Of a stretch of 64,000 bases of DNA, positions 1 to 64,000 are shown piece after piece. The DNA comes from Solirubrobacter deserti (lineage in GTDB: Bacteria > Actinomycetota > Thermoleophilia > Solirubrobacterales > Solirubrobacteraceae). Below the pieces are notes generated by a model. The model did no database searches. It was not told where the DNA came from and worked only from the letters and a program-made list of their open reading frames with translations. The translations under genes and the position numbers were made by a program. The DNA lies in assembly GCF_027587175.1 (NCBI RefSeq), contig NZ_JAPCID010000008.1, positions 1-64,000 of the forward strand. Reading direction: 5' to 3'. Numbering within the stretch: the stretch's first letter is position 1; each line of letters opens with the position of its first letter.

Positions 1-1
1 G

Positions 2-424
2 ATCGCGCTCTTCGCCGCGCTCGCGGTCGGCGGCGCCGCGGCGTACGGGGCGCTGCGGCCGAGCGGCGGCAGCGGGCGCGCCCGCGCGACGCCGACGCCC
101 ACGCCGACGCCCACGCCCGTCGCCACGGTTGAGCCCGCCGACGTGACGGTCGCCGTCCTGAACGGCACGACCGTGCCCGGGCTCGCCGCCGCGCTCAGCG
201 GCGAGCTCGCCGCCGCCGGCTTCACCGAAGGCGGCATTGACACGTTCTCCGACCAGCAGCGCACCACTTCAGTCGTGCAGTACGCGCCCGGCCATCGAGC
301 GGAGGCCGAGGCGGTCGGGCGCACGCTCGGGATCAGCCGGCGCGAACCGGTCGGCGCCGACGGCCGTGCGCTCGCGCCCGGGGCGCCGGTGATCGTCATC
401 GCCGGCATCGACCAGGCGCCGTAG
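2..424 (+). CDS. LytR_C-domain membrane protein, 5' end cut by window edge
   Basis: The open frame enters from the left edge, so the start is missing; 140 residues are visible. They begin with a hydrophobic segment ending in VGGAAAYGAL, likely the end of a transmembrane helix. A Pro-Thr linker (TPTPTPTPTPV) follows, then a compact domain starting VTVAVLNGTTVPGLA, which is the typical opening of the LytR C-terminal domain (PF13399). Such domains are extracytoplasmic and are often attached to, or encoded near, LytR-CpsA-Psr ligases that attach polymers to the wall. No catalytic LCP domain is visible here, so a role in wall-polymer attachment is only inferred. Confidence 0.75.
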   Translation: MALFAALAVGGAAAYGALRPSGGSGRARATPTPTPTPTPVATVEPADVTVAVLNGTTVPGLAAALSGELAAAGFTEGGIDTFSDQQRTTSVVQYAPGHRAEAEAVGRTLGISRREPVGADGRALAPGAPVIVIAGIDQAP

Positions 425-427
425 CGC

Positions 428-449
428 GTATCGCCCGCGTATCGAAATC
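428..449 (+). promoter_or_regulatory. Candidate OmpR-type operator upstream of the dioxygenase gene
   Basis: Direct repeat GTATCG-N5-GTATCG with an 11-base period, followed by AAATC. A near-identical block lies at 3068-3089, in front of the response-regulator gene. An 11-base half-site period is typical of OmpR/PhoB-family dimers. It sits 34 bases upstream of the GTG at 483. Confidence 0.5.
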
Positions 450-482
450 GGCATACGCGACGGCAACGCCGAGGACGTTTGA

Positions 483-1271
483 GTGCAGGCCATGACCTCC
501 CTCAACTCGGCGGTGGCGACGACGGTGGCGAACGAAGGCTGGGCCGTGGTCGGTCAGCTCGACCGGCCGCTGGCCCGCAGGCTGCTGCACGCAGTCGACG
601 AAGTCGCCGCTCGCACCTCCGACACACCGCAGCCGCTGCACCTGCTGTCCGGCCTGGCGCAGCATCCCGACCTGGCCGCCATCGTGGACTGGCCGCCGCT
701 GCTGGCGCTCGCGGTGGAGCTGCTCTCACCGAACGTGTACGTCAACCACTCGCACCTCGACGTGCATCCGCCGCACGCGCCCACGGGCGCGCACCGCTGG
801 CATCGTGACAACGGCCTGATGGGCCGCGACATGCGGCTGCTGTGGCGCGACCAGCCGCGCGTCACCCTCAAGGTCGCGGTCTATCTGACCGACGTCGACT
901 CGCCCGATGACGGCGCGCTGGAGGTGGTGCCGCGCAGCCACCTGGACACGACCTCGCGCTACCCGACCGAGGACCAGCCCGACGGCGTGCCGATCCTCGG
1001 CCCCGCCGGCACGGTCGCGGTGTTCGACGCCCGGGTCTGGCACCGCCGGCGCGACAACCTCGGCGAGCGCGTCCGCCGCGCGCTGTTCATGGCCTACAGC
1101 TACCGCTGGCTGACCTCGCGCGACACGCCGTTCGAGGACGTGCCGGAGTGGGCGAACCTGCCCCGCATCCGCCGCCAGCTGCTGGGGGACAAGACGGTCG
1201 ACCCGTTCTACTGGGCCTCGGGCGAGCTCCCGCTCGATCCCCGCTCCTCGGACTTCCAGGAGGCGGCGTGA
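483..1271 (+). CDS. Phytanoyl-CoA dioxygenase (PhyH) family oxygenase
   Basis: 262-residue cupin-fold Fe(II)/2-oxoglutarate-type oxygenase. The metal-binding HxD motif is visible at H107/D109 (WHRDNG), with the distal His at H187 (VWHRRRDN) and a following Arg that could bind the 2-oxoglutarate carboxylate. The GTG start is preferred because a GAGGA Shine-Dalgarno lies 7 bases upstream (471-475); the in-frame ATG at 492 is too far from it. The family hydroxylates varied substrates, and nothing here fixes the substrate. A candidate OmpR-type operator upstream links it to the neighbouring two-component system. Its last 64 bases overlap the convergent histidine-kinase gene. Confidence 0.8.
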   Translation: MQAMTSLNSAVATTVANEGWAVVGQLDRPLARRLLHAVDEVAARTSDTPQPLHLLSGLAQHPDLAAIVDWPPLLALAVELLSPNVYVNHSHLDVHPPHAPTGAHRWHRDNGLMGRDMRLLWRDQPRVTLKVAVYLTDVDSPDDGALEVVPRSHLDTTSRYPTEDQPDGVPILGPAGTVAVFDARVWHRRRDNLGERVRRALFMAYSYRWLTSRDTPFEDVPEWANLPRIRRQLLGDKTVDPFYWASGELPLDPRSSDFQEAA

Positions 1272-2371
1272 CCGCCGCGCGGCAGTGACACGCTGACGAC
1301 GAGGCCGCCGCCGGACCGGGGCGCGAGCTCGAGCGCCCCGTCGTGGGCGCGGACGATGCTCTGCACGATGGCCAGCCCGAGCCCGACGCCCGCGTGCTCG
1401 TCGGTGCGGATGCGCTCGGTACCGCGCTGGAACGGCTCGGTGAGCGTCGCGACCAGCCCGGGCGGGAGCGGGTGGCCCGTGTTCTCCACGCGCAGCACGC
1501 TCGCGTCCGCCCGCGCCTCGGTGTGCACCGTCACCGTGCCGCGCGAGGCGAGGTTGTGGACGATCGCGTTCTGGACCAGGTTCGTCACCATCCGCGCCAG
1601 CAGCGCCGTGGAGCCGACCGTCTGTGCCTTCTCACCGGTGACCTCGAGCGTGATCGCGCGCGCCTCGGCCAGGGCCAGCAGCGTCTCGGCCGCCTCTTCG
1701 GCGAGCAGGGAGAGATCGACCGCCTCGCGGGTGAAGTTGCGGCCGTTGCCGCGGCTGAGCAGCAGCAGCGCCTCGGTGACCTCGATCGCCCGCGTGTTGA
1801 CCGTGTGCAGGCGCTCGATCAGCTCGCGCTGGTCGCGCGTCGGGTCGCTGCGGGCGACGTCGAGCAGCGTCTGCGAGATGGCCAGCGGCGTGCGCAGCTC
1901 GTGCGAGGCGTTCGCGGCGAACCGCCGCTGCTCGTCGACGTGCGACTCGAGCTGCTCGAGCATCGTGTCGAAGACGTCCGCAAGCTCGCGGAACTCGTCC
2001 TTCGGGCCTTCCAGCCGGACCCGGTGCGACAGCGACCCGCGCGCCGCCAGCCGAGCCGCGTCGCCGATCCGCGTCAGCGGCGCGAGCATCCGGCCGGCGA
2101 GCAGCCACCCGCCCGCGAGCCCGAGCACGAGCAGGAACCCGAGCGCGAGCGCCGCCTTGGGCGCGAACGCCTCCTGCAGGTCCGAGCGGCTGGGCGTGAA
2201 CCACCGGGGCGCGCGGAACCCGTCGCCGCCCGATATGGGCGCGGTCTCGGGCACGTAGCGCAGCAGGAACACCCACACGACGGCCAGCAGCAGCGTGCCG
2301 GAGACGACGATCACCCCGGCGTAGCTGAGCGTGAGCTTCAGCCGAGCGCTGAGCCCGGCGCGCCTAGGCAT
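1208..2371 (-). CDS. HAMP-domain sensor histidine kinase
   Basis: 387 residues in classic order: TM1 about 15-38, a short extracytoplasmic loop of only about 35 residues, TM2 about 74-93, HAMP about 94-146, a HisKA dimerisation helix with phospho-acceptor H157 (NASHELRTPLA), then the HATPase domain with N-box (NLVQNAIVHN, N268) and glycine box (GVGLGLAIV, about 328). It overlaps the upstream regulator gene by 8 bases, so the two are co-translated as one two-component system. The tiny sensor loop suggests membrane or envelope sensing rather than a large ligand. The C-terminal 20 or so residues are Ser/Glu-rich and lie opposite the dioxygenase gene. Confidence 0.92.
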   Translation of the reverse strand: MPRRAGLSARLKLTLSYAGVIVVSGTLLLAVVWVFLLRYVPETAPISGGDGFRAPRWFTPSRSDLQEAFAPKAALALGFLLVLGLAGGWLLAGRMLAPLTRIGDAARLAARGSLSHRVRLEGPKDEFRELADVFDTMLEQLESHVDEQRRFAANASHELRTPLAISQTLLDVARSDPTRDQRELIERLHTVNTRAIEVTEALLLLSRGNGRNFTREAVDLSLLAEEAAETLLALAEARAITLEVTGEKAQTVGSTALLARMVTNLVQNAIVHNLASRGTVTVHTEARADASVLRVENTGHPLPPGLVATLTEPFQRGTERIRTDEHAGVGLGLAIVQSIVRAHDGALELAPRSGGGLVVSVSLPRGGHAASWKSEERGSSGSSPEAQ

Positions 2372-3044
2372 CGGGGCTGGCGGCGCCCGTGTCGATGCGG
2401 TAGCCGACGCCGGGCACCGTGGCGATCAGCCACGGCTCGCCCAGGCGCTTGCGCAGGGCGGAGACGGTGATGCGGACGGCGTTGGTGAACGGGTTCGCGT
2501 TCTCGTCCCACGCCCGCTCGAGCAGCTCCTCGGCACTGACGACCCCGCCCTCCGCGGCGACGAGCACCTCCAGCACGGCGAACTGCTTGCGGGTGAGCGC
2601 CACATAGCGCCCGTCGCGGAAGACCTCGCGCCGGAACGGGTCCAGCCGCAGACCCGCGATCTCGCGCACCGGGGGCCGGGCGTGCGCGCGGCGGCGGTCG
2701 AGCGCACGCAGGCGCAGGACCAGCTCACGCAGCTCGAACGGCTTGGTCAGGTAGTCGTCGGCGCCGAGCTCGAACCCGGTCACCTTGTCGTCGAGCCGGT
2801 CGGCCGCGGTGAGCATCAGGATCGGGATGCCGCTGCCGGACGCGACGATCCGCCGCGCGATCTCGTCCCCGGACGGGCCGGGGATGTCACGGTCGAGCAC
2901 CGCGAGGTCGTACGAGTTGATGCTGAGCAGTTCGAGCGCGGCGTTGCCGTCGCCGGCGATGTCGGCGGCGATCGCCTCCAGCCGCAGGCCGTCACGGACG
3001 GCTTCAGCCAGATACGGCTCGTCCTCGACGATCAGCACGCGCAC
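2364..3044 (-). CDS. OmpR-family response regulator
   Basis: 226 residues: a receiver domain with acidic cluster E7-D8, phospho-acceptor D51 and a conserved Lys in YLTKPFE, followed by a winged-helix DNA-binding domain containing VTISALRKRLG-like recognition elements. The start is GTG at 3044, placed 6 bases after a TAGGCT -10 element, so the message is probably leaderless. It is paired with the overlapping histidine kinase. The direct-repeat block at 3068-3089 overlaps the -35 position of its own promoter, so autoregulation is likely; the same block stands before the dioxygenase gene. Confidence 0.93.
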   Translation of the reverse strand: MRVLIVEDEPYLAEAVRDGLRLEAIAADIAGDGNAALELLSINSYDLAVLDRDIPGPSGDEIARRIVASGSGIPILMLTAADRLDDKVTGFELGADDYLTKPFELRELVLRLRALDRRRAHARPPVREIAGLRLDPFRREVFRDGRYVALTRKQFAVLEVLVAAEGGVVSAEELLERAWDENANPFTNAVRITVSALRKRLGEPWLIATVPGVGYRIDTGAASPDA

Positions 3045-3050
3045 ACCCGA

Positions 3051-3056
3051 AGCCTA
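3051..3056 (-). promoter_or_regulatory. -10 element (TAGGCT) of the response-regulator gene
   Basis: TAGGCT is followed by 6 bases and then the GTG start at 3044, which fits a leaderless transcript. The direct-repeat operator at 3068-3089 covers the expected -35 zone. Confidence 0.55.
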
Positions 3057-3067
3057 GGCAGGCCGGC

Positions 3068-3089
3068 ATATCGCCGGCGTATGGAAATC
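3068..3089. promoter_or_regulatory. Candidate OmpR-type operator of the two-component operon
   Basis: Read on the plus strand it is ATATCG-N5-GTATGG followed by AAATC. Over 21 aligned bases it matches 429-449 at 19 positions. Relative to its own gene the orientation is reversed compared with the copy before the dioxygenase. Confidence 0.5.
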
Positions 3090-3525
3090 AGCGGCCCTTG
3101 GTACGGGTGCGCCGCTCGCGCCAGACGATCTCCGTCCAGCGCTCGCCGTCCCAGTAGCGACGCACGCCCTCCTGGTCCTTGTACCACCCGGGCTCGCCGC
3201 TGTCGGGCGGCGGAGGCGGCGGCGGATGGTCGACCAGCGCGGCCTCGTGGGCGGCCGGCGCCGCCTCCTCCGGCTCGCTCTCGGCGTGCGCGGTGAACTC
3301 CGTCGTGGTGGACGGCTCGCTCGGCTCCGCAGCCGCCGGCGGCTTGCGCGGCGGCTTCCACCAGCCGCTCACGAGCACCCCGACCAGGCCGCCGAGCCCG
3401 AGGCCGGCCAGGCCGAGCGAGGCCGCGACGCCGACCTCGTCCGGCGCCTCCCGGTTGCCGAAGTACACGCCGCCCGCCGCGCCGAGCAACGCGATCGTCG
3501 CGATCACCAGCCACTGCCACCTCAC
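3088..3525 (-). CDS. DUF2510-containing membrane protein
   Basis: 145 residues from GTG at 3525 (a GAGGA lies about 11 bases upstream; a longer open frame reaches 3612 but its first 29 residues look non-coding). Two hydrophobic segments at the N-terminus (WLVIATIALLGAAGGVYF and LGLAGLGLGGLVGVLVSGWW) are followed by an acidic, proline-rich linker with a run of seven prolines. The C-terminal DUF2510 module is marked by PGWYKDQEGVRRYWDGERW. DUF2510 is common in actinobacterial membrane proteins and has no established function. The 3' end abuts the candidate operator at 3068-3089. Confidence 0.75.
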   Translation of the reverse strand: MRWQWLVIATIALLGAAGGVYFGNREAPDEVGVAASLGLAGLGLGGLVGVLVSGWWKPPRKPPAAAEPSEPSTTTEFTAHAESEPEEAAPAAHEAALVDHPPPPPPPDSGEPGWYKDQEGVRRYWDGERWTEIVWRERRTRTKGR

Positions 3526-3741
3526 GCCCGCACCCGTCCTCGCATCCGCTGGTCCTGGGTCGAGTATGCCCTGCCGACCCCCGCACCGGACCGCGTGGGT
3601 GATCCGGTTCACCCCCGCGGGCGATAGGACAGGCGCCGGGCGATCGGCAAGGTAGGTCCCACAGAGGCTGACCCCCTCGCTGAACCGAAGGCCCCCGGGC
3701 AGTCCTTACCTCCCCCCGACACCCGCCGGCCCTGCAGCACC

Positions 3742-3768
3742 GCCGCCGCGCCTGACCAGCGCGGCGGC
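3742..3768. terminator. Perfect 9-bp hairpin, likely terminator
   Basis: Arms GCCGCCGCG and CGCGGCGGC flank a 9-base loop, 9 bases beyond the stop of the SpoIIAA-like gene. On the plus strand it is followed by a pyrimidine-rich CTCTCTTCCTC. The rest of 3526-3777 shows no convincing open frame. Confidence 0.5.
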
Positions 3769-3777
3769 CTCTCTTCC

Positions 3778-4152
3778 TCAGACGCCCGCGAGCCACGCCT
3801 CCGCGGCGGCGCGCTGCTCGCCCGTGAACACGCGCACCTCGCCCGGCACGAGCCACCCGAACAGCGAGAGGCTGCGGCGGACCCAGTCGATGTCGCTCAC
3901 CACGGCGATCGCGATCGCGATCGAGCGCTGCCCGGAGCCGAGCCTCGCGGCCGCTTTGAGCTCGGTCACGAGCCCGGCCGATTCCAGCCCGTGGAAGTCC
4001 TCGATCACGGCCAGCGCGCGCAGGTCCTCGCCGCGCTCGATCCGCGCGGCGATCGGCGGGAGCAGGACGTCCTGGTAGTCGGCGCGCGTGAGCCGCTCGG
4101 AGATGACGAACGCCAGGATGCCCGGCGCGCCGGCGTCGGCGACGGTGACCAT
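3778..4152 (-). CDS. SpoIIAA-like (STAS-fold) protein
   Basis: 124 residues matching the SpoIIAA-like family (PF11964) in length and pattern: a strand around GILAFVISERLTRADY, then an acidic stretch after conserved arginines (IERGEDLRALAVIEDFHGLE), and a WVRRSLSLFGWLVPGEVRVF segment ending in a C-terminal helix (AAAEAWL). The family is structurally related to anti-sigma-factor antagonists but lacks a clear phospho-Ser motif here, and its cellular role is unknown. The promoter lies back-to-back with that of rpiA, with overlapping -10 elements. Confidence 0.75.
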   Translation of the reverse strand: MVTVADAGAPGILAFVISERLTRADYQDVLLPPIAARIERGEDLRALAVIEDFHGLESAGLVTELKAAARLGSGQRSIAIAIAVVSDIDWVRRSLSLFGWLVPGEVRVFTGEQRAAAEAWLAGV

Positions 4153-4158
4153 GCCCAG

Positions 4159-4168
4159 ACCCTAGAGT
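4159..4168. promoter_or_regulatory. Divergent overlapping -10 elements for the SpoIIAA-like gene and rpiA
   Basis: On the minus strand TAGGGT (4164-4159) is 6 bases from ATG 4152. On the plus strand TAGAGT (4163-4168) is 8 bases from GTG 4177. The two hexamers share a TA, so RNA polymerase can probably open only one direction at a time. Confidence 0.5.
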
Positions 4169-4176
4169 GGGCGACG

Positions 4177-4818
4177 GTGACGCTGGGTGAGACGGAACGA
4201 CACGCGGCCGCCGCGCACGCGGCCGGCCTGGTGGAGGGCGGGATGCGCGTCGGGCTCGGCACGGGCTCCACGGTCGCGCCGCTGATCCCGCTGCTCGCGG
4301 CCACGGGGCTGCGGCTGCGGTGCGTCGCGACCTCGGAGGCGACGGCGCGCGCGGCGGCGGCCGCCGGGCTCGTCGTCAAGCCGTTCGACACGCTGACCGA
4401 GCTGGACATCGCGATCGACGGCGCGGACCAGATCGCGCCCGGGCCGTGGCTGATCAAGGGCGGTGGCCGCGCGCACACGCGCGAGAAGATCGTCGCGGCG
4501 GCGGCACGGCGGTTCGTGGTGATCGCCTCGCACGAGAAGCCCGTGCCGCGGCTCACGGCGCCCGTCCCGCTGGAGCTGCACCCGTTCGGGCTGGCCTCCA
4601 CGCTCGCCCGCCTTCAATACGCCGTCCCGCGCGGCGGCGCGGCCAGCCCGGACGGCGGCGTGATCGCCGACTGGACGGGGCCCGTGGACGACCCCGCCGC
4701 GCTGGCTCAGCGGCTGGACGCCGAGCCCGGCCTGATCGCCCACGGCCTGTTCGCGCCGAGCCTGGTCACCGACGTCGTCGTCGCCACCGGCCGGGAAGTC
4801 GAGCACACCCGCCGCTGA
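4177..4818 (+). CDS. rpiA: Ribose-5-phosphate isomerase A
   Basis: 213-residue enzyme interconverting ribose-5-phosphate and ribulose-5-phosphate in the pentose phosphate pathway. The family landmarks are present: VGLGTGST near the N-terminus (phosphate binding), TSEATARAA, the DGADQI acid pair, and KGGGRAHTREK carrying the catalytic Lys and Glu. The usual DGADE reads DGADQ, and KGGGGAxxREK reads KGGGRAHTREK; both are conservative departures. GTG 4177 is chosen because the protein homology begins there and a TAGAGT -10 lies 8 bases upstream. The stop codon abuts the stop codon of the convergent reductase-like gene. Confidence 0.9.
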   Translation: MTLGETERHAAAAHAAGLVEGGMRVGLGTGSTVAPLIPLLAATGLRLRCVATSEATARAAAAAGLVVKPFDTLTELDIAIDGADQIAPGPWLIKGGGRAHTREKIVAAAARRFVVIASHEKPVPRLTAPVPLELHPFGLASTLARLQYAVPRGGAASPDGGVIADWTGPVDDPAALAQRLDAEPGLIAHGLFAPSLVTDVVVATGREVEHTRR

Positions 4819-5394
4819 TCACGCGCCGGGCGGGCCGTCCAGCACCGTCGGCACGTACTCGAGCAACTGCAGGCGGCCGTCGAACAGGCGGCTGTCGGCC
4901 AGCTCCAGCGCCACGTCGGGGAGGCCGTCGAAGATGCGGTGGCTGCCGGTGACGCCGGTGATGACCGGGAACACGACGACGCGGTAGCGGTCGACCAGGC
5001 CCGCCGCGAGCAGCGCCCGGCAGAGCGTGACGCTGCCGAGCGTGCGCAGCGGCCGCGACTCGCGCGCCTTCAGTCCCCGCACGGCCTCGACCGCGTCCCC
5101 GTCGATCAGCTCCGTGTTGGCCCAGTCGAGCGGCGCCTTCAGCGTCGAGGAGAACACGACCTTGGGCATCGCGGTCATCGCGACCATGCCCGGATCGTCG
5201 GCCATGTCGGCGGCGAACCCGGACATCAGCCGGTAGGTGTTGGCGCCCATCAGCGTGACGTGCTGCTTCTCGGCGTCGGAGTCGATGAACGCGAGGTACT
5301 CCGGCCCTTCCATGCCCCAGAACCCGGGCCAGCCCTCGGCGCCGGCGTAGCCGTCGAGCGAGATGATGAAGTCGACCATCAGGGTGGTGGACAT
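4819..5394 (-). CDS. Dihydrofolate reductase / RibD C-terminal family protein
   Basis: 191 residues with the DHFR-like fold seen in RibD reductase domains: MVDFIISLDGYAG at the N-terminus, VTLMGANTYRLMSGF, KVVFSSTL, and LRTLGSVTLCRALLAAGLVDRYRVVVFPVITG near the end. Members use NADPH on varied pteridine- or riboflavin-precursor-like substrates, but most stand-alone actinobacterial members lack a proven reaction. ATG 5394 is chosen by homology; upstream residues in the open frame are non-coding. It starts one base after the stop of a small DUF1905-like gene, so the two form an operon. Confidence 0.82.
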   Translation of the reverse strand: MSTTLMVDFIISLDGYAGAEGWPGFWGMEGPEYLAFIDSDAEKQHVTLMGANTYRLMSGFAADMADDPGMVAMTAMPKVVFSSTLKAPLDWANTELIDGDAVEAVRGLKARESRPLRTLGSVTLCRALLAAGLVDRYRVVVFPVITGVTGSHRIFDGLPDVALELADSRLFDGRLQLLEYVPTVLDGPPGA

Positions 5395-5395
5395 G

Positions 5396-5545
5396 TCAGC
5401 CGATCCGCTCGTCGATGCGCACGTGGACGCTGTCGCCCGCCTGCTTGCCGATCGACTTGCGCAGCTGCGCGCGCACCGGCAGCCGGTGCGTCCACGCGCC
5501 TGGGTTGTCGCCCTTGCTGAGCCGGGCGTCGAACTCTTTCGCCAT
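5396..5545 (-). CDS. Short DUF1905-like protein, possibly internally deleted
   Basis: 49 residues. The first third (KEFDARLSKGDNPGAW) resembles the start of DUF1905 proteins, and the remainder (LPVRAQLRKSIGKQAGDSV) resembles their C-terminal half. The middle of the usual domain, about 40 residues, seems absent. DUF1905 proteins have no assigned function and are often encoded beside DHFR-fold or YdeI-type genes, which agrees with the downstream neighbour one base away. It could be a natural mini-version or a deletion remnant; the intact operon spacing favours continued translation. Confidence 0.55.
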   Translation of the reverse strand: MAKEFDARLSKGDNPGAWTHRLPVRAQLRKSIGKQAGDSVHVRIDERIG

Positions 5546-5597
5546 GCCGCCAAGACTCCCACGGTCGCGAGAACTCATCGGTGGGTAGCCCGAGGTC

Positions 5598-5786
5598 ATG
5601 GACAAGGAAACCGACGCACGCTTCAAAGAGGCCGTCGAGCGCAAGAACGAGCAGGCCCAGCAGGCCGCCGACCAGAATCCCGACGCGCCGCCGTCCAGCG
5701 ATCAGAACCCCAGCCAGGACGTCAACGACCCGCGCGCCAAGAACAGCCGGCATGGCCAGGTGACGGCCGACAAGTGGAACCAGTGA
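5598..5786 (+). CDS. Small hydrophilic protein of unknown function
   Basis: 62 residues, highly charged and rich in Gln, Asn and Asp, with no hydrophobic segment (MDKETDARFKEAVERKNEQA at the start, NSRHGQVTADKWNQ at the end). The first 30 residues are predicted helical by eye and the rest look disordered. I do not recognise a family. It is followed within 5 bases by a strong hairpin, which supports it being an independent transcription unit. Confidence 0.6.
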   Translation: MDKETDARFKEAVERKNEQAQQAADQNPDAPPSSDQNPSQDVNDPRAKNSRHGQVTADKWNQ

Positions 5787-5790
5787 CGGA

Positions 5791-5813
5791 CCGCCCCGCG
5801 CGTGGCGGGGCGG
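5791..5813. terminator. Bidirectional terminator hairpin
   Basis: Perfect 9-bp stem (CCGCCCCGC / GCGGGGCGG) with a 5-base loop between the 62-residue gene and the convergent haloperoxidase-like gene. It has no T-tract, as is usual in such GC-rich genomes. Confidence 0.65.
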
Positions 5814-5823
5814 CCCAGCTCAC

Positions 5824-7071
5824 CTAGAAGTCGCGCTCGAAGTGGCGCGCGAGCCCTTCGCGGGCGACCTCGACGCCGATCTGCGCGCCGTCCTCATCCG
5901 CCTTGCGGAAGTGGATGCCGGAGAACACCCGCGCGTCGACGATCTCGTCCACGGCCTGCGCGAAGCCGCGATAGTCACGCGTGGTGCCGGACGTCGTGCT
6001 GTTCATCGTGAACCGCGCGCGGTGCCCGAACACCCGCTCCAGCGAGACCGCCATGGCGGCGCCGAGCGAGGACAGCCCGGAAGGGTGCTCCGGGTAGGCG
6101 GGCGTGTTGATCAGCGGCAGCCAGCCGGCGTCCGGCTCGGTCATGGCGTTGCCGTCGTCGGCCGCGCCGCGGATGGCCGTGATCGGCCGCCAAAACGTGT
6201 ACTTGGCCTTCCCGTTCCAGGTCGCGATCGCGGTGTCGGCGGCGGTCATGTACAGCATCGCGAACATACGCGCGGTGTCCACGTCACGCAGCCGGCGCTC
6301 GGCCGCGAGCACGCGCGCGGCGCGCGTGAACGGCTGCGGCCCCTCGGCCCAGAAGCGCGCCTGATCGGTCTGGTCGGCCGTGCGCACGGTCGAGTCGAGC
6401 GCGCCGACGGCCTTGACCTCGGCGAGCTCGCGCGCGTAGGCGCGGCTCGTGAGCGGGTGCGGCGCCGAGCGCGCGAACCGCTTCGGGTCCTCGACCAGGA
6501 ACGGCCGCACGTCCTTGACCCACGCGCCCGGATCGTTGCCGAACGCGGGCAGCACCGGCCGCCACTGCCCGACCGGCCACGGGTCCGAGGACGACGCTGG
6601 CGCCGGGAAGCGGTACGTGCCGTAGCGGCCGTCGCCGTCGCGGTCCTGCAGCATCGCCGCCGCCGCGATCGCGCCGACACGCGCGCCGCCGTCCCGCGCC
6701 GGGCCGGCCGGGATCGCGCCCATCGACGCCTCGTACTGCGCGCCGAGCGTCGGGGCCTGGGCGGGCACCAGGGCCAGCAGCACCTTGTACGCGGCCGTGG
6801 CCGCCGCGGCGTCGCGCGAGTACCAGTCCCGCGCGCGGACGTCGACGACGTACGGCTCGTAGCGGCCGTCGATCGAGTTGACGGCGTCGAAGACGGCGCC
6901 GTGGACCATCGAGAGGTGCACGGTCGAGACGGTGGGGGACTGGGCCGCGGTCCCGACCAGGGCCGAGACGGCGTTGACGTTCCAGTCCGTGACCGTGTCG
7001 GCGCGCGCCGCCTCCGAGATGGCGAGGGCGGCGATCACCGCCATGCAGAACGCCAGCATGGCGCGCTTCAC
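5824..7071 (-). CDS. Secreted vanadium-dependent haloperoxidase / PAP2-fold protein
   Basis: 415 residues beginning with a signal peptide (MKRAMLAFCMAVIAALAISEAARA). Three blocks recall the vanadate/phosphate pocket of the family: KYTFWRPITAIR (Lys and Arg), PEHPSGLSSLGAA (in place of PSGHA) and SGIHFRKADEDG (His, in place of SRxxxGxHxxxD). The middle block lacks the usual His, so halide oxidation is uncertain and a phosphatase or inactive role is possible. It overlaps the upstream methyltransferase by 4 bases (ATGA), so the two are translationally coupled. Confidence 0.8.
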   Translation of the reverse strand: MKRAMLAFCMAVIAALAISEAARADTVTDWNVNAVSALVGTAAQSPTVSTVHLSMVHGAVFDAVNSIDGRYEPYVVDVRARDWYSRDAAAATAAYKVLLALVPAQAPTLGAQYEASMGAIPAGPARDGGARVGAIAAAAMLQDRDGDGRYGTYRFPAPASSSDPWPVGQWRPVLPAFGNDPGAWVKDVRPFLVEDPKRFARSAPHPLTSRAYARELAEVKAVGALDSTVRTADQTDQARFWAEGPQPFTRAARVLAAERRLRDVDTARMFAMLYMTAADTAIATWNGKAKYTFWRPITAIRGAADDGNAMTEPDAGWLPLINTPAYPEHPSGLSSLGAAMAVSLERVFGHRARFTMNSTTSGTTRDYRGFAQAVDEIVDARVFSGIHFRKADEDGAQIGVEVAREGLARHFERDF

Positions 7072-7889
7072 CGCTTCACCGCCACGACCTCGAGGTACTC
7101 GGCCGGCACGGCGATGGCCCCGTCGCGATTGCGGGCCGCGCGCTTGACGACCTCGATCAGGTCATGCTCGAGCGCGGCGGCGCCCGCGGGCCCGACGGCC
7201 TCGAACGCCTTGACGGTCGGGCCGTACCACTCGCGCAGCGTGTAGATGAACTCCGCGGGGCGGCGGAAGCGCCACGTGAACGTGCGCCGGCGCGTGCTGA
7301 CGAGCTCCACGTCGTCGCCCAGCAACTCCGTGATGCCGGCCTCGGTGCCCCAGCGCAGCGGGGAGGCGACACCCGGGGGCGGCGGGACGTGCCCGGCCGT
7401 CGTGCGGAACAGCTCACCGAGGAAGCCCTCCGGCGTCCACGAGGCGAGCGCGATCAGGCCGCCGGGGCGCGTCGTGCGGACGAGCTCGGACGCCGCCTTG
7501 GCCTGGTCGGGCGCGAACATCGCGCCGAAGGTCGAGATGACGGCGTCGAACTCGCCGTCCCCGTACGGCAGCGCCTCGGCGTCGGCCTCGGCGAACTCGA
7601 TGTTCAGGCGCTCCGCGCGCGCCCGCTCGCGGCCGCGCTCGAGCAACTCCGGGACGTAGTCCGTGCACGTGACGTCACAGCCGCAGCGCGCGGCGGCGAT
7701 CGCCGCGTTGCCGGTGCCGCCCGCTACGTCAAGCACGCGTGACCCGGCGATCAGGTCCGCGCTGTCGACCAGCAGCTCGGCGACGATATGGATCAGAGCA
7801 GCGATCACGCCGAAGTCGCCGCTGGCCCACATGGCCTGCTGACGCGACTTGACCGTGGCGAGATCGATGGCCTGGGGGATGATTGTCAC
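7068..7889 (-). CDS. SAM-dependent methyltransferase (class I)
   Basis: 273 residues. The SAM-binding motif I is VLDVAGGTGNAAIAAA, followed by the acidic end of strand 2 (TCTDYVPELLERG), motif II-type FAEADAEALPYGDGEFDAV, and the family's ASWTPEGFLGELF. It resembles the UbiE/methyltransf_11 group. GTG 7889 is chosen because AGGAG lies 7 bases upstream; earlier residues in the frame are non-coding. The substrate is unknown. Coupling to the secreted haloperoxidase-like gene is notable because the two act in different compartments. Confidence 0.82.
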   Translation of the reverse strand: MTIIPQAIDLATVKSRQQAMWASGDFGVIAALIHIVAELLVDSADLIAGSRVLDVAGGTGNAAIAAARCGCDVTCTDYVPELLERGRERARAERLNIEFAEADAEALPYGDGEFDAVISTFGAMFAPDQAKAASELVRTTRPGGLIALASWTPEGFLGELFRTTAGHVPPPPGVASPLRWGTEAGITELLGDDVELVSTRRRTFTWRFRRPAEFIYTLREWYGPTVKAFEAVGPAGAAALEHDLIEVVKRAARNRDGAIAVPAEYLEVVAVKR

Positions 7890-7968
7890 TGGTTGGCTCC
7901 TGGGGAGGAAAGGGGAGGAGCGCGCATGGTCCCGGGGGCCGGTTTCAGCGCGGTAACAGCGCGTCGTG

Positions 7969-7974
7969 TACGGT
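7969..7974 (+). promoter_or_regulatory. -10 element (TACGGT) placing a CTG start for the SARP regulator
   Basis: TACGGT plus 7 bases leads exactly to CTG 7982, the point where homology to AfsR-type regulators begins. No ATG or GTG lies in frame nearby. Confidence 0.45.
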
Positions 7975-7981
7975 CGCGTCA

Positions 7982-10900
7982 CTGGACCACGAATTCCGCA
8001 TCCTCGGACCGCTGGAGGTGCTCGACGCCGACGGCGTCGTGACCCTGGGCGGCGCTCGGCAGCGCGCGCTGCTGGCCGTGCTGCTGCTGCACGCGAACGA
8101 GACGCTCAGCGCCGATCGCCTGATCGACGAGCTGTGGGGCGACGCGCCGCCGCCCACCGCCGCCAAGACCGTGCAGGTCTACATCTCGCGCCTGCGCCGC
8201 GCGCTGAAGGACCCGGCGATGATCGCCACGCGAGAGCCCGGGTACGCGCTGCGGCTCGACCGCGAGCGCCTGGACGCCCACCGCTTCGAGCGGATGATCG
8301 CCGAGGGACGCGCCGAGCTCGCGGCCGGGCAGCCCGGCCGCGCCGCCGCCACGCTCGACAGCGCGCTCTCGTTGTGGCGGGGCACGCCGCTCGCCGACCT
8401 CGCCGACGAGCGCTTCGCCGAGCGCGAGCGGTCGCGCCTCGAGGACCTGCGCGTCACGGCGCTCGAGCAGCTCACGGAGGCGGAGCTCGCGCTGGGGCAG
8501 CACGCGCACCTGCTGGAGCGGCTCGAACGCCTCGTCGCCGAGCACCCGTACCGCGAGCGCTTCCGCGCGCAGCTGATGCTCGCGCTCTACCGCTGCGACC
8601 GACAGGCCGACGCGCTCGCCGCCTACCGCGACGCGCGCCGCAGGCTCGCGGACGAGCTCGGCATCGAGCCGGGGGAGCGGCTGCGCGAGCTCGAGCGGGC
8701 GATCCTCACACAGGACCCGCGGCTGGATCTCGCCCCGGTCACGCCCGTGCCCGCGGCGGAGGTCCTCGCGGGCGCGTTCGTCGGCCGCGAGCGCGAGCTG
8801 GGCGCGCTGATCGCCGGGCTCGACGACGCCGTCGCGGGCCAGGGGCGCCTGTTCCTGCTCGTGGGGGAGCCGGGGATCGGCAAGAGCCGGCTCGCGGAGG
8901 AGCTGAGCGCGCAGGCGCGCTCGCGCGGCGCGCAGGTGCTCGTCGGCCGCTGCTGGGAGGCGGGCGGCGCGCCGGCGTACTGGCCGTGGGTGCAGTCGTT
9001 GCGCGGGTATGTGCGCCGGGCTGACCCCGACACCTTGCGGGCCCAGCTCGGCCCCGGCGCGGTCGACGTCGCCCAGCTGCTGCCGGAGCTGCGGACGGTG
9101 CTCCCGGACCTGCCGCCGGCGCCCGCCGTCGAGTCCGAAGGCGCGCGCTTCCGGCTGTTCGACTCGCTGACGGCGTTCCTGCACAGCCTGGCGGCCGCCC
9201 AACCGCTCGTGCTCGTGCTCGACGACCTGCACGCCGCCGACGAGCCGTCCCTGCTGCTGCTGCGGTTCGTCGCGCGCGAGCTGGGGCACAGCCGCGTGCT
9301 GATCGTCGGCGCCTTCCGCGACGTCGACCCGACGGTCTCCGAGCCGCTCCAGCGTGCCGTGGCCGAGCTCACGCGCGAGCCCCTCACGCGTTCGCTGCCG
9401 CTGACCGGCCTGTCCCAGGCCGACGTCGCCCAGTTCCTGGAGCCCGCCTCCGCGCCGCCCGAGCTCGTCGCCGCGGTCCACGCCGAGACCGAGGGCAACC
9501 CGCTGTTCGTCGGCGAGATCGTCCGCCTGCTCGGCAAGGAGGGCCGGGTGACGATCCCGCACAGCATCCGCGACACGATCGGCCGCCGGCTGCGCCATCT
9601 CTCCGACGAGTGCAACGAGCTCCTGCTGTACGCGTCGGTGCTCGGCCGCGAGTTCGACTTGACCGTGCTCGCGCGCGTCAGCGGGCACGACCGCGGCAGC
9701 GTGCTCGAGCTGCTCGACGAGGCGATGCAGGCCCGGGTCGTCTCCGACGTGCCGGGCTCGATCGGGCGTATGCGCTTCGCGCACGCGCTGATCCGCGACG
9801 CCGCCTACCGCTCGCTGGCGCGGGCGCGGCGGCTGGAGCTGCACCGCCGCGTGGGGGCGGCGCTGGAGGCCGTCCACCAGGGCGACCTGGAGCCGCACCT
9901 GGCCGAGGTCGCCCACCACTTCTTCCTCGGGGGCGCGCCGGAGGCGGTCGAGTACGCGTCCCGCGCGGGCGCCCGCGCCGTCGCGCTGCACGCCTACGAG
10001 GAGGCGGTGCGCCTGTACGAGATCGGGCTCGCCGCGCTGCACAACGCGACGCCCGTCGAGCACTGCCGGCTGCTGCTCGCGCTCGGGGACGCGCAGGGCC
10101 GCCAGGGCGACGACGTGCGCGCGAAGGCGACGTTCCTGCGCGCCACCGAGCTGGCCCGCACGGCGGGGGAGGCGGAGCTGTTCGCGCGCGCCGCCGCCGG
10201 GTACGGCGGGCGCTTCCTGTGGAGCCACGGACTCACCGACGAGCGGCTCGTGCCGCTGCTGGAGGAGGGCGTCGCGACCGTGGGCAGCCAGGACAGCGCG
10301 CTGCGCGTCCGGCTGCTCTCACGCCTGGCCGCGGCGCTGCGCCACGGCCCGACGCGGGCGCGGCGCGAGGTGCTGATGGGCGAGGCGATCGAGATGGCGC
10401 GCCGGATCGGCGACCCGGTCACGATCGCGTCCGCGCTGACCGCCGCCGAGTCGGCGCTGCACGCGCCGCACACGGCGCGCCAGCGGCTGGCGAACGCGGG
10501 CGAGATCGTCGAGCTGGCGACGGTCGCCGGCGACCGCGAGCGGCTCTTCGACGGGCACGAGCACGCGTTCTGGGCGTCCTGGGAGCTCGGCGACCCGGAG
10601 CGGCGGGGGCGCGAGCTGCTGGAGATGACGCGCTGCGCGCACGATCTGCGCCAGCCCGCGCAGCTGTGGATGCTGGCCGCGGCGCACGCGACGTTCGCGC
10701 TCGCCCAGGGGCGCTTCGACGAGGCGCCGGAGCTGATCCGGCGCGCGGCGGAGATCGGCGAGCCCGTGCTGGCCTGGAACGCCGGGGCGGCGCGCACCTT
10801 GCAGCGCTTCCTGCTGTGCTGCGAGCGCGGCGGGCTGGAGGAGTACCTGGCCGAGGTGCGCGACGACGAGCCCGCGTTCCCGTCACCGCTCGTGCATCGC

Positions 10901-11416
10901 TCCGTGCTCGCGCACGGCTACGCGCGGCTCGGGCGCCTGGAGGAGGCGGCGCCGCTCGTGGCTGAGATCACCAGCCACGACCTGGCGGACTGGCACGTCG
11001 ACGAGCAGTGGTTCTGCAGCATCTGCCTGCTGGCGGAGACGTGCGCGCGGCTCGACGACCCGGCTTGCGCCGCGTGCCTGTACGAGCTGCTGGCGCCGTA
11101 CGCGGACCACAACGCGGTGGCCGTGCCGGAGATGGCGATGGACTCGACCGCGCGGCCGCTCGGCATCCTCGCCACGCTGCTCGAGCGCTATGACGAGGCG
11201 GAGGAGCACTTCCGCGCGGCGGCGGCGATGAACGAGCGCATGGGCGCGCGCGGCTGGCTCGCCCACACGTGGGCCGAGCACGCGGCGCTGCGGCAGCGGC
11301 GCGGGGACCGCGCCACCGAGCTCGTGGCGCAGGCCGAGGCGACCTACCGCGAGCTCGGCATGACGGGAGAAGCGGCTAGTCGTTACCGCCGCCCGCGCCC
11401 CAGGCTCCCGCGGTGA
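7982..11416 (+). CDS. AfsR/SARP-type regulator with BTAD, AAA ATPase and TPR-like region
   Basis: About 1144 residues. It opens with an OmpR-like winged helix (FRILGPLEVLDADGVVTLGG ... VYISRLRRAL), then a BTAD helical domain (to about 245, ending LADELGIEPGERL). A STAND/AAA ATPase follows with Walker A GEPGIGKSRL near residue 294 and Walker B LVLVLDDLHAADEP; the remainder is a long helical repeat region. Such proteins act as nucleotide-gated transcription activators, often of secondary metabolism. The start is unusual: the only in-frame standard start is TTG 7883, which would add non-conserved residues, whereas CTG 7982 lies 7 bases after a TACGGT -10. It is divergent from the methyltransferase gene. 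Confidence 0.85.
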   Translation: MDHEFRILGPLEVLDADGVVTLGGARQRALLAVLLLHANETLSADRLIDELWGDAPPPTAAKTVQVYISRLRRALKDPAMIATREPGYALRLDRERLDAHRFERMIAEGRAELAAGQPGRAAATLDSALSLWRGTPLADLADERFAERERSRLEDLRVTALEQLTEAELALGQHAHLLERLERLVAEHPYRERFRAQLMLALYRCDRQADALAAYRDARRRLADELGIEPGERLRELERAILTQDPRLDLAPVTPVPAAEVLAGAFVGRERELGALIAGLDDAVAGQGRLFLLVGEPGIGKSRLAEELSAQARSRGAQVLVGRCWEAGGAPAYWPWVQSLRGYVRRADPDTLRAQLGPGAVDVAQLLPELRTVLPDLPPAPAVESEGARFRLFDSLTAFLHSLAAAQPLVLVLDDLHAADEPSLLLLRFVARELGHSRVLIVGAFRDVDPTVSEPLQRAVAELTREPLTRSLPLTGLSQADVAQFLEPASAPPELVAAVHAETEGNPLFVGEIVRLLGKEGRVTIPHSIRDTIGRRLRHLSDECNELLLYASVLGREFDLTVLARVSGHDRGSVLELLDEAMQARVVSDVPGSIGRMRFAHALIRDAAYRSLARARRLELHRRVGAALEAVHQGDLEPHLAEVAHHFFLGGAPEAVEYASRAGARAVALHAYEEAVRLYEIGLAALHNATPVEHCRLLLALGDAQGRQGDDVRAKATFLRATELARTAGEAELFARAAAGYGGRFLWSHGLTDERLVPLLEEGVATVGSQDSALRVRLLSRLAAALRHGPTRARREVLMGEAIEMARRIGDPVTIASALTAAESALHAPHTARQRLANAGEIVELATVAGDRERLFDGHEHAFWASWELGDPERRGRELLEMTRCAHDLRQPAQLWMLAAAHATFALAQGRFDEAPELIRRAAEIGEPVLAWNAGAARTLQRFLLCCERGGLEEYLAEVRDDEPAFPSPLVHRSVLAHGYARLGRLEEAAPLVAEITSHDLADWHVDEQWFCSICLLAETCARLDDPACAACLYELLAPYADHNAVAVPEMAMDSTARPLGILATLLERYDEAEEHFRAAAAMNERMGARGWLAHTWAEHAALRQRRGDRATELVAQAEATYRELGMTGEAASRYRRPRPRLPR

Positions 11417-11465
11417 ACGCGAGAATCACGGCCAGCAGGCAGATCGCAACCCAAGTCATGCTCAT
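11376..11465 (-). CDS. Leaderless transmembrane microprotein (29 residues)
   Basis: Translates to a single hydrophobic helix (TWVAICLLAVILAFTAGAW) with a tiny polar tail ending GGGND. The ATG at 11465 lies 6 bases after a TACACT -10 (11477-11472), matching the leaderless pattern of many neighbours; a second in-frame ATG lies two codons later. The gene overlaps the last 41 bases of the regulator gene on the opposite strand. I do not recognise a family. Single-helix microproteins often modulate membrane partners, but that is inference. Confidence 0.5.
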   Translation of the reverse strand: MSMTWVAICLLAVILAFTAGAWGAGGGND

Positions 11466-11471
11466 GGCGAC

Positions 11472-11477
11472 AGTGTA
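11472..11477 (-). promoter_or_regulatory. -10 element (TACACT) of the microprotein gene
   Basis: TACACT followed by 6 bases and ATG 11465. No clear -35 is visible. Confidence 0.45.
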
Positions 11478-11517
11478 GGTCGGATGATCGGGGTGGGGCG
11501 GAGGGGATGTCCAGACC

Positions 11518-12084
11518 TCAATGTGGGTGGTCCCCGCTCGTGGCCGCGGGTGGGCGCGACTCCTCGGCGAGGCTGGTGATCGTCAGCTGCCCACGCGCCG
11601 CGTCCTCGAGGACGCCGGTCGCCTCCTCGGACGAGCGCGCGTACAGCTCGACCAGCAGGTGGACGACGATCTGCTCGTCCTCGTGCTTGTGGAAGCGGAC
11701 GTGGGTGAAGAACTCGCGCGTGCCGTGGTCGCCGAACGCGGCGTAGGCGAGCGCGTCCGCGGCCTCCGGGCCCGAGCACGTCTCGACGGACTCCGCGTCC
11801 ACGGTCACGGTGCAGGAAGCCACCCAGGGCGTGCCCACCACCATCCGCTCCCAGCGGTCCTCGACCGGCTCGATGCGGTCGTTGTGGAAGACCAGGTGCG
11901 GCTGGTCGTGCATGCAGTCGAGGCACTGGACGACGGCTTCCTGCAGCTCGTCGACGACCTCGGCGCGGCGCCCGGATTCAGGGTCGATCCGGTGGATGCC
12001 CTCGTAATGGACCTGGACCTCGAGGTCCTGTGACCAGCAGCGGTAGCACCGCAGCCACGATCCGATCGGTCCTGCAGTCGACAT
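11518..12084 (-). CDS. Protein of unknown function with two CxxC pairs
   Basis: 188 residues. Two cysteine pairs, LRCYRCW near residue 14 and CLDCMHDQ near residue 52, could form a zinc ribbon. The following half contains TREFFTHVRFHKHEDEQIVVH, suggesting a beta-rich domain, and the C-terminus is Ser/Pro/His-rich. I recognise no family. ATG 12084 is chosen because it lies 8 bases after a TAGAAT -10; the longer frame upstream runs through the divergent lipoprotein gene and is a shadow. Confidence 0.6.
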   Translation of the reverse strand: MSTAGPIGSWLRCYRCWSQDLEVQVHYEGIHRIDPESGRRAEVVDELQEAVVQCLDCMHDQPHLVFHNDRIEPVEDRWERMVVGTPWVASCTVTVDAESVETCSGPEAADALAYAAFGDHGTREFFTHVRFHKHEDEQIVVHLLVELYARSSEEATGVLEDAARGQLTITSLAEESRPPAATSGDHPH

Positions 12085-12092
12085 GCGACGCC

Positions 12093-12102
12093 ATTCTATG
12101 CT
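12093..12102. promoter_or_regulatory. Divergent overlapping -10 elements
   Basis: Minus-strand TAGAAT (12098-12093) is 8 bases from ATG 12084. Plus-strand TATGCT (12097-12102) is 7 bases from GTG 12110. The hexamers share a TA, the same arrangement as at 4159-4168. Confidence 0.5.
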
Positions 12103-12109
12103 CCGCCCG

Positions 12110-12496
12110 GTGCGTGGCCTGCTCGTCGCCGTTTTGCTCGTCGCGATCGGCGTCTGCGGGTGCGGCGGGGGCCCGTCGGACCAAGAGCAGGTACAGACCA
12201 CCGTGGAGGCCTTCGGGCGCGCCACCGCCGCCAAGGACTACCAGCGGCTGTGCGACGAGCTGCTGTCGCCCAAGCTCGTCGAGGAGGTCGCGTCCTCCGG
12301 GCTGCCGTGCGAGGCCGCGCTGCGCCAGGGCCTGGGTGAGGTGCGCGCGCCGACGCTGACCATCGGGAAGATCACGGTCGATGACGACCGTGCGACCGCC
12401 GAGGTCAACAGCGCGGCGCAGGGGCAGTCGCCGTCGCGGGACACGCTGCAGCTCGAGCGCGTCGACGACGCCTGGCGGATCGCGTCATTGCGCTGA
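12110..12496 (+). CDS. Lipoprotein with NTF2-like domain
   Basis: 128 residues: a lipoprotein signal (LLVAVLLVAIGVCGCGGG) with a lipobox-type Cys, then an NTF2-like fold whose first helix is VQTTVEAFGRATAAKDYQRL and whose final strand is QLERVDDAWRIASL. Such small lipoproteins are common in Solirubrobacterales-like genomes and may bind small ligands or partners; no active site is evident. GTG 12110 is preferred over ATG 12083 or 12098 because it sits exactly 7 bases after the TATGCT -10 and starts cleanly at the signal peptide. Confidence 0.7.
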   Translation: MRGLLVAVLLVAIGVCGCGGGPSDQEQVQTTVEAFGRATAAKDYQRLCDELLSPKLVEEVASSGLPCEAALRQGLGEVRAPTLTIGKITVDDDRATAEVNSAAQGQSPSRDTLQLERVDDAWRIASLR

Positions 12497-12516
12497 GCAC
12501 ATCTGCCCATTATGAT
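12488..12516 (+). promoter_or_regulatory. Promoter of the XRE-cupin operon (TTGCGC-N17-TATGAT)
   Basis: TTGCGC (12488-12493), 17 bases, TATGAT (12511-12516), 7 bases, then ATG 12524. This is one of the best-formed promoters in the window and predicts a leaderless message. The -35 lies inside the end of the upstream lipoprotein gene. Confidence 0.65.
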
Positions 12517-12522
12517 GGGCAG
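12503..12522. promoter_or_regulatory. Palindromic operator over the XRE-cupin -10 element
   Basis: Perfect inverted repeat CTGCCCAT / ATGGGCAG with a 4-base centre, covering the TATGAT -10. The position predicts steric repression, most simply by the HTH protein encoded immediately downstream. Confidence 0.6.
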
Positions 12523-12523
12523 C

Positions 12524-13038
<515 letters not shown>

Positions 13039-13042
<4 letters not shown>

Positions 13043-14154
13043 AGCGCGCTGCGCGCATGCAGGATGTGGCCGGGTTCGGCATCGACCGCGTCGCCGACGC
13101 GGTGGTGGGCGCCGACGTGCTGCGCCTGGAGAACCTGGACACCGACCTGCCGCTGCCGCCCGAGGCGGTGGAGGTGACACGCGCGGCGCTGGAGGAGCCC
13201 GTGTCGAACTCGTGGCTGCCGTTCACGGGCGACCTCGGGCTGCGCGCCGCGATCTCCGACCACATCGCGGCGCGGCACGGGCGCGTGTACGACCCGCGCT
13301 CGCAGATCGTCGTGACCTGCGGCGGCTGCGAGGCGGTGCTGGACATCCTGCTGGCCACGATCGACCCGGGCGACGAGGTCGTGCTCACCGACCCGATCTA
13401 CGCGGGGCTGGTGAACCGCGTGCGGCTGGCGGGCGGCGTGCCGGTCTTCGCGCCGCTGGTGGTGGACGGCGGCGAGTGGCGGCTGGACCACGACGCGTTG
13501 CGCGCCGCGATCTCCCCGCGCACGGTCGCGCTGCTGATGATGAGCCCGTCGATGCCGTCCGGGTGCGTGTTGGATCGCTCCGACTGGGCCGAGGTCGCGC
13601 GGCTGTGCCTCGAGCACGACCTGTTCCTGCTCTACGACGCCGCGATGGAGGCGCTCGTGTTCGACGGCCGCGAGCTGTGCGGCCCGCTCGAGCACGAGGG
13701 CATGGCCGAGCGCACCGTGATCGCGGGCTCGATGTCGAAGGCCTACCGGATGATCGGCTGGCGCGTGGGCTGGATCGCGGGGCCCGCCTCGGTCGTGAGC
13801 GACGCGGGCTGGGTGCACGTCTACAACACGACCGGCGCCGTGTCGGTGGCGCGGCGCGCGGCGGAGGCCGTCCTGCGCGGGCCGCAGGACCACGTGGCTG
13901 AGTGCGTCGCCGAGCTCCAGCGGCGGCGCGACACCATCCTCGACGCGCTGCCCGGCTGGAGGATCGTCAAGCCGGCGGGCGGCTGGTCGTTGCTCGTCGA
14001 GACCGACATGACCCCCGAGGCGTTCCTCGCCGCGGGCGTCGCCGCGACGCCCATGGCCGGCTGGGGCGACTCCGTGGCCGCCAAGTACACGCGGTTCGTG
14101 TTCGCGACCGAGCCGCCCGCCCGCCTGGCCACCCTGGCCACCCGCCTTTCCTAA
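13039..14154 (+). CDS. PLP-dependent aminotransferase (class I/II fold)
   Basis: 371 residues. The Schiff-base Lys is K234 in GSMSKAYRMIGWRVGW, and D200 (LLYDAAMEAL) matches the residue that contacts the pyridine nitrogen. The normal NPxNPTG segment reads SPSMPSG, an uncommon variant that removes the Asn, so substrate or reaction type (transaminase versus lyase) is uncertain. It is translationally coupled to the XRE-cupin regulator (ATGA). The stop codon TAA lies inside a long perfect palindrome. Confidence 0.85.
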
Positions 14155-14179
14155 AGAGGGACAGTCCCTCTTTAGGAAA
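14147..14179. repeat. 33-base perfect palindrome at the aminotransferase stop codon
   Basis: Arms TTTCCTAAAGAGGGAC and GTCCCTCTTTAGGAAA flank a single A. It is AT-rich by local standards, includes the TAA stop, and ends 12 bases before the next gene's -10. It may serve as a terminator or be a REP-type interspersed repeat; the GGGACAGTCCC core resembles repeats linked to Y1/REP transposases in other phyla. Confidence 0.7.
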
Positions 14180-14191
14180 AGGGGCCGCGGG

Positions 14192-14197
14192 TAGGTT
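14192..14197 (+). promoter_or_regulatory. -10 element (TAGGTT) of the 195-residue protein gene
   Basis: TAGGTT plus 7 bases leads to ATG 14205. The palindrome at 14147-14179 covers the -35 zone. Confidence 0.5.
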
Positions 14198-14204
14198 CGC
14201 CGAC

Positions 14205-14792
14205 ATGCCCGAGCTGACCGAGCAAGGCCTGTTCCCGGCCGAGCACCGTGCGCTGCGCGAGCTGCACGCGACCGCGAGCCAGGTGCGCACCCATTGGGCG
14301 AAGCTGGAGCGCCGGCTCGACGAGCCCGTGCTGGGCGACGGCGCCGCGGCCGCGGACGAGCTGCTGCGCCAGCTCGAGGCGCGGGTGGATCTCAGCGGCC
14401 GGCCGGCGGCGCAGGGCGGCGGCGCCGGGCTCGCGGGTGTGCGGCGGCTGGCCGACGTGCTGCTCGAGCGCAACCAGGCGCTGCGGTCGGCGCTGCTGGA
14501 CATCCAGCACGTGGTGACGCTGCTCGGCTATCTGGCCGGGCTGGCGCGCACGCGCGGCGACGTCGAGCTGGAGGCGTGGCACCTCGGATGGGAGCACCGG
14601 CTGCGCGCGCTCGAAGACCGTGGCCGGGCGGCCGCGGCGGCCCTGGCGCAGGACCCGGACCGGGCGATCGAGCCGGCGGAGGACGGCGCGCTCGGACGCG
14701 CGGGCGCCAAGCTCGGTGTCGCCTTGGGCACCGTGGGGGAGGCGCTCGACCAGTCGCCGCTCGGTCGGTTGGCTCGACGCCGCGCAACCTGA
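14205..14792 (+). CDS. All-helical protein of unknown function
   Basis: 195 residues, strongly helical and rich in Ala, Leu, Arg and Glu, without a signal peptide or membrane segment. It starts MPELTEQGLFPAEHRALREL and contains LLDIQHVVTLLGYLAGLA in the middle. Near the end, GRAGAKLGVALGTVGEALDQ is a milder amphipathic stretch. I recognise no domain. It is probably a leaderless gene of its own and is followed 16 bases later by the PfkB kinase gene, so the two may be co-transcribed. Confidence 0.6.
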   Translation: MPELTEQGLFPAEHRALRELHATASQVRTHWAKLERRLDEPVLGDGAAAADELLRQLEARVDLSGRPAAQGGGAGLAGVRRLADVLLERNQALRSALLDIQHVVTLLGYLAGLARTRGDVELEAWHLGWEHRLRALEDRGRAAAAALAQDPDRAIEPAEDGALGRAGAKLGVALGTVGEALDQSPLGRLARRRAT

Positions 14793-14808
14793 AAGAGTTC
14801 GCGCTCTT

Positions 14809-15708
14809 ATGAGCGTCGATGTCGTCGTAGCGGTCCCGGCCTTCCTGGACATCACCTTCGTGGGTCTCGAAGGGCTGCCCGCACTCGGGGAGGAGCGCTT
14901 CGCGGGCGACCTCGTGCGCACACCCGGCGGCGGGGCCATCACCGCGATCGGCGCCGCGCGCCTCGGGCTCTCCACGGCGCTCGCCGCGCCGCTGGGCGAC
15001 GACGAGGCCGGCGACCTGATCGGCCCGATGATCGAGCGCGAGGGCGTCCAGCTCGTCGGCCGGCGCTGCCCGCGCACGCCGGTCACGGCCGTGATGCCGA
15101 TCGGCCAGGAGCGCGCGATGGTCACCTACGACCCGGGCGTGCGCGCCCGCGCCGCCGACATCGCCGCGCTGTCCCCGGGCGCCGTGATCGTCGGCCTCAG
15201 CCAGCTGGACGTCGTCCCCTACGGCGCGCGGGCGTACGTGAGCGTCGGCGACGACGACGCCCGCGCCTTCGCCGGCCGGCTCCCGGGCGGCGTCTCCAAG
15301 GTCCGCGGCCTGTTCATCGAGCAGCGCGAGGCGCTGGTGCTGACCGGCGCGGAGACGGCCGCGGAGGCCGCCGCGATGATCGGCGCGCGCGTCCCGCTCG
15401 TCGTGGTCTCGCTCGGCGCGGACGGCGCCGTGGCCTCGATCGAGGGCCGCGCCGCGTCCGTCGAAGGCTTCGACGTGGGCCACTCGGTGGACACCACCGG
15501 TGCCGGCGACCTCTACGTCGCCGCCTGGGCGTGGGGCGAGGCCGTCGGCATGAGCGTCGACGACACGCTGCGCTGGGCCGCGCTCTACGCCGCCCTGTCC
15601 GTGCGCGTGCCGACCGGCGCGGGCGGCGCGACCACGCTCGCCGAGTTCGTGGCCGAGGGCGCGCGCCGCGGCCTTCCGGCGCCGCCGCAGGGCGTCGGGG
15701 CGGGCTGA
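14809..15708 (+). CDS. PfkB-family carbohydrate kinase
   Basis: 299 residues of ribokinase fold. The N-terminal glycine pair region is LVRTPGGGAITAIGAARLG, and the signature near the C-terminus is VDTTGAGDLYVAAWAWG, where the Asp of GAGD is the catalytic base and GAG forms the anion hole. The nucleotide strand is VPLVVVSLGADGAV. The family phosphorylates sugars, nucleosides or related alcohols; the substrate cannot be read from the sequence. An upstream GAAAGAG may act as ribosome binding site about 10 bases from the ATG. Confidence 0.85.
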   Translation: MSVDVVVAVPAFLDITFVGLEGLPALGEERFAGDLVRTPGGGAITAIGAARLGLSTALAAPLGDDEAGDLIGPMIEREGVQLVGRRCPRTPVTAVMPIGQERAMVTYDPGVRARAADIAALSPGAVIVGLSQLDVVPYGARAYVSVGDDDARAFAGRLPGGVSKVRGLFIEQREALVLTGAETAAEAAAMIGARVPLVVVSLGADGAVASIEGRAASVEGFDVGHSVDTTGAGDLYVAAWAWGEAVGMSVDDTLRWAALYAALSVRVPTGAGGATTLAEFVAEGARRGLPAPPQGVGAG

Positions 15709-15716
15709 CCCGCGGC

Positions 15717-15722
15717 TAGCCT
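15717..15722 (+). promoter_or_regulatory. -10 element (TAGCCT) of the propeller lipoprotein gene
   Basis: TAGCCT plus 7 bases leads to GTG 15730, predicting a leaderless message. Confidence 0.5.
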
Positions 15723-15729
15723 CGGGGGC

Positions 15730-16593
15730 GTGATTGAGCGTCTCGCCGCGGCGGCTGCCGTTCTCGTCGCCGGGTGTGGCGGCACGGGCGCGTCCGCGCC
15801 CACCCCGACGCCGACGCTCACGCCGACGGCCGAGTCCGCGCCCGTCGCGCCGTTGTGCGAGGCTGCGCCCGCCACGGTGCTCGGGCGGGTCCGGAACCCG
15901 GCGGTCGCCGAGCTGTCCGGGCTCGTGCGCACGCGCACGGGCACGTTCTGGGCGCACAACGACTCGGGCGACTCGGCGCGCGTGTTCGAGCTCGACCGCG
16001 ACGGCGCGTTCCTGCGCGAGGTCGCGCTTCCCGGCGCGAACGCGTACGACTGGGAGGACATCGCGATCCGCGGCAACACGTTGTTCGTGGGCGACATCGG
16101 CGACAACCTCGGGCAGCGGCCCGACCTGCAGGTCTATCAGTTCCCGCTGCCGGACGGGCCGGCGACCAGGATCAACCTCGCGTACACGGACGGCGCGCAC
16201 GACGCGGAGGCGCTGCTCGTGGACCCGCGCACCGGGCAGCTCGCGATCGTGACCAAGGACTTCGGCGGCAGCGCGGGCGTCTACACCGCGCGCCGGTCGG
16301 GCCAGCTGCGCAAGGTCGCGCAGCTCGACCTCGGGCTCGGGCAGGCGGTCACCGCCGGGGACATCTCGGCGGACGGGCGCACGATCGTCCTGCGCAGCTA
16401 CGGCAGCGCGTGGGTGTGGGAGCGTGACCGCGGCGAGTCGCTGGCCGAGGCGTTCAAGCGCAAGCCGTGCGTCGTGGACGCGCAGCTGGCCGGCGAAGGC
16501 CAGGGCGAGACGCTCGCGTTGAGCCGTGACGGCCGCGCCTTCTACACGATCCCCGAGGGCGCTAACCCGCGACTGCGGCGCTACGGCGGCTGA
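15730..16593 (+). CDS. Secreted lipoprotein, beta-propeller-like
   Basis: 287 residues: a lipobox (AAAVLVAGCGG), a Pro-Thr linker (TPTPTLTPTAES) and a domain of short repeated blades (FWAHNDSGDSARVFELDRDG, YDWEDIAIRGNTLFVGDIGD, DAEALLVDPRTGQLAIVTKD). The HNDSGD and EDIA motifs recall secreted phytase/esterase-like propeller proteins that probe extracellular ligands, but no catalytic site can be assigned. The last 32 bases overlap the convergent sulfur-transport gene. Confidence 0.7.
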   Translation: MIERLAAAAAVLVAGCGGTGASAPTPTPTLTPTAESAPVAPLCEAAPATVLGRVRNPAVAELSGLVRTRTGTFWAHNDSGDSARVFELDRDGAFLREVALPGANAYDWEDIAIRGNTLFVGDIGDNLGQRPDLQVYQFPLPDGPATRINLAYTDGAHDAEALLVDPRTGQLAIVTKDFGGSAGVYTARRSGQLRKVAQLDLGLGQAVTAGDISADGRTIVLRSYGSAWVWERDRGESLAEAFKRKPCVVDAQLAGEGQGETLALSRDGRAFYTIPEGANPRLRRYGG

Positions 16594-16975
16594 ACAGGGC
16601 GAACCCCAGCACCAGGCCGGCCAGCGTCGCGAGCGCCCACGGGATGCCCTGGCCGAGCTGGGCCGCGATCGGACCCGGGCACACGTCGGCGACCGCCCAG
16701 CCGACGCCGAACAGCACGCTGCCGACCACGTGGCGCTTCTCCGGCCGCACCGTCGACCACGCCACCGGCTCGCCCGTCAGCAGCGCACGCGCCTGCAGCA
16801 GCTTCAACACGCGCAGCCCGACGAAGGCCGTGCCCAGGGCGGAGGCGAAGAACAGCATCAGGTACGCGTCGCGGAACAGCAGCCCGTCGCGCAGCACGTC
16901 CGGGTTCGTCATGCCCGACCAGCTCAGCGTCAGGCCGAAGACGGCACCCACCACGAACGCCGCGAGCCGCTTCAA
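16562..16975 (-). CDS. YeeE/YedE-type transporter, C-terminal half subunit
   Basis: 137 residues with about four membrane segments. The family motif is FGLTLSWSGMTNPDVLRDG near the N-terminus; the second half contains GWAVADVCPGPIAAQLGQG. The start is TTG at 16975, which overlaps the previous stop codon as TTGA, so translation is coupled. In the YeeE/YedE family, split or fused, Cys and Gly-rich motifs conduct thiosulfate or related sulfur species. The pairing of two half-size subunits is common. Confidence 0.82.
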   Translation of the reverse strand: MKRLAAFVVGAVFGLTLSWSGMTNPDVLRDGLLFRDAYLMLFFASALGTAFVGLRVLKLLQARALLTGEPVAWSTVRPEKRHVVGSVLFGVGWAVADVCPGPIAAQLGQGIPWALATLAGLVLGFALFSRRSAAVAG

Positions 16976-17400
16976 AGCAACGCCTCGATCGCGAAGCTGA
17001 CGACGATCGCGGTGCCGAAGAACGTCCCGGTCGCGACCAGCGCGGCGGGGGAGAGCGCCGCGTTCCCGCTCAACCCGTTGCCCGACGTGCACCCGCCGGC
17101 CAGCCGCGCGCCGTAGCCGATCAGCACGCCGCTGGCGACGAGGATCGGGACGACCACCCAGGCCGTGAACGTGTCCGTCAGCCAGCCGTAGCCGTCCACC
17201 GGCGCGCCGGCCAGCCCGAACACGACACCGCCGGCGATCAGCCCGAGCAGCAGCCACGCGTGCACGCCGCCGAAGCGCAGCGCGACGGCGTCGGCCCACG
17301 CCCGGGTCGCTCCCAGCCGCTCGTTGAGCAGCCAGCGCAGCGCGACCACGCACAACCCGAGCACCGGCCCGCCGATGTACCAGGCGAGCTGTTCATCCAT
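16972..17400 (-). CDS. YeeE/YedE-type transporter, N-terminal half subunit
   Basis: 142 residues, four to five membrane helices, with the signature YGARLAGGCTSGNGLSG that carries the conserved Cys of the sulfur-transport family, followed by GTFFGTAIV. It partners the downstream subunit with which it overlaps by 4 bases. The likely role is uptake of thiosulfate or another reduced sulfur species across the cytoplasmic membrane. No rhodanese or TusA-like gene is adjacent, so the metabolic link is not visible here. Confidence 0.85.
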   Translation of the reverse strand: MDEQLAWYIGGPVLGLCVVALRWLLNERLGATRAWADAVALRFGGVHAWLLLGLIAGGVVFGLAGAPVDGYGWLTDTFTAWVVVPILVASGVLIGYGARLAGGCTSGNGLSGNAALSPAALVATGTFFGTAIVVSFAIEALL

Positions 17401-17407
17401 ATTCCGA

Positions 17408-17833
17408 TCAGGTTACACGGGCTTCGGAGAAGCGCGGCAGCCCGTCGTCCGGGATCGGCGCCCAGTCCGGCGCCGAGGACAGCCACTGGCGCCACGACGG
17501 CTGGATCCCCGGATCGCCGTGCAGCACGCCCATGCGCACGCCGACGACGCCGTCGGTTCCGGGCTCCCCCGACCACAGGTGTCCGCCGCAGGTCGAGCAG
17601 AACGTCTTGGGCAGCCCGGTCGGCGGTCGCCACACGGACACGTCCGACGCACCAGAAAGAATGCTCAGGCCATGCCCGTCCGGCAGGATCGCGTTGAACG
17701 ACCAGGGCGTCCCCGCCCGTCGTTGACAGCGCGTGCAATGGCAGTACCCGGCCGAGACGAAGTCCTTCGTAACCTGGAACTGGACGGCTCCGCACGCGCA
17801 AGAGCCCTGCAGAGGTGCTTCGGGCGAAGGCAT
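17408..17833 (-). CDS. GFA / CENP-V-like zinc protein
   Basis: 141 residues with the cysteine layout of the glutathione-dependent formaldehyde-activating (GFA) family: CACG near residue 12, CHCTRCQ near 31, and CSTCGGHLW near 79, which would hold two zinc ions. Most members are not proven to act on formaldehyde adducts, and actinobacteria use mycothiol instead of glutathione, so the substrate is unknown. The ATG is 7 bases after a TAGGCT -10. The gene ends 7 bases before the start of the transporter operon on the same strand. Confidence 0.88.
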   Translation of the reverse strand: MPSPEAPLQGSCACGAVQFQVTKDFVSAGYCHCTRCQRRAGTPWSFNAILPDGHGLSILSGASDVSVWRPPTGLPKTFCSTCGGHLWSGEPGTDGVVGVRMGVLHGDPGIQPSWRQWLSSAPDWAPIPDDGLPRFSEARVT

Positions 17834-17840
17834 GCAGCGG

Positions 17841-17846
17841 AGCCTA
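17841..17846 (-). promoter_or_regulatory. -10 element (TAGGCT) of the GFA gene
   Basis: TAGGCT plus 7 bases leads to ATG 17833 on the minus strand. Confidence 0.5.
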
Positions 17847-17905
17847 CTCGGGTACCGCCCCTCCCCACTCGGGTAGAACTAAAGGACCGCAGGGTCCACT
17901 GCCGA

Positions 17906-17911
17906 TAACGT
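17906..17911 (+). promoter_or_regulatory. -10 element (TAACGT) of the 144-residue protein gene
   Basis: TAACGT plus 6 bases leads to ATG 17918. Confidence 0.5.
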
Positions 17912-17917
17912 TCACAC

Positions 17918-18352
17918 ATGGAACACGCCCACATCGACATCACGCCTGGCCTTGACGGTGAGGCCGTCGTGCTGGCCGTGTTCGACCTCGGCGAGGAAGA
18001 GATCGCCGCCTCCGCCCACGCGGTCCAGATCATCACGACGGAGCGCTTCCGCAACGCCGAGATGACCACCGACGACGTCCTCGAGTTCCGCGAGATGACG
18101 GCGCTCGCCGACGAGCTCGGCGACCACCAGCGCCAGCAGGGCATGCGCACGCTCGTCATGCGCCCGAGCCGGCTGAACGCCTGGCGGCACGCGCTCACGC
18201 ACTTCGTCGAGTCCCGCGACGAGGCCGAGTGGGCCCGCGAGGACGATCGCAAGGCGCTCCCGTCCGCTCGCGCGCTGCTGTGGCCGCTGGCCGACCTGTG
18301 CGCCGACGCGATGCGCGCCGCGCTCACCCCGCCGGCACCGAAGCCTTTCTAG
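17918..18352 (+). CDS. Conserved-looking cytoplasmic protein of unknown function
   Basis: 144 residues with a beta-rich first third (IDITPGLDGEAVVLAVFDLG) and a helical remainder (TTDDVLEFREMTALADELGD, RLNAWRHALTHFVES). No signal peptide, membrane helix or metal motif is seen, and I do not recognise the family. It is divergent from the GFA gene, appears leaderless, and its last 4 bases overlap the end of the convergent hydrolase gene. Confidence 0.6.
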   Translation: MEHAHIDITPGLDGEAVVLAVFDLGEEEIAASAHAVQIITTERFRNAEMTTDDVLEFREMTALADELGDHQRQQGMRTLVMRPSRLNAWRHALTHFVESRDEAEWAREDDRKALPSARALLWPLADLCADAMRAALTPPAPKPF

Positions 18353-19170
18353 TTGGAAGCAGGGGACATCCCCTCATCCGACCTGCCCAGCGCGCGGTCG
18401 ACGAAGGCGAGCGCGGTCTCGGCGACCTCCCGCCAGCCGCTGTCGATCGTGAGCGCGTGCCCGCGCTCCACGGACACGATCTCGGTGATGCCCGGGTTGT
18501 CCTGCTGCTGCTTGTAGGCGGCGTTGGACAGCGCCCACGGCACGGTGTGGTCCTTGGCGCCGGAGATGATCAGCAGCGGCCCGCGCTCGGGGTTGTCCGT
18601 GTCCACCTTGACCTCGGTCCACGGGTTCAGGTTCGCCGTGGCGGCCTGGAACAACGGCGCGCCCGGCGCCGGCACCGCGTAGGTCTCATAGAGCTCCTTC
18701 GCCTCCTCGAGCGAGACCGCGTTGGCGAACGCGTACCGGAACTGGTCGAACGTCAGCGGCACGGCGCGGTGGCGGTTGAGCGGGTTCGTCAGTACCGGCG
18801 CGGCGGAGCGCAGCGACGAGATCGGGAGCGGCAGCACGCCGCGGAACGGCGCCGGGGACAACGCCACCGTCGCGCGCGAGAGCCCGCGCCCGGCGAGGAT
18901 CTGCGCCAGCAGCCCGCCGAACGAGTGCCCGATCACGACCGGCTTGGAGTCCAGTCCCGCGATCACGTCGGCGAAGTGATCGGCGACCTGCCCGACCGTC
19001 TTGCCGGCGAACACCTCCGGGTGCGCGTTGGCCTCCTCGACGGTCTCCGGGTCATCCGGCCACCCTGGCTGCACGGGCTCGTACCCGCGCTCGGCGAAGA
19101 ACTCGGCCCAGCGGTCCCAGCTGGACTCCAGCAACCACAGTCCATGGATGAAGACAACAGGCGTGCTCAT
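18349..19170 (-). CDS. Alpha/beta hydrolase
   Basis: 273 residues. The oxyanion-hole strand is TPVVFIHGLWLL, the nucleophile elbow is VVIGHSFGGLLAQ (Ser about 98), an acid lies in LLIISGAKDHTVPW, and the general base His is in SVERGHALTIDSGW. The order fits a standard esterase/lipase or haloalkane-dehalogenase-like fold without a signal peptide. ATG 19170 is preferred by homology. An AGGGGA-CA-TCCCCT palindrome (18361-18374) lies inside the last codons. Confidence 0.88.
   Translation of the reverse strand: MSTPVVFIHGLWLLESSWDRWAEFFAERGYEPVQPGWPDDPETVEEANAHPEVFAGKTVGQVADHFADVIAGLDSKPVVIGHSFGGLLAQILAGRGLSRATVALSPAPFRGVLPLPISSLRSAAPVLTNPLNRHRAVPLTFDQFRYAFANAVSLEEAKELYETYAVPAPGAPLFQAATANLNPWTEVKVDTDNPERGPLLIISGAKDHTVPWALSNAAYKQQQDNPGITEIVSVERGHALTIDSGWREVAETALAFVDRALGRSDEGMSPASN
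18361..18374. repeat. Short palindrome at the hydrolase 3' end
   Basis: AGGGGA and TCCCCT separated by CA. Its GGGGACA-CCCC core resembles the centre of the long palindrome at 14147-14179, and both lie at gene ends. Confidence 0.4.
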
Positions 19171-19218
19171 GGCCGGCATCCTCCCGCGCGTCCGTGAGCG
19201 CCGCATTGGACAAACGGC

Positions 19219-19240
19219 CAACGCCGCGTGGGCGGCGTTG
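19219..19240. promoter_or_regulatory. Inverted repeat immediately upstream of the PucR gene's -10
   Basis: CAACGCCGC and GCGGCGTTG separated by GTGG, directly followed by TAGGCT (19241-19246) and, 9 bases later, ATG 19256. It is well placed as an autoregulatory operator for the PucR-type protein. Confidence 0.45.
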
Positions 19241-19255
19241 TAGGCTCGCCCACCC

Positions 19256-20362
19256 ATGGACTGGGACGGACTGCTCGATGCCCTCGAGCGCGAGCAGGCG
19301 GCAAGCGTGGAGCGCACGGTCGAGCACATGCGTGCGTTGCGCTCGTACGCCGAGGTCCCCGTCGACTCGATGCGCCTCGCGGTCCGCGCGAACCACGTCG
19401 AGATCCTCGCCGGCCTGCGGTTGCGGCGGCCTCCGCAACCGGCCGACGCCACCACGATCTTCCGCAGCGCCGGGGGCACCCGGGCGCGCCAGCGCGTCGC
19501 GGTCAGCGACATGCTCGCCGCCTGGCGGGTCGGGCAGGAACGCCTCTACCAGCTCGCGGCGAGCCTCGTCCCGGAAGCCCCCGGCCGCGACGCGCTGCTG
19601 CGCGAGTTCCTGGAGCTCGAGGTCCGCTGGGTCGACTTCGCGATGCTCGCCGCCGCGGACGGCCACCGGGACGCGGAGCTGAGCCTCGCCCGCGAGCAGG
19701 AGCACGTCCGCGCGAGCCTGCTCCGGCGGGCGATGACCGGCGCCGCCGCGCCGGCGGAGCTGCGCGCCGCGTTCAGCGCCGCCGGCCTGGACCCGCACGC
19801 CGCCTACCGCGCGGCCGTCGCCCGCCCGGCCGACTTCGCCGCGCTCGAACGCCATCTCGGCCTCGACCGTCCGCCCGTCCACGTCGGGGGCCTCGGGGCC
19901 CGCATCGACGGCGAGCTGTGTGCGCTGCTCACCCGGTTGCCCGAGGCGCCGGCGCCGGTGCCGATCGGCGTCTCCGCACCCGCCGCACCGCAGGACTTCC
20001 GACGCGCGTTCGAGCGCGCCCACCGCGCGCTGGAAGTCGGACTCGCGCTCGGCGCCGATGGCGTCTTCGACCTCGAAGGCCTCGGTCTGCGCCCCGCCGT
20101 GCTCGCCGACGAGCAGGTGGGCGAGATCCTGCGCCGCCGCTACCTCGAGCCGTTCAGCGCCGCGCCGGTGATCGTCGAGACCGTCGCGCGCTTCCTCGAC
20201 AACGACGCCAACGCCGAGCTCACCGCCCGCGAGCTCGGCGTGCACGTCAACACGGTGCGCCACCGGCTCGGGCGCTTCGAGCAGGCCACGGGCCGCTCAC
20301 TGCGCGAGACCGAGACGCTGGTCGAGGTCTGGTGGGCGCTTCAGCGCGCGCGCCTGGCCTGA
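19256..20362 (+). CDS. PucR-family transcriptional regulator
   Basis: 368 residues. A helical N-terminal region (SMRLAVRANHVEILAGLRLR, VAVSDMLAAWRVGQERLYQL) precedes a GGDEF-like/CdaR middle part, and the C-terminus is the PucR helix-turn-helix: RFLDNDANAELTARELGVHV then NTVRHRLGRFEQATG. Such regulators often control catabolism of purines, amino acids or related nitrogen compounds. The 3' end overlaps the convergent aldolase gene by 22 bases. The target may be a neighbouring gene, but no shared operator was found. Confidence 0.85.
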   Translation: MDWDGLLDALEREQAASVERTVEHMRALRSYAEVPVDSMRLAVRANHVEILAGLRLRRPPQPADATTIFRSAGGTRARQRVAVSDMLAAWRVGQERLYQLAASLVPEAPGRDALLREFLELEVRWVDFAMLAAADGHRDAELSLAREQEHVRASLLRRAMTGAAAPAELRAAFSAAGLDPHAAYRAAVARPADFAALERHLGLDRPPVHVGGLGARIDGELCALLTRLPEAPAPVPIGVSAPAAPQDFRRAFERAHRALEVGLALGADGVFDLEGLGLRPAVLADEQVGEILRRRYLEPFSAAPVIVETVARFLDNDANAELTARELGVHVNTVRHRLGRFEQATGRSLRETETLVEVWWALQRARLA

Positions 20363-21099
20363 GCGAGCGTGTCGCCCGCCGCCTTCATCATGTAGCCGCC
20401 GTCGGAGCCGATCCCGATCATCCGGAAGCCGTCGGCGAGCGCGGCCGGGACCTGCGCCACGTCGGTGAGGAAGATCCCGGTCGCCTTGCCCGCCGCGCGG
20501 GCCGCCTCGTTCACGCGCGCGATCGCGTCCCGGAACGCCGGCTCCTCGAACTGGCGGAACATCCCCATCGAGTACGAGAGGTCGGACGGGCCGACGAACA
20601 GCACGTCGACGCCCTCCACGGCCGCGATCTCCTCCACGGCCTCGACCGCCTCCGGCGACTCGATCTGCGCGATCCCGCACACCCGCTCGCGGGCCGTCTC
20701 GATCGGCTGCGGGTCGGTGCCGTAGCGCGCGCCGCGGTGAAAGAAGGCGATCCCGCGCGTGCCGGGCGGGCCATAGTGCAGCACCGAAGCCCAGCGTTCG
20801 GCCTGCTCGACCGAGTTCACCTGCGGGCACATCACGCCCTCGACGCCCAGGTCGAGCGCCCGCGCGGTGCGCCCGCGCACGTCGGACTCCACGCGCGCCA
20901 GCGCGTGCACACCGGCGGACGAGCAGCCCATCAGCTGGCCGACGAGCTGGGACTCGTCGCCGCCGCCGTGCTCGAGGTCCACGAGCAGCCAATCCCAGCC
21001 GAGCAGTCCCAACGACTCGGCAGCGAACGGGCTGCCGAGCGTCAGGAACGTGCCGAAGAGCGTCTCGCCCGCCGCCAGACGGGCCTTCATCGGGGTCAT
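20341..21099 (-). CDS. HpcH/HpaI-family aldolase
   Basis: 252-residue TIM-barrel class II aldolase. Landmarks are LVDLEHGGGDESQL (with the conserved Glu/His), an Arg in HALARVESDVRG, VMCPQVNSVEQAERW, and metal-ligand segment IAQIESPEAVEAVEEI followed by DVLFVGPSDLSYSMGM. These enzymes cleave or form 2-keto-3-deoxy or hydroxy-keto acids. ATG 21099 is chosen because it lies 7 bases after a TAAGTT -10; a TTG three codons earlier would be inside that spacer. A malyl-CoA lyase role is less likely because the sequence fits HpaI rather than CitE. Confidence 0.85.
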   Translation of the reverse strand: MTPMKARLAAGETLFGTFLTLGSPFAAESLGLLGWDWLLVDLEHGGGDESQLVGQLMGCSSAGVHALARVESDVRGRTARALDLGVEGVMCPQVNSVEQAERWASVLHYGPPGTRGIAFFHRGARYGTDPQPIETARERVCGIAQIESPEAVEAVEEIAAVEGVDVLFVGPSDLSYSMGMFRQFEEPAFRDAIARVNEAARAAGKATGIFLTDVAQVPAALADGFRMIGIGSDGGYMMKAAGDTLAQARRAR

Positions 21100-21106
21100 G
21101 CCCCGC

Positions 21107-21112
21107 AACTTA
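21107..21112 (-). promoter_or_regulatory. -10 element (TAAGTT) of the aldolase gene
   Basis: TAAGTT plus 7 bases leads to ATG 21099 on the minus strand. Confidence 0.5.
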
Positions 21113-21207
21113 CTGCGCCGGCACCCGAGCGCTCTTGGCAGCGTTGACGTACACCTTTAGGGGGATCCCTGATGTGCGCAGCGGTGCGGTCGCGGACCAT
21201 CGTCGGT

Positions 21208-22623
21208 ATGAAGTCGACCCTCCCCCTGCTCGCGGCGACCGTCGTGGCCCTTCTGGCCCCGGCGGCGGCGCAGGCTGCGACGATCTCCTACGAAGGCGAC
21301 ACGCTCGTCTACCGCGCCGACCCGGGTGTCCGCGACTCGCCGATGCTCGGCGCCGAGAACGGGCAGCTCACCATCTTCGAGGAGGGCCTGACCCTCCCGG
21401 CGAACTGCACCTACGACTACACCGCCCGCTGTCCGATGCCCGGTCGCGTCCGGCTCGAGCTCGGCGACGGCGACGACTGGAACTCGTTCTCGGACTACCC
21501 GGCCAACCTCCCGGTCGAGGTCCTCGGCGGCGAGGGCAAGGACCAGCTGCAGACCTACGGCGGCGGCACGTCGGTGACGCTCGACGGCGGTGGCGGCAAC
21601 GACATCCTCAAGGGCTGGGAGGCGAACGACACGCTGCGCGGCGGCGCGGGCGACGACGAGATCAACGGCGCCGCCGGCGGCGACCACATCGAGGCGGGCG
21701 ACGGCAACGACACGCTCTCGCCCGACACCTACAAGGACCCGGCGGCCGACTACGTCGACGGCGGCGCCGGCCTCGACCTCGTGGACGACTGGCAGATCCC
21801 GGACAAGGACTACAACCCGCCGATCGCCGTCAGCATGGACGGCGCGGCCAACGACGGCCGCCCGGGCGAGGGCGACAACGTCGTCAACGTCGAGAAGATC
21901 GAATCGCGCGTCTCCGGCACGCTCGCGGGCAGCCCGGGCGACGACGAGCTGCGCGTGTGGGCGAACATCGACGAGGGCAACTCGACGCTGCTCGGCCACG
22001 GCGGCAACGACAAGCTCGTCGCCGGCGACTACCTGGACACGCTCGACGGCGGCCCGGGCAACGACTTCCTCAACGCCGGCTTCGGCAACGACACGGTGAC
22101 CGGCGGGCCGGGCCAGGACACGATCCAGGCCGACGCCACCACCGCCACCTGTGGCTGGTACTCCTACACGTGCAAGATCCCGTTCGGCAACGACGTCGTC
22201 AACGCCCGCGACGGTGAGGTCGACAACGTCGACTGCGGCGTCGGGCAGGACACGGCGATCGTCGACGCCGTCGACGTCGTCGCCAACTGCGAGACGGTCC
22301 AGGGCTCCGGGCCGGCCGGGCCGGGGCAGCCGGGCGGCCCGGGGGCCGAGAAGCCGGTGCCCGCGTTCAGCCACAAGCTCAAAGGCCGCAAGCTCAGCGT
22401 GACCGTGCCCTGCGCGGGCCCGTGCAAGGTCAAGGCGACGCTGACCGTCAAGAAGAAGACGATCGGCAAGGCGTCCAAGACGCTGCTCAAGGCCGGCGAC
22501 GCGAAGCTCACGGTCAAGGTGGCCAAGCAGCGCAAGACCGTCAAGGCGACGCTGCGGATCACGGTCGAGGCCGCCGACGGCACCACGTCGTCGGCGACCA
22601 AGACGGTGAGGGTGAAGCGTTAG
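21208..22623 (+). CDS. Secreted calcium-binding (RTX-type) repeat protein
   Basis: 471 residues from ATG 21208; an in-frame ATG at 21172 would add 12 residues ahead of a good signal peptide (MKSTLPLLAATVVALLAPAA). The central part carries glycine-aspartate nonapeptides of the GGxGxDxxx type (GGGGNDILKGWEANDTLRGG, GGAGDDEINGAAGGD, GGPGNDFLNAGFGNDTV) that fold as a Ca-binding parallel beta-roll. Four cysteines lie around it. A Gly/Pro linker leads to a C-terminal beta-sandwich rich in Lys, Val and Thr. No protease or hemolysin domain is present; a surface or matrix role is inferred. Confidence 0.85.
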   Translation: MKSTLPLLAATVVALLAPAAAQAATISYEGDTLVYRADPGVRDSPMLGAENGQLTIFEEGLTLPANCTYDYTARCPMPGRVRLELGDGDDWNSFSDYPANLPVEVLGGEGKDQLQTYGGGTSVTLDGGGGNDILKGWEANDTLRGGAGDDEINGAAGGDHIEAGDGNDTLSPDTYKDPAADYVDGGAGLDLVDDWQIPDKDYNPPIAVSMDGAANDGRPGEGDNVVNVEKIESRVSGTLAGSPGDDELRVWANIDEGNSTLLGHGGNDKLVAGDYLDTLDGGPGNDFLNAGFGNDTVTGGPGQDTIQADATTATCGWYSYTCKIPFGNDVVNARDGEVDNVDCGVGQDTAIVDAVDVVANCETVQGSGPAGPGQPGGPGAEKPVPAFSHKLKGRKLSVTVPCAGPCKVKATLTVKKKTIGKASKTLLKAGDAKLTVKVAKQRKTVKATLRITVEAADGTTSSATKTVRVKR

Positions 22624-23438
22624 GAGCGCGTCCTGTAGAGGCGCGACGTCAGAGGCATGAACACCGCTGTGAGGCCGGCGGCGACCCCGAGCGAGATCGC
22701 GATGTCGCTGCCGGCCGCGTCACCGGCCATGAGGCCGCGGGCGGCGTCGGTCATGATCGAGATCGGGTTCACGTTCACGAACGCCTCCAGCACGCGCGGG
22801 AGCGTCTCGGGCTCCACGAACGCGTTGGACAGGAACGTGAGCGGGAAGATGAGCATGAAGCCGGCGTTCATCGTCGCCTGCGGGGACCGCAGGAACAGGC
22901 CGAGCGTCGTGAACAGCCAGCTGACGCCGAACGAGAACACGACCGTCAGCCCGAGCGCGGCGATCACGCCGAGCGGGCCGCCGTCCGGCCGGAAGCCCAG
23001 GATCAGCCCGAGCGTCGTGATCACGGTGCCGGCGATCACGTACCGAACGGCGTCGCCGAGCAGCGCGCCGACCAGCGGGGCCGGGCGCCAGATCGGCAGC
23101 GTGCGGAAGCGGTCCACGGCGCCCTTCGTCAGGTCGGTGTTGAGGGACACGCCGGAGTAGACGGTCGTGAAGACGACCGACATGACGAGCAGGCCGGGGA
23201 GCACGTAGTCCAGGTAGGCGCCCGTCGAGCCGGCGATCGCGCCACCGAACAGGTACGTGAACATCAGCAGGAACATCACGGGCGTGATCGTCACGTCCAG
23301 CAGCTGCTCCGGCACGTGCTTGATCTTGAGCATGCCGCGCCAGCCGAAGGCCATGGCGGCGCTGAACGCGCTTGGCCGCGGCGGCCGGGGGACCGAGGAG
23401 AGCGCGTTCGTGATCGCGGCGTTGTCGGCGACGCTCAT
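22620..23438 (-). CDS. ABC-2 type exporter permease (DrrB-like)
   Basis: 272 residues with six predicted membrane helices, including [19 protein letters not shown] and a C-terminal [16 protein letters not shown]. The ABC-2 signature region reads [22 protein letters not shown], as in daunorubicin-exporter DrrB proteins. It overlaps the ATPase gene by 4 bases (ATGA) and forms a two-component exporter for an unknown hydrophobic compound. The end overlaps the convergent calcium-binding gene by 4 bases. Confidence 0.9.
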
Positions 23439-24397
23439 GCCTTGACCTCTTCCTTGTCTTCGGCGGTGTGTCCGGTGAGGGCGAGGAAGACCTCGTCGAG
23501 GGTCGGCTGGCCGAGCGCGAAGGACGCGACGCCGACGCCGGCGCGGCCGAGCGCGGCGATGGCCTCGGCGCCCTTGTCGGCCTCGGGGCACTGCACGCTC
23601 AGCGCCGAGGGGTCGGGCTCCAGGTGCACGAGGCCGAGCTCGCGCGCGAGGATCGTCTCGGCCTGCGGGCGCTGGTCGCCCTGCAGGAGCCGCACGTGCA
23701 GCGTGGCGCTGCCGACGCTCGCCTTCAGCTGGCCCGGCGTGCCCTCCGCGATCACCTTGCCCTTGTCGATGACGGCGATCCCGTCCGCGAGCTGGTCGGC
23801 CTCGTCGAGGTACTGGGTGCACAGCAGCACCGTGGTGCCGGCGGTGCGCAGCGCGCGCACGATGTCCCACACCTGGTTGCGGCTGCGCGGGTCCAGGCCG
23901 GTGGTCGGCTCGTCCAGGAACAGCAGCTCCGGCGTGACGACGAGGCTGGCGGCGATGTCCAGCCGCCGGCGCATGCCGCCCGAGTAGTTCTTGGTCAGCC
24001 GCCCGGCCGCGTCCTCCAGGCCGAACGCGCCCAGCAGCTCGTCCGCGCGGTCCTTGGCCGCCTTGCCCTTGAAGCCGTAGAGGCGGCCGAGCAGGATCAG
24101 GTTCTCGCGGCCCGTGAGGTCCTCGTCGACGGACGCCATCTGACCGGTGAGGCTGACCGCGCTGCGCACGGCGTCGGCCTCGGCGACGATGTCGTGGCCG
24201 AGGATCCGGGCGCTGCCCCCGTCGGGGTGCAGGAGCGTCGCGAGCATCCGGATCGTCGTCGTCTTCCCGGCGCCGTTGGGGCCGAGCACGCCGTAGACCG
24301 ACCCGCGGCGGACCGCGAGGTCGACGCCGTCGACGGCGCGCAGCTCGCCGAAGGTCTTTACGAGGCCCGAGGCCTCGATCGCGAGGTTCGTGGTCAT
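23435..24397 (-). CDS. ABC exporter ATPase (DrrA-like)
   Basis: 320 residues: Walker [16 protein letters not shown]-loop [15 protein letters not shown], signature [16 protein letters not shown], Walker [13 protein letters not shown], and the H-loop in the following 30 residues. A C-terminal extension of about 90 residues (DUF4162-like) is typical of DrrA-type drug-resistance exporters. It is coupled to the permease downstream. No regulator directly precedes it; the 90 bases upstream contain GACCC and GGGGTC arms around TACGCCTAA that may form a weak hairpin. Confidence 0.92.
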
Positions 24398-24487
24398 CAG
24401 AAGGGGAGACTCCCGGTTGCGGAAAAACTCATCGGGCGCTCAGGACCCTACGCCTAAGGGGGTCGCGCGCACAATCAGGAATTCGCC

Positions 24488-25117
24488 CTAGGACCGTCCG
24501 AGCAGCCCGCGGTCGTACGCCGTCGCGACGGCCGCGGCGCGGTCGTTGACGCCGAGCTTCGCGTACAGGTGCAACAGGTGCGTCTTGACCGTCGCCTCGG
24601 AGATGAACAGCTGCTTGGCCGCCTCTTTGTTGGTGGCGCCGCGCGCGATCAGGCGCAGCACCTCCAGCTCCCGCGGGGACAGTGGGGCCTCGGGCTCGGG
24701 CGCGCGGACGCGGCCCAGCAGGGTCGCCGCGACGGCGGGGGAGAGCACGGACTCGCCGCGCGCGGCCGCCCGCACGCCGCGCAGCAGGTCCTCCCGCGGC
24801 GCGTCCTTGAGCAGGTAGCCGGTGGCGCCGGCGTCGATCGCGGCCAGCACGTCGCTGTCGTCGCCGTAGGTGGTCAGCACGAGCACCCGCGTCTGCGGCG
24901 ACTGCTGGGCCAGCTCCCGGATCGCGGTCACGCCGTCGGTGCCCGGCATGCGCAGGTCCATCAACACGACCTGCGGCTTGCGGGCGAGCGCGAGCGTCAC
25001 CGCCTCGCGGCCGTCCGCGGCCTCCCCGAGCACCTCGAAGTCCGGATCGCCGGTGAAGATGCCGCGCAGCCCGTTGCGGACGACAGGGTGGTCGTCGGCG
25101 ATCAGCAGGCTGATCAT
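24488..25117 (-). CDS. NarL/LuxR-family response regulator
   Basis: 209 residues: a receiver domain with D8-D9 and phospho-acceptor D54 (VVLMDLRMPGTDG), the conserved Lys in GYLLKDAPRE, then a LuxR HTH (LSPRELEVLRLIARGATNKE, with FISEATVKTHLLHLYAKLGV). It is the last gene of a four-gene operon and overlaps the histidine kinase by 4 bases. By analogy with LiaFSR/DesKR-like systems it probably controls the adjacent ABC exporter. Confidence 0.93.
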   Translation of the reverse strand: MISLLIADDHPVVRNGLRGIFTGDPDFEVLGEAADGREAVTLALARKPQVVLMDLRMPGTDGVTAIRELAQQSPQTRVLVLTTYGDDSDVLAAIDAGATGYLLKDAPREDLLRGVRAAARGESVLSPAVAATLLGRVRAPEPEAPLSPRELEVLRLIARGATNKEAAKQLFISEATVKTHLLHLYAKLGVNDRAAAVATAYDRGLLGRS

Positions 25118-26202
25118 GCCGGGACGGCCGGGACGCTGGCCGAGATCGCGGTGCCCTCACCGGGCGCGGACTCGACGGCGAGCTCGCCGCCGACCCCGGT
25201 CACGCGCTGGCGCATGCCCGTCAGCCCGTAGCCGTTGGTGTCGGCGTCGAAGCCGATGCCGTCGTCGCGGACGTCGAGCGTCACGACGTCCTCCATGTAG
25301 GAGAGCGTGAGCCCGACGCGGGAGGCGCGCGCGTGGCGGGCGACGTTGGTCAGCGCCTCCTGGGCGGCCCGCAGCAGCGTCACCTCGACCTCGGGATGGA
25401 TCGGGCGCGGCGTGCCGGTGGTCGTGAACTGCGCCTGCACGTGGTTGGTCTGCGACCACGACGTGGTGACCTTCTCGATCGCCTCCGGCAGCCGCGCCTG
25501 CTCGAGCTCGTGCGGCGTGATGGCGCGCACGGAGCGGCGCGCCTCGGCCAGGCTCTCGCGGGCGAGCTGGGTGGCGGCGTGCAGGTGGCCCTCGTCGTCG
25601 GCGCCGCGGGCGCGGGCGTGCGCCGCCGCCTCGAGCTGCGCGACGACCCCCGCGAGCCCCTGCGCGATGGTGTCGTGGATCTCGCGCGCGGCGCGCTGGC
25701 GTTCCTGCATCACGCCCTGCTCGCGTTCACGCTCCTCGATGCGCATGCTCACGGCGAACATCGTGCTCGCGATCACGACGTTGACCACCGCCAACGCCGG
25801 GAACAGCGCGGGCATCGCGTAGTCCTGGAGCGGCCAGCCGCCGGCCTGGCAGAGCCCGCTCAGGACGCCGGTGACCACGATCGGCGGTGCCTTCCACCAG
25901 CCGGGCAGGTGGTCCACCGACAGGTAGCCGATGAACACGAAGAACCCGTACAGCGGGCTGCGCGTGGTGAGCGCCGCGCACAGCACGAGCAGGCCGGCGA
26001 CGTACACCGGAGCCAGGCGCGGACGGTCCTTGAGCGCGATCAGCCACACGAGCGTGACGGCGGAGAGCGCGAGCGTCGGCTCCGGAGCGGTGCGGCCGTC
26101 GATCAGCGTCGCGGCGAGCGTCGACAGCACCAGCATGATGTACGGCAGCCACGGGACCGAGCTCTCGAGCCGGCGGTACCAGATGTCGGCGGTGCTGCTC
26201 AC
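25114..26202 (-). CDS. NarL-type sensor histidine kinase (HisKA_3)
   Basis: 362 residues. The N-terminal half holds five or six membrane helices with very short loops (LPYIMLVLSTLAATLIDG and onwards), as in DesK-type membrane sensors. The phospho-acceptor sits in REIHDTIAQGLAGVVAQLEA, and the HATPase domain has AAQEALTNVARHARAS and a glycine-rich DDGIGFD / GYGLTGMRQRV. It overlaps both neighbours by 4 bases. The lack of an extracellular domain suggests sensing within or at the membrane, perhaps together with the exporter. Confidence 0.93.
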   Translation of the reverse strand: MSSTADIWYRRLESSVPWLPYIMLVLSTLAATLIDGRTAPEPTLALSAVTLVWLIALKDRPRLAPVYVAGLLVLCAALTTRSPLYGFFVFIGYLSVDHLPGWWKAPPIVVTGVLSGLCQAGGWPLQDYAMPALFPALAVVNVVIASTMFAVSMRIEEREREQGVMQERQRAAREIHDTIAQGLAGVVAQLEAAAHARARGADDEGHLHAATQLARESLAEARRSVRAITPHELEQARLPEAIEKVTTSWSQTNHVQAQFTTTGTPRPIHPEVEVTLLRAAQEALTNVARHARASRVGLTLSYMEDVVTLDVRDDGIGFDADTNGYGLTGMRQRVTGVGGELAVESAPGEGTAISASVPAVPA

Positions 26203-26930
26203 TCCCAGCGGAAGACCCTAGCCGCGACGGTCCCCGCTGCCACCGCGGTGACGGCGAGTGTCAGCAGCATCAGCGGGTCCTGGCTCGTGCCGGTGAACGC
26301 GTTCTCCAGCGACTCCCGGAACGCGCCGAGCGGCGTGAAGTCGCCGATCGTGCTCAGCCAGTCCGGCATCTGCTCCTTCGGCAGCCAGACGCCCGCGAAG
26401 AACAGGCTGGGGAAGAAGAACATGGCGCTGTAGACGTAGCCGATCTTCGCGTCGGGTGCGACCGCGGACACGAGCGTCCCGACCGCGAACAGCGCGGCGC
26501 CGCCGAGCAGCACGACGACCACGACCATCAGCGGCTGCTCGGGGAAGCTCATCCCCAGCGCGACGGCGAGGCCCAGCACGAGCGGGACGCTGATCAGCGC
26601 GATGGCGCCCTGCACGATCACCTGCGCGGCGAGCAGCTTCGCCGGGTGCACCGGGGTGGTGGACAGCCGTCGCAGGATGCCGCGGGCGCGGTAGTCGGTC
26701 ATGAAGCCCGGGAGCATGAAGATCGCGACCATCCCGAAGGACAGCGCGAGGCCGATGCTGGGGAGCAGCGTGTCGAGCGCGATCACGCCGCCCAGCTCCT
26801 CGTCGGGTTCGGACGCGCTCGCGGACAACCCGAACGCGAGGATGATCACGAGCGGCAGCACGAGGCTGAAGGCCAGGCCGACCGGCTCGCGGACCGTGAG
26901 CTTGGCCTCGCAGGCGATGAGCTGGTTCAT
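26199..26930 (-). CDS. ABC-2 type exporter permease
   Basis: 243 residues with six membrane helices; the first is VGLAFSLVLPLVIILAFGLS and a conserved ABC-2 stretch is SAMFFFPSLFFAGVWLPKEQMPDW. ATG 26930 overlaps the ATPase stop (ATGA); a longer frame upstream is a shadow of the ATPase gene. With the ATPase it would form an exporter whose operon includes its own two-component system, the arrangement seen in antibiotic- and membrane-stress responses. Confidence 0.9.
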   Translation of the reverse strand: MNQLIACEAKLTVREPVGLAFSLVLPLVIILAFGLSASASEPDEELGGVIALDTLLPSIGLALSFGMVAIFMLPGFMTDYRARGILRRLSTTPVHPAKLLAAQVIVQGAIALISVPLVLGLAVALGMSFPEQPLMVVVVVLLGGAALFAVGTLVSAVAPDAKIGYVYSAMFFFPSLFFAGVWLPKEQMPDWLSTIGDFTPLGAFRESLENAFTGTSQDPLMLLTLAVTAVAAGTVAARVFRWE

Positions 26931-27619
26931 ACGGTGGTCAACTCCAAAAAGGCGTCCTCCAGCCGGCCATGGGCGGCCAGCCGGCTCGGTGTGTCCAGCG
27001 CGACGACGCGGCCCTTGTGGATCACCGCGACGCGGTCGCACAGGCGCTCGACTTCGTCCATGAAGTGGCTGACGAGGATCACGGTCAGGCCCTCGAGCTT
27101 GAGCCGCTCGATCAGCGTCCACACCTCGCGGCGCGCGTGCGGGTCCAGGCCGGTCGTGAGCTCGTCCAGGACCGCGACCTGCGGGCGGCCGACGAGCGCC
27201 AGCCCGACCGACACGCGCTGTTTCTCGCCGCCGGACAGCTTGCCGTAGCGGGCGCCCGCGCGGTGCTGGAGCCCGAGCAGCTCGATCAGCTCGTCGGGGT
27301 CGCGCGGGTCCTCGTAGAACGAGGCGTAGAGCTGCAGCGCCTCGCGGACGCTGAGCCGGTCGGGCAAGTGGCTCGACTGCAGCTGGACGCCGACGCGCCG
27401 GCGGATCTCGTCCCGCTGCGTCGCGGGGTCCAAGCCCAGCATCACGAGGCGGCCGCCGTCCGCCGTGCGCACGCCGGTGAGGCACTCGACGGTCGTGGTC
27501 TTGCCCGCCCCGTTGGTCCCGATGATCCCGAAGATCTCGTTGGGCTCGACCGTGAAGGAGACGTCCTCGACGGCGACGACGTCCCCGTAGCGCTTGTGCA
27601 GATGCTCGATCGCGATCAC
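26927..27619 (-). CDS. ABC exporter ATPase
   Basis: 230 residues: Walker [16 protein letters not shown]-loop VQLQSSHLPDRLS, signature YGKLSGGEKQRVSVGLAL, Walker B VAVLDELTTGLD (Glu-Leu in place of the usual Glu-Pro), H-loop ILVSHFMDEVERLC. It is the first gene of the four-gene exporter/kinase/regulator operon, starting with GTG 27619. No DUF4162 tail is present, unlike the other exporter in this window. Confidence 0.92.
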   Translation of the reverse strand: MIAIEHLHKRYGDVVAVEDVSFTVEPNEIFGIIGTNGAGKTTTVECLTGVRTADGGRLVMLGLDPATQRDEIRRRVGVQLQSSHLPDRLSVREALQLYASFYEDPRDPDELIELLGLQHRAGARYGKLSGGEKQRVSVGLALVGRPQVAVLDELTTGLDPHARREVWTLIERLKLEGLTVILVSHFMDEVERLCDRVAVIHKGRVVALDTPSRLAAHGRLEDAFLELTTV

Positions 27620-27676
27620 GCTGCGCAGTCTGCGCGCGGCGGGCCGCCCCGACGATCGGTGAGGCGGCTAGACCGC

Positions 27677-27694
27677 ATCAACCGTTCGGTTGAT
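27677..27694. terminator. Short hairpin at the meaB stop codon
   Basis: ATCAACCG and CGGTTGAT around TT, a perfect 8-bp inverted repeat that includes the meaB stop. It may contribute to termination, but part of it encodes the last residues. Confidence 0.35.
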
Positions 27695-28616
27695 TGCGCC
27701 GCTCGAGCAGGCCGTACAGGGTGGGCTCGTCGAGGGACTCGTCCTGCTCGGCCAGCCAGCGCACCGCGGCGCGGCGGCCGCCGAGCGCGCGCAGGCCCCG
27801 CTCGCCGTGCTCGTGGACGAAGTCGGCGAGCGCGCCGAGGCGCCGCACGCGGACTCGGTCGCGGTTCTCGCCGTGCGTGGCGAGCGCGTCGGCCAGCGCG
27901 GCGATGCCCTGCGTGGGTGCGATCGCCGACACGGTGAGGACGGGCGCGTCCGCGCCGAGCGCGCCGAGCGCCGCGCGCAGGTCCTCCTCGGCGCGGCGGG
28001 CCGGCGCGCCCAGGTCGGCCTTGGTGACCACCAGCACGTCCGGGACCTCCATGATCCCGGCCTTCAGGAACTGCAGGGCGTCGCCGGAGGCGGGCTGGAC
28101 GACGACCGCGACCGTGTCCGCCGCCTCGGCCACGTCGGTCTCGGACTGGCCGACGCCGACCGTCTCGATCACCACCACGTCGAACGCGTTCGCCAGCGCC
28201 TGCGCGGCCGCGCGCGTCGCGGGCGCGAGCCCGCCGAGCCGCTCGCCGGCGGCCATCGAGCGGATGAACACGTCCCGGTCGGCGGGATCGTGCTCGATCC
28301 GCGCACGGTCCCCGAGCAGCGCGCCGCCGCTGCGCTTGGACGACGGGTCGACCGCCAGCACGGCCACGGCCAGCCCGCGCGAGCGCCACTCGTGCAGCAG
28401 CGCGCTCAGCAGCGTCGACTTGCCGACGCCCGGCGGACCAGTGATGCCGATCACGTGCCCGGCCCCTTCGCCCGCGGCCGAGACGAGCGCGGCGGCCCCC
28501 TCGCGCGCCGTGCGCGTCTCGAGCAGGTTCAGCGCGGCCGGTGCCGCGCTCCGGTCACCCGCCGCGAGCCGCGCGCCGAGTTCCGCGCCGCGCCCGCGCG
28601 CCTCGCCGTCCCCCAC
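27678..28616 (-). CDS. meaB: MeaB-type GTPase chaperone of B12-dependent acyl-CoA mutase
   Basis: 312 residues from GTG 28616 (GGAG 8 bases upstream); an ATG at 28658 overlapping the mutase gene would add 14 residues. G1 is VIGITGPPGVGKSTLL, the Mg-binding region is DPSSKRSGGALLGDR, G3 is VVIETVGVGQSETD, and G4 is VTKAD. MeaB/ArgK proteins load and protect adenosylcobalamin on methylmalonyl-CoA-type mutases. Its position directly after the mutase gene confirms the partnership. Confidence 0.92.
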   Translation of the reverse strand: MGDGEARGRGAELGARLAAGDRSAAPAALNLLETRTAREGAAALVSAAGEGAGHVIGITGPPGVGKSTLLSALLHEWRSRGLAVAVLAVDPSSKRSGGALLGDRARIEHDPADRDVFIRSMAAGERLGGLAPATRAAAQALANAFDVVVIETVGVGQSETDVAEAADTVAVVVQPASGDALQFLKAGIMEVPDVLVVTKADLGAPARRAEEDLRAALGALGADAPVLTVSAIAPTQGIAALADALATHGENRDRVRVRRLGALADFVHEHGERGLRALGGRRAAVRWLAEQDESLDEPTLYGLLERRNQPNG

Positions 28617-28635
28617 CGCGACGCTCCGCCGCCGA

Positions 28636-30594
28636 TCAGGCGGCGGCCCCCACGCCATTGCGCGCGGCCACCAGGGCGACGATCTCGTGCATGATCCGGT
28701 CGAGCTCGAAGTGCTTCGGCGTGTACACGGCCGCGACGCCCGCGGCCTTCAGCGCGGGCACGTCGGCCTCGGGGATGATGCCGCCGACGACGACGGGGAT
28801 GTCCGCCCCGTCGAGGGCGGCGATCACGTCCGGAATCAGCTCGCGGTGCGAGCCGCTCAGGATCGACAGGCCGATCACGTGCACGCCCTCGTCGACGGCG
28901 GAGCGGGCGATCTGCGCCGGCGTGAGGCGGATGCCCTCGTAGACGACGTCGAAGCCGGCGTCGCGCGCCCGGACCGCGATCTGCTCCGCGCCGTTGGAGT
29001 GACCGTCGAGCCCCGGCTTGCCGACCAGGATCTTGACCGTGCGGCCGAGCGCCTCGCTCACGCGCGCGACCTCGTCGCGCAGCGCCTCGTCGGCGGCGGG
29101 GGAGGCGGCCTCTCCGACGCCGGTCGGCGCGCGGTAGGAGCCGAAGACGTCGCGCAGCGCGCCGGCCCACTCGCCGGTGGTCACGCCGGCGCGGGCGGCG
29201 GCGAGCGTCGCCGCCATGATGTTCTCGTCGCTCGCGGCCACGCGGCGCAGCTCGTCCAGCGCGGCCGACACGTCGCCGCGCTGCTCGCGCCACGCGCGCA
29301 CCGCCTCGCGCGCCTGCGCCTCCACGCCTGGGTCGACGACGAGGATGCCGCCGTCCTCGCCGAGCATCGGCGACGGCTCGGTCTCGGTGAACCGGTTCAC
29401 GCCGACCAACACCTGCTCGCCGGACTCGATCCGCGCGATCCGCTCGCGGTGGGACTCCACCAGCGCCGCCTTCATGTACGGCACCGCCTCGACCGCCCCG
29501 CCGCGGTCCTCGACGCGAACCAGCTCCTCGCGCGCGCCGGTCAGCAGCTCCTCAACGAGCCCGTCCATGACCTTCGAGCCCTCGAACAGGTCCGGGTACT
29601 CGAGCAGATCGGTCTCGTACGCGAGCACCTGCTGGATCCGCAGCGCCCATTGCTGGTCCCACGGGCGCGGCAGCCCGAGCGCCTCGTTCCAGGCCGGCAG
29701 CTGCACGGCCCGGGCGCGGGCGTTGCGGCCGAGCGTCACCGCGAGCGCCTCGAGCACGATCCGCTGCACGTTGTTCTCCGGCTGGGCCTCGGTCAGGCCG
29801 AGCGAGTTGACCTGCACGCCGTAGCGGAAGCGCAGCGCCTTCTCGTCGGTCACCCCGTAGCGCTCGCGGCCGAGCTGCTCCCACAGCACGGTCATCGCGC
29901 GCAGCTTCGCGTGCTCGGACACGAACCGCACGCCCGCGTTGACGAAGAACGAGATCCGCCCGAACACCGCGGGCATGCGCTCGGCGGGCACGCGCTCGGC
30001 CACTGCGTCCAGCACCGCGCACGCGGTCGCCATCGAGAACGCGATCTCCTGCACGGGCGTCGCGCCCGCCTCCTGCAGGTGGTAGGAGCAGATGTTGACC
30101 GGGTTCCACCGCGGGACGTGCTCGACGGTGTAGGCGACCATGTCCGCGACCAGCCGCATCGACGGCCCGGGCGGGAACGCGTAGGTCCCGCGCGAGAGGT
30201 ACTCCTTGATGATGTCGTTCTGGGTCGTGCCCGAGAGCTGGTCCTCCGGTACGCCCTGCTCCTCGGCGGCCACCACGTACAGCGCGAACAGCCACGCGGC
30301 CGTGGCGTTGATCGTCATCGACGTGTTCATCTCGCCGAGCGGGATGCCGTCCATCAGCACCGCCATGTCGCCGCGGTGCGCGACGGGCACGCCGACCTTC
30401 CCGACCTCGCCGCGCGCGAGCTCGTGGTCGGGGTCGTAGCCGGTCTGTGTCGGCAGGTCGAACGCGACCGAGAGCCCGGTCTGGCCCTTGGCCAGGTTGC
30501 GCCGGTACAGCTCGTTCGAGGAGGCCGCCGTGGAGTGGCCCGCGTAGGTGCGCATCATCCACGGCCGGTCGCGCTCGGGGAGGCGATGCGACAT
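28636..30594 (-). CDS. ecm: Ethylmalonyl-CoA mutase (MeaA-type), B12-dependent
   Basis: 652 residues with a fused cobalamin domain. The catalytic barrel carries RPWMMRTYAGHSTAASSNEL, LSVAFDLPTQTGYDPDH, QLSGTTQNDIIKEYLSRGTY and NICSYHLQEAGATPVQEIA. The C-terminal B12 domain has the DxHxxG motif in KPGLDGHSNGAEQ. Length, single-chain layout and wording match MeaA/ethylmalonyl-CoA mutases of Streptomyces and Rhodobacter more than methylmalonyl-CoA mutase. It interconverts ethylmalonyl-CoA and methylsuccinyl-CoA for C2 assimilation. ATG 30594 is chosen 6 bases after a TATCGT -10; a GTG six codons earlier would lie upstream of it. Confidence 0.88.
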   Translation of the reverse strand: MSHRLPERDRPWMMRTYAGHSTAASSNELYRRNLAKGQTGLSVAFDLPTQTGYDPDHELARGEVGKVGVPVAHRGDMAVLMDGIPLGEMNTSMTINATAAWLFALYVVAAEEQGVPEDQLSGTTQNDIIKEYLSRGTYAFPPGPSMRLVADMVAYTVEHVPRWNPVNICSYHLQEAGATPVQEIAFSMATACAVLDAVAERVPAERMPAVFGRISFFVNAGVRFVSEHAKLRAMTVLWEQLGRERYGVTDEKALRFRYGVQVNSLGLTEAQPENNVQRIVLEALAVTLGRNARARAVQLPAWNEALGLPRPWDQQWALRIQQVLAYETDLLEYPDLFEGSKVMDGLVEELLTGAREELVRVEDRGGAVEAVPYMKAALVESHRERIARIESGEQVLVGVNRFTETEPSPMLGEDGGILVVDPGVEAQAREAVRAWREQRGDVSAALDELRRVAASDENIMAATLAAARAGVTTGEWAGALRDVFGSYRAPTGVGEAASPAADEALRDEVARVSEALGRTVKILVGKPGLDGHSNGAEQIAVRARDAGFDVVYEGIRLTPAQIARSAVDEGVHVIGLSILSGSHRELIPDVIAALDGADIPVVVGGIIPEADVPALKAAGVAAVYTPKHFELDRIMHEIVALVAARNGVGAAA

Positions 30595-30600
30595 GCCCGG

Positions 30601-30606
30601 ACGATA
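30601..30606 (-). promoter_or_regulatory. -10 element (TATCGT) of the mutase-meaB operon
   Basis: TATCGT plus 6 bases leads to ATG 30594 on the minus strand. Confidence 0.5.
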
Positions 30607-30641
30607 GTCCACCCCCCGGGGAAGAGAGGGAGCTACGTCAC

Positions 30642-31280
30642 TTACTCGATCAGCCCGCGGCGCATGCCCTCGGCGACCGCGGCGGCGCGGTCGCTCACCT
30701 GGAGGCGCTCGTAGAGCCGCTGCAGGTGCGTCTTGATCGTCGAGGGCGACAGGTGCAGCTCCGCGGCGATCTGCGGCGCCGACAGCCCGTCGGCGAGGAA
30801 CTTCAGGACCTCCGCCTCACGCGGGGAGAGGACGGTCTGCGTGCGCTCGCGCCGGTCGCGGACCTCACGCATCAACGCCGCCTGCACGGACGGCGCGAGG
30901 ACCGTCTCACCCCGGGCGATCCGGATCAGGGCGTCGCCGATCTGTTCGGGCATCGCGTCCTTCTCGAGCACGCCCGCGGCGCCGGCCTCGATCAGGTCGT
31001 AGGACTTCGCGGGGTCCAGGCTGCCCGAGACGAACAGCACGCGCGTGGCGAGGCCTTCGCGGGTGATCGCCTGCAGGACCTCCAGGCCGCCCAGGTCGGG
31101 CATCTCGACGTCCAGGACCGCGAGGTCGGGCCGCGTGGCCAGCGCGGCTTCGATGGCTTCGCGCCCGGTGCGCGCCTGACCGACGAGCTCGAGCTCCTCG
31201 CGAGCGTTCACGCTGTGCGCGATCGCGAACAGGAACAGCGGATGGTCGTCCGCGATGAGGACCCGTAACGTCTCCCTCAT
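30642..31280 (-). CDS. NarL/LuxR-family response regulator, orphan
   Basis: 212 residues from ATG 31280: receiver with D11-D12 and phospho-acceptor D57 (LAVLDVEMPDLGG), then a LuxR HTH (LSPREAEVLKFLADGLSAPQ, LHLSPSTIKTHLQRLYERLQ). No histidine kinase is adjacent. It stands between the mutase operon and the MBL gene and may regulate the ethylmalonyl-CoA genes, but no shared operator was seen. Confidence 0.9.
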   Translation of the reverse strand: MRETLRVLIADDHPLFLFAIAHSVNAREELELVGQARTGREAIEAALATRPDLAVLDVEMPDLGGLEVLQAITREGLATRVLFVSGSLDPAKSYDLIEAGAAGVLEKDAMPEQIGDALIRIARGETVLAPSVQAALMREVRDRRERTQTVLSPREAEVLKFLADGLSAPQIAAELHLSPSTIKTHLQRLYERLQVSDRAAAVAEGMRRGLIE

Positions 31281-31395
31281 GCCTCCCCGGGGTCTACACA
31301 ATGGTCGAATGATCCAAACCGGAGGTGAGGTTCCGCTCGGAGGACGTGAAGTTCCCCCGATCGGATGAACGGACACCACGCACCGGCCGATCGCC

Positions 31396-31401
31396 TAGGG
31401 T
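31396..31401 (+). promoter_or_regulatory. -10 element (TAGGGT) of the MBL gene
   Basis: TAGGGT plus 7 bases leads to ATG 31409. Confidence 0.55.
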
Positions 31402-31408
31402 CTGCGCC

Positions 31409-32239
31409 ATGCGGGCCATCGATGTGCGTCATCAGGGGCGCGAGAAGGTCATCTGCTGCTGGGAGGTCGACGGGGTCCTGATCGATCCCGGGCCCGGGGT
31501 GAGCGAGCAGACGTTGCTGGAGGCGCTGGACGGCGAGCGCCCGCGCGCGCTCCTGCTCACCCACATCCACTTCGACCACGCCGGCGTCAGCGGCGCCCTG
31601 GTGCGTCGCTGGCCGGACCTGTCCGTGTACGTGCATGAGCGCGGCGCGCCGCACCTGGTCGACCCGTCACGGCTGATGGCCTCCGCCGGGCGCCTGTACG
31701 GCGGCGACGAGGGCCTGCGCGAGCTGTGGGGCGAGATGGTCCCGATCCCGGAGGAGAACCTGCGCGTGCTCTCCGGCGGCGAGACCGGCGTGGAGGGCGC
31801 GTTCCGCGTCGAGTACACGCCCGGGCACGCCTCCCACCACGTCTGCTACTTCCACGAGCCGTCGCGCTGGGCGTTCGTGGGGGACGTCGGCGGCGCGCGC
31901 ATCCCGCCGCACGCCTTCACCGTCGCCCCGACGCCGCCGCCCGACATCGACGTGGAGGCGTGGAAGCGGTCGGTCGCCGTCGTCCGCGGGTGGGATCCGG
32001 TCGCGCTCGGGCTCACGCACTTCGGCGAGGCGCCGCCCGAGCAGCTGGACCGCGTCCTCGAGGCGCTCGACGCTCAGGTCGAGCTCGAGGGCTCCACGGA
32101 CGGCGAGGCCGGCTTCGTGGCCGCGATGGACGAGCGGCTGCGCGCGGAGCTCGGCGAGGACGCCGACACGATGATCCAGGCCACGCCACTGGACCAGCTC
32201 CACATGGGGCTGGCCCGCTGGCGGACGAAGTTCGCTTAG
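31409..32239 (+). CDS. MBL-fold metallo-hydrolase
   Basis: 276 residues. The metal motif HxHxDH appears as LLTHIHFDHAGVSG; further ligands are TPGHASHH and the Asp of FVGDVGGARIP, with a final His in LGLTHFGEAPPEQ. It resembles stand-alone MBL hydrolases with a C-terminal helical segment. The substrate is unknown. It lies inside the ethylmalonyl-CoA neighbourhood on the opposite strand, so a thioesterase-like role is conceivable but unproven. The end overlaps the convergent small gene by 4 bases. Confidence 0.87.
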   Translation: MRAIDVRHQGREKVICCWEVDGVLIDPGPGVSEQTLLEALDGERPRALLLTHIHFDHAGVSGALVRRWPDLSVYVHERGAPHLVDPSRLMASAGRLYGGDEGLRELWGEMVPIPEENLRVLSGGETGVEGAFRVEYTPGHASHHVCYFHEPSRWAFVGDVGGARIPPHAFTVAPTPPPDIDVEAWKRSVAVVRGWDPVALGLTHFGEAPPEQLDRVLEALDAQVELEGSTDGEAGFVAAMDERLRAELGEDADTMIQATPLDQLHMGLARWRTKFA

Positions 32240-32613
32240 CCGGACGCCTGGACGTCGACGTTGTCGCCCTTGGGCATGCCGTGGCCGGCGCCGACCTCGG
32301 GGCCGTGGCCGCTGCGGTCGCCCTGCGCGACGATGTCGGCCCACGTGTAGAGGACCGGCACCTGGTACCAGCCCGAGTGGATCGTCTTGAAGGCGGTCAT
32401 CTCCGGCCCGTACCACCACGCCTCGAAGTCCGCCTTGGACTCGAAGGTCGCGCAGTGCTGGAACTTGTACAGGTCGTCGCGGTTGCGGTAGACGATGTAG
32501 TCCCGTGCGCCGTAGCGCATCGCGGACGGCGCGACCTCGGCCACCGCCGCTGCGAACTGGTCACCCCGGAACAGGGTCGCGTACCACGGGATCTGCGCTA
32601 CTCCGAGTGCCAT
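32236..32613 (-). CDS. Small conserved-looking protein coupled to ccr
   Basis: 125 residues. The first 85 look like a dimeric alpha/beta barrel (PWYATLFRGDQFAAAVAEVA, LYKFQHCATFESKADFEAWW), and the tail is Gly/His-rich (GDRSGHGPEVGAGHGMPKGD). Its ATG directly follows the ccr stop codon (TAG-ATG), so it is co-translated with crotonyl-CoA carboxylase/reductase. I do not recognise a named family; an accessory role to Ccr is inferred only from this linkage. Confidence 0.7.
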   Translation of the reverse strand: MALGVAQIPWYATLFRGDQFAAAVAEVAPSAMRYGARDYIVYRNRDDLYKFQHCATFESKADFEAWWYGPEMTAFKTIHSGWYQVPVLYTWADIVAQGDRSGHGPEVGAGHGMPKGDNVDVQASG

Positions 32614-33903
32614 CTAGGCCCCCACCTCCGCCCGGATCGCGCCCGGGCCGTCCGCTGTTCTGCCTTGCCCCTCGGACTCCGCGCCGACAAGGATCGAGAT
32701 CTTTCCGAGGTGCTTGTTCTCGTACATGAGCTGGTGTGCCTCGGCGACCTGGTCGAAGCCGAGTGTCCTCCAGAGTACGGGACGCACCTTGCCCGCCGTG
32801 ATCAGCTCGTTCGCGCGGTGGCACTCCCAGGCGTTCGCGAAGTGGCTGCCGATGATCTTCTTCTGGCGCATCCACAGGTAGCGGACGTCGAAATCGAGCG
32901 TGTGGCCGGAGGTCGCGCCGCAGATCACGACGGTGCCGAACGGCTTGACCGCGAGCACGCTCGTGGGGAACGTGGCGCGCCCGACGTGCTCGAACACGAT
33001 GTCGGGCTCGCCGCCCAGCTTCTCGGCGACCGCCGTGCAGAAGCGACGTGACTCCTTGAAGCGCGCCTTCTCCTGGCCGGGGTCCTCGTCGCCGCGGCGC
33101 ATCATGCCGCGGTACTCGTTGCGGTCGATGTAGTCGACCGCGCCGAGCTGCTTGACGAGCTCGCCCTTCTCGGCGCTGGAGACGACGCCGACGCTGTCCG
33201 CGCCCGACAGCTTGCACAGCTGGTGGGCGAACACGCCCAGACCGCCCGCGCCGCCCCAGATCAGCACGCGGTGGCCCTCCTGCAGGCGCGCCTGGTCGAC
33301 GAGCATGCGGTAGGCGGTGAAGAACGTCAGCCCGTAGCTGGCGGCCTCCTCCCACGCGAGGTTCGCGGGCTTGGGCAGCAGCTGCTGGGCCTGGACCTTG
33401 CAGAACTGAGCGAAGCTGCCCCAGGTGGTCTCGTAGCCCCAGATCTGCTGGGACGGCGCCGCGAGCGGGTCCAGCCCGTGCACCTCAGGGTCCTCGTAGG
33501 AGGCCTGGTTGCAGTGCACGACGACCTCGTCGCCGGGCTGCCAGCGCGTGACGCCCTCGCCGACCTTCCACACGATCCCGGACGCGTCCGAGCCGCCGAT
33601 GTGGTGGTCCTCGGAGTGGTAGCGGAAGACCGAGATCGGCTTGCCCAGCGCCGCCCACACGTTGTTGAAGTTCACGCCCGCGGCCATCACGCGCACGATC
33701 ACCTCGAACGCACCCGGCTCCGGTACCTCCATCTCCTCCAGCTGGAAGGCCTCGGTCGGCTCACCCTCGCGCTCGGCGCGGATGACCCACGCCGGCATGG
33801 TCTTCGGGAGCGTTCCGGGCTCGACGTCCAACTGGGTGAGCTGGGAGGTGCCGACAGGGAATCCTGGCTCGCGAGGTGAACCCTCGTGCCGATCGACGGA
33901 CAT
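32614..33903 (-). CDS. ccr: Crotonyl-CoA carboxylase/reductase
   Basis: 429-residue medium-chain dehydrogenase/reductase without zinc sites. Family-specific stretches are MPAWVIRAEREGEPTEAFQL, AAGVNFNNVWAALGKPISVF, YHSEDHHIGGSDASGIVWKV, EAASYGLTFFTAYRML and the NADPH loop IWGGAGGLGVFAHQL; FGTVVICGATSGH follows. Ccr reductively carboxylates crotonyl-CoA to ethylmalonyl-CoA using NADPH and CO2, the key step of the ethylmalonyl-CoA pathway, which matches the ecm gene 2 kb away. The ATG is 6 bases after a TAGGGT -10. Confidence 0.93.
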   Translation of the reverse strand: MSVDRHEGSPREPGFPVGTSQLTQLDVEPGTLPKTMPAWVIRAEREGEPTEAFQLEEMEVPEPGAFEVIVRVMAAGVNFNNVWAALGKPISVFRYHSEDHHIGGSDASGIVWKVGEGVTRWQPGDEVVVHCNQASYEDPEVHGLDPLAAPSQQIWGYETTWGSFAQFCKVQAQQLLPKPANLAWEEAASYGLTFFTAYRMLVDQARLQEGHRVLIWGGAGGLGVFAHQLCKLSGADSVGVVSSAEKGELVKQLGAVDYIDRNEYRGMMRRGDEDPGQEKARFKESRRFCTAVAEKLGGEPDIVFEHVGRATFPTSVLAVKPFGTVVICGATSGHTLDFDVRYLWMRQKKIIGSHFANAWECHRANELITAGKVRPVLWRTLGFDQVAEAHQLMYENKHLGKISILVGAESEGQGRTADGPGAIRAEVGA

Positions 33904-33909
33904 GTCGAA

Positions 33910-33915
33910 ACCCTA
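33910..33915 (-). promoter_or_regulatory. -10 element (TAGGGT) of the ccr operon
   Basis: TAGGGT plus 6 bases leads to ATG 33903 on the minus strand. Confidence 0.55.
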
Positions 33916-33922
33916 GTGCCGA

Positions 33923-34852
33923 TCAGAACCAGTCGCGGCGCTTGACCCAGAACAGCGTGAGGAGGATCACAGTCGGGATCGTGAGGCCGCCGACGCCGAA
34001 GACGAGGAAGTCGTGCTTGCTCTCGACGTTCTCGACCAGCCAGCCGAAGTTCTGGCCGAAGAAGCCGGTCACGAACGTCCACACCAGGAACAGCGTGCCC
34101 CCGACGGTGAGCCGCGTGGCGACGTTGTTGAGCCGGTCGGAGTTGGCGTTGAAGTAGGTCTGCGTCAGCGAGACGAGATCCTCCGTCTGGCGCTGGAACT
34201 CGCCCGCGATCTGCTGCAGGTGGTCGATGATGTCGCGCAGGTAGGGCTTGGAGCCGGCGGCGAAGCCCTCGAGCGAGAGGATCGCCTGGTGGGCGCCGCG
34301 GAACTGGTCGTGCTGGTTGTCGGCGAGCCGGTGCAGCTCGCGGACGGTCTGCTTGAGGCGGTAGCCGCGCGTGAGCTGCTCGCGCCGGGGCCGCGCGAGC
34401 ACGTCGCCTTCGAGCTCGTCGATCTGGTACTCGAGCTTGGCGATGACGGGATAGAACGCGTCGGTCAGCCCGTCGAGGATGCGGTAGACGAGCAGCTCCT
34501 CGTCGTGCGGCGAGTGCCGGGCGAGGCGCTCGTGCAGCTCGTCGAGCACGGTGCACTCGTCCCGGCGCACCGTGACGATGAAGCCGCCGGAGACGTAGAT
34601 GTGGACCTCGAGCGGCGTCGCGTCGCGGCTGACCGTGAAGAACACGAGCAGCAGGTGCGACTCGTACGGGTCGACCTTCGGCCGCTGCCCGAACTCGCGC
34701 GTGTCCTCGAGCGCGACGGGGTGCAGGCCGAGCGCCGAGCCCAGCCGTCCGACGTCGTCGTCGGACGGGTGCACGAGGTCGATCCAGAAGAACTCGTCCG
34801 CCTTGCGCAGCCGCGCGATCTGGGCCTCGTCGACCGTGGTCAGGACGTGCAC
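33923..34852 (-). CDS. CorA-like divalent-cation channel/transporter
   Basis: 309 residues: a cytoplasmic alpha/beta domain, long helices (LRDIIDHLQQIAGEFQRQTE, LTQTYFNANSDRLNNVATRL), then two C-terminal membrane helices and a basic tail (WVKRRDWF). The loop that forms the selectivity filter normally reads YGMNF; here it is FGQNF (GQN), which could alter ion choice. CorA proteins are homopentameric Mg/Co channels, with some relatives exporting other cations. GTG 34852 starts 6 bases after the stop of the upstream lipoprotein gene, suggesting one operon. Confidence 0.88.
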   Translation of the reverse strand: MHVLTTVDEAQIARLRKADEFFWIDLVHPSDDDVGRLGSALGLHPVALEDTREFGQRPKVDPYESHLLLVFFTVSRDATPLEVHIYVSGGFIVTVRRDECTVLDELHERLARHSPHDEELLVYRILDGLTDAFYPVIAKLEYQIDELEGDVLARPRREQLTRGYRLKQTVRELHRLADNQHDQFRGAHQAILSLEGFAAGSKPYLRDIIDHLQQIAGEFQRQTEDLVSLTQTYFNANSDRLNNVATRLTVGGTLFLVWTFVTGFFGQNFGWLVENVESKHDFLVFGVGGLTIPTVILLTLFWVKRRDWF

Positions 34853-34858
34853 TGGCGT

Positions 34859-35278
34859 CTAGGGCAGCAGGACCCGGTCCTGCCCGGATTCCCTTGGCGG
34901 GCCGACGAACACGCGTGCGGCCTGGATTGCGTCGTCGGCGACGCTGACCGAGTAGCGGCCCTCGCGGGCGTCGATCTTCAGGCGGCCCGTGGACTTGGCC
35001 GGGATCAGCGGCGAGGTGGCGGTGCGGCCGCCCTGGCTGCCGCCGAGCTCGTCGGTACGGAACGTCACGCGCTGCGGCTGATCGGACTGGTTGGAGATGA
35101 TCAGGACGAGCTGGCCCGCGCCCACCGAGCGCGGCGAGACGCGGATCACGTCGTCCTGGACGGCCGCCGTCAGGTTCACCTGCGGGGCCGGGCGCAGCTC
35201 GTTGACGCGCTGCGTGTCGTCGCCGCAGCCCGCGGCGGCGGTCACGAGCGTGACGGTCAGGAGCAGCCGGCGGCGCAT
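34859..35278 (-). CDS. Lipoprotein with cupredoxin-like fold
   Basis: 139 residues: a lipoprotein signal (MRRRLLLTVTLVTAAAGCGD), then a beta-sandwich (VNLTAAVQDDVIRVSPRSVG, LVLIISNQSDQPQRVTFRTD, GRLKIDAREGRYSVSV). The spacing and the final strand resemble cupredoxin-like domains, but no His/Cys/Met copper ligands are visible, so metal binding is unlikely. It is probably co-transcribed with the CorA-like gene. Confidence 0.7.
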   Translation of the reverse strand: MRRRLLLTVTLVTAAAGCGDDTQRVNELRPAPQVNLTAAVQDDVIRVSPRSVGAGQLVLIISNQSDQPQRVTFRTDELGGSQGGRTATSPLIPAKSTGRLKIDAREGRYSVSVADDAIQAARVFVGPPRESGQDRVLLP

Positions 35279-35356
35279 GGAAAAGCGGACATTATCGGCC
35301 GCGTGGGCCGGGAGCGCCGTTGCACCGTCCGACCCGTGGCCGATGCTGTCGAACTG

Positions 35357-37045
35357 ATGTTCGACCTGCCGACCGCCACCGCCGAGTACGTCGCCCTGGA
35401 CACCGAGACCAACGGACTGAGCGGTGACCGCTGCGAGCTGACCGAGGTCGGTGCGGTGCTCGTGGGCGGGGGCGAGCTGCACGAGGAGTGGGACTCGCTC
35501 GTGAGCGTGTCGACGCCGCTGGGGCGCTACATCCAGCGCTTCACCGGCATCTCGCAGGAGATGGTCGACGGCGCGCAGCCGCCCGAGGAGGTGCTGCCGC
35601 GGCTCGCGGCGATGCTGCGCGGACGGGTGCTGGTCGCGCACAACGCGCGCTTCGACGTGCGCGTGCTGCGCCAGGCATTCGCGCGCGCGGCGCTGGAGTG
35701 GCCCGACCCGCCCGTGATCTGCACGGTCCAGATGGCGCGCCGGTTCGCTCCGCTGCAGCGCAAGCGCGGCCTGGCGACGCTGGCCGGCGCGCTCGGTGTG
35801 GAGGTGGAGGAGGTGCACCGTGCGCTGCCCGACGCGCGCACGTGCGCCCAGGTCTTCTGCGCGCTGTTCGGCCGGCTGTGCGCCAACGCGCCGACGATCG
35901 GCGACGCGATCGCGCTGCTCGGCGCGCGCAAGGTCCGCAAGCGGCCGCCGACGGTGCCGAACCGCCCGCGCAACGAGCGCCCGCACCTGGCCGCGCTCCC
36001 GCACGAGCCGGGCGTGTACGTCTTCCGCGACGCCGACGGGCAGCCGTTGTACGTCGGCAAGTCCGTGGATCTGCGCGTGCGGGCCCGCTCGCACTTCACC
36101 TCGGGCGCGTCCTGGACCCAGCGCGCCGAGCACGTGGATCACACGGTGACCGAGTCCGAGCTCGGCGCCCTGCTGCTGGAGGACCGGCTCATCAAGGCCC
36201 TCAAGCCGCCCGGGAACGTGCGCGGCAAGGCCGAGCCGGACGGCTACGTCTACATCCGCTGCCGCCTGGACATCCCGTTCCCGATCCTGGAGGTGGCGCG
36301 CGAGCCGGCCGCCGGCCACGCCGTCTGCGTCGGGCCCGTGCGCGGTCGCGCCGCAGCCGCGGAACTGGTCGAGCAGCTGAACTCGCTGTTCGGCCTGCGC
36401 CACTGCGGGCGGACGCTGCCCCGGCGCGAGCATCCGAGCGCGTACGGCCAGATGGGCCGCTGCCTGTCGCCCTGCCTGCACGACCTGGACCCGAACGTCT
36501 ACCGCGAGCGCCTGGACGCGGCGCTGCGCCTGTTCGTGGGCCGCAGCGGGGGAGAGGCGCTGCTCGCGCGCGTGGACCACCAGATCAAGGAGGCGGCAGC
36601 GGCCCAGCGCTACGAGCGCGCGGCGTGGCTGGCGCGTCGCCGGGTGCGGTTGGAGGCTTTGCTGAGCCGGTTGGGCGGCGTGCTGCGCGCGATCCACACG
36701 GGTGCGCGGCTGGTGCTGGCGCCGCATCCGTCGGCCGCGGGGCGCTTCGACGCGATCTGGATCGCCGGGGGCCGGGTGGTGGACTGGGGCGCCGTGGACG
36801 GCTCACCGCTGGTGGAGCGGTCGCGCCGCGCGTACGCGCAGGCGCCGCCGCCGGGGCGCCTCGGCGGCTCGATGCCCGCGGAAGCCGTGTGGGAGGCCCG
36901 CCTGGTCGGCTGGTGGATCGCCGCGAACAACCCGCCGACGCTCGAGCTCGGGCCGCGCATCAGCGCAGAGCAGCTCGATCGCTTCCTCGCGCGCCACGGC
37001 TACGACGGCGCATCGAGGGAGTGGCCAGCCACCCGCGCGGCGTGA
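35357..37045 (+). CDS. DnaQ-type exonuclease fused to UvrC/Cho-like GIY-YIG nuclease
   Basis: 562 residues. Residues about 10-180 are a DEDD exonuclease (VALDTETNGLSG, then LVAHNARFDVRVL and HRALPDARTCAQVF). A linker leads to a GIY-YIG domain from about 215 (PHEPGVYVFRDADGQPLYVG, with KSVDLRVRARSHF), followed by a UvrC-like middle region with GRCLSPCLHDLDP. The layout matches the DnaQ-UvrC fusion of mycobacteria, thought to act in DNA repair together with or instead of Cho. ATG 35357 is taken; GTG 35336 in the same frame is possible. Confidence 0.88.
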   Translation: MFDLPTATAEYVALDTETNGLSGDRCELTEVGAVLVGGGELHEEWDSLVSVSTPLGRYIQRFTGISQEMVDGAQPPEEVLPRLAAMLRGRVLVAHNARFDVRVLRQAFARAALEWPDPPVICTVQMARRFAPLQRKRGLATLAGALGVEVEEVHRALPDARTCAQVFCALFGRLCANAPTIGDAIALLGARKVRKRPPTVPNRPRNERPHLAALPHEPGVYVFRDADGQPLYVGKSVDLRVRARSHFTSGASWTQRAEHVDHTVTESELGALLLEDRLIKALKPPGNVRGKAEPDGYVYIRCRLDIPFPILEVAREPAAGHAVCVGPVRGRAAAAELVEQLNSLFGLRHCGRTLPRREHPSAYGQMGRCLSPCLHDLDPNVYRERLDAALRLFVGRSGGEALLARVDHQIKEAAAAQRYERAAWLARRRVRLEALLSRLGGVLRAIHTGARLVLAPHPSAAGRFDAIWIAGGRVVDWGAVDGSPLVERSRRAYAQAPPPGRLGGSMPAEAVWEARLVGWWIAANNPPTLELGPRISAEQLDRFLARHGYDGASREWPATRAA

Positions 37046-37058
37046 AGGCGCCGAGCGC

Positions 37059-37412
37059 CTAGGCCGCGGCGAGCGCCGCGATCGCCGTCCCCGACAACTC
37101 GGCTTTCGGGATGAACCCGCGCGCGCCGCAATGGTCGAAGTGCGGCGGATAATCCGACGCGTCCCGTGACGACGTCAGCACCACCATCGGCCCGCCCATG
37201 CGCGACAACCGCCGCGTCACCTCGATGCCGTCCACGTCGGGCAGCCCGACGTCGAGCAGCACCAGGTCCGGTCGCAGCAGCTCGGCCGCGGCGAGGCCCT
37301 CGCCGCCCGTCGCGCTCTCGCCCACGACGCGGTACCCGTCGGCTTCGAGCAGCGCGCGAGCGGCGTGCCGGAACCCGGCGTGGTCGTCGACGATGAGGAC
37401 GGTCTGTGGCAT
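37059..37412 (-). CDS. Single-domain response regulator
   Basis: 117 residues comprising only a receiver: DDH near the N-terminus, phospho-acceptor Asp in DLVLLDVGLPDVDG (about 53), Thr/Ser in MVVLTSSRD and the Lys in GFIPKAELS. No output domain follows. It could be a phosphate shuttle or an allosteric partner. ATG 37412 or the preceding GTG 37415 may start it; an imperfect-centre palindrome CGGGGAA-TT-TTCCCCG (37415-37430) lies at the start. Confidence 0.85.
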   Translation of the reverse strand: MPQTVLIVDDHAGFRHAARALLEADGYRVVGESATGGEGLAAAELLRPDLVLLDVGLPDVDGIEVTRRLSRMGGPMVVLTSSRDASDYPPHFDHCGARGFIPKAELSGTAIAALAAA

Positions 37413-37414
37413 CA

Positions 37415-37430
37415 CGGGGAATTTTCCCCG
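37415..37430. promoter_or_regulatory. Palindrome at the start of the receiver gene
   Basis: CGGGGAA and TTCCCCG around TT, just upstream of ATG 37412 and between two divergent genes. It could be an operator or a translational hairpin. Confidence 0.35.
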
Positions 37431-37546
37431 GATTCGCGGTCCTCAAAAGCCCAGGTAGCTCGTGTCGCGCCAGGAGGCAGCCGCACCCCGCACGTGGGAG
37501 TACCGCCAATGTCACACTCGCACTGCCCGGTGCAACTGTGGGGCCG

Positions 37547-38077
37547 ATGGACGTTGACGCCCTCTACCAACGGCACCGGGACGCGTTGCTCGTGTTCCTG
37601 GTGCGGCGTACGGCGGATACGGAGGTCGCGCTGGACCTGTGGGCCGAGACGTTCGCCCAGGCAGTGGCGTCGCGCCACAAGTTCCGCGGGCGCACCGAAG
37701 CCGAGGCGGCGGGGTGGCTGTACGGGATCGCCAAGCGACAGCTCGCCCTCTACTATCGCCGCGGCCACGCCGAGCAACGTGCCCTGAACAAGCTCGGCCT
37801 CGAGCGCCCGCCCGCCACGGACGAGCTCCTCCGCGAGGTGGAGGAGCGCGCCGCCCTGCAGGACCTGCGCCGCGACCTCTCTGAAGCGCTCAGCGCGCTC
37901 TCGGAGCCGATCCGCGACGCGGTGCAGCTTCGCATCGTCGACGAGCTTCCGTACGCCGACGTCGCGCACTCGCTCCGCATCTCCGAGCCGGCGGCCCGGG
38001 CGCGCGTGTCCCGCGGCCTGGCCGCGCTCGCCGACCTCCTCGACCCGATCGCCATCCGGGAGGCGACCACGACATGA
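37547..38077 (+). CDS. ECF-family RNA polymerase sigma factor
   Basis: 176 residues with sigma-2 (MDVDALYQRHRDALLVFLVR, TFAQAVASRHKFRGRTEAEA, AGWLYGIAKRQLALYYRR) and sigma-4 (LSEPIRDAVQLRIVDELPYA, DVAHSLRISEPAARARVSRG). ATG 37547 is chosen because sigma-2 starts there; upstream frame is non-coding. It overlaps the next gene by 4 bases, so the coupled membrane protein is probably its regulator or target. Promoter elements are not obvious. Confidence 0.9.
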   Translation: MDVDALYQRHRDALLVFLVRRTADTEVALDLWAETFAQAVASRHKFRGRTEAEAAGWLYGIAKRQLALYYRRGHAEQRALNKLGLERPPATDELLREVEERAALQDLRRDLSEALSALSEPIRDAVQLRIVDELPYADVAHSLRISEPAARARVSRGLAALADLLDPIAIREATTT

Positions 38078-38862
38078 ACCTCGACGCCTACATGGACGAC
38101 TTCGGCCGCGACCTGCACCGCGCGGCCCACACGCGGCGCTCCCGCCGCCGTGCCGCGCGCCTGTTGCTCCCGGCGGTCCCCGCCGGAGCGGCCCTGGCCG
38201 TCGCGATCTCCGCGCTCCCCAGCGGCGGCGGTGGCGTCGACGCCATCGCCGCCGCCCGCGAGGCGCTCGCACCGGACGGCGAGATCGTCCACATGAAGAT
38301 CGAGCTCAGGCACGGGACCCGTGTCGTGATGCCCTCCGAGCAGTGGTACGCCGCGAACCCCACGCGCTGGCGAACCCGCTTCGAGGGCGGGGTGATCGGC
38401 CGCCGGTCCGGAGGCAACCGGATCGAGACCGCCTTCTTCAAGGATCGGCTGCGCTTCTACGACGCGTGGACCGACACCGTGACGATCTGGCGCGACGCGA
38501 AGCTCCCGCAGGCCGGCGCCTCGCCGAGCATGTTCGGCGGCGATCCCGCCACGGACCTGCGGGCCGAGCTCGACAAGGGCGACGTGCGCGACGACGGTGT
38601 CGTCAGCGTCGACGGCCGCCAGGTCCGCCGGCTCGTGCGCGAGGACGGCCAGTACGGCTTCAAGCGCCGGTTCGTCTATCACGTCGACCCGAAGACGTTC
38701 GAGCCCATCGGCGGTCACATGAGCTTTCGGCGCCGCGGCGGCAAGTTCATGCGCGGGCCGCAGTTCAAGGTGACGCTGTACGAGCGTCTGCCGCTCAACG
38801 CGCGAAACGAGCAGCTGCTCAAGTTCGACAAGACGCTCGACACCCGGTACGTCTGGCGCTGA
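38074..38862 (+). CDS. Membrane-anchored partner of the ECF sigma factor
   Basis: 262 residues. The first 30 residues are charged and cytoplasmic (MDDFGRDLHRAAHTRRSRRR), then one membrane helix (LLLPAVPAGAALAVAISAL), then an extracytoplasmic domain containing HMKIELRHGTRVVMPSEQWY and a beta-rich C-terminus with LARGE basic patches. This order matches many actinobacterial anti-sigma-like proteins, although no zinc-binding HxxxCxxC motif is seen. Coupling to the sigma gene (ATGA) supports a role in holding or signalling to it. Confidence 0.75.
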   Translation: MNLDAYMDDFGRDLHRAAHTRRSRRRAARLLLPAVPAGAALAVAISALPSGGGGVDAIAAAREALAPDGEIVHMKIELRHGTRVVMPSEQWYAANPTRWRTRFEGGVIGRRSGGNRIETAFFKDRLRFYDAWTDTVTIWRDAKLPQAGASPSMFGGDPATDLRAELDKGDVRDDGVVSVDGRQVRRLVREDGQYGFKRRFVYHVDPKTFEPIGGHMSFRRRGGKFMRGPQFKVTLYERLPLNARNEQLLKFDKTLDTRYVWR

Positions 38863-38863
38863 G

Positions 38864-39349
38864 CTAGCTGCGGCGCCCGCCCCACGCCAGCACGCTGAGC
38901 GGCCCGAGCGGCTCGCGCTCGTGCACCGGGGCGGGCGAGGTCTCCACGTGCGTCTCCGGGTCGTGCGCCACCACGTGCAGCACACTCACGCCGGTGAAGC
39001 GTGCGACCGCGTGCGGGAGGTCGGACCGGATCCACTTCGACGACTGGCCCGGCAGCGTGGACACGATCACCTCGTCGTGGCGCATCGGGTCCCACACCTC
39101 CGACAGCGCTTCCAGCGGCACCGGGTCGCACACGACGCCGTCGCACACGGTGATGCCGGCGTTGCGCCACGCGTTCAGCGCGCCCTCGAGCCGCTCCTGC
39201 GCGACCGCCCGCTCCGCGGTGCCCGGCCCGCCCGCCGGCATCACGAGCGTCGCCGCGATCGGTCCGCGCTCGGCGCGGTGCTTGAGCGCCTCGATCAGTT
39301 CAGGCGCCGCGGCGGTGCGGTTGGCGAGCACGATCACGTGAGCGGCCAT
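38864..39349 (-). CDS. UspA-like nucleotide-binding-fold protein
   Basis: 161 residues with Rossmann-like alternation (HVIVLANRTAAAPELIEALK, IAATLVMPAGGPGTAERAVA, NAGITVCDGVVCDPVPLEAL, HDEVIVSTLPGQSSKWIRSD). It resembles a universal-stress-type fold, but the usual GxxGx9G(S/T) motif is not clear, so nucleotide binding is unsure. The ATG has an AGGGAG Shine-Dalgarno about 6 bases upstream. It ends 2 bases after the convergent ECF-partner gene. Confidence 0.65.
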   Translation of the reverse strand: MAAHVIVLANRTAAAPELIEALKHRAERGPIAATLVMPAGGPGTAERAVAQERLEGALNAWRNAGITVCDGVVCDPVPLEALSEVWDPMRHDEVIVSTLPGQSSKWIRSDLPHAVARFTGVSVLHVVAHDPETHVETSPAPVHEREPLGPLSVLAWGGRRS

Positions 39350-39390
39350 CGGGCGGCTCCCTTCATCGGGTGCGGATTGCTACAAGAAAG

Positions 39391-40269
39391 TTACCGCGCG
39401 AACGGCACTTCGACGATGAGCGCGGACGTGCCGGCCGCCTGCACCGTGTCGCCCGGGCTGGCCTCGCGCCGCACCAGCGCCAGGCCGATCGGCCCGTGCT
39501 CGGGGGAGACGACCACCGAGCCGAGCTTGCCCACGACCTTCTCGCCCAACCGCAGCTCCGTCCCCGGCTCGGCCGGCTCCTCGAGCTTGACGCCGAGCAG
39601 GCGCCGGTTCGGCTTGCCGCGGTAGTAGAGGCGCGCGACCGTCTCCTGGCCGACGTAGCAACCCTTGGTGAAGGAGACCGCGCGCTCGTTGAGGCCGGCC
39701 TCCTGGGGGATCACGCTGTCGTCGAGGTCGACGCCGTAGCGTGGCCGGCCCGACTCCACGCGCGCGATCTCCGCCGCGGCCTCGTCCCCGTCCGGGAAGT
39801 CCAAAGCGGCCCGCACCGCGGCACGGTCCTCCGCCCAGCAGAAGACGTCGACGCCGAGGTCGGTCCGCGCGGCGACCACCGTCGCGTTGCCCAGCTGCAC
39901 CCGCGCGCACGTGTGCTCGCCGACGCCGACCAGCGGCGGCGCGTCCGGCCCGATGACGCTGAACAGCGCCATCTGCAGCGTGCGCTTGTGCAGCTCCACG
40001 TCGCGCCCGAGCTTGGTCCGGTGCAGCAGGTTGAACAGCCCCTGCAGCGCGACGCGCTCGCAGTCGATCAGCAGCTCGTCCCCGAGATCGAAGACCCGCA
40101 GGTCCCCGAGCATCTTGCCCTTGTTGGTCAGGAACGCGGCGTAGAGGCCCTGGCCGGGCTCGAGCCGGAGGATGTCGTTGGTCACCTGCCCGTGCAGGAA
40201 GTCCTTGGCCTCGGCACCCGTGAGCGCGAGCTTGCCGCGTTCGGATCGGTCGACGACGAAGGTGGTCAC
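39391..40269 (-). CDS. ygfZ: YgfZ/GcvT-family folate-binding protein
   Basis: 292 residues with the diagnostic KGCYVGQE (in SFTKGCYVGQETVARLYYRG) that carries the reactive Cys of YgfZ. The N-terminal folate-binding part includes DFLHGQVTNDILRL and GKMLGDLRVF. YgfZ proteins assist iron-sulfur cluster assembly or repair with a tetrahydrofolate cofactor. GTG 40269 is 7 bases after a TAACGT -10, which overlaps the stop codon of the preceding small gene. Confidence 0.9.
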   Translation of the reverse strand: MTTFVVDRSERGKLALTGAEAKDFLHGQVTNDILRLEPGQGLYAAFLTNKGKMLGDLRVFDLGDELLIDCERVALQGLFNLLHRTKLGRDVELHKRTLQMALFSVIGPDAPPLVGVGEHTCARVQLGNATVVAARTDLGVDVFCWAEDRAAVRAALDFPDGDEAAAEIARVESGRPRYGVDLDDSVIPQEAGLNERAVSFTKGCYVGQETVARLYYRGKPNRRLLGVKLEEPAEPGTELRLGEKVVGKLGSVVVSPEHGPIGLALVRREASPGDTVQAAGTSALIVEVPFAR

Positions 40270-40276
40270 TGACGAA

Positions 40277-40282
40277 ACGTTA
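40277..40282 (-). promoter_or_regulatory. -10 element (TAACGT) of ygfZ
   Basis: TAACGT plus 7 bases leads to GTG 40269; the hexamer contains the stop codon of the upstream gene. Confidence 0.5.
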
Positions 40283-40462
40283 GCGCTCCTCGAGGCGGGC
40301 CAGCCGGCGCGTCACCTCGCGCTCGAGCTCGTCCTGGACACGGTCGCGCGGATAGCCCGCGGCCAGCGCGCTGCGGACCACCGACGCCTCCTCCGCGCCG
40401 TCGAGCCGCTCGAGCAGCGCCAGCAGTCCGTCGAGGTCGAGTGGGAGGGAGTCACCGGGCAT
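40280..40462 (-). CDS. Small acidic helical protein
   Basis: 60 residues: LDLDGLLALLERLDGAEEAS, then SALAAGYPRDRVQDELEREV and a basic end. It looks like two amphipathic helices and has no membrane segment. I recognise no family. It precedes ygfZ on the same strand and may be co-transcribed with it despite the additional ygfZ promoter. Confidence 0.55.
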   Translation of the reverse strand: MPGDSLPLDLDGLLALLERLDGAEEASVVRSALAAGYPRDRVQDELEREVTRRLARLEER

Positions 40463-40484
40463 CGGTACGCTCTCTCACCAGATC

Positions 40485-40844
40485 ATGCCGCTTGCCGACG
40501 ATTTCCAGGAGCTCATCGACGCGCTGCCGTCGGACTGGACCGACCTCGAGCTCGACCTGCGCATCGACGAGGAACGCTACGTCGACGCCGCCGTGCTGCT
40601 CGTCACCTGCAACGCCCAGCCGTACTCCAACCACGACTGGCACTTCCACCTGATCGTGGCGCACCAGTTCGGGCACGCCGCGTCCGCGCCGACCGTCCAC
40701 GGCACGCTGCGCCTGCTCGACGAGGCGGGGATCGAGGGTGAGCTCGTGCTGCGCGAGGTGCGCGCGGGCCGCGTGGAGACGATCAACACGTGGGGCCGGC
40801 CGGAGTCCTGGCGGGAAGAGTTCCGCCGGATCCGCGCGCAGTAG
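40485..40844 (+). CDS. Protein of unknown function
   Basis: 119 residues, alternating strands and helices: ELIDALPSDWTDLELDLRID, AVLLVTCNAQPYSNHDWHFH, LIVAHQFGHAASAPTVHGTL and a terminal amphipathic helix. The cluster of His residues (HDWHFH, AHQFGH) might bind metal. I do not recognise the family. It is divergent from the small gene before ygfZ, with 22 bases between starts. Confidence 0.6.
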   Translation: MPLADDFQELIDALPSDWTDLELDLRIDEERYVDAAVLLVTCNAQPYSNHDWHFHLIVAHQFGHAASAPTVHGTLRLLDEAGIEGELVLREVRAGRVETINTWGRPESWREEFRRIRAQ

Positions 40845-40847
40845 GCG

Positions 40848-41408
40848 TCAGTCGCCCTCGCTGCGCTGCTCGTTCGCTTCAAGCGCGACCGAGGAGTCGG
40901 TCGCGTCGCCGCGCTGCACCGCGCCGAAAAAGGGTTGCCCCGCCGTCCAGCTGGCGGCGACGTCATCGAGCGAGGCCGCGAGTTCCTCGCGGTTGGCGTC
41001 CGGCAGCGCCGTCGTCATCGCGGTGATCGCCTCCTCGGGCTCCTTCTGCGCCTGCGTGTAGCCGCGCTGCAGCGCGCGCACGACCGCCAGGACCTTCGCG
41101 CGGTCGTCCTGGAGGATCACTTCGTCCACGCACAGCACGAGCTCGTCGGGCGGCACGATCGCCATCACCGTGATGCAGCCCGCGGGCGGATCGGCCGTGA
41201 TCCGGAAGTCCGCGTCACCTTGCCTTGACGGCAGCAACTCGGCGCCTTCACCCTGGTCGTAGGTGCGGGCGCTGGCGAAGTAGACGCCGGCGTCGTTCCC
41301 GCTCACCTGCGCGGGAAGCAGGAGGGGAACCTCGCCGAACTGGCTGGCGGTCTGGGTCGAGCCGCAACCGGCGCAGAGGAGGGCAAGCAGGGTGGCCGCG
41401 CGCTTCAC
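40848..41408 (-). CDS. Lipoprotein resembling the C-terminal part of NMT1-type solute-binding proteins
   Basis: 186 residues from GTG 41408. A lipobox (LLALLCAGCGS) is followed by a short beta segment and then a stretch resembling the second half of NMT1/THI5-like ABC substrate-binding proteins: DELVLCVDEVILQDDRAKVL, ALQRGYTQAQKEPEEAITAM, LDDVAASWTAGQPFFG. The usual family length is about 320 residues, so the first lobe appears missing or radically shortened. It may be an evolved short binder or a decayed gene with an intact frame. Confidence 0.55.
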   Translation of the reverse strand: MKRAATLLALLCAGCGSTQTASQFGEVPLLLPAQVSGNDAGVYFASARTYDQGEGAELLPSRQGDADFRITADPPAGCITVMAIVPPDELVLCVDEVILQDDRAKVLAVVRALQRGYTQAQKEPEEAITAMTTALPDANREELAASLDDVAASWTAGQPFFGAVQRGDATDSSVALEANEQRSEGD

Positions 41409-41428
41409 CCGAGTATCTTGCCGAACCC

Positions 41429-43090
41429 ATGAATCTGCTTCTCGGTCCCCTCCTCCGCTACTCCGGCGCCGACGAAGCGACGATCTGGGTCCAGACGGAT
41501 GGGCCGGCGCACGTCGAGGTCCACCCTGAGGGCGTCGAGCCGTCGTCCGAGCGGACGTTCAGCGTCGAGGGCCACCACTACGCGCTCGTCCACGTCGTCG
41601 GGCTCGAGCCGGGGACGACGACGCCCTACGAGGTGCGGCTCGACGGCGAGGTGGTTTGGCCCGAGCCCGGCTCCGAGTTCCCGCCGAGCGTGATCCGCAC
41701 GCAGACGCCCGACGAGCACGTCAAGGTCGTGTTCGGCTCCTGCCGCGTGGCCGCGCCGCACGAGCCGCCGTACACGCTGCGCAAGGACGAGGACCCCAAG
41801 GGCCGTGAGGTGGACGCGCTGCGCGGCCTGGCGCTCGAGCTCATGCGCCAGCCGGCCGACACCTACCCGCACGCGCTGGTCCTGCTCGGCGACCAGGTGT
41901 ACGCCGACGAGGTGCACCCGGACCTGGAGGCCAAGCTCGACGGCGACCAGGTCGAGACCTACGACGACTACGTGGACCTGTACAGGGCCTCGTGGGGCGA
42001 GCCCGTCATCCGCTGGCTGCTCTCGACCGTCTCCAGCGCGATGATCTTCGACGACCACGACGTCCACGACGACTGGAACACGTCGGTCGAGTGGCTGGCC
42101 GAGATGCGCCAGAAGGGCTGGTGGCGGCGCCGGATCGTGGCCGCGTTCGAGAGCTATTTGATCTACCAGCACCTCGGCAACCTCTCGCACGCCGACCGGG
42201 AGGAGTACGACCTCTATCAGGACCTCCTCCACGGCGACGAGCCCACCGAGCGCCTGCGCGAGTACGCGCGCCGCGCGGACGCCGAGGTCGCGGGCACGCG
42301 CTGGAGCTTCTGCCGCGACATCGGCCCCGCGCGGCTGGTGATGGTCGACTCGCGGGCCGGCCGCGTGCTCGATCCCGGCGACCGCGCGATGGTCGACCCC
42401 GAGGAGTGGCAATGGATCACCGAGCACGCCACCGGTGATCACGAGCACCTGCTGATCGGCACCTCGCTGCCGCTGATCATGGGCCCCGCGATGCACTGGC
42501 TGGAGGCGTGGAACGAGGTCACCGCGGACGGCGGCTGGGGCCGGCTCATCAAGCGGGTCGCCGAGAAGCTGCGTCAGGAGCTGGACCTCGAGCACTGGCC
42601 GGCGTTCCAGGACTCCTTCCACCGGATGATCGACCACCTGCGGGCCGTCGGCGCCGGGGAACACGGGGAGCCGCCGTCGACGATCACCGTGCTCAGCGGC
42701 GACGTGCACCACGCGTACCTCGCCGAGATTGGATTCCCGCCCGGATCTGGTGTGAGATCTGCGGTATGGCAGGCCGTGTGCTCGCCCTTCCGCAACCCGC
42801 TCGACGCGAACGAGCGCCGCGTGATCCTCGGCGCCTGGACGGGCTTCGCGGGCCGCTGGACGCGCTTGTGGGCACGGCTGGCCGGTGTCCGCGACCCGGA
42901 CGTGCGCTGGCGGTTGGCCCACGAGAAGCCCTGGTTCAACAACCAGGTGGCGTGGCTGGAGCTCGACGGGGAGCGGGCCAAGTTCGTGCTGGTGAAGGCG
43001 CTCCCGCCGGAAGATGGAACGGGAGAGCCGATCATGGAGCGGGTCTTCGAGCGCTCCATCGAACCCAACCGCGTCTTCGCGAGGACTTAA
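41429..43090 (+). CDS. PhoD-like alkaline phosphatase family protein
   Basis: 553 residues without a signal peptide. An N-terminal beta-sandwich (about 1-95) precedes a metallophosphatase domain with VVFGSCRVAAPH, LVLLGDQVYADEV, AMIFDDHDVHDDWN and ITVLSGDVHHAYLAEI, which supply the Asp, His and Asn metal ligands. Actinobacterial cytosolic relatives lack the Tat signal of classical PhoD, and their substrate is uncertain. ATG 41429 is chosen at the start of the conserved sandwich; a longer open frame upstream is a shadow of the lipoprotein gene. Confidence 0.88.
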   Translation: MNLLLGPLLRYSGADEATIWVQTDGPAHVEVHPEGVEPSSERTFSVEGHHYALVHVVGLEPGTTTPYEVRLDGEVVWPEPGSEFPPSVIRTQTPDEHVKVVFGSCRVAAPHEPPYTLRKDEDPKGREVDALRGLALELMRQPADTYPHALVLLGDQVYADEVHPDLEAKLDGDQVETYDDYVDLYRASWGEPVIRWLLSTVSSAMIFDDHDVHDDWNTSVEWLAEMRQKGWWRRRIVAAFESYLIYQHLGNLSHADREEYDLYQDLLHGDEPTERLREYARRADAEVAGTRWSFCRDIGPARLVMVDSRAGRVLDPGDRAMVDPEEWQWITEHATGDHEHLLIGTSLPLIMGPAMHWLEAWNEVTADGGWGRLIKRVAEKLRQELDLEHWPAFQDSFHRMIDHLRAVGAGEHGEPPSTITVLSGDVHHAYLAEIGFPPGSGVRSAVWQAVCSPFRNPLDANERRVILGAWTGFAGRWTRLWARLAGVRDPDVRWRLAHEKPWFNNQVAWLELDGERAKFVLVKALPPEDGTGEPIMERVFERSIEPNRVFART

Positions 43091-43153
43091 GACACAGTCT
43101 TCGCGCTCCGGTCATGATCAGGTAGCGAACCGCTTGGAGCTGCTACGCACCAC

Positions 43154-43714
43154 GTGACCAGAACCGATGCTGATCTGCTCGCCGCCGCGAGGCAGGATCC
43201 GGCCGCTTTCCGGGAGTTCTACGACCGGTACGCGACCTGGGTGCACTCCTGGTTCGCCCGCCAGACGGGGTCCGATTCCGCCGCGCTCGATCTCACGGCG
43301 GAGACGTTCGCCCAGGCCTGGCATTCCTCCAGGCGCTTTCGCGACATGGCCGACGGCTCGGGGGCGCCGTGGCTGTTCGGGATCGCGCGCAACCTGCTGC
43401 GCCAGTACCACAAGCACAACCGCATCGAGAGCGCGGCCCGGGAGCGCATGGGCATCCCGACGGCGTGGGCCGAGTGCGAGGAGTACGAGGCCGTCGACGA
43501 GCGCATGGAAGCGTCGTCGCTCGCGCCCTTGCTGCGGGTCGCGGTCCGGGCGTTGCCGGCCGAGCAGCAGCGGGCCCTGGAGCTTCGCGTCGTACAGCAA
43601 CTGGACTATGAGGAGGTCGCGGGCGCGCTGGGCTGCACCCAGAACGCCGCGCGGCTGCGCGTGTCCCGCGCGCTGAGAGCGTTGGGACTCAAGCTAAGGG
43701 GAGCACAGGCATGA
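43154..43714 (+). CDS. ECF-family RNA polymerase sigma factor
   Basis: 186 residues: sigma-2 region (AFREFYDRYATWVHSWFARQ, TFAQAWHSSRRFRDMA, APWLFGIARNLLRQYHKH) and sigma-4 (LPAEQQRALELRVVQQLDYE, EVAGALGCTQNAARLRVSRA). GTG 43154 starts it. Its stop overlaps the ATG of an HxlR-type regulator (ATGA), an unusual pairing because ECF genes are normally followed by an anti-sigma gene. Confidence 0.9.
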   Translation: MTRTDADLLAAARQDPAAFREFYDRYATWVHSWFARQTGSDSAALDLTAETFAQAWHSSRRFRDMADGSGAPWLFGIARNLLRQYHKHNRIESAARERMGIPTAWAECEEYEAVDERMEASSLAPLLRVAVRALPAEQQRALELRVVQQLDYEEVAGALGCTQNAARLRVSRALRALGLKLRGAQA

Positions 43715-44139
43715 CCACCAGCCCCGCCCCGCCCGCCGCGGCGGAACAGGCCCACACCCGCCGGGTGGCTGAGCGCACGCGCTCGGCCCGGCTCATCCGC
43801 GACTCGATCGGGCTGCTCAGCTCCAAATGGTCGGTCGACGTCCTGCTCGCCCTGGGCGACGGGACGCGCCGCTATCACGAGCTGCTCGAAGACCTCTCGC
43901 CGATCTCCGAGAAAGTGCTCACACAGACGCTGCGCGCGATGGAGCGCGACGGCTTGCTCATCCGCCGCGTGCACGCCGAGGTGCCGCCGCGGGTGGAGTA
44001 CGCGCTCTCGTCGCTCGGCGCGACCATGGCGCCGCCGCTGAAGGCGCTGGGCTCATGGTCGCTTGCGCACGGCAAGCGGGTGGACGAGGCGCGCGAGCGC
44101 TTCGACGCCCGCGCCGCCGCGCGGGTCCGCGCCGCGTAA
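43711..44139 (+). CDS. HxlR-family transcriptional regulator
   Basis: 142 residues with the HxlR winged helix: RDSIGLLSSKWSVDVLLALG, LLEDLSPISEKVLTQTLRAM, RDGLLIRRVHAEVPPRVEYA, LSSLGATMAPPLKALGSWSL. The normal Cys of redox-sensing members is absent. It is translationally coupled to the ECF sigma factor and lies just before the HtaA genes, so it may respond to or control surface-protein expression; this is inferred only from position. Confidence 0.9.
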   Translation: MTTSPAPPAAAEQAHTRRVAERTRSARLIRDSIGLLSSKWSVDVLLALGDGTRRYHELLEDLSPISEKVLTQTLRAMERDGLLIRRVHAEVPPRVEYALSSLGATMAPPLKALGSWSLAHGKRVDEARERFDARAAARVRAA

Positions 44140-44209
44140 TCCGTTCGCGACATATGCCGGGAGCCGGCTCGACGGATCGGCGATGTCGGTTCCGCGGGTG
44201 ATCGCACCG

Positions 44210-44223
44210 TTAGGGTACCCTAA
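44210..44223. promoter_or_regulatory. 14-bp palindromic operator over the HtaA-operon -10 element
   Basis: Perfect palindrome TTAGGGTACCCTAA. Its right half provides the -10 TACCCT (44216-44221), 7 bases before GTG 44229. TTAGG-N4-CCTAA differs from the DtxR/IdeR box, which has nine bases between the same ends. Confidence 0.6.
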
Positions 44224-44228
44224 TTCGG

Positions 44229-45329
44229 GTGCTTTCACGACAGCTGTTAAGTCTCCTTGACAAGCGCGTCGCGGTTGCCGCGGCGCTCGCGGGGCTGGCG
44301 TTCGCGACCCCCGCCCGGGCCCAGGACGTCACCACCGGCCACCTTGACTGGGGCCTGAAGGCCTCGTTCCGCACCTACATCGCCGGCCCGATCGCGCACG
44401 GCTCGATCACGCTCAGCGAAGGCGTGACTCGCAACGCCGACGGCACGTTCCGCTTTCCGCTGACGGGCGACGACTTCGATCCCGAGACGCGCACCGGCTT
44501 GGTGCGCGCAGGCGGTACCGTCAGGTTCCTCGGCCACAGCGGCCTGCTCGACATGACGTTCACCAACCCGCGCGTGCTGGTGGGGACGACGAGCTCGAGG
44601 CTGTACGCGGACGTCAAGAGCAAGTCGCTCAACTCCGGTGAGGTCGAGCACTTCCCGAACGTGGAGTTCGCGGCGCTCGCGGGCGGCGCTCCCGCGAACG
44701 CGACGCCGCCGGTCGTGCTCGACAAGCTGCCGGCGACGCTGACCCAGGACGGCGCGCCCGCGTTCGCGGGCTTCTACACCGAGGGCACGGAGCTCGACCC
44801 GGTGACCATCACCGTGACGGCGTGGGCGCCGGAGCCCGAGCCGACGGCCACGCCGCAGCCGACCGTGACGCCCGACCCGACAGCCACGCCGACCGCGACC
44901 CCTGACGCGACGGCCACGCCGATGGCGACCCCGGCTCCGCCGGCGAGCACGCCGACGCCCACACCGGCGGCCACGCCGGCCGCGGTCGAGGCGCCGGCCG
45001 TCACGCGCGTCGCCGCCCTGCAGACGGTCACCCGCAGCGGCGTGCTGCGCTTCGCCTCGCTCACCTGCCCGAGCGCGGGCTGCACGATCTCGCGCCCGCG
45101 CACGGTCAAGCTCAAGATCGGCGGCAGGACCTACAGTGCGCGGGTGACGGGCCCGACGAAGCTCGCCGCGGGCCGGGCGGGCGAGTTGCGCCTGCGGCTT
45201 CCGAAGGCGGCGGTCCGCGCACTCGGCCGTCGTACTGTGAAGGCGCGCATGACGGTGACGGTCACCCCGGCCGGCGGCCAGCGGGTCACGCAGACGATCT
45301 CGACGAGCTTCAAGCTCCGAAAGGGCTGA
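44229..45329 (+). CDS. HtaA-domain surface protein
   Basis: 366 residues: an N-terminal signal (VAVAAALAGLAFATPARA), one HtaA domain (HLDWGLKASFRTYIAGPIAH, through TEGTELDPVTITVTAW), a long Pro-Thr linker (about 200-255) and a C-terminal beta domain. HtaA domains in corynebacteria bind heme or hemoglobin at the cell surface; the conserved Tyr in FRTYIAG fits an axial ligand. The operator over its promoter suggests tight control, plausibly by iron or heme. No hmuTUV-type transporter is within the window. Confidence 0.85.
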   Translation: MLSRQLLSLLDKRVAVAAALAGLAFATPARAQDVTTGHLDWGLKASFRTYIAGPIAHGSITLSEGVTRNADGTFRFPLTGDDFDPETRTGLVRAGGTVRFLGHSGLLDMTFTNPRVLVGTTSSRLYADVKSKSLNSGEVEHFPNVEFAALAGGAPANATPPVVLDKLPATLTQDGAPAFAGFYTEGTELDPVTITVTAWAPEPEPTATPQPTVTPDPTATPTATPDATATPMATPAPPASTPTPTPAATPAAVEAPAVTRVAALQTVTRSGVLRFASLTCPSAGCTISRPRTVKLKIGGRTYSARVTGPTKLAAGRAGELRLRLPKAAVRALGRRTVKARMTVTVTPAGGQRVTQTISTSFKLRKG

Positions 45330-45330
45330 G

Positions 45331-46563
45331 ATGTTCAGGACGGCACTCGCCGGCGCGGCGCTCGCCGCGCTCGCGCTTCCCGCGGCGGCCGCGGCCGACA
45401 CGACGGTCACCCTCAAGGGCAGCGCGCTGAGCGCGCTCAAGCGGCAGGGCGTGAAGGTGAGTGCCGTCGCGCCGGCCACGCTGCGGGGCTCCAAGCTCAC
45501 GCTCCCGGTGGCGAGCGGGACGGTCGGGACGACCGCGACGCTCACCCACGACGGCGCCCTGCGCCTGCGCGCCGGACGGCGCGCGGTCACGCTGACGCGC
45601 TGGCAGGCCACGCTCGGCTCTTCCTCCCGGCTGACCGCCCGCATCGCGGGCACGCGCCGCACGGCGTTCACCGTGCGCACGACGGCAAGCAACCTCTCGC
45701 TCGGCGCGGCGGCCGGCACCGTGCGCGTCTCGAGTGCCCGCGTGACGCTGACCAAAGCGGGCGCCACCGCGATCCGCAAGGCGCTGCGCCTCGAGCGCGT
45801 CAAGACCGGCACGTTCGGCACCACGTCCGTGGACGCCGCGTTCCAGCCCGGCACCACGACGCCGACCGCGCCCGCCTCGCCCACCACGCCGGGCAGCGGT
45901 GGGCCGGCGACGACGCCGATCACCAACGAGCCGTCGCCGCTCGCCCGCCCGGCGACCGCGGTGGCGATCACGTCAGCCTCGGTCACCTGGCGCGTGCGGG
46001 ACTCGTTCGTGCAGTACGTGAGCGCCGGCACGGCCTCAGGCGACGGCGCCAGCGCGGTCGCGCCGGCGGTCGCCGACCCGCCTTCGCAGGGCTGCTCGAG
46101 CAGCGGCGGCGTGAACCCCGCGCAGCTGCGCTACCAGTACCAGTTCCCGTTCCGCGAGGGCTGGTACGACCCCGCGAGCGGCCAGGCGGCGTTGTACTTC
46201 AACGGCGCCGTGCACTTCGGCTATCGCGCGCACACGATCGACTTCAACGCCAAAGAGCCCGAGGTCGAGATCAATGGCGCGGCGTCCCGGATGATCTTCC
46301 GCTTCGACGGCTCCGGCGGCACCGACGCCGGCAACAAGCGCGCCGTGCTCGTGAACCTCGACACCGCGAAAGGCCCCGCGCCCGCCGCATGCTCGGTCGA
46401 CCCCGGCCCCGCCGGCATCCACAACCCGGCGGGAACCAACAACACCTACGTCTACGAGCGGATCGCCGGGATCATCCCGGAGGGCGCCGCGGACTCCGTG
46501 TTCGCCGGCTTCTACCTGCCCGGCGACCAGTTCGGCTGGATGACGCTGACCTTCACGACTTAG
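45331..46563 (+). CDS. Second HtaA-domain surface protein
   Basis: 410 residues: signal peptide ([18 protein letters not shown]), an N-terminal beta-rich domain (to about 170) of the same style as the C-terminus of the upstream protein, a Pro-Thr linker, then an HtaA-type domain ([20 protein letters not shown] ... [18 protein letters not shown]). Two cysteines bracket the domain's middle. ATG 45331 is one base beyond the previous stop codon, so the two HtaA proteins are made together. The reversed domain order between them is notable. Confidence 0.8.
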
Positions 46564-47813
46564 CGGCGAAAGGTCTCCACGAGGCCCTGCAGCGAGGTCG
46601 CCATCTCGGCGAGGTCGGCGCTGGAGGCGGCGATCTGCTGGGTGGCGGCGGAGGACTGCTCGGTCGCGGCGGACACGTCGGCCGTCGCGGCGCCGGCTTC
46701 CCGGGCGATCTGGCCCACGTTGACCGTCGCCTCGGACATGCGTTCGATGCACGCGGAGACGCTGGTGATGCTCTCGGACAGCCCGTGGAACGCGGCCTCG
46801 GTCTCGCGCACGGTGCCGTTGGAGGACTCCGCGAGCTTGCGGACCTCGTCGGCGACGACGGCGAACCCGCGGCCGGTCTCGCCCGCACGGGCGGCCTCGA
46901 TCGCGGCGTTGAGCGCGAGCAGGTTGGTCTGGTCGGCGATCGCGGAGATCTGGGTGGTGAGCTCGACACCCTGGGCGGCGAGCTGCGCGGCGTGCGCGGC
47001 CAGCTCGACGGCCTCGCGGTTGATCGACTCCGCCGCCTCGATGCTGCGGACCTGGCGGTCGGCACCCTCGGCGACGGTGGACGACAGGCGCGCGATGTCC
47101 TCGATCGCGCTGCCGGTCTCCGACGTGGTCGCGGACATCTCCTGCGAGGCGCCTGAGACACGCTCGGCGGTCTCGCTGATGCCGGCGATGATCTGGGCGA
47201 CGCTCTCGCGCGTCGCGTTGTAGAGCTCGAGGCCGCCCTGGGCCTGGCCGAGCATCACGTTGAAGGTCTCGCCGAGCGAGCCGAGCTCGCGGCCGTGCGG
47301 GGCCTCGAGCGCGGTCGTCGCCGGGTGCACGGTCACGGTCAGGTCGCCCTGCGCCATCGCGCCGAGCCCGTCGCCGAGCCCGGTCAGGCAGTGTTGCGAC
47401 ATGCTCGTCAGGCGCTCCTGGAGCCCGTCCAGACAGGACTGGTCACCGAGCGCGGCGCGCATCGTCTCGCGCACGTCGTTGTAACCCTGCAAGGCGGTCT
47501 GCGCCTTGTCGAGCATCGAGTTGAAGAGGTCGACCAGCTCCTGGGTCTCGGGATCGTCCGAGCGCGTGGTGATCGGCTTGGTGGCAGGAGCGACGTGGTA
47601 CGTCAGGTCGCCGCGGTTCATGGCGTCGAGCCCCGCGACGAGGTTGGTCAGGCAGTGGTCGTGCATGCTGCGCAGGCGAGCGCGCAGCTCGGCCGCGGCA
47701 GCGTCAGGCGCGGCCACTGAGGCGGGGGAGGGAGAGCGACGGAACAGCGGCACATCCACCCTGTCGGCCTTCGGTGAAGTGAGGTTGAGCAAAACGGACC
47801 GTCCACCCCTCAT
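46560..47813 (-). CDS. Soluble methyl-accepting chemotaxis-type protein
   Basis: 417 residues without any membrane helix. The N-terminal third holds two copies of a HAMP-like module ([20 protein letters not shown] / [20 protein letters not shown], each followed by LTYHV or LTVTV), and the C-terminal half is the signalling hairpin with tip [16 protein letters not shown]-type sequence ([20 protein letters not shown]). The conserved HCLT in both copies suggests a repeated cofactor or metal site. ATG 47813 is tentative; GTG codons about 18-20 residues in are alternatives. No che genes are nearby. Confidence 0.85.
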
Positions 47814-47876
47814 GTGGCAAGTTTGCGCGGGGCGGTGTGAAGTTCCCGCACGCCAACTTCGGGTACGGGGAGGCGC

Positions 47877-48608
47877 ATGGGCTTCCTGGACCGCTTCCGT
47901 CGCGGCAGATCCGATGACCAGTACAGCGCCGGCGGCAGCCGCATCTACCGTCACGAGGAGGCCGCGGAGCCGGTGCTGTCGGGCGGCGACCCCGACCTGA
48001 TCGAGGCCATCGACGCGCACATCGAACGCCACCTCGGCGAGCCCGAGGGCGTCTTTCACCAAGCGCTGTCGCCGTACGTGCACGTCGACATCCACGTCGT
48101 GATGCCGACGCAGGAGCGCCCGATGATCACGCTCGTGACCTCCGGCATGAGCGAGCGCCCGATGGACGCGCCGAGCGACGACGTCTCCCGCGCCGAGCTG
48201 GTGATGGCGCTGCCTCCGGACTGGCCCATCGACCACGACGCGTTCGATGACGAGCGCGTGTACTGGCCGTTCCGGCTGCTGCAGAACCTCGCCGTGCTTC
48301 CGCACTCCTTCAACACCTGGCTGTGGTTCGGCCACACCGTCCCGAACGGCGACCCACCCGAGCCGTACGCCGAGGACACCCAGTTCTGCTGCGCGCTGCT
48401 GTTCCCCGTCATGACCGTCGACGAGCCGTTCACGCGCCTCGAGCACGGCGACCACACCGTGACCTTCCTCGGCGTCTATCCGCTCTACGCCGATGAGATG
48501 CAGCTCAAGCTCGAGCAGGGCACCGACGCGCTGGTCGACGGTTTCGAGGCGCTCCAGCTGACCGAGCGCCTGCAACCGGGCCGCGCCAGCGCCGCCCGGG
48601 CTTCATGA
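47877..48608 (+). CDS. Suppressor-of-fused (SUFU) domain protein
   Basis: 243 residues. After a basic N-terminus ([20 protein letters not shown]), the SUFU-like domain runs from about residue 35: [82 protein letters not shown]. Bacterial SUFU proteins are widespread and their role is unknown; some act as immunity proteins in toxin systems, but no toxin is adjacent. A GGGAGG Shine-Dalgarno lies a few bases before the ATG. Confidence 0.85.
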
Positions 48609-48634
48609 TTGCGTATACGCGCGGTTTGGTCAGC
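48609..48634 (+). promoter_or_regulatory. Bipartite motif GCGTATACG-N8-GGTCAGCAA, copy 1
   Basis: Both 9-base halves recur identically, with the same 8-base spacing, at 52265-52290 upstream of the protease-propeller-GH114 operon. Here it directly follows the SUFU gene. The CGTATACG core is palindromic. Confidence 0.5.
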
Positions 48635-48703
48635 AATCGGCAGGCCGGGCGCGAAGCGGGAGTGATCCGCGCGGTTCCCGGCGATACGGAGCGCGAGAGA
48701 GCA

Positions 48704-48727
48704 GTCGCGTCGTAGGGCCGACGCGAC
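48704..48727. terminator. Perfect 9-bp hairpin in the SUFU-recombinase intergenic region
   Basis: GTCGCGTCG and CGACGCGAC around TAGGGC. The 233-base gap 48609-48841 also has several GC-rich inverted repeats (CCGGCGCCGGA near 48790). It may hold only terminators, or a small structured RNA; I cannot assign one. Confidence 0.5.
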
Positions 48728-48841
48728 ACCGGCGCACCGGCCGGGTTCTGGGGAGCGTCCGGCCGGGCTCAAGCGCTCCGTGACACTCGCTCCGGCGCCG
48801 GACCCTTACCTGCCAAAGTCCGGCGCCGAGCGGAGCGCCGG

Positions 48842-49510
48842 TCAGTTCGAGAGCTTGACGCCACGCCCGGGCGGACGCCGGTAACCCGTCGCCCGTTGCA
48901 CGCTCGACGGGCGCCACTTCGCGCCGCCGCGCAGGGTCGGCACGCCCTCGGCGTTGAGCCGGTCGGCGATCGCCTGCAGGGTCATCCCGCTCTCGCGCAT
49001 GATCGCGATCCGCTCCTGCAGCTCCGGGATGTCGGCGACCGAGAAACGCCCGCCGTCGCGCAGGCGCGCGTTGGCCAGCGCCACCACCCGGCCGCCCTCC
49101 ACGGACGTGTCCACGGGCGGGTCGAGCGCGATCAGGGTTCGGTGCTCGTGGTCGAACCACGTCAGCAGCGGGCGCAGGTTGAGCGGGTTCGCGGACAGAT
49201 CGTGCAGCCGGGTCAGCACGAGCGCATCCGCCCGGCGGTCGGCCAGCTGCTCGAGCGCCCACACGAGCGACGGACGCCGGTCCTGCCCGTACGGGTCGAC
49301 GTCGTGCACGACGCGGGTCAGGAGCAGCCCACGCTCCGCGCAGCACGCGCGGAGGGCGTGGCTGCGCCGCGCGAGCTCGTCCTCGGCGGGGTGCGTGAGG
49401 CACACATAGCCGATCGCCCTTCGGGATCCGCCATTGCCGTTCGCCAACGCCGCCTCCACGTCCGTCACCAGCCAGGCACAACGCCTACCAGCGGTGTCGT
49501 CATGGATCAA
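48842..49510 (-). CDS. Degenerate serine-recombinase-like protein
   Basis: 222 residues. The resolvase fold is recognisable from AIGYVCLTHPAEDELARRSH, VVHDVDPYGQDRRPSLVWAL and EQLADRRADALVLTRLHDLS, but the catalytic Ser of YxRxS is replaced (YVCLTH) and the arginines of the active site are only partly kept. The C-terminal part (MTLQAIADRLNAEGVPTLRG, GAKWRPSSVQRATG) is the recombinase-type HTH. It is probably a domesticated DNA-binding protein rather than a working recombinase. The start may be TTG 49510 or GTG 49468. Confidence 0.7.
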   Translation of the reverse strand: MIHDDTAGRRCAWLVTDVEAALANGNGGSRRAIGYVCLTHPAEDELARRSHALRACCAERGLLLTRVVHDVDPYGQDRRPSLVWALEQLADRRADALVLTRLHDLSANPLNLRPLLTWFDHEHRTLIALDPPVDTSVEGGRVVALANARLRDGGRFSVADIPELQERIAIMRESGMTLQAIADRLNAEGVPTLRGGAKWRPSSVQRATGYRRPPGRGVKLSN

Positions 49511-49573
49511 CGCGCTCGTACGCAGGCTCGCGCGTCAGAGAGCAAAAACCCAGACATCGGACCGACCGGTCTG

Positions 49574-50677
49574 TCAGGTCGCTGACACACCTGCGTTCCA
49601 GGTGTCGAGCACATGACACTCCGTCCGGGTCGGCGCCTCCCAGCGGTCGAGCATCCGCTCGATCGCCGGCCAGGGCACCGGGTGCGCGCGGTCACGGTTA
49701 CGGCGGGCGAGCTCGTCCGCGGGCGCCTCGACGGCCACGATGGTGACGTGCGCGTGGTAGTCGGCGAGCAGCGCGAGCGTCTGGCCGCGCAGCTGCGCCG
49801 ACAGGTTCGTCGCGTTCCAGATGAACGGCTCACCGGCGCGCAGGTACACGCGTGCCTGCTCGCGCGCGTCCTGGATCAGCCGGCCCTCGCCGGTGGAGTC
49901 GCCGCGCTTGATCCCGCGTTCGCGGCGCAGGTCGTCGAGGGAGATGACGGGCCGGCCGTCCCCGTGGAGCGCAATCCACAGGTCCTTGCCGGAGCCGGGC
50001 AGGCCGGACAGCACCACCACGCGGCTGCGCGTGTCGTCGTAGGCGGCGTACGCGGGGTCGCGGTCGTCGCGGGTGAAGTAGCTGAAGCGCGCGTGGTCGG
50101 ACGCGAACGGGTACGGCGCGTCCAGACAGCCGAGCTCGGCCGCGAACTCGGCGAACAGGTCCACCTCGAGCGCGAGCCCTTCGACGTCGGGCGCGATCCG
50201 CCCGAGCGCGTCCGCGCGGGTGAGCCGGTGCTGGCGATCACAGCCCGCCTCGACCGAGATCTCCAGGCACCGGCGCACGGCGCGGCCGGCGCCCACGAGC
50301 CGGTACGGGGCCATGTGGTGGCGCACCAGCGCGCAGATCCGCTCGCGCGCGTGCGGCTCCACGCCCGCCTCCCACAGCAGCCGGCGCGCGATGATCGCGC
50401 CACGGCGCGCGTGGCCGGGCGCGGTCCAGCGGCCGTCCTGGAAACGCGTCGTGGCCGGCTTGCCGACGTCGTGCAGCACCGCCGCGAGCCACAGCTCCTC
50501 GCGCGTGAGCTCGCTCAGCTGCGCCCAGTCGGGCGCCGCGACCAGCTGCTCGCACACCATCCGCGTGTGCGCGAGCACGTCGCCCTCACCGTGGTAGAGC
50601 GGGTTCTGCGGCGTCTCGGCCATCGCCGCCAGCCACGGGGCGTCTTCGGCCCCCAGCTCCGCGCCCACGGCGATCAC
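49574..50677 (-). CDS. HD-Pnk-like nucleic-acid end-healing enzyme
   Basis: 367 residues. The N-terminal HD phosphohydrolase has H37, H69-D70 (AAVLHDVGKPATT), H89, H120-H121 and D156. The C-terminal P-loop kinase has Walker A LSGLPGSGKDLWIA (K231; Asp replaces the usual Ser/Thr) and the conserved Asp pair ISLDDLRRERG, followed by NATNLSAQLRGQTLAL. This order matches HD-Pnk enzymes, which remove 2',3'-cyclic or 2'/3'-phosphates and phosphorylate 5'-OH ends. GTG 50677 overlaps the ligase stop codon (GTGA). Confidence 0.87.
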   Translation of the reverse strand: MIAVGAELGAEDAPWLAAMAETPQNPLYHGEGDVLAHTRMVCEQLVAAPDWAQLSELTREELWLAAVLHDVGKPATTRFQDGRWTAPGHARRGAIIARRLLWEAGVEPHARERICALVRHHMAPYRLVGAGRAVRRCLEISVEAGCDRQHRLTRADALGRIAPDVEGLALEVDLFAEFAAELGCLDAPYPFASDHARFSYFTRDDRDPAYAAYDDTRSRVVVLSGLPGSGKDLWIALHGDGRPVISLDDLRRERGIKRGDSTGEGRLIQDAREQARVYLRAGEPFIWNATNLSAQLRGQTLALLADYHAHVTIVAVEAPADELARRNRDRAHPVPWPAIERMLDRWEAPTRTECHVLDTWNAGVSAT

Positions 50678-51315
50678 GACGCCAGCCCGTTCGGCACGAC
50701 CGCCCCGCTCATCCAGTGCTGGTCGGTCTTGACATGGTCGGCGCGCACGAGCTTGCCGACCGCGCCCAGGTGCTCGTCGCGCCCGAAGGCGCTCGCCCAG
50801 CGCACCACCACGCCCTCGCGCTCGGGCCCGTACGCCGACGCCCCGCCGAGCAGCGACAGGACTCGAACCCGGTCGAACTCGCCCCGGAACAGCAGCGGCA
50901 CGAGATCGACGCCGAGCCGGTGCGCCCACGCCGCGGTGTCGTCCCACGACAGGCACACGTCGTCCGCGTCATAGACCGCGAACAGCTGGAAGTAGGACGG
51001 CAGCGCGTCGTAGGCGATCGAGTGGCGCCCGTAGGTGTTCTCGCCGCACACGCGCCAGCCGTCGGGCAGCGCGTGGGCGATCCGCCCGGCCAGCGCACGC
51101 ACCCACGTGCGCGTCTGGTGGTAGCCGGAGGAGACGCTGCGGGCGTGCGTGTACCCGTCGGCGTAGATGGACGTGTTCTCGCCATCGAGCTTCTCGGTCA
51201 CCACGACCTCGCGGCCCTCGAAGGAGCCGTAGTCCGCGTAGGCGTGATCGCCGTCCGCGCCGCGGTTCGGGCTGTCCGGCAGATGCCAGGTGCGTGGGTA
51301 CTTGACGCGCTCCAC
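50674..51315 (-). CDS. ATP-dependent RNA ligase (Rnl-type)
   Basis: 213 residues of the nucleotidyltransferase fold. Motif I is VVVTEKLDGENTSIYADG with adenylated Lys K42; later motifs are VCGENTYGRHSIAY (III-like), REGVVVRWASAF (IV) and KLVRADHVKTDQHW (V). The enzyme would seal ends healed by the coupled HD-Pnk. There is no OB domain or long C-terminal domain, as in small stand-alone RNA ligases. GTG 51315 lies 8 bases after TACAGT. The cassette lacks RtcB or Hen1, so substrate (tRNA, rRNA or DNA) is open. Confidence 0.87.
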   Translation of the reverse strand: MERVKYPRTWHLPDSPNRGADGDHAYADYGSFEGREVVVTEKLDGENTSIYADGYTHARSVSSGYHQTRTWVRALAGRIAHALPDGWRVCGENTYGRHSIAYDALPSYFQLFAVYDADDVCLSWDDTAAWAHRLGVDLVPLLFRGEFDRVRVLSLLGGASAYGPEREGVVVRWASAFGRDEHLGAVGKLVRADHVKTDQHWMSGAVVPNGLAS

Positions 51316-51323
51316 GGCGCGCC

Positions 51324-51329
51324 ACTGTA
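51324..51329 (-). promoter_or_regulatory. -10 element (TACAGT) of the RNA-repair operon
   Basis: TACAGT plus 8 bases leads to GTG 51315 on the minus strand. Confidence 0.45.
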
Positions 51330-51336
51330 GGCCGCT

Positions 51337-52206
51337 TCAGACCGGCTCGGCGACGAGCGCGCGGAGATCCTGGGCCAGCGACCGCGGGTCGAGCGACTCG
51401 AACGGGATGCCAAGCCGTTGCTCGCCCCGCTTGTCGATGAGCAACACGTACGCGGAGTGCTCGAAGTCCCAGCCGGCGATGTGGCGGGCGCGCCCGCGGT
51501 ACGCCAGGTCGGCCGTGTCCGGGTACGGGTCGTCCGCGCCCGGCGGGGGCTGCGCGGGCTGGGGCGGCGGCTCGTAGCGGAAGCCACCGCGCGAGCGGTT
51601 CGGCGGGTTCGCGGCGCGGAACGCGTCCGCGCGCGCGGCGGCGGCGATCGACTCGGCCCGCGTGGCGTTCATCGGCGCGATCCCGTAGTGGATCCACACC
51701 GGCCGCAGCTGGTCCCGGGTGCCGAGCAGGTAGCGGCCACGACCGCCGAGCCCGCGGCGGTCGATCCACGCCCGCGCGCGCTCGGGGGTGTCTCCCACCG
51801 GGTCGACGCTCACGATGTACGCGACGACGTCGTCCCCGCCCACGAGATCCATCGCGCTCGCGACGTCATTGCCCTCCGCGGGGCACAGGTCCCGGCAGCT
51901 GGCGTAGATGAACGTGAGCGCGACGACGCGCCCGCGCGCGTCCGCCAGGCGGGCGGGGCGGCCGTCCTGGTCGCGGAGGGTGAAGTCGAACGCGGCCTCG
52001 CGTGGCGGGACGAAGCGCGTCTGCACGGGTTCGGTGCGCGTGGCCGTCGCCGCCCAGGCTCCGCCGAGCGCGCCGAGCACGAGGCACATGAGCGCGAGCA
52101 GCAGCAGGCGCCGGCGCGGCGGGGCCGCTGGTGCGGGCTGGGGGCGCTCGGTGGGATGCAAGAGAGCCACGGGTCCGGCACGGTCTACTCGCACGGGTGC
52201 CGTCAA
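51337..52206 (-). CDS. SCO1/SenC-family membrane protein
   Basis: 289 residues: cytoplasmic Pro-rich tail, one membrane helix (about 33-52), then a thioredoxin fold. The copper/redox motif CxxxC is C104/C108 (YASCRDLCPAEGND), and the conserved His lies in GWDFEHSAYVLLIDKRG. SCO proteins deliver copper to, or reduce the CuA site of, cytochrome c oxidase. An unusual Pro-rich insertion (RYEPPPQPAQPPPGADDP) interrupts the fold. The TTG 52206 start is uncertain; GTG 52194 is an alternative. No oxidase genes are adjacent. Confidence 0.82.
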   Translation of the reverse strand: MTAPVRVDRAGPVALLHPTERPQPAPAAPPRRRLLLLALMCLVLGALGGAWAATATRTEPVQTRFVPPREAAFDFTLRDQDGRPARLADARGRVVALTFIYASCRDLCPAEGNDVASAMDLVGGDDVVAYIVSVDPVGDTPERARAWIDRRGLGGRGRYLLGTRDQLRPVWIHYGIAPMNATRAESIAAAARADAFRAANPPNRSRGGFRYEPPPQPAQPPPGADDPYPDTADLAYRGRARHIAGWDFEHSAYVLLIDKRGEQRLGIPFESLDPRSLAQDLRALVAEPV

Positions 52207-52264
52207 GGGGCCGGGACGTCACCGGGCGGACGATTCACGCAACGGACATCCGCAAGGCGGATCG

Positions 52265-52290
52265 CGTATACGTGCAGAGCGGTCAGCAAA
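52265..52290 (+). promoter_or_regulatory. Bipartite motif GCGTATACG-N8-GGTCAGCAA, copy 2
   Basis: It lies about 60 bases upstream of the start of the protease-propeller-GH114 operon, ahead of its TAGGAT -10. Both halves are identical to copy 1 at 48609-48634. Confidence 0.5.
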
Positions 52291-52338
52291 TCCGCATACC
52301 ACCTCGGAAGTGGCTGTCACAGCGAGCATCGCTCGACT

Positions 52339-52344
52339 TAGGAT
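52339..52344 (+). promoter_or_regulatory. -10 element (TAGGAT) of the protease-propeller-GH114 operon
   Basis: TAGGAT plus 7 bases leads to ATG 52352. Confidence 0.55.
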
Positions 52345-52351
52345 CGCGCCG

Positions 52352-53137
52352 ATGGACCGGCTCGTGGTTCCGACAGCCGCTGTGGTATGCGCCGCGCTGG
52401 CGGGTTGTGGCGACGAGCGCCAGGGCCCGGCCGCCCCGGCGCCGCCGGCGCAGCGGCTCGACCTGGGCGTCGTGGGCGTGTCGGCGCGTGTGGGCGGCGA
52501 GGAGCAGCTCGGCTCGGGGTTCGTGGTCGACGCGGATCGCGGGCTGGTGGCGACCACCGCCCACGCCGTGTGGGGCGCGCGCTCGCTCAAGCTCGCGACC
52601 GGCTTCGGCGTGCTGCACGGGCGGATCGTGGCCCGAGCGCCGTGCGACGACCTCGCGTTGCTCGAGGTCCACCCGCGCATCCCGGGCCTTGCGGCGCTCG
52701 CGAGCGCGCCGGCCGGCTCGCCCGCCGGCGACGGCCTGCTGCGGTCCGTCGGCCGGCGCGCGGCCGGCGTGGGCTCGGGCCTGGCGACCATCCCCGTGCG
52801 AGCGGACTCCGCCGGGCGGCTGGACTCGCCACTGGTGCCCGAGGTGTCCGGCGGGCCCGTCGTCGACGCGGCCGGGCGGCTGGTCGGCATGGCGCGTGCC
52901 GAGCTCGCCGGCGCGCCGGCCACCGCCGTGCGGTGGGCGCGGATCAAGGCGCGCATGGGCGAACTGAGGCCGGGGCCACGGCGGGTCTTCGTCGGCTGGG
53001 CGGAGCAGTACCGGTGCGTGAGCCGCCAGCACGCGCGCGCTCGCGCCGCGCACCCGGGTTTCCGGCCCGAGGACGCTCGGTTGAACGCCGCCGTCGCGCC
53101 CACGCGGCTTCCCGGCACGGAGAGCGTCGATCCGTGA
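52352..53137 (+). CDS. Trypsin-fold serine protease-like lipoprotein
   Basis: 261 residues: a lipobox (AAVVCAALAGCGD), then a chymotrypsin fold with H71 (VATTAHAVWG), D99 or D100 (APCDDLALLE) and S166 (EVSGGPVVD). The usual GNSGGP reads EVSGGP, losing the Gly-Asn, so the oxyanion hole may be impaired though the triad is present. The C-terminal extension (RRVFVGWAEQYRCVSRQH) is unusual. It is followed by a propeller gene and a GH114-like gene, so it may process or scaffold matrix proteins. The ATG is 7 bases after TAGGAT. Confidence 0.8.
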   Translation: MDRLVVPTAAVVCAALAGCGDERQGPAAPAPPAQRLDLGVVGVSARVGGEEQLGSGFVVDADRGLVATTAHAVWGARSLKLATGFGVLHGRIVARAPCDDLALLEVHPRIPGLAALASAPAGSPAGDGLLRSVGRRAAGVGSGLATIPVRADSAGRLDSPLVPEVSGGPVVDAAGRLVGMARAELAGAPATAVRWARIKARMGELRPGPRRVFVGWAEQYRCVSRQHARARAAHPGFRPEDARLNAAVAPTRLPGTESVDP

Positions 53138-54117
53138 TGTCGGTGCTGACGGCGCCTCGCGACCCGACGCGCCCGCTGTCGCGCAAGACGATGGCGGCGT
53201 TCGCGGCGGTGATGCTGGTCCTGCTGCTCGCGCCCGCCGCCGTGGTGATCCTGCTGCGCGAGCCGGCGGTCGTGTCCGACGACCGCCGGCTCGCGGCCGG
53301 CCGCTTGCCCACCGACGTCGCGGTCGAGGGCTCGACCGTGTGGGTCGTCAGCGGCCGCGACGACCGGGTCGTGGCCCTGGACGTCCGCGATGTGGAAGGG
53401 GACCCCACGATCCACCGAGCAGGCTCCTCGCCGCTGCGCGTCGCCGTCGGTGGCGGCTCGGTGTGGACGGCGAACGCCGGCGACGACAGCGTCACCCGCA
53501 TCGATCCTCTCGTGCCCGGCAGCGGGCGCCGGATCGCCATCCGCGCGCCGGCCGTGGACGTCGCGGTGAGCGCCGAGGGCACGTGGGTGACGAACGGGCT
53601 CGCCGGCACGGTGACGCGCGTGGACCCGGTCGGCAACCGCGTCCTCGGGACCCCGGTGCGGACCGGCAGCTTCCCGGCGGCGCTCGCGGTCGGCGCCGGT
53701 TCGGTGTGGGTCGTGAACGCGGGGGACGGCACCGTCGCGCGCATCGATCCCCGCGAGGACGTGGTGCTGGGACGCCGCATCCCCGTCGGCCGGGATCCGC
53801 AGGACATCGCGGTCGGGCACGGCTCGGTGTGGGTGGCCAACCGCGGCGACGGTACCGTGACGCGGCTGTCCGCGCGCACGGGGCGTCCGGAGGGCGCCAT
53901 CCCCGTGGGCGGGGCGCCTGGGGCGCTGGCCGTGACGGCCGAGGGCGTGCTCGTCCTCGACACCCGCGACGGCACGGTGCGGGCGATCGACCCGAGCGGG
54001 CGGACCCGCCGTGTGACCCGGATCGAAGGCTTCCCGACGGGGCTGGCGGTCGGCGCCGGCAGCGCGTGGGTGGTCGACGCGCGCAGCGGCACGGTGATCC
54101 GGCTGCGCCCGCGGTGA
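53137..54117 (+). CDS. Membrane-anchored beta-propeller (YVTN/Vgb-like)
   Basis: 326 residues. One N-terminal membrane helix (AAFAAVMLVLLLAPAAVVIL) anchors an extracytoplasmic propeller of seven or so blades with recurring GSVWV(A/V)N-GDGTV-RIDP patterns (GSVWTANAGDDSVTRIDP, GSVWVVNAGDGTVARIDP, GSVWVANRGDGTVTRLSA). Such propellers bind ligands or protein partners. It overlaps both the protease gene (by 1 base) and the GH114 gene (by 4), and has a counterpart in the minus-strand operon at 56662-58125. Confidence 0.85.
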   Translation: MSVLTAPRDPTRPLSRKTMAAFAAVMLVLLLAPAAVVILLREPAVVSDDRRLAAGRLPTDVAVEGSTVWVVSGRDDRVVALDVRDVEGDPTIHRAGSSPLRVAVGGGSVWTANAGDDSVTRIDPLVPGSGRRIAIRAPAVDVAVSAEGTWVTNGLAGTVTRVDPVGNRVLGTPVRTGSFPAALAVGAGSVWVVNAGDGTVARIDPREDVVLGRRIPVGRDPQDIAVGHGSVWVANRGDGTVTRLSARTGRPEGAIPVGGAPGALAVTAEGVLVLDTRDGTVRAIDPSGRTRRVTRIEGFPTGLAVGAGSAWVVDARSGTVIRLRPR

Positions 54118-54845
54118 TCGCGTTGATCGCCGCGGTGGCGCTCGCCGTTCCGTGGGCCCCGCCGCCGACGAGCACCTTCCAGTGGCAGCTCAGCGGCCGG
54201 CTCGACCTGTCCGTGCGTGCGGACCTCTACGACGTCGACCTGTTCGAGACCTCGGCCGCCGACGTCGCGCGCATCCACGCGATGGGCGCGCGGGCCGCGT
54301 GCTACTTCAGCGCGGGCACGCACGAGCCGGGGCGCCCGGACTCGAAGGCCTTCCCCCGAAGCGTGATCGGCCAGCGGCTCGCGGACTGGCCGCGCGAACG
54401 CTGGCTCGACGTGCGCCGGTTGAGCGTCCTGCGGCCGATCATGCGGCGGCGGCTGAACCTGTGCGCCGAGAAGGGCTTCGACGCGGTCGAGCCCGACAAC
54501 GTGGACGGGTATGCCAACGACTCCGGGTTCGCCCTGCGCGGGCGCCATCAGCTGCGCTTCAACCGGTGGCTCGCGCGGGCCGCGCACGCTCGCGGGCTCT
54601 CCATCGCTCTCAAGAACGACCTGGAGCAGGTGCGCGCGCTCGAGCCGTGGTACGACTGGGCGCTCAGCGAGGAGTGCTTCGCGTACCGTGAGTGCGCGCG
54701 GTTGAAGCCGTTCGCGGACGCGGGCAAGGCGGTCTTCGTCGTCGAGTACGCGGACGGCGGGTTCTGCCCCGCCGCCCGCGACCTCGGGTTCATGGCGCAA
54801 CGGAAGCGACTGGCGCTCGACGCGTGGCGGGAGCCATGCTGGTGA
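54114..54845 (+). CDS. GH114-like endo-alpha-1,4-polygalactosaminidase
   Basis: 243 residues from GTG 54114 (GTGA overlap). A weak signal or anchor (IALIAAVALAVPWAP) precedes a TIM barrel whose landmarks are LYDVDLFETSAADVARIHAM, CYFSAGTHEPGRPDS, KGFDAVEPDNVDGYANDSGF (acidic residues E126, D128 and D131), and the late SIALKNDLEQ and AVFVVEYADGGF. GH114 enzymes cleave partially deacetylated galactosamine polymers such as Pel or fungal galactosaminogalactan. Next to a PelF-type locus, this strongly suggests an amino-sugar exopolysaccharide as substrate. Confidence 0.85.
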   Translation: MIALIAAVALAVPWAPPPTSTFQWQLSGRLDLSVRADLYDVDLFETSAADVARIHAMGARAACYFSAGTHEPGRPDSKAFPRSVIGQRLADWPRERWLDVRRLSVLRPIMRRRLNLCAEKGFDAVEPDNVDGYANDSGFALRGRHQLRFNRWLARAAHARGLSIALKNDLEQVRALEPWYDWALSEECFAYRECARLKPFADAGKAVFVVEYADGGFCPAARDLGFMAQRKRLALDAWREPCW

Positions 54846-55740
54846 GCGTGCGGTCCAGCCCGTCGGTGAACGCGACGCGGGCCGCCCAGCCCAGCGCCGC
54901 GGCTGCGCGCGACGGGTCCAGGCAGGAGCGTCGGACCTCGCCCGCGCGCTCGGGCGCGTGACGCACGCGCAGGCCGAGTTCCTGCGCCACCGCCAGCACG
55001 GTCGTCTCGCGCCCGGTGGCGACGTTCACGCAGCCGGTCACCGGGCGCTCGCCGGCGGCCATGAACGCGCGCACGACGTCGTCGACGTACAGGAAGTCAC
55101 GCGTCTGGCCGCCGTCGCCGAACACGGTGACGGGGTGCCCGGCGCGGGCGGCAGCGCAGAACATCGCGACCACGCCGGCCTCGCCCGCGCCGTTCTGGCG
55201 CGGGCCGTAGACGTTGGACAGGCGCAGGCTGAGTGTCGAGAGGCCGAACAGCGTGCGGTAGAGGTCCAGGTAGCTCTCGGCGGCCGCCTTGGAGGCGGCG
55301 TAGGGGGACGCGGGACGGACCTCGGCGCTCTCGGGCGTCGGCAGGACGTCCGCCTCGCCGTAGATGGCCCCGCCGGTCGAGGCCAGCACGAAGCGCCGGA
55401 CGCCGTGGCGCTGGGCGGCCTGCAGCAGCGTCAGCGTGCCGATCAGGTTGACGACGGCGTCGTGGATGGGGTCGGCGACGGCGTGGCGGACGTCGATCTG
55501 GGCGGCGAGGTGGTAGATCGTGTCGGGCCGCTCGGCGGTGAGCGCGCGGGCGACGGCGTGTGGGTCGGTCACGTTCCCCGGTGTCAGCCGCACGCCGTGG
55601 TTGAGCGCGCCGAACAGGTTCTCCCAGCGACCGGTCGAGAGGTCGTCCAGGACGGTGACGCGGCGGCCGTCTTCGACGAGCGCGTTGACGAGGTGGGAGC
55701 CGATGAACCCGGCTCCGCCGGTGACGAGGGCGCTGCGCAT
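54790..55740 (-). CDS. NAD-dependent sugar epimerase (GalE-like)
   Basis: 316-residue extended short-chain dehydrogenase/reductase: NAD-binding GGAGFIG (8-14), catalytic Tyr147 and Lys151 (SPYAASKAAAESYL), with STGGAIYGEA before them and FLYVDDVVRAF later. It fits UDP-hexose 4-epimerases; in Pel loci a comparable enzyme (PelX) makes UDP-GalNAc from UDP-GlcNAc. It is the last gene of the minus-strand operon. The final 56 bases overlap the convergent GH114-like gene. Confidence 0.88.
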   Translation of the reverse strand: MRSALVTGGAGFIGSHLVNALVEDGRRVTVLDDLSTGRWENLFGALNHGVRLTPGNVTDPHAVARALTAERPDTIYHLAAQIDVRHAVADPIHDAVVNLIGTLTLLQAAQRHGVRRFVLASTGGAIYGEADVLPTPESAEVRPASPYAASKAAAESYLDLYRTLFGLSTLSLRLSNVYGPRQNGAGEAGVVAMFCAAARAGHPVTVFGDGGQTRDFLYVDDVVRAFMAAGERPVTGCVNVATGRETTVLAVAQELGLRVRHAPERAGEVRRSCLDPSRAAAALGWAARVAFTDGLDRTLTSMAPATRRAPVASVAP

Positions 55741-55742
55741 GA

Positions 55743-56639
55743 TCACGGGTACACGCAGTAGTGGGTGGGCGAGCCCGCGGCGACAGCGCCGGTCGTGCCC
55801 GCGTTGACGTACTGCCACTGGTGGTCGGCGCGCCCGCCGACCCAATAGACGATCTCGTACACGCCGACGGCGTAGCGTCCGGAGCCGGGCGGCACGCTGA
55901 TCGGGCCGAGCGTCCAGGGAACCGGCGTCACGCTCGCGTCCGGGTGGAACTGGGCGATGCCGGTGCGCGTCGCCGTCCAGGCGTTCCAGCGTCCGCGGTT
56001 CTCGCCCAGGGTGCCGAACCAGTGCCAGCCGGTGGCGGCCGTGTACACCGCGACCCAGCCGCGCGTGGACACGGGCGTCGCGGCCTTGGTGGTGAAGTCC
56101 GGCTCGACGAGGAACCCGGGGTCGCATTGGAGGTGGCCGTCCGTCCAGAAGCCCTTCACGGCCGCGGCGCGTCTGCGGGAGGTGAGCGTGAAGTGCAGCC
56201 GGGCGCGGTCGATCACGGCCGTGGCCGCGACGCTCGAGCGACGTGCGATCCGGCGCGCGCTGCGGGTCGAGACCGTCAGGCGCGCGGTGGCGCGCTGGTT
56301 CACGCAGCGGAAGCGGGTGGCGGCGATTGCGCGTGGCGCGATGCGCGGGGCGCGGACCTGCAGCGCGCCGTCCCGCTGGCAGGCGAAGCGGAGGGTGAAG
56401 CGGCGGTCGTCGAGGCGGGCGTTCGTGTCGCGCAGCAGTCCCGGGCCGGTGGCCGGCGGGACGTTCATCGGGACGCCGGGCGGAACGAAGGACAGCGCCG
56501 TGCCCGGTGAGGACGGCAGGTTCGCCCCGCTTCCGGGCGGCGGCCCCGGGGGCCCGGGCGGCGCCTGAGCCGCGGCGCGCGCGGGGTGCGCGGCGGTGGC
56601 CGTCACCGCGAGTCCGATCAGCAGCGGTATGCGGCGCAT
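55743..56639 (-). CDS. Secreted protein of unknown function in the polysaccharide operon
   Basis: 298 residues with a signal peptide (MRRIPLLIGLAVTATAAHPA), a Gly-Pro-rich stretch (PPGPPGPPPGSGANLPSSPG), a beta-rich region containing FTLRFACQRDGALQVRAPRI, and a C-terminal domain with aromatic motifs (GWHWFGTLGENRGRWNAWTA, YAVGVYEIVYWVGGRADHQW). No catalytic signature is evident. The C-terminus may be a carbohydrate-contacting or matrix domain. It starts 22 bases after the propeller gene and ends 2 bases before the epimerase gene. I do not recognise a family. Confidence 0.65.
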   Translation of the reverse strand: MRRIPLLIGLAVTATAAHPARAAAQAPPGPPGPPPGSGANLPSSPGTALSFVPPGVPMNVPPATGPGLLRDTNARLDDRRFTLRFACQRDGALQVRAPRIAPRAIAATRFRCVNQRATARLTVSTRSARRIARRSSVAATAVIDRARLHFTLTSRRRAAAVKGFWTDGHLQCDPGFLVEPDFTTKAATPVSTRGWVAVYTAATGWHWFGTLGENRGRWNAWTATRTGIAQFHPDASVTPVPWTLGPISVPPGSGRYAVGVYEIVYWVGGRADHQWQYVNAGTTGAVAAGSPTHYCVYP

Positions 56640-56661
56640 GCGATCCCCCTTCCTGGGGTTG

Positions 56662-58125
56662 TCAACGGTCAACGCGGATCACCTCGTGCTCGCCGGCCGC
56701 GATCCACACGTGCCGGTCGTCGAGGGCGAGGGCGGTCGGCGGCGCGGGCAGAGGCGTGCGGCGGCGGAGCTGCCCCGTGAGGCCGTCGAGGTGGAGAAGA
56801 GCGCGGTCGCCGCGGCACAGGACGAACACCTCGCCGCGGCCGGCCGCGACGGCCAGTGGTGCGGCGCACAGCGGTGCGGGCAGGTCGGCCACGCCACGAT
56901 CGACGTCGATCCGCTGCAGCGTCCCGGCGGCCGAGTCGACCGCCCAGGCGTGCTCCCCGTCCAGCGCGACGTCCACCGGGGCACCGCCGAGCGCGATCGG
57001 TGGTCCTTCGACGCGTCTGCGGGCCGCGGACAACCGCACGAGCGTCCCTGTGCTGGCGTCCACGGCCACCACACGACGCTCGTCCGCCGCCAGCGCCAGC
57101 GGGCGCGAGCCGACGTGCAGCGTCCGCCACGGGCCTCGGTCCGGGCGCACCCGGATCGTCCCGTCCGCGGAGCCGGCCGCCCACACGGCCCCGGCGGCGA
57201 CCGCGACGTCGGTCACGTCCGGGCCCCGGCTCAACACCCGGGGAGCGCCGGTGCCGTCGGCCCTGGCGCGCACGATCGCGCCGCTGCGCGTATCGGCGAC
57301 CCATGCCCACCGCGGCCCGACGGCGACCCGGGCGGGCGTGCCGCCCGTCCTGAGCGCCGGGGCCGCGGGACGACCCGTCGCCGGGTCGAGGATCCAGACA
57401 GCCCCGGCACCCGGTCCCGCGACCCACACCCGGCCGCCGGCAACCGCGATCCCGGTCGGTTGAGCCGGCACGCGGAACGTGGTCGCGGCCGCGGCGGTGC
57501 GCGGCTCGGACCGGACGAGCCAGAGCGCGCTGGCGGCGAGCCCGACGGCGATCGCGACCAGCGCCGCCCACCGGGCCACGGCCAGGCGGCGCGAGCGAGT
57601 CGTGCCGGCGCCGGAGCGGCGGGAGCCGGGCGCGGGACGCGCCGGTGCGTCTTGCGGCGTCGTGGCGGGCCGGCGCGAGTCGGGCTGCGCGGCGGCCGGT
57701 GCTTCCCACGAGCTCGCTGTGCCGCCCGGCGTGCCGTTGTGGCGACGCCACTCCGGTGGGCGGCGCCACGGCCGCGGTGGCTCGCCGAGCGGCGGCGCCA
57801 GGTCGGCCGGCGCGACGTCCCAGCGGGTGGACGTCCCGTCGCGGCGGACGCGCGCGCTCGCGTCCGCGGCGGCCGCGCGTGGCGGCGCTTCGTCGTCGCA
57901 TGGGCCGCCCATTGCGGCCCAGGGGGCGTCGTCGCGCGGGCCCGCCGGCGCGAGCCAACGCTCGTCACCGCTCGCGTGGGTCGGCGGCTCGTCGTGCGGC
58001 AGTCCTGCGCTGACGGTGGTGCGTATACGCGCGATCCGCTCGAGCTGCTTCGCGTACTCCGCTTCGTACAGGTCGGGGTGGCGGTCGTGCGGGCGGCGGG
58101 CCCAGAGGTTCGGCTCGCGGGTCAT
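56662..58125 (-). CDS. Membrane-anchored beta-propeller with long cytoplasmic tail
   Basis: 487 residues. About 190 charged, Pro/Arg-rich and probably disordered cytoplasmic residues (LWARRPHDRHPDLYEAEYAK at the start) precede one membrane helix (VARWAALVAIAVGLAASALW). A propeller of repeated GGRVWVAGPGAGAVWILDPA / DGEHAWAVDSAAGTLQRIDV blades follows. It parallels the propeller of the plus-strand operon but adds the long tail, which could contact cytoplasmic synthesis proteins. It overlaps the upstream hydrolase gene by 4 bases (ATGA). Confidence 0.82.
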   Translation of the reverse strand: MTREPNLWARRPHDRHPDLYEAEYAKQLERIARIRTTVSAGLPHDEPPTHASGDERWLAPAGPRDDAPWAAMGGPCDDEAPPRAAAADASARVRRDGTSTRWDVAPADLAPPLGEPPRPWRRPPEWRRHNGTPGGTASSWEAPAAAQPDSRRPATTPQDAPARPAPGSRRSGAGTTRSRRLAVARWAALVAIAVGLAASALWLVRSEPRTAAAATTFRVPAQPTGIAVAGGRVWVAGPGAGAVWILDPATGRPAAPALRTGGTPARVAVGPRWAWVADTRSGAIVRARADGTGAPRVLSRGPDVTDVAVAAGAVWAAGSADGTIRVRPDRGPWRTLHVGSRPLALAADERRVVAVDASTGTLVRLSAARRRVEGPPIALGGAPVDVALDGEHAWAVDSAAGTLQRIDVDRGVADLPAPLCAAPLAVAAGRGEVFVLCRGDRALLHLDGLTGQLRRRTPLPAPPTALALDDRHVWIAAGEHEVIRVDR

Positions 58126-58793
58126 GGGCACGCTCGCGGCCGCGTGACGGTGCCCCACGGGTGGGGCAGGGTGCCGGTGGTCAGGTACGCGTTGGGCGGC
58201 ACGTCGGCAGCCTGCGGTGCCGCGTAGACGAGGTGCGCGGTGCGTTCCGAGTCCAGCCAGGCGGGCGGGTGCCAACGCCGGTAGTCGGCGTAGGAGCCCT
58301 CGAACGTGACGACGACGTCGGCGAGCTCGAAGTAGGCGCGGGCCGGCACCACGCCCGGGTTCAGGACCAGGAAGTCCGCTCCCGCGGCCCGTGCGTCGGC
58401 GGCGAGCGCCCGGTACTGGTCGATGCGGGGTTCGTCGTCCCCCGCCTCGTCGAGGAAGATGCCGTCGATGCCGTACCACGCGCGGTAGCGCCGGACGTCG
58501 CGGGCCACCTCAGCGCGCGGGCGCGCGCCCCAGCGGGTCGCCACGTAGCCCAGGACGCGCGCGCCGTTCGCCTGGGCGGTGGCGATGGCGCGGCGGAAGG
58601 CCGGCTCGGCCTCGGTCCCCGGGCCGCTGGCGGGGTTGACGACGAGCAGCCGCGGAAGCGGCGCGCGTTCTGCGATCCGCAGGAACTCGTCGGCGGACAC
58701 GTAGGCGGGGACGAGCGGCTCCGGGCAGACCGGATCGGGCTGTGCGCCGCAGCCCGCGAGCACCACGGTGGCGAGCACGCCGGCGCGGCTCAT
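58122..58793 (-). CDS. Spherulin-4/GH135-like hydrolase lipoprotein
   Basis: 223 residues: a lipobox (TVVLAGCGAQ), then a TIM barrel with LLVVNPASGPGTEAEPAFRR, RVLGYVATRWGARPRAEVAR, GIDGIFLDEAGDDEPRIDQY (D115-E116, the expected catalytic region) and DFLVLNPGVVPARAYFELAD. This is the spherulin-4 family (PF12138), which includes fungal Sph3 (GH135), a galactosaminogalactan hydrolase. As an anchored hydrolase inside the synthesis operon it resembles the hydrolase half of PelA. It overlaps both neighbours by 4 bases. Confidence 0.85.
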   Translation of the reverse strand: MSRAGVLATVVLAGCGAQPDPVCPEPLVPAYVSADEFLRIAERAPLPRLLVVNPASGPGTEAEPAFRRAIATAQANGARVLGYVATRWGARPRAEVARDVRRYRAWYGIDGIFLDEAGDDEPRIDQYRALAADARAAGADFLVLNPGVVPARAYFELADVVVTFEGSYADYRRWHPPAWLDSERTAHLVYAAPQAADVPPNAYLTTGTLPHPWGTVTRPRACP

Positions 58794-60100
58794 GGGATCC
58801 ACAGGGCCGTGGCCAGCGTGCGAGCCGGCCGGGCGAGCAGGACCAGTGCCGCGGGCGCCATCAGCAGGACCGCCACCGCGCCGCCGGCGGCCAACGCGGC
58901 GCCGTCGAACGGCACCGGGACGGCGAGCTCGGCGGCGACGCCCGCCGCGATGGCCGGTGTCGCCCAGACCGGTCGCCCGAGCGACTCCAGCAGCGCGACG
59001 AGCACGCCGGCGAGCGCGACCACGCCGAAGCCGGCGAGCACGCCCGCCCCGGGACCCGGCGCCACCAGCACGACGGCGAGCGACCCGACCACGGTCGTCA
59101 GCGCGAGCCGCCCGATCGCCCCGGCGAGCGTCCCCACCGAGCGCCGCGCCGAAGGACCCGTCCCGTCGCACGCCGGCACGCCGGACAGCGCCTGCGGGAA
59201 CACGTCGGCGAGCCGCCAGAGCGCGTGCCCCGCCCACAGCCCGCCGACCGCCGACGGCAACAGGGCGAGCGCCGCCGCCGGCCCACCCGCCCACCCCACG
59301 GACGGGTCGCCGACGAGCAGCACCCCGATGCCGACCCCGGCGAGCCCCGCGCCGGCCATCCGGGTCCAGGGCCCGGGCACGACGGCCCGCCGTACGCGGC
59401 GCGCGCGCGGCTCGTCGGCGGCACGCCGCCCGCGCGGGGTGCCGATGGCGCACGCGGCGGCGGCCGTGGCGATCGTCGCGACTGCGGCCACCACGGCGAG
59501 CGCGGGCACGTCCGCGAGCATCACGGGCGTCGCGCCGACGACGACCGCGGCGTACCCCGCGACCCAGCCGCGGCGGAGCAGGATGCTGCCGCTCGTCCAG
59601 GTGACCGTGAGCAGGCCGGCCAGCGCTCCCGCCGAGCCGAGGACCGCGGCCGGGCCGGCCACGAGCGCGACGGCCCCGACGATCAGTGCGGCGCGCCGGT
59701 GGCGCAGACCGTCGAGGCCGGACGGCCGCCCGAGGTGCCGGGCCTGAAGCGCCGAGTGCAGGCCGAGCGCCAGCGGCAGGGCGAGCGTCAGAGCGCGGCC
59801 GACCACGCCGTCGCCGAGCGCCGCCGCGAGCGGCGCGGCCCAAAGGGCGATCGCCGACACGGTCGCGAGCAGGGCCGCTCCCTCGGCGGCCATCCGTGGT
59901 GGGCGGCGCGGCGTCGCCGGCCGCGTACCGCTCAGGGCCGGCGGCGCCGGCGTGCGGGGCATGCAGGCGCTCGCGGTCTCCAGCGCCTGTTGTGCGGGCA
60001 CGCCCGCCCACGCCTCGAGCACGACCGCGGCCTCGAGGGCATCCTGCGGCGGGCGCCCCAGCCGTGCCTCGACCAGCCCGGAGGCGCGCGCGGCCGTCAT
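58790..60100 (-). CDS. Polytopic membrane protein in the PelG position
   Basis: 436 residues. About 70 N-terminal soluble residues (ASGLVEARLGRPPQDALEAA) are followed by roughly 12 hydrophobic helices (GAALLATVSAIALWAAPLAA to VAVLLMAPAALVLLA). PelG, the partner of PelF, is a 12-helix flippase-like protein of about 450 residues, so length, topology and gene order fit, but sequence resemblance is not obvious by eye. ATG 60100 overlaps the PelF stop codon (ATGA). An unrelated exporter remains possible. Confidence 0.6.
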   Translation of the reverse strand: MTAARASGLVEARLGRPPQDALEAAVVLEAWAGVPAQQALETASACMPRTPAPPALSGTRPATPRRPPRMAAEGAALLATVSAIALWAAPLAAALGDGVVGRALTLALPLALGLHSALQARHLGRPSGLDGLRHRRAALIVGAVALVAGPAAVLGSAGALAGLLTVTWTSGSILLRRGWVAGYAAVVVGATPVMLADVPALAVVAAVATIATAAAACAIGTPRGRRAADEPRARRVRRAVVPGPWTRMAGAGLAGVGIGVLLVGDPSVGWAGGPAAALALLPSAVGGLWAGHALWRLADVFPQALSGVPACDGTGPSARRSVGTLAGAIGRLALTTVVGSLAVVLVAPGPGAGVLAGFGVVALAGVLVALLESLGRPVWATPAIAAGVAAELAVPVPFDGAALAAGGAVAVLLMAPAALVLLARPARTLATALWIP

Positions 60101-61599
60101 CACCGCACCGCGTGCAGCCGCGCCCGGTCGCGGGTGAGCGTGTGCAACAGCTCGCGGTAGCCCTCGACGCAGGCGCCTTCGTTGAAGATGCGTCCAAGCC
60201 GGGCGTGCCCACGCAGCCCGAGCCGCCACGCGAGCTCCGGATTGCGAAGGAGCATCACGACCGCGGTCGTGAGCGCGTGGTCGTCCCCGGGGGCGCACAC
60301 GACGCCGCAGCCCTTGACCACGTCGGGCACGCCGCCCACGGCGGTGGACACGACGGGGCGGCCCTGGCTCATCGCCTCGAGCACGGACATCGGAAGCCCT
60401 TCCGAGATGCTCGTCATAAGGACCACGTCGGCCCCTTGCACCACGCCCGTCGGGTCCGTGGTGCGTCCCATGAACGCGAACCGGTCACCGAGACCGAGCC
60501 GCTCGTGCAGCGCCAGGCACGAGCGGCCGTAGGCCTCCTCCCCGGCGGTCGTCGACCCGAAGTGGCGGAAGCGCGCCTCCGGCATGACCCGCACCGTCTC
60601 CGCCGCCACGCGCAGCAGCGTGTAGATGTCCTTGAGCGGATCGATCCGCCCGACCGACACGACGATGCGCTCGCCCGGCGGCGGCGACGGTGGCGGCGGC
60701 TGACGCAGCCCGTTGTAGAGGACGAGGATCTTCGCCGGGTCGATCCCGAGCCCCATCTCCCAGTAGGCGTTCGCGTCGGTGACCGGGCAGATGACGTCCG
60801 CGCCCGCGTACGCGCAGCGCGCGAGCCCGCGCGCCAAGCGCGTGGCGGAGAACCGCGCACCGGGCGAGCCGCCGCTGCGCACGGCCGCGAGGTACGCCTC
60901 CCGCAGGTAGACACCGTGCTCGGTCAACACGATCGGGGTCGCGTGCAGCGCCTTGTGGACCCGCGCCGGGATGGCCGACCAGCCTGCGGCGGTGACGTGG
61001 AGCACGTCCGCGGCGGGGGTCGGCGCGGACGCCGTGCGCGCGACCCAGTACAGCGTCTGGTAGAGCGCGGCGGCCTCCACGAGGTCCAGCCGGGGCGGCG
61101 TCCCCGCCTCCGGGATGCGCTCGGCCAGCACGTCCCGCAGCCCGGCCAGGAACGCGTTCCACCCCCGCCCGGACCGGAACACGCGCCGCACCCCGGCCGG
61201 GTGGTGCCGGCACCACACGCACTCGGCGACCACGGCCTCGGTGTCACCGTGCCACCCCAGCAGCCCTCGGACGAGCGCCCCCGGAAGGTCCCACCGGCAC
61301 GGCCCGCGGCCGCCGCCTCGCGGCCGGCGCTCCGACCACACCTCCAGCGGCCCGATCTCGTGGGCGTGCGGCGGCAGCTCGTACAGGGGCGGGCGCCCGT
61401 CCGCGGCGACGATCGGCAGCACCGCCCAGTCGAATTCGTCGAGCCCCCGGATCAGCAGGTCACACCACGAGCTCACGCCGCCGAGCGCGTACGGGTACGT
61501 GCCCTCCGTGAGCAGCAGGACCCGGGGGCGAGGGCCCGGCGCCGCCGCGCGCGGCGCCGGCGCCGGGGGTGCGGGCTCAAGCGCGGGTGCCGCCGCCAT
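60100..61599 (-). CDS. pelF: PelF-like GT4 glycosyltransferase
   Basis: 499 residues. The diagnostic PelF opening is LLLTEGTYPYALGGVSSWCD, followed by LPIVAADGRPPLYELPPHAH, HVTAAGWSAIPARVHKALHA and TEHGVYLREAYLA. The GT4 donor site is SISEGLPMSVLEAMSQGRPV (the EX7E pair) then GGVPDVVKGCGV. PelF is the cytosolic polymerase that uses UDP-GalNAc/GlcNAc to make Pel. A Pro/Ala-rich tail of about 25 residues precedes the domain. It overlaps the upstream coiled-coil gene by 23 bases. Confidence 0.9.
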   Translation of the reverse strand: MAAAPALEPAPPAPAPRAAAPGPRPRVLLLTEGTYPYALGGVSSWCDLLIRGLDEFDWAVLPIVAADGRPPLYELPPHAHEIGPLEVWSERRPRGGGRGPCRWDLPGALVRGLLGWHGDTEAVVAECVWCRHHPAGVRRVFRSGRGWNAFLAGLRDVLAERIPEAGTPPRLDLVEAAALYQTLYWVARTASAPTPAADVLHVTAAGWSAIPARVHKALHATPIVLTEHGVYLREAYLAAVRSGGSPGARFSATRLARGLARCAYAGADVICPVTDANAYWEMGLGIDPAKILVLYNGLRQPPPPSPPPGERIVVSVGRIDPLKDIYTLLRVAAETVRVMPEARFRHFGSTTAGEEAYGRSCLALHERLGLGDRFAFMGRTTDPTGVVQGADVVLMTSISEGLPMSVLEAMSQGRPVVSTAVGGVPDVVKGCGVVCAPGDDHALTTAVVMLLRNPELAWRLGLRGHARLGRIFNEGACVEGYRELLHTLTRDRARLHAVR

Positions 61600-61957
61600 G
61601 CAGGCTCACCGTGGTGTCCAACGCCTTCAGCCGAGCCTCGAACGACACCATCGCCCGCTCGATCTCCTGGCAGATCTCGAGCAGCGACTCGCGCACGACG
61701 AGCCCTTCGACCAGCACCCGCGTCATCTCATCGGCGAGGCTGGCGTCGTCCAGCGGCGTCTCGGGCAGCGTCCGGGCGCGTCCGAGCAGCGCGGCGATGT
61801 CCGGCGCCTGGTGCGGGGCCGCCTTCAGCCGCGCGTTCTCCTCGCGCAGCAGCGTCAGCTCGGCGCGCAGCGCCCCGAGCGACTCGCCCGCGGCCTCCAG
61901 GGCCTCGAAGTCCGCGCGCCGGCGTCCGAACCGCCGCGGCCGCTCGTCGACGCTCAT
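61577..61957 (-). CDS. Small coiled-coil protein of the polysaccharide operon
   Basis: 126 residues, basic at the start (VDERPRRFGRRRADFEALEA), then a heptad-type helix (LGALRAELTLLREENARLKA) and a second helical stretch (RESLLEICQEIERAMVSFEA). No membrane segment. It lies between the putative deacetylase and PelF genes, with overlap on both sides, so it may scaffold the cytosolic synthase or occupy the place of a missing Pel component. I recognise no family. Confidence 0.7.
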   Translation of the reverse strand: MSVDERPRRFGRRRADFEALEAAGESLGALRAELTLLREENARLKAAPHQAPDIAALLGRARTLPETPLDDASLADEMTRVLVEGLVVRESLLEICQEIERAMVSFEARLKALDTTVSLHGGGTRA

Positions 61958-64000
61958 CCGCTCACGACCCGGAAGGCGAGGCGGCGCGGGGCGGTCCGCT
62001 CACGGCCGGCGACGGCCGTGACGACGAGCCGGTGGCGCTGCGCCCGCAGCCGTCGCTCTCCGAAGCGCCCGCGGAAGCGGACGACGCTCGTTCCCGGCGA
62101 CCCCGCTCGCTCGATCCGCCCGACGCGTACCCAGCCGGTCCGCGTGCGCCGCTGGAAGGTGAGCCGGACCGTCGCGGCGCGGTTGAGCCGCCACGTGATC
62201 CGCGTGCCGTCGAGGCGCGACCCGAGCCGTGCGCGGCGGTGTGCGACCGCGAAGCGCCGCGGGCTCATGCTCAGGCGAGTCAGGCGCAGCCGCGCGGGTG
62301 CGGCGACCGGCCGGGACGTGCCGGAAGGGGGCGTCGAGCCGGAAGGCGGCGCAGAGCCGGGAGCGGGCGTCGAGCCGGAAGGCGGCGCCGGACGCGCGGG
62401 GGGTTCGTTGTCACGTCCGGCGCGTTCCTCCCGCGCCGCTGGCGCCCGCGGCGCGATCGTCCGGGTCGGCGCGGAGAGCGCCTGGCTGACGGACGACACC
62501 CAGTTGCCGGCGAGCACCGCCACGCGCACGGTGCGGCCCTCGTCGGCGTCTTCCAGCGTGTACGCGGCCTCGGTCGCGCCCGCCACGTTCACGCACGCGG
62601 TGACACACCGCTGCCACTGGTATGAGAGCTCCGGAGCTCCCGTCCACGCGCCCGCTTCGGCTTCCAGCCGCTCACCCACCCGCGGCTCGCCGCGCACGGC
62701 CGGGGCCCGTGTCGGCGCGGGTTCCGCGGGCGCGAAGCTGACCTGGGCGCCCGGGTCGACCGACACCCAGCGCGAGCGCTGGCCGCCGTAGCTCTCCCCG
62801 CCCTCGACGCCCGTCAGCGGCACGGTCACCGCGGACGAGCCGGTGTTGCGTACGTATACGCGCCCGTCCTGCAGCCACGCGCGGATGGCGCCCTCGTCGC
62901 GCGCCCACGCCTCCTGGCGCGCGAGCGTCGCCGCGATCTGCGTCGCCCCGAGCTGCACCAGGGGCGCCGCGGCGCGATCGAACGCCGCCTCGTAGCGGGC
63001 CACCAGCGCGTCGATGACCGGGTACAGGACGCCGCCCTGGTCGGGGTGGACGTCAGGCAGCGCCGGGTTGTGATCGGCGAGGTTGCTCTGGTGGAAGTAG
63101 TGCGGCCGCGCGTCGTTGCCGGTGACGTGCCGGAACATCACCTGCGTCTCGCTGCTCACGTACTCCGCCCAGGTGGCGGCCGCGGCGCGGCACGTCGTCA
63201 CGCCCGCCACCGGGACGCAGGCGCCGCCCGGCGGAGCCACGTAGATCCAGTTGTACTCGTCGAGCTGCTGACCCTGGCGCGAGGCGTTGTAGTAGACGTT
63301 GCTGGGATAGCGCGGGACGGCGCGCACGGCGCCCATGACGAAGGAAGCGCCGGCCGGGAGCAGCGGGCTCGTGATGACCGTCGGCGTCGTGGGATAGCCC
63401 TTCGACGCGTCGGACGCGATCGTCGACACGCCACCGGCCGTGACACCGGCGAGGAACGCGGGGTTCTGCCCGTAGGGCGCGAGCGCCGCGCCGTTGACCG
63501 CCGGCGGCGCCGCGGCCGTGCCCGCCGCGCCCGTGTCCGTGAGCGTGTGGGTGACCGGCACGACGCCGTCGTCGGTCGCCGCCGTCGCGCTGCGAGGCAT
63601 CGACGCCACGCGGGTCCAGTCGGTGGTGCCCGTCACGCGCCGGTAGAGGTCGAACCCGATCGCGTGGCAGACGGCGTCGAAGTGCACGGTCACCGACGAC
63701 GCCGCGGGCACCGTCAGCTCCTCCTCGTACGGAACCGTCTCACCGGCCGGTGAGCGCGCGGTCAACGCGTAGTCGTAGGTGCCGGCGGCGAGCGTGCCGG
63801 TGCCGACGGTCGTCTCGTCGATGGACGGCGGGTCGATCGTCCCGGGGTTGCCCGGGCGCGCGTTGGCGAGTCCGGAGTGCTCGCCCGTCACCAGCTCGGT
63901 GGGGTCGAGGGGGAGCCCGTTCGCCCGCGCGAAGGCCACGTTGTCGCGGATCTGGTCACGGATGAACGAGCTCGTCGAGCAGTCCAGGTTCGCGTGCGTG
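61954..64000 (-). CDS. Putative exopolysaccharide deacetylase with Ig-like and beta C-terminal domains, 5' end cut by window edge
   Basis: About 681 residues are visible; the frame continues past the right edge. The first part (ANLDCSTSSFIRDQIRDNVA, LPLDPTELVTGEHSGLANAR) resembles the late motifs of large extracellular polysaccharide deacetylases, possibly CE18/Agd3-like. It is followed by a fibronectin-like insert, a region with HYFHQSNLADHNPALPDVHP, an Ig-like repeat (LSYQWQRCVTACVNVAGATE), a Gly/Pro/Ser repeat linker and a C-terminal beta domain. Genes of this operon make deacetylation likely, but the catalytic centre is mostly outside the window. Confidence 0.6.
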   Translation of the reverse strand, partial: THANLDCSTSSFIRDQIRDNVAFARANGLPLDPTELVTGEHSGLANARPGNPGTIDPPSIDETTVGTGTLAAGTYDYALTARSPAGETVPYEEELTVPAASSVTVHFDAVCHAIGFDLYRRVTGTTDWTRVASMPRSATAATDDGVVPVTHTLTDTGAAGTAAAPPAVNGAALAPYGQNPAFLAGVTAGGVSTIASDASKGYPTTPTVITSPLLPAGASFVMGAVRAVPRYPSNVYYNASRQGQQLDEYNWIYVAPPGGACVPVAGVTTCRAAAATWAEYVSSETQVMFRHVTGNDARPHYFHQSNLADHNPALPDVHPDQGGVLYPVIDALVARYEAAFDRAAAPLVQLGATQIAATLARQEAWARDEGAIRAWLQDGRVYVRNTGSSAVTVPLTGVEGGESYGGQRSRWVSVDPGAQVSFAPAEPAPTRAPAVRGEPRVGERLEAEAGAWTGAPELSYQWQRCVTACVNVAGATEAAYTLEDADEGRTVRVAVLAGNWVSSVSQALSAPTRTIAPRAPAAREERAGRDNEPPARPAPPSGSTPAPGSAPPSGSTPPSGTSRPVAAPARLRLTRLSMSPRRFAVAHRRARLGSRLDGTRITWRLNRAATVRLTFQRRTRTGWVRVGRIERAGSPGTSVVRFRGRFGERRLRAQRHRLVVTAVAGRERTAPRRLAFRVVSG

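What the first reader, a model, noticed from the sequence alone, without database searches (positions are those of the whole stretch)
11376..11477. Leaderless 29-residue membrane microprotein antisense to the SARP gene end
A near-ideal TACACT-N6-ATG leads into a single hydrophobic helix, and the gene overlaps the regulator's 3' end. It is too short for standard annotation.
Basis: seen in the sequence. Interest (0 to 1): 0.5.

Follow-up and report, generated by a model that had tools for sequence, protein, structure and literature searches.

The report
Genus-specific leaderless membrane microprotein gene
A tiny gene for a 29-residue single-helix membrane protein looks real and conserved in the soil genus Solirubrobacter, but it sits beside different genes in different species, so its overlap with the neighbouring regulator gene is probably incidental and its function is still unproven.

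Summary
In detail: window 11376-11465 (-) is a 29-codon ATG ORF with one hydrophobic helix, TACACT lies 6 nt before the ATG, and the ORF overlaps the last 41 nt of the SARP gene. It is unlikely to be a chance ORF. Short homologues (25-29 aa) were found in 6 of 7 Solirubrobacter genomes held (5 of 6 species); no convincing one outside the genus. All 5 distinct copies have TANNCTG with TANNCT 6-7 nt before the ATG, as do 9 of 9850 ATGs in 725 kb of this genome. Substitutions are more conservative than chance in frame in 8 of 10 pairs, in the testable alternative frame in 0 of 6.

The SARP overlap is incidental: only S. deserti and S. taibaiensis carry the gene there; two species carry it 3' of a quinone-oxidoreductase-like gene, one 3' of an HbpS-like gene. 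Best reading: a self-contained leaderless gene for a trans-acting single-span membrane microprotein, probably an accessory or regulatory helix of a larger membrane protein. Transcription start, translation, partner and function are inferred. A new family of a known kind.

The parts
11376..11465 (-). microprotein ORF, 29 codons plus TAG; single hydrophobic helix about residues 5-22
   Evidence: homologues; hydropathy
11472..11477 (-). -10 element TACACT (shared by the family as TANNCTG), 6 nt from the ATG
   Evidence: background rate
11466..11471 (-). 6-nt spacer GTCGCC; predicted transcription start at or next to the ATG; no Shine-Dalgarno-like sequence seen by eye
   Evidence: sequence; start inferred from spacing
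11376..11416 (.). 41-nt convergent overlap with the 3' end of the SARP-type ORF (7883-11416, +)
   Evidence: overlap also in S. taibaiensis; not at the G001, G003 and G005 loci
11518..12084 (-). upstream co-directional gene (188 aa, no Pfam match at E<=0.01, 90-98% identical in the other species of the genus); its stop ends 40 nt before the -10. Context only, not a conserved partner

Best explanation
A stand-alone leaderless gene. RNA polymerase recognises the TANNCTG -10 and starts at or next to the ATG; the ribosome initiates on the 5'-terminal ATG without a Shine-Dalgarno; the 25-29 residue product inserts as one membrane helix. It acts in trans, most likely by packing a face of small residues (C/S9, A12, A/S16, G20) against a helix of a larger membrane protein (or itself), as an accessory or regulatory subunit. 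Shown by sequence comparison: conserved ORF, conserved -10/ATG, coding-type substitutions, unconserved neighbourhood. Inferred: transcription start, translation, membrane insertion, helix packing, trans action, partner class.
For: 6 of 7 genus genomes carry one short homologue each. With the single sequence as query: G061 2.7e-14, G004 2.7e-11, G005 0.0065, G003 0.012, G001 0.049. 5 of 5 distinct copies have TANNCTG 6-7 nt before the ATG, in three unrelated contexts, against 9 of 9850 ATGs; the copies were picked by protein match and ORF length, before the -10 was looked at. Permutation test with stop-free null: 8 of 10 pairs p<0.05 in frame; full length G000/G004 p 0.00025, G003/G001 p 0.0065; frame +2, testable in 6 of 10 pairs, p 0.21-0.94; frame +1 closed by a stop in all 10. 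Same-genome signal: TANNNT 6-10 nt upstream gives 50 hits at 615 in-frame ATGs and 4 hits at 440 out-of-frame ATGs. Kyte-Doolittle 19-residue maxima 2.24-2.60 in the five. Columns 9, 12, 16, 20 fall in an 80-degree arc; 40 of 1820 position sets do so.
Against: No expression data. The single-sequence E-values for G005, G003 and G001 are weak, and a rejected match (L006, 0.0488, inside a 184-aa frame) ranks between them; the much better profile E-values (2.8e-12 or better) are circular, since these five sequences built the profile. dN/dS is unimpressive: G000/G004 pN 0.12, pS 0.37, but outside the SARP overlap only 2 synonymous and 5 nonsynonymous changes; G003/G001 0.07 and 0.11; across loci pN 0.36-0.41, pS 0.39-0.52. 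Two pairs with G005 are not significant (p 0.065, 0.14), and pairs are not independent. Synonymous change in G003/G001 (0.11) is lower than in the neighbouring gene (0.29), so some constraint may be at nucleotide level. The small-residue helical moment is not significant (p 0.50) and adding column 21 removes the face result (0.26). No copy found in G002 at E<=1. A sigma-70-like pair TGGACA-N18-GATCAT at 11513-11484 (9 of 12 matches; shuffles mean 0.0) could give a leader of about 11-13 nt here; that stretch has no counterpart in S. taibaiensis.
Confidence: 0.6

Rival explanations
1. The transcript is a cis-antisense or convergent regulator of the SARP gene; the ORF is secondary.
For: 41-nt overlap in S. 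deserti and S. taibaiensis.
Against: The gene exists away from any SARP overlap in G001, G003 and G005 (in G001 the nearest SARP-like matches, 27-29% identical, lie more than 4 kb away); the protein frame is conserved across most pairs of loci.
Confidence: 0.07
2. A small regulatory RNA, or dual-function RNA, whose nucleotide sequence is the conserved object.
For: Low synonymous change in G003/G001; an RNAalifold structure can be drawn.
Against: Covariation term is unfavourable (+0.72) and 2 of 22 pairs show a two-sided change; no Rfam match up to E 1 in 11000-12200; in-frame conservative substitutions. Codon bias in a well-expressed gene could also lower synonymous change (inference).
Confidence: 0.12
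3. A small toxic or lytic membrane peptide (type I toxin-like, or holin/spanin-like).
For: Size and a single hydrophobic helix; PHROG Rz-like spanin matches in 2 of 5 members at E 0.44 at best, which is chance level.
Against: No relative confirmed in viral contigs (58 pattern matches, 0 confirmed); one short copy per genome in 5 of 6 species; an antitoxin was not searched for.
Confidence: 0.12
4. A chance ORF with a chance -10.
For: About 0.5 such coincidences expected in 725 kb.
Against: Same ORF type and -10 at three unrelated loci.
Confidence: 0.03

Closest known systems
Leaderless small proteins of mycobacteria (Shell et al. 2015, PMC4633059; abstract and passages seen)
   Same: Actinobacterial, small, predicted translation from a 5'-terminal ATG; the paper reports 49 small leaderless ORFs in M. 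[quoted passage not shown]
   Different: Another class of the phylum; similar protein sequence at different loci; membrane helix; no transcript evidence here
Single-helix accessory subunits such as CydX (PMC4325964, abstract and outline seen), AcrZ (PMC7267776, start of abstract in a listing), KdpF (recalled)
   Same: Very small, one hydrophobic helix, few conserved residues
   Different: No sequence-family match; the gene directly upstream is not an oxidase, pump or transporter gene in the contexts examined

Membership tests
Leaderless small protein gene | -10 element at a distance that puts the start of transcription at the start codon | tested here: met
   5 of 5 distinct copies, TANNCT with 6-7 nt spacer; background 9 of 9850 for TANNCTG
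Leaderless small protein gene | mRNA 5' end at the start codon and ribosome occupancy | not testable with these tools
   no RNA or ribosome data
Leaderless small protein gene | frame conserved as protein | tested here: met
   8 of 10 pairs p<0.05; weaker by dN/dS
CydX / KdpF-type accessory subunit | sequence-family match | tested here: not met
   Pfam: no family for any of 5 members at E<=10; NCBIfam: only two pilin models, one member each, E 0.031 and 0.14
CydX / KdpF-type accessory subunit | encoded in the operon of its partner complex | tested here: not met
   three different upstream genes: unknown 188-aa protein, zinc-type dehydrogenase, HbpS-like protein
SARP cis-antisense regulator | conserved overlap with the SARP gene | tested here: not met
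   overlap only in G000, G061 (S. deserti) and G004 (S. taibaiensis)

The most novel reading that the evidence does not exclude
A minimal, self-contained gene of roughly 100 nt (a -10 hexamer plus ORF, no leader) that has relocated between the 3' ends of unrelated genes within one genus, in 2 of 5 distinct copies (G004, G005) using the upstream gene's TAA stop as the first three bases of its -10 (TAAGCT). Leaderlessness would make such gene birth and relocation easy, because no leader or ribosome site has to travel with it.
Probability: 0.3. Interest if true: 0.6.

Novelty: new member of a known kind. Interest (0 to 1): 0.42.

Why it matters
It gives a sequence-supported, directly testable case of a leaderless membrane microprotein in Solirubrobacter, a genus for which two searches of the held paper library found no paper with microprotein or small open reading frames. 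Its changing location with constant -10/ATG anatomy makes the question of how minimal genes arise and move testable, and shows that joining -10 spacing with frame conservation can find genes that length cut-offs may miss.

Tried and rejected
Family libraries gave nothing usable: Pfam none; NCBIfam pilin models E 0.031 and 0.14; PHROGs spanin E 0.44 at best; PDB one hit, a viral glycoprotein chain at E 0.35, taken as chance.

Wider searches with the 5-row profile. Order, 232 genomes: 105 have a match at E<=1; the six genus copies score 2.8e-12 or better, the next best is E 0.0044 inside a 335-aa frame; the rest are weak and partial, some of them in short frames of 20-64 aa. Class, 399 genomes at E<=0.01: four genus genomes and one match in a 323-aa frame. 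Phylum, 396 genomes: own genome and three partial matches in frames of 109-674 aa, E 0.0009-0.0025. Class and phylum were samples. 61 weak-match loci (not all weak matches were fetched) were rescanned for a leaderless 20-70 aa ORF within 200 nt of the locus middle, which in a few contig-edge loci is not the match: one found, a charged 39-aa ORF, not a member. So genus restriction is what was seen, not proven.

The genome-contig scan found 2 relatives, both known from the genus search; its one strict peptide pattern can miss others. A DNA pattern modelled on the core found G001 and G003 only. The better matches of the zinc-dehydrogenase in G002, G004 and G005 have no leaderless-type ORF within 350 nt 3' of them; G000 and G061 have no match at E<=1e-60. 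RNA reading: weak; in the alignment used the G005 ATG is out of register by 6 nt because its protein is two residues shorter, so its pair counts are rough. Helical moment test negative. A first permutation test penalised stops in the null and was replaced by a stop-free one. Match L006 (E 0.0488, 184-aa frame) and others in long frames were dropped before the family of five was set up.

Full report
What is there. The minus strand carries a 29-codon ORF at 11376-11465 with TACACT at 11472-11477 and a 6-nt spacer to the ATG. The convergent gene 7883-11416 has BTAD, Trans_reg_C and AAA_16 domains, so the SARP-type label is fair; the overlap is 41 nt. The window is G000:C107:1-64000 of a 7.09-Mb, 129-contig assembly. 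The same-species genome G061 has the contig length of NZ_QPKJ02000006.1, Solirubrobacter sp. CPCC 204708, the type strain of S. deserti (PMC10722151, passages seen). G004 likewise matches the contig length of S. taibaiensis KCTC 29222.

Is it more than chance? In 724,707 bases of this genome 9087 starts open a 20-70 aa ORF; 273 have a hydrophobic segment, 17 a TANNNT 5-9 nt upstream, 2 both, with about 0.5 expected if independent. That alone proves little. Conservation does more. One short copy is found in each of 6 of 7 genus genomes: G061 identical; G004 76% identical at the same locus; G003 MSSTLVAICLFAVIISFLAGSSFMGK; G001 MNSTLVAICLFAVIISFLAGSAFMNK; G005 MALLACSLLAVVVSFTVGAWFSGRG; none in G002 at E<=1. 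By single-sequence search the G005, G003 and G001 matches are weak (E 0.0065, 0.012, 0.049); the strong profile scores are circular because these rows built the profile. What supports them is independent of that: they were picked by protein match and ORF length, yet all 5 distinct copies have TANNCTG with 6 or 7 nt between TANNCT and the ATG, while 46 of 9850 ATGs in the sampled 725 kb have any TANNNT there and 9 have TANNCTG.

Is the frame selected? Moving the observed substitutions at random within the first 22 codons, rejecting stops, gives less conservative proteins than seen: 8 of 10 pairs p<0.05, the exceptions being G003/G005 (0.065) and G001/G005 (0.14). Frame +2 is testable in 6 of 10 pairs, p 0.21-0.94; frame +1 is closed in all 10. 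The pairs are not independent. dN/dS is less convincing: between loci pN 0.36-0.41 and pS 0.39-0.52. Synonymous change in G003/G001 is lower than in the adjacent gene (0.11 against 0.29), so a nucleotide-level constraint cannot be excluded; an RNA structure is not supported.

Does this organism use leaderless starts? In 531 heuristic genes, TANNNT 6-10 nt upstream gives 50 hits at 615 in-frame ATGs and 4 hits at 440 out-of-frame ATGs in the same zones. This fits leaderless expression being common, as shown by experiment in mycobacteria (PMC4633059, abstract and passages). The microprotein's own 5' end is not mapped, and a sigma-70-like pair at 11513-11484 could add a start about 11-13 nt upstream in this species; S. 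taibaiensis lacks that stretch.

Neighbourhood. In G000, G061 and G004 the gene lies between a 188-aa conserved gene (present in all 7 genomes, 90-98% identical in other species) and the SARP. In G001 and G003 the 188-aa gene is followed by an unrelated gene and the microprotein lies directly 3' of a zinc-type dehydrogenase / quinone-oxidoreductase-like gene; in G005 it lies 3' of an HbpS-like gene. In G004 and G005 the TAA stop of the upstream gene is the first triplet of the TAAGCT -10. Identity to the window protein (76, 62-64, 52%) falls in the same order as identity of the 188-aa protein (98, 95, 94%), compatible with vertical descent plus relocation; differential loss of paralogues is not excluded. 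The changing neighbourhood argues against cis-antisense control of the SARP and against a fixed operon partner.

How it probably works. Shown: a conserved hydrophobic stretch with A12, V13, F17 and G20 invariant in the five rows and only small residues in columns 9, 12, 16 and 20, which lie in an 80-degree arc (40 of 1820 sets; the broader moment test was negative, p 0.50, and column 21, also all small, does not fit). Inferred: a single membrane helix that packs closely against another helix, as an accessory or regulatory subunit acting in trans.

Known or new? It resembles leaderless small proteins and may work like CydX- or AcrZ-type helices, but fails the sequence-family and operon tests for such subunits. 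It is a new family, seen here only in one genus, of a known kind. Searches for Solirubrobacter with microprotein or with small open reading frames found no paper; Thermoleophilia with leaderless found one general paper on translation initiation, PMC10783764, seen only in the listing.

Noticed in passing
G000:C11 + 86452 (outside the window): A second leaderless-type micro-ORF with a hydrophobic helix (TACGCT, N9, ATG, 41 aa) in the 725-kb sample.
   Followed up: no
window 11518-12084 (-) and 12083-12496 (+): A 188-aa protein without Pfam match, 90-98% identical in other species of the genus, head-to-head with a gene that looks lipoprotein-like by eye, in all 7 genomes.
   Followed up: partly
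window 7883-11416 (+): The SARP-type gene with the microprotein lies 3' of the 188-aa gene only in G000, G061 and G004; G001, G003, G005 and G002 have other sequence there.
   Followed up: partly
window 11484-11513 (-): A sigma-70-like pair TGGACA-N18-GATCAT just upstream of the -10 (9 of 12 matches, shuffles mean 0.0), without counterpart in S. taibaiensis.
   Followed up: partly

What the first reader, a model, noticed from the sequence alone, without database searches (positions are those of the whole stretch)
54114..64000. Divergent Pel/galactosaminogalactan-type exopolysaccharide locus in an actinobacterium-like genome
A PelF-type glycosyltransferase is embedded in an operon with a 12-TM protein in the PelG position, a GalE-like epimerase, a spherulin-4 hydrolase and a probable deacetylase, with a GH114-like hydrolase on the opposing strand. 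PelF, GH114 and spherulin-4 (Sph3/GH135) families are each known from amino-sugar polymers. The overlapping starts and stops show co-expression of most minus-strand genes. The combination differs from both the Pseudomonas pel operon and the Bacillus pel-like operon.
Basis: partly seen in the sequence, partly recalled or inferred. Interest (0 to 1): 0.88.

Follow-up and report, generated by a model that had tools for sequence, protein, structure and literature searches.

The report
Solirubrobacter GAG/Pel-like exopolysaccharide operon
A soil bacterium (Solirubrobacter) carries a compact operon that almost certainly makes, deacetylates and trims a sticky galactosamine polymer like the one moulds (Aspergillus) and Pseudomonas use for biofilms; this kind of bacterial operon was reported in outline in 2020, but this one has a very divergent exporter and previously unnoted conserved accessory genes.

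Summary
The window is from a Solirubrobacter (100% identical to Solirubrobacter sp. CPCC 204708). Extending past 64000 completes an eight-gene, start/stop-overlapping minus-strand operon: agd3 (CE18+CBM87, runs to 65115), a 126-aa coiled-coil protein, pelF, a MOP-fold exporter, sph3 (GH135), a beta-propeller, a secreted 309-aa protein and galE; ega3 (GH114) converges on it. Catalytic residues of Agd3, Sph3, Ega3 and PelF are present. PelF, Sph3, Ega3 and Agd3 families each have a single match in the 7.1-Mb genome, all here. The exporter fails the PelG model; intermediate homologues and an AlphaFold model make it a divergent PelG-like MOP transporter. PelD is absent. So it is not a standard pel operon but a member of the bacterial agd3 operons that Bamford et al. 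(2020) reported, with all fungal GAG-cluster functions (synthase split into GT plus exporter). New is a Solirubrobacterales sub-type: its own PelF clade and exporter family (9/9 testable genomes also have pelF), a conserved coiled-coil protein, a domain inserted into CE18, and a recombinase-like protein lacking its catalytic serine just upstream. The polymer itself is inferred, not shown.

The parts
61954..64000 (-). agd3: secreted/anchored CBM87 + CE18 polysaccharide de-N-acetylase; only its C-terminal 681 of 1053 aa are in the window, gene runs to contig position 65115
   Evidence: PF25115 38.9 bits (cut-off 27.6), PF25116 29.1 bits (cut-off 27.6); PDB 6nwz Agd3 E 3.5e-12; D293, D294, H370, H374, H675 invariant in 20 of 20 homologues, R602 in 19; about 130-residue insert at 420-550 inside the CE domain, in about half of the homologues
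61577..61957 (-). cc126: short coiled-coil cytoplasmic protein between agd3 and pelF, function unknown, conserved in this sub-type
   Evidence: no significant Pfam/NCBIfam hit; homologues in related loci at 29-89% identity, invariant N41 A42 L44 R89 L92
60100..61599 (-). pelF: GT4 glycosyltransferase, probable polymerase of alpha-1,4-GalNAc
   Evidence: NF038011 127.8 bits, cut-off 100; PF11997 1.9e-31; EX7E motif E400/E408; tree
58790..60103 (-). tm12: MOP-fold membrane exporter in the PelG position, with a short N-terminal helical domain
   Evidence: no PF16933 match at E<=10; AlphaFold2 pLDDT 78.5, pTM 0.77; best structural matches are MATE/WzxE/MurJ, Z 12-21 over 310-345 residues; linked to PelG through intermediates
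58122..58802 (-). sph3: GH135 spherulin-4 endo-alpha-1,4-N-acetylgalactosaminidase homologue, probable lipoprotein (LAGC lipobox)
   Evidence: PF12138 1.1e-33; PDB 5c5g E 4.2e-16 with D166/E167/E222 equivalents D118, E119, E168
56662..58125 (-). beta-propeller protein with one membrane segment, accessory
   Evidence: weak DUF6923; in-operon homologue in L017 only besides the identical L013
55743..56672 (-). sec309: secreted protein of unknown fold, conserved at related loci
   Evidence: no Pfam/NCBIfam hit; homologues in L015, L017, L050, L052, L053, 37-60% identity with four invariant Cys
54790..55758 (-). galE: UDP-hexose 4-epimerase family, probable supply of UDP-GalNAc/UDP-Gal
   Evidence: PF01370 2.5e-61; closest solved structures are UDP-glucose 4-epimerases, E 2.7e-73
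54114..54845 (+). ega3: GH114 endo-alpha-1,4-galactosaminidase homologue, secreted, convergent to the operon
   Evidence: PF03537 1.2e-75; Ega3 6oj1 E 3.5e-47 with D189/E247 equivalents D127/E185; GTG start overlaps the stop of the upstream propeller gene

Best explanation
This is a biosynthetic locus for a partially de-N-acetylated, alpha-1,4-linked N-acetylgalactosamine-rich exopolysaccharide (GAG/Pel-like) in a Gram-positive-type soil actinobacterium. GalE makes UDP-GalNAc (and UDP-Gal); cytoplasmic PelF polymerises it; the 12-helix MOP-fold protein takes the chain across the membrane; outside, Agd3 (CBM87+CE18) removes acetyl groups to make a cationic, adhesive polymer; the lipoprotein Sph3 trims acetylated stretches and the secreted Ega3 trims or releases deacetylated stretches. 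The small coiled-coil protein may tether or regulate PelF in place of PelD/PelE. Shown by computation: family membership, catalytic residues, the exporter's predicted fold, overlapping gene structure, conservation of the cluster. Inferred: the polymer, the direction of each step, the roles of the coiled-coil, propeller and 309-aa proteins.
For: PelF, Agd3, GH135, GH114 and GalE family hits; catalytic residues conserved against Sph3, Ega3 and Agd3; overlapping operon; single-copy clustering; conserved neighbourhood in Solirubrobacter, Conexibacter and Acidimicrobiia contigs and class members; the exporter family co-occurs with PelF in 9 of 10 genomes, Fisher p 4e-12 (relatedness of genomes not corrected for), the tenth cut by a contig end; MOP fold; the same kind of gene set on named Streptomyces, Kocuria and Deinococcus plasmids. 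In Aspergillus the corresponding enzymes make and process GAG (PMC4817252, PMC7229062).
Against: No polymer, lectin or enzyme data for any Solirubrobacter. The exporter fails the PelG profile and direct comparison with PelG is negative. Bacterial CE18 similarity to Agd3 is low. PelD is missing, so a synthase complex like that of Pel cannot be assumed. Sph3, galE, sec309 and the propeller are absent from part of the related loci.
Confidence: 0.83

Rival explanations
1. The locus makes a different amino-sugar or mixed polymer (for example a GlcNAc- or galactose-rich capsule or wall polymer) with enzymes that diverged from the GAG/Pel set.
For: Substrate of PelF and GalE cannot be read from sequence; PelF of this clade is far from PelF of pelG operons; the exporter is a different family.
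Against: Three independent processing enzymes (CE18, GH135, GH114), all characterised in Aspergillus on alpha-1,4-GalNAc/GalN chains, co-occur with intact catalytic residues.
Confidence: 0.13
2. A foraging cluster: the bacterium degrades GAG of fungi or Pel of other bacteria rather than making it.
For: Two hydrolases and a deacetylase are predicted to be secreted; Solirubrobacter lives in soil with moulds (general knowledge).
Against: A PelF polymerase, an epimerase and a MOP exporter overlap in the same operon as the deacetylase, and the pelF-exporter pair is the most constant part of the related loci; no sugar importer or catabolic enzyme was seen among the operon genes.
Confidence: 0.03
3. 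A standard Gram-positive pel operon (pelDEA_DAFG).
For: PelF, galE, a deacetylase and a PelA_H-like hydrolase are also found at Gram-positive pel loci (PMC7112168).
Against: No PelG profile match at E<=10, no PelD match over cut-off, and the deacetylase is CE18 with CBM87.
Confidence: 0.01

Closest known systems
Bacterial agd3-containing exopolysaccharide operons (Bamford et al. 2020, PMC7229062)
   Same: CE18/CBM87 deacetylase, cytoplasmic glycosyltransferase, multi-spanning membrane protein, GH114, and spherulin-4 as in some Actinobacteria.
   Different: The paper's main text does not mention Solirubrobacter or PelG; this sub-type has its own PelF clade and exporter family, a conserved coiled-coil gene, a secreted 309-aa gene, and a domain inserted into CE18. 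Whether the paper's supplement lists this sub-type could not be checked.
Aspergillus fumigatus GAG cluster (uge3, gtb3, agd3, ega3, sph3; PMC4817252)
   Same: Homologues of Uge3-type epimerase, Agd3, Ega3 and Sph3 in one cluster.
   Different: The single transmembrane synthase Gtb3 is replaced by separate PelF and MOP-fold proteins; operonic; extra genes.
Gram-positive pel operon pelDEA_DAFG of Bacillus cereus (PMC7112168, PMC13254593)
   Same: PelF polymerase, membrane partner next to it, epimerase, external deacetylase of similar three-domain plan, hydrolase.
   Different: No PelD, PelG below detection, deacetylase is CE18, hydrolases are GH114 and GH135.

Membership tests
Bacterial agd3 operons (Bamford 2020) | CE18 deacetylase with CBM87 | tested here: met
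   PF25115 38.9 and PF25116 29.1 bits, both over cut-off; catalytic motifs CM1, CM2, CM4 invariant and CM3 arginine in 19 of 20
Bacterial agd3 operons (Bamford 2020) | cytoplasmic glycosyltransferase plus multi-spanning membrane protein | tested here: met
   PelF and 12-helix MOP model
Bacterial agd3 operons (Bamford 2020) | GH114 in or next to the operon; spherulin-4 in some Actinobacteria | tested here: met
Pel operon | PelF | tested here: met
   NF038011 127.8 bits over cut-off 100
Pel operon | PelG (PF16933) | tested here: not met
   no match at E<=10 in six genomes of this type, none for the protein itself; distant kinship only through intermediates
Pel operon | PelD c-di-GMP receptor | tested here: not met
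   no PF16963 match over cut-off in the genome; best 18.5 bits on another contig
Pel operon | PelE | not tested
   no PelE model was run; no operon protein has a significant TPR hit
Fungal GAG cluster | Uge3, Agd3, Ega3 and Sph3 homologues together | tested here: met
Fungal GAG cluster | Gtb3, one transmembrane synthase | not tested
   no Gtb3 sequence at hand; here synthase and exporter are two genes
MOP flippase superfamily | 12-helix MATE/MurJ/Wzx fold | tested here: met
   AlphaFold2 model; MATE, WzxE and MurJ take the top ranks, Z 20.8 to about 12, then a drop to about 8; Foldseek E only 0.01
GAG/Pel polymer | alpha-1,4 GalNAc/GalN polymer made | not testable with these tools
   needs chemistry

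The most novel reading that the evidence does not exclude
Solirubrobacterales use a distinct GAG-type synthase: PelF paired with a separate MOP-exporter family carrying an extra N-terminal helical domain, held or regulated by a conserved coiled-coil protein instead of PelD/PelE, and controlled by a membrane-anchored, catalytically dead recombinase-like regulator; systems of this kind, some on plasmids between transposase genes, could be the source of the fungal GAG cluster.
Probability: 0.25. Interest if true: 0.75.

Novelty: new variant of a known kind. Interest (0 to 1): 0.52.

Why it matters
It shows that the enzyme set of the fungal biofilm polymer GAG (epimerase, polymerase, exporter, CE18, GH114, GH135) exists as one compact operon in free-living soil actinobacteria, with a polymerase of the Pel type. 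This ties Pel and GAG into one system, gives a place to test how such a polymer is made without PelD/PelG of the known kind, supplies new GH114/GH135/CE18 enzymes (bacterial GH114 enzymes have been hard to produce, PMC12054363), and bears on the proposed bacterial origin of the fungal GAG cluster.

Tried and rejected
Direct PelG assignment: PF16933 gave nothing and profile comparison with two PelG was negative (E 0.53); four unrelated membrane proteins gave the same null result, so the positive links (exporter to B-type E 2.6e-5, or 2e-9 with a larger set; B-type to PelG 2.2e-6) stand out. Fold of the 309-aa protein: AlphaFold2 with three sequences gave pLDDT 49.8, unusable. Fold search against viral proteins: nothing useful. 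PelD elsewhere in the genome: only sub-threshold matches. Linkage of the upstream GGDEF-EAL gene: kept in L013 and L014 only, so not claimed as part. Rooting the PelF tree with other GT4 enzymes of the same genome: long branches, position of the outgroup unsure. Fungal origin by phylogeny: not possible, no fungal sequences beyond PDB chains.
Full report
Identity of the window. The window is C107:1-64000 of a 7.1-Mb genome; the contig is 194 kb and continues beyond the window. A contig of Solirubrobacter sp. CPCC 204708 carries the locus with 100% protein identity over all genes compared, so the source is that species or one very near.

The locus. On the minus strand eight genes run agd3 (61954-65115), cc126 (61577-61957), pelF (60100-61599), tm12 (58790-60103), sph3 (58122-58802), propeller (56662-58125), sec309 (55743-56672), galE (54790-55758); each overlaps the next at start and stop. 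ega3 (54114-54845, plus strand) converges on galE and its GTG start overlaps the stop of a second propeller gene. agd3 is cut by the window end, and its catalytic D293, D294 and H370 lie outside.

Enzymes. PelF: NF038011 127.8 bits against a cut-off of 100, PF11997 1.9e-31. Agd3: PF25115 and PF25116 over cut-off, PDB 6nwz E 3.5e-12. GH135: PF12138 1.1e-33, Aspergillus Sph3 structure 5c5g 4.2e-16. GH114: PF03537 1.2e-75, A. fumigatus Ega3 3.5e-47. Epimerase: closest to solved UDP-glucose 4-epimerases. The residues reported as catalytic (Ega3 D189/E247; Sph3 D166/E167/E222; Agd3 D377, R613, H668) have equivalents: Ega3 D127/E185, Sph3 D118/E119/E168, Agd3 D293/D294, H370/H374, R602, H675; the matching of numbering was done by hand on the HMMER alignments, and R602 as the CM3 arginine is inferred from conservation and position. 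Among 20 Agd3 homologues five of these six Agd3 residues are invariant and R602 is kept in 19. A stretch of about 130 residues (420-550) is inserted inside the CE domain and is present in about half of the homologues.

Not chance. PF12138, PF11997 and PF03537 each match once in the genome, all in this locus; the Agd3_CE search also finds only this place, below its cut-off in a frame-wise search. In 399 genomes of the class, 21 have PF11997; in 396 of the phylum, 6 have Agd3_CE.

The exporter. PF16933 (PelG) finds nothing at E<=10 in this and five related genomes, nor in the protein and its homologues, although it hits a true PelG next to pelF and agd3 in another actinobacterial lineage at 9e-139 (L069). 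An AlphaFold2 model (pLDDT 78.5, pTM 0.77) is matched best by MATE, WzxE and MurJ structures, Z 20.8 down to about 12 over 310-345 residues, after which Z drops to about 8; Foldseek E is only 0.01. By profile comparison the exporter family links to a second pelF-adjacent family (E 2e-9; 2.6e-5 in a smaller set), one member of which is itself over the PelG cut-off (L063), and that set links to PelG (2.2e-6); four unrelated membrane proteins give nothing. So it is best called a divergent PelG-like MOP transporter, with an N-terminal helical stretch that the PelG proteins looked at here lack. In the class the exporter profile gives 10 clear genomes; 9 also carry pelF (Fisher p 4e-12, not corrected for relatedness), and in the tenth the contig ends inside the gene.

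A sub-type. In a PelF tree the 13 proteins next to this exporter form one group (96/88; 98% of bootstrap trees), apart from PelF of pelG operons and from those of Streptomyces, Kocuria and Deinococcus; the root is unsure. Within this group pelF and the exporter are always neighbours; agd3 is found at every locus except the short L019/L066 contig; ega3 and cc126 are found in most, and sph3, sec309, galE and the propeller in some. Solirubrobacter taibaiensis has two copies; two other genomes of the genus have none, so the locus is patchy.

What was known. Bamford et al. 2020 (PMC7229062) found agd3 homologues in 45 bacterial species; of 35 in their tree 30 lie in or near operons encoding carbohydrate-active enzymes; all the operons have a cytoplasmic GT and a multi-spanning membrane protein, GH114 is highly consistent, spherulin-4 occurs in some Actinobacteria, and transfer of the cluster from bacteria to fungi was discussed. 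The main text does not mention Solirubrobacter, Conexibacter, Kocuria or PelG. Whitfield et al. 2020 (PMC7112168) described Gram-positive pelDEA_DAFG loci. PelA_DA of B. cereus has an Agd3-like three-domain plan (PMC13254593). Named plasmids of Streptomyces californicus, Kocuria rosea and Deinococcus ficus carry the same kind of cluster, with an unnamed membrane protein next to pelF (the agd3-like genes of the first two match the Agd3 models only below cut-off, but match this Agd3 by tblastn). So the kind is known; the sub-type, the exporter's relation to PelG and the accessory genes are what this work adds.

Mechanism. Shown: families, catalytic residues, predicted fold, gene overlap and conservation. 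Inferred from Aspergillus GAG and Pel: GalE supplies UDP-GalNAc, PelF polymerises, the MOP protein exports, Agd3 deacetylates outside, Sph3 and Ega3 trim. cc126 could stand in for PelD/PelE as a tether, a guess from its place and its conservation. The held library shows no chemistry of such a polymer for any Solirubrobacter.

Verdict.

Noticed in passing
65153-66118 (L003:5153-6118, -), second copy window 48842-49510 (-): Serine-recombinase-like proteins with the catalytic Ser and Arg positions of gamma-delta resolvase replaced, a conserved C-terminal helix-turn-helix-like part and, in the 65-kb copy, N-terminal hydrophobic helices; only two found in the whole genome, both near the cluster in the same direction. 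One lies 37 bp upstream of agd3, and homologues sit near agd3 in L014, L015 and L017. Possibly a regulator rather than a recombinase.
   Followed up: partly
66178-68925 (L003:6178-8925, -): GAF-GGDEF-EAL protein 59 bp upstream of the recombinase-like gene, same direction; could be co-transcribed and link the locus to c-di-GMP, but the linkage is kept only in L013 and L014.
   Followed up: partly
L081 4508-13576 (Kocuria rosea plasmid NZ_CP126484.1): A five-gene version (agd3-like, pelF, membrane protein, spherulin-4, GH114) lies between two copies of the same transposase (WP_284563886.1, opposite strands) on a mobilizable plasmid: looks like a composite transposon carrying a GAG-type locus.
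   Followed up: no
window 52298-54117 (+): Trypsin-like protease gene followed by an NHL/Vgb-like beta-propeller gene that overlaps ega3; the propeller is about 30% identical to the one inside the operon; the same order with sco1 is kept in L017.
   Followed up: partly
L069, L070 (another actinobacterial family): agd3, pelF, a true PelG (PF16933 9e-139 in L069) and spherulin-4 together: a bridge between Pel and GAG-type loci.
   Followed up: partly
window 50677-51315 (-): Stand-alone RNA ligase family protein (PF09414 3.9e-31).
   Followed up: no
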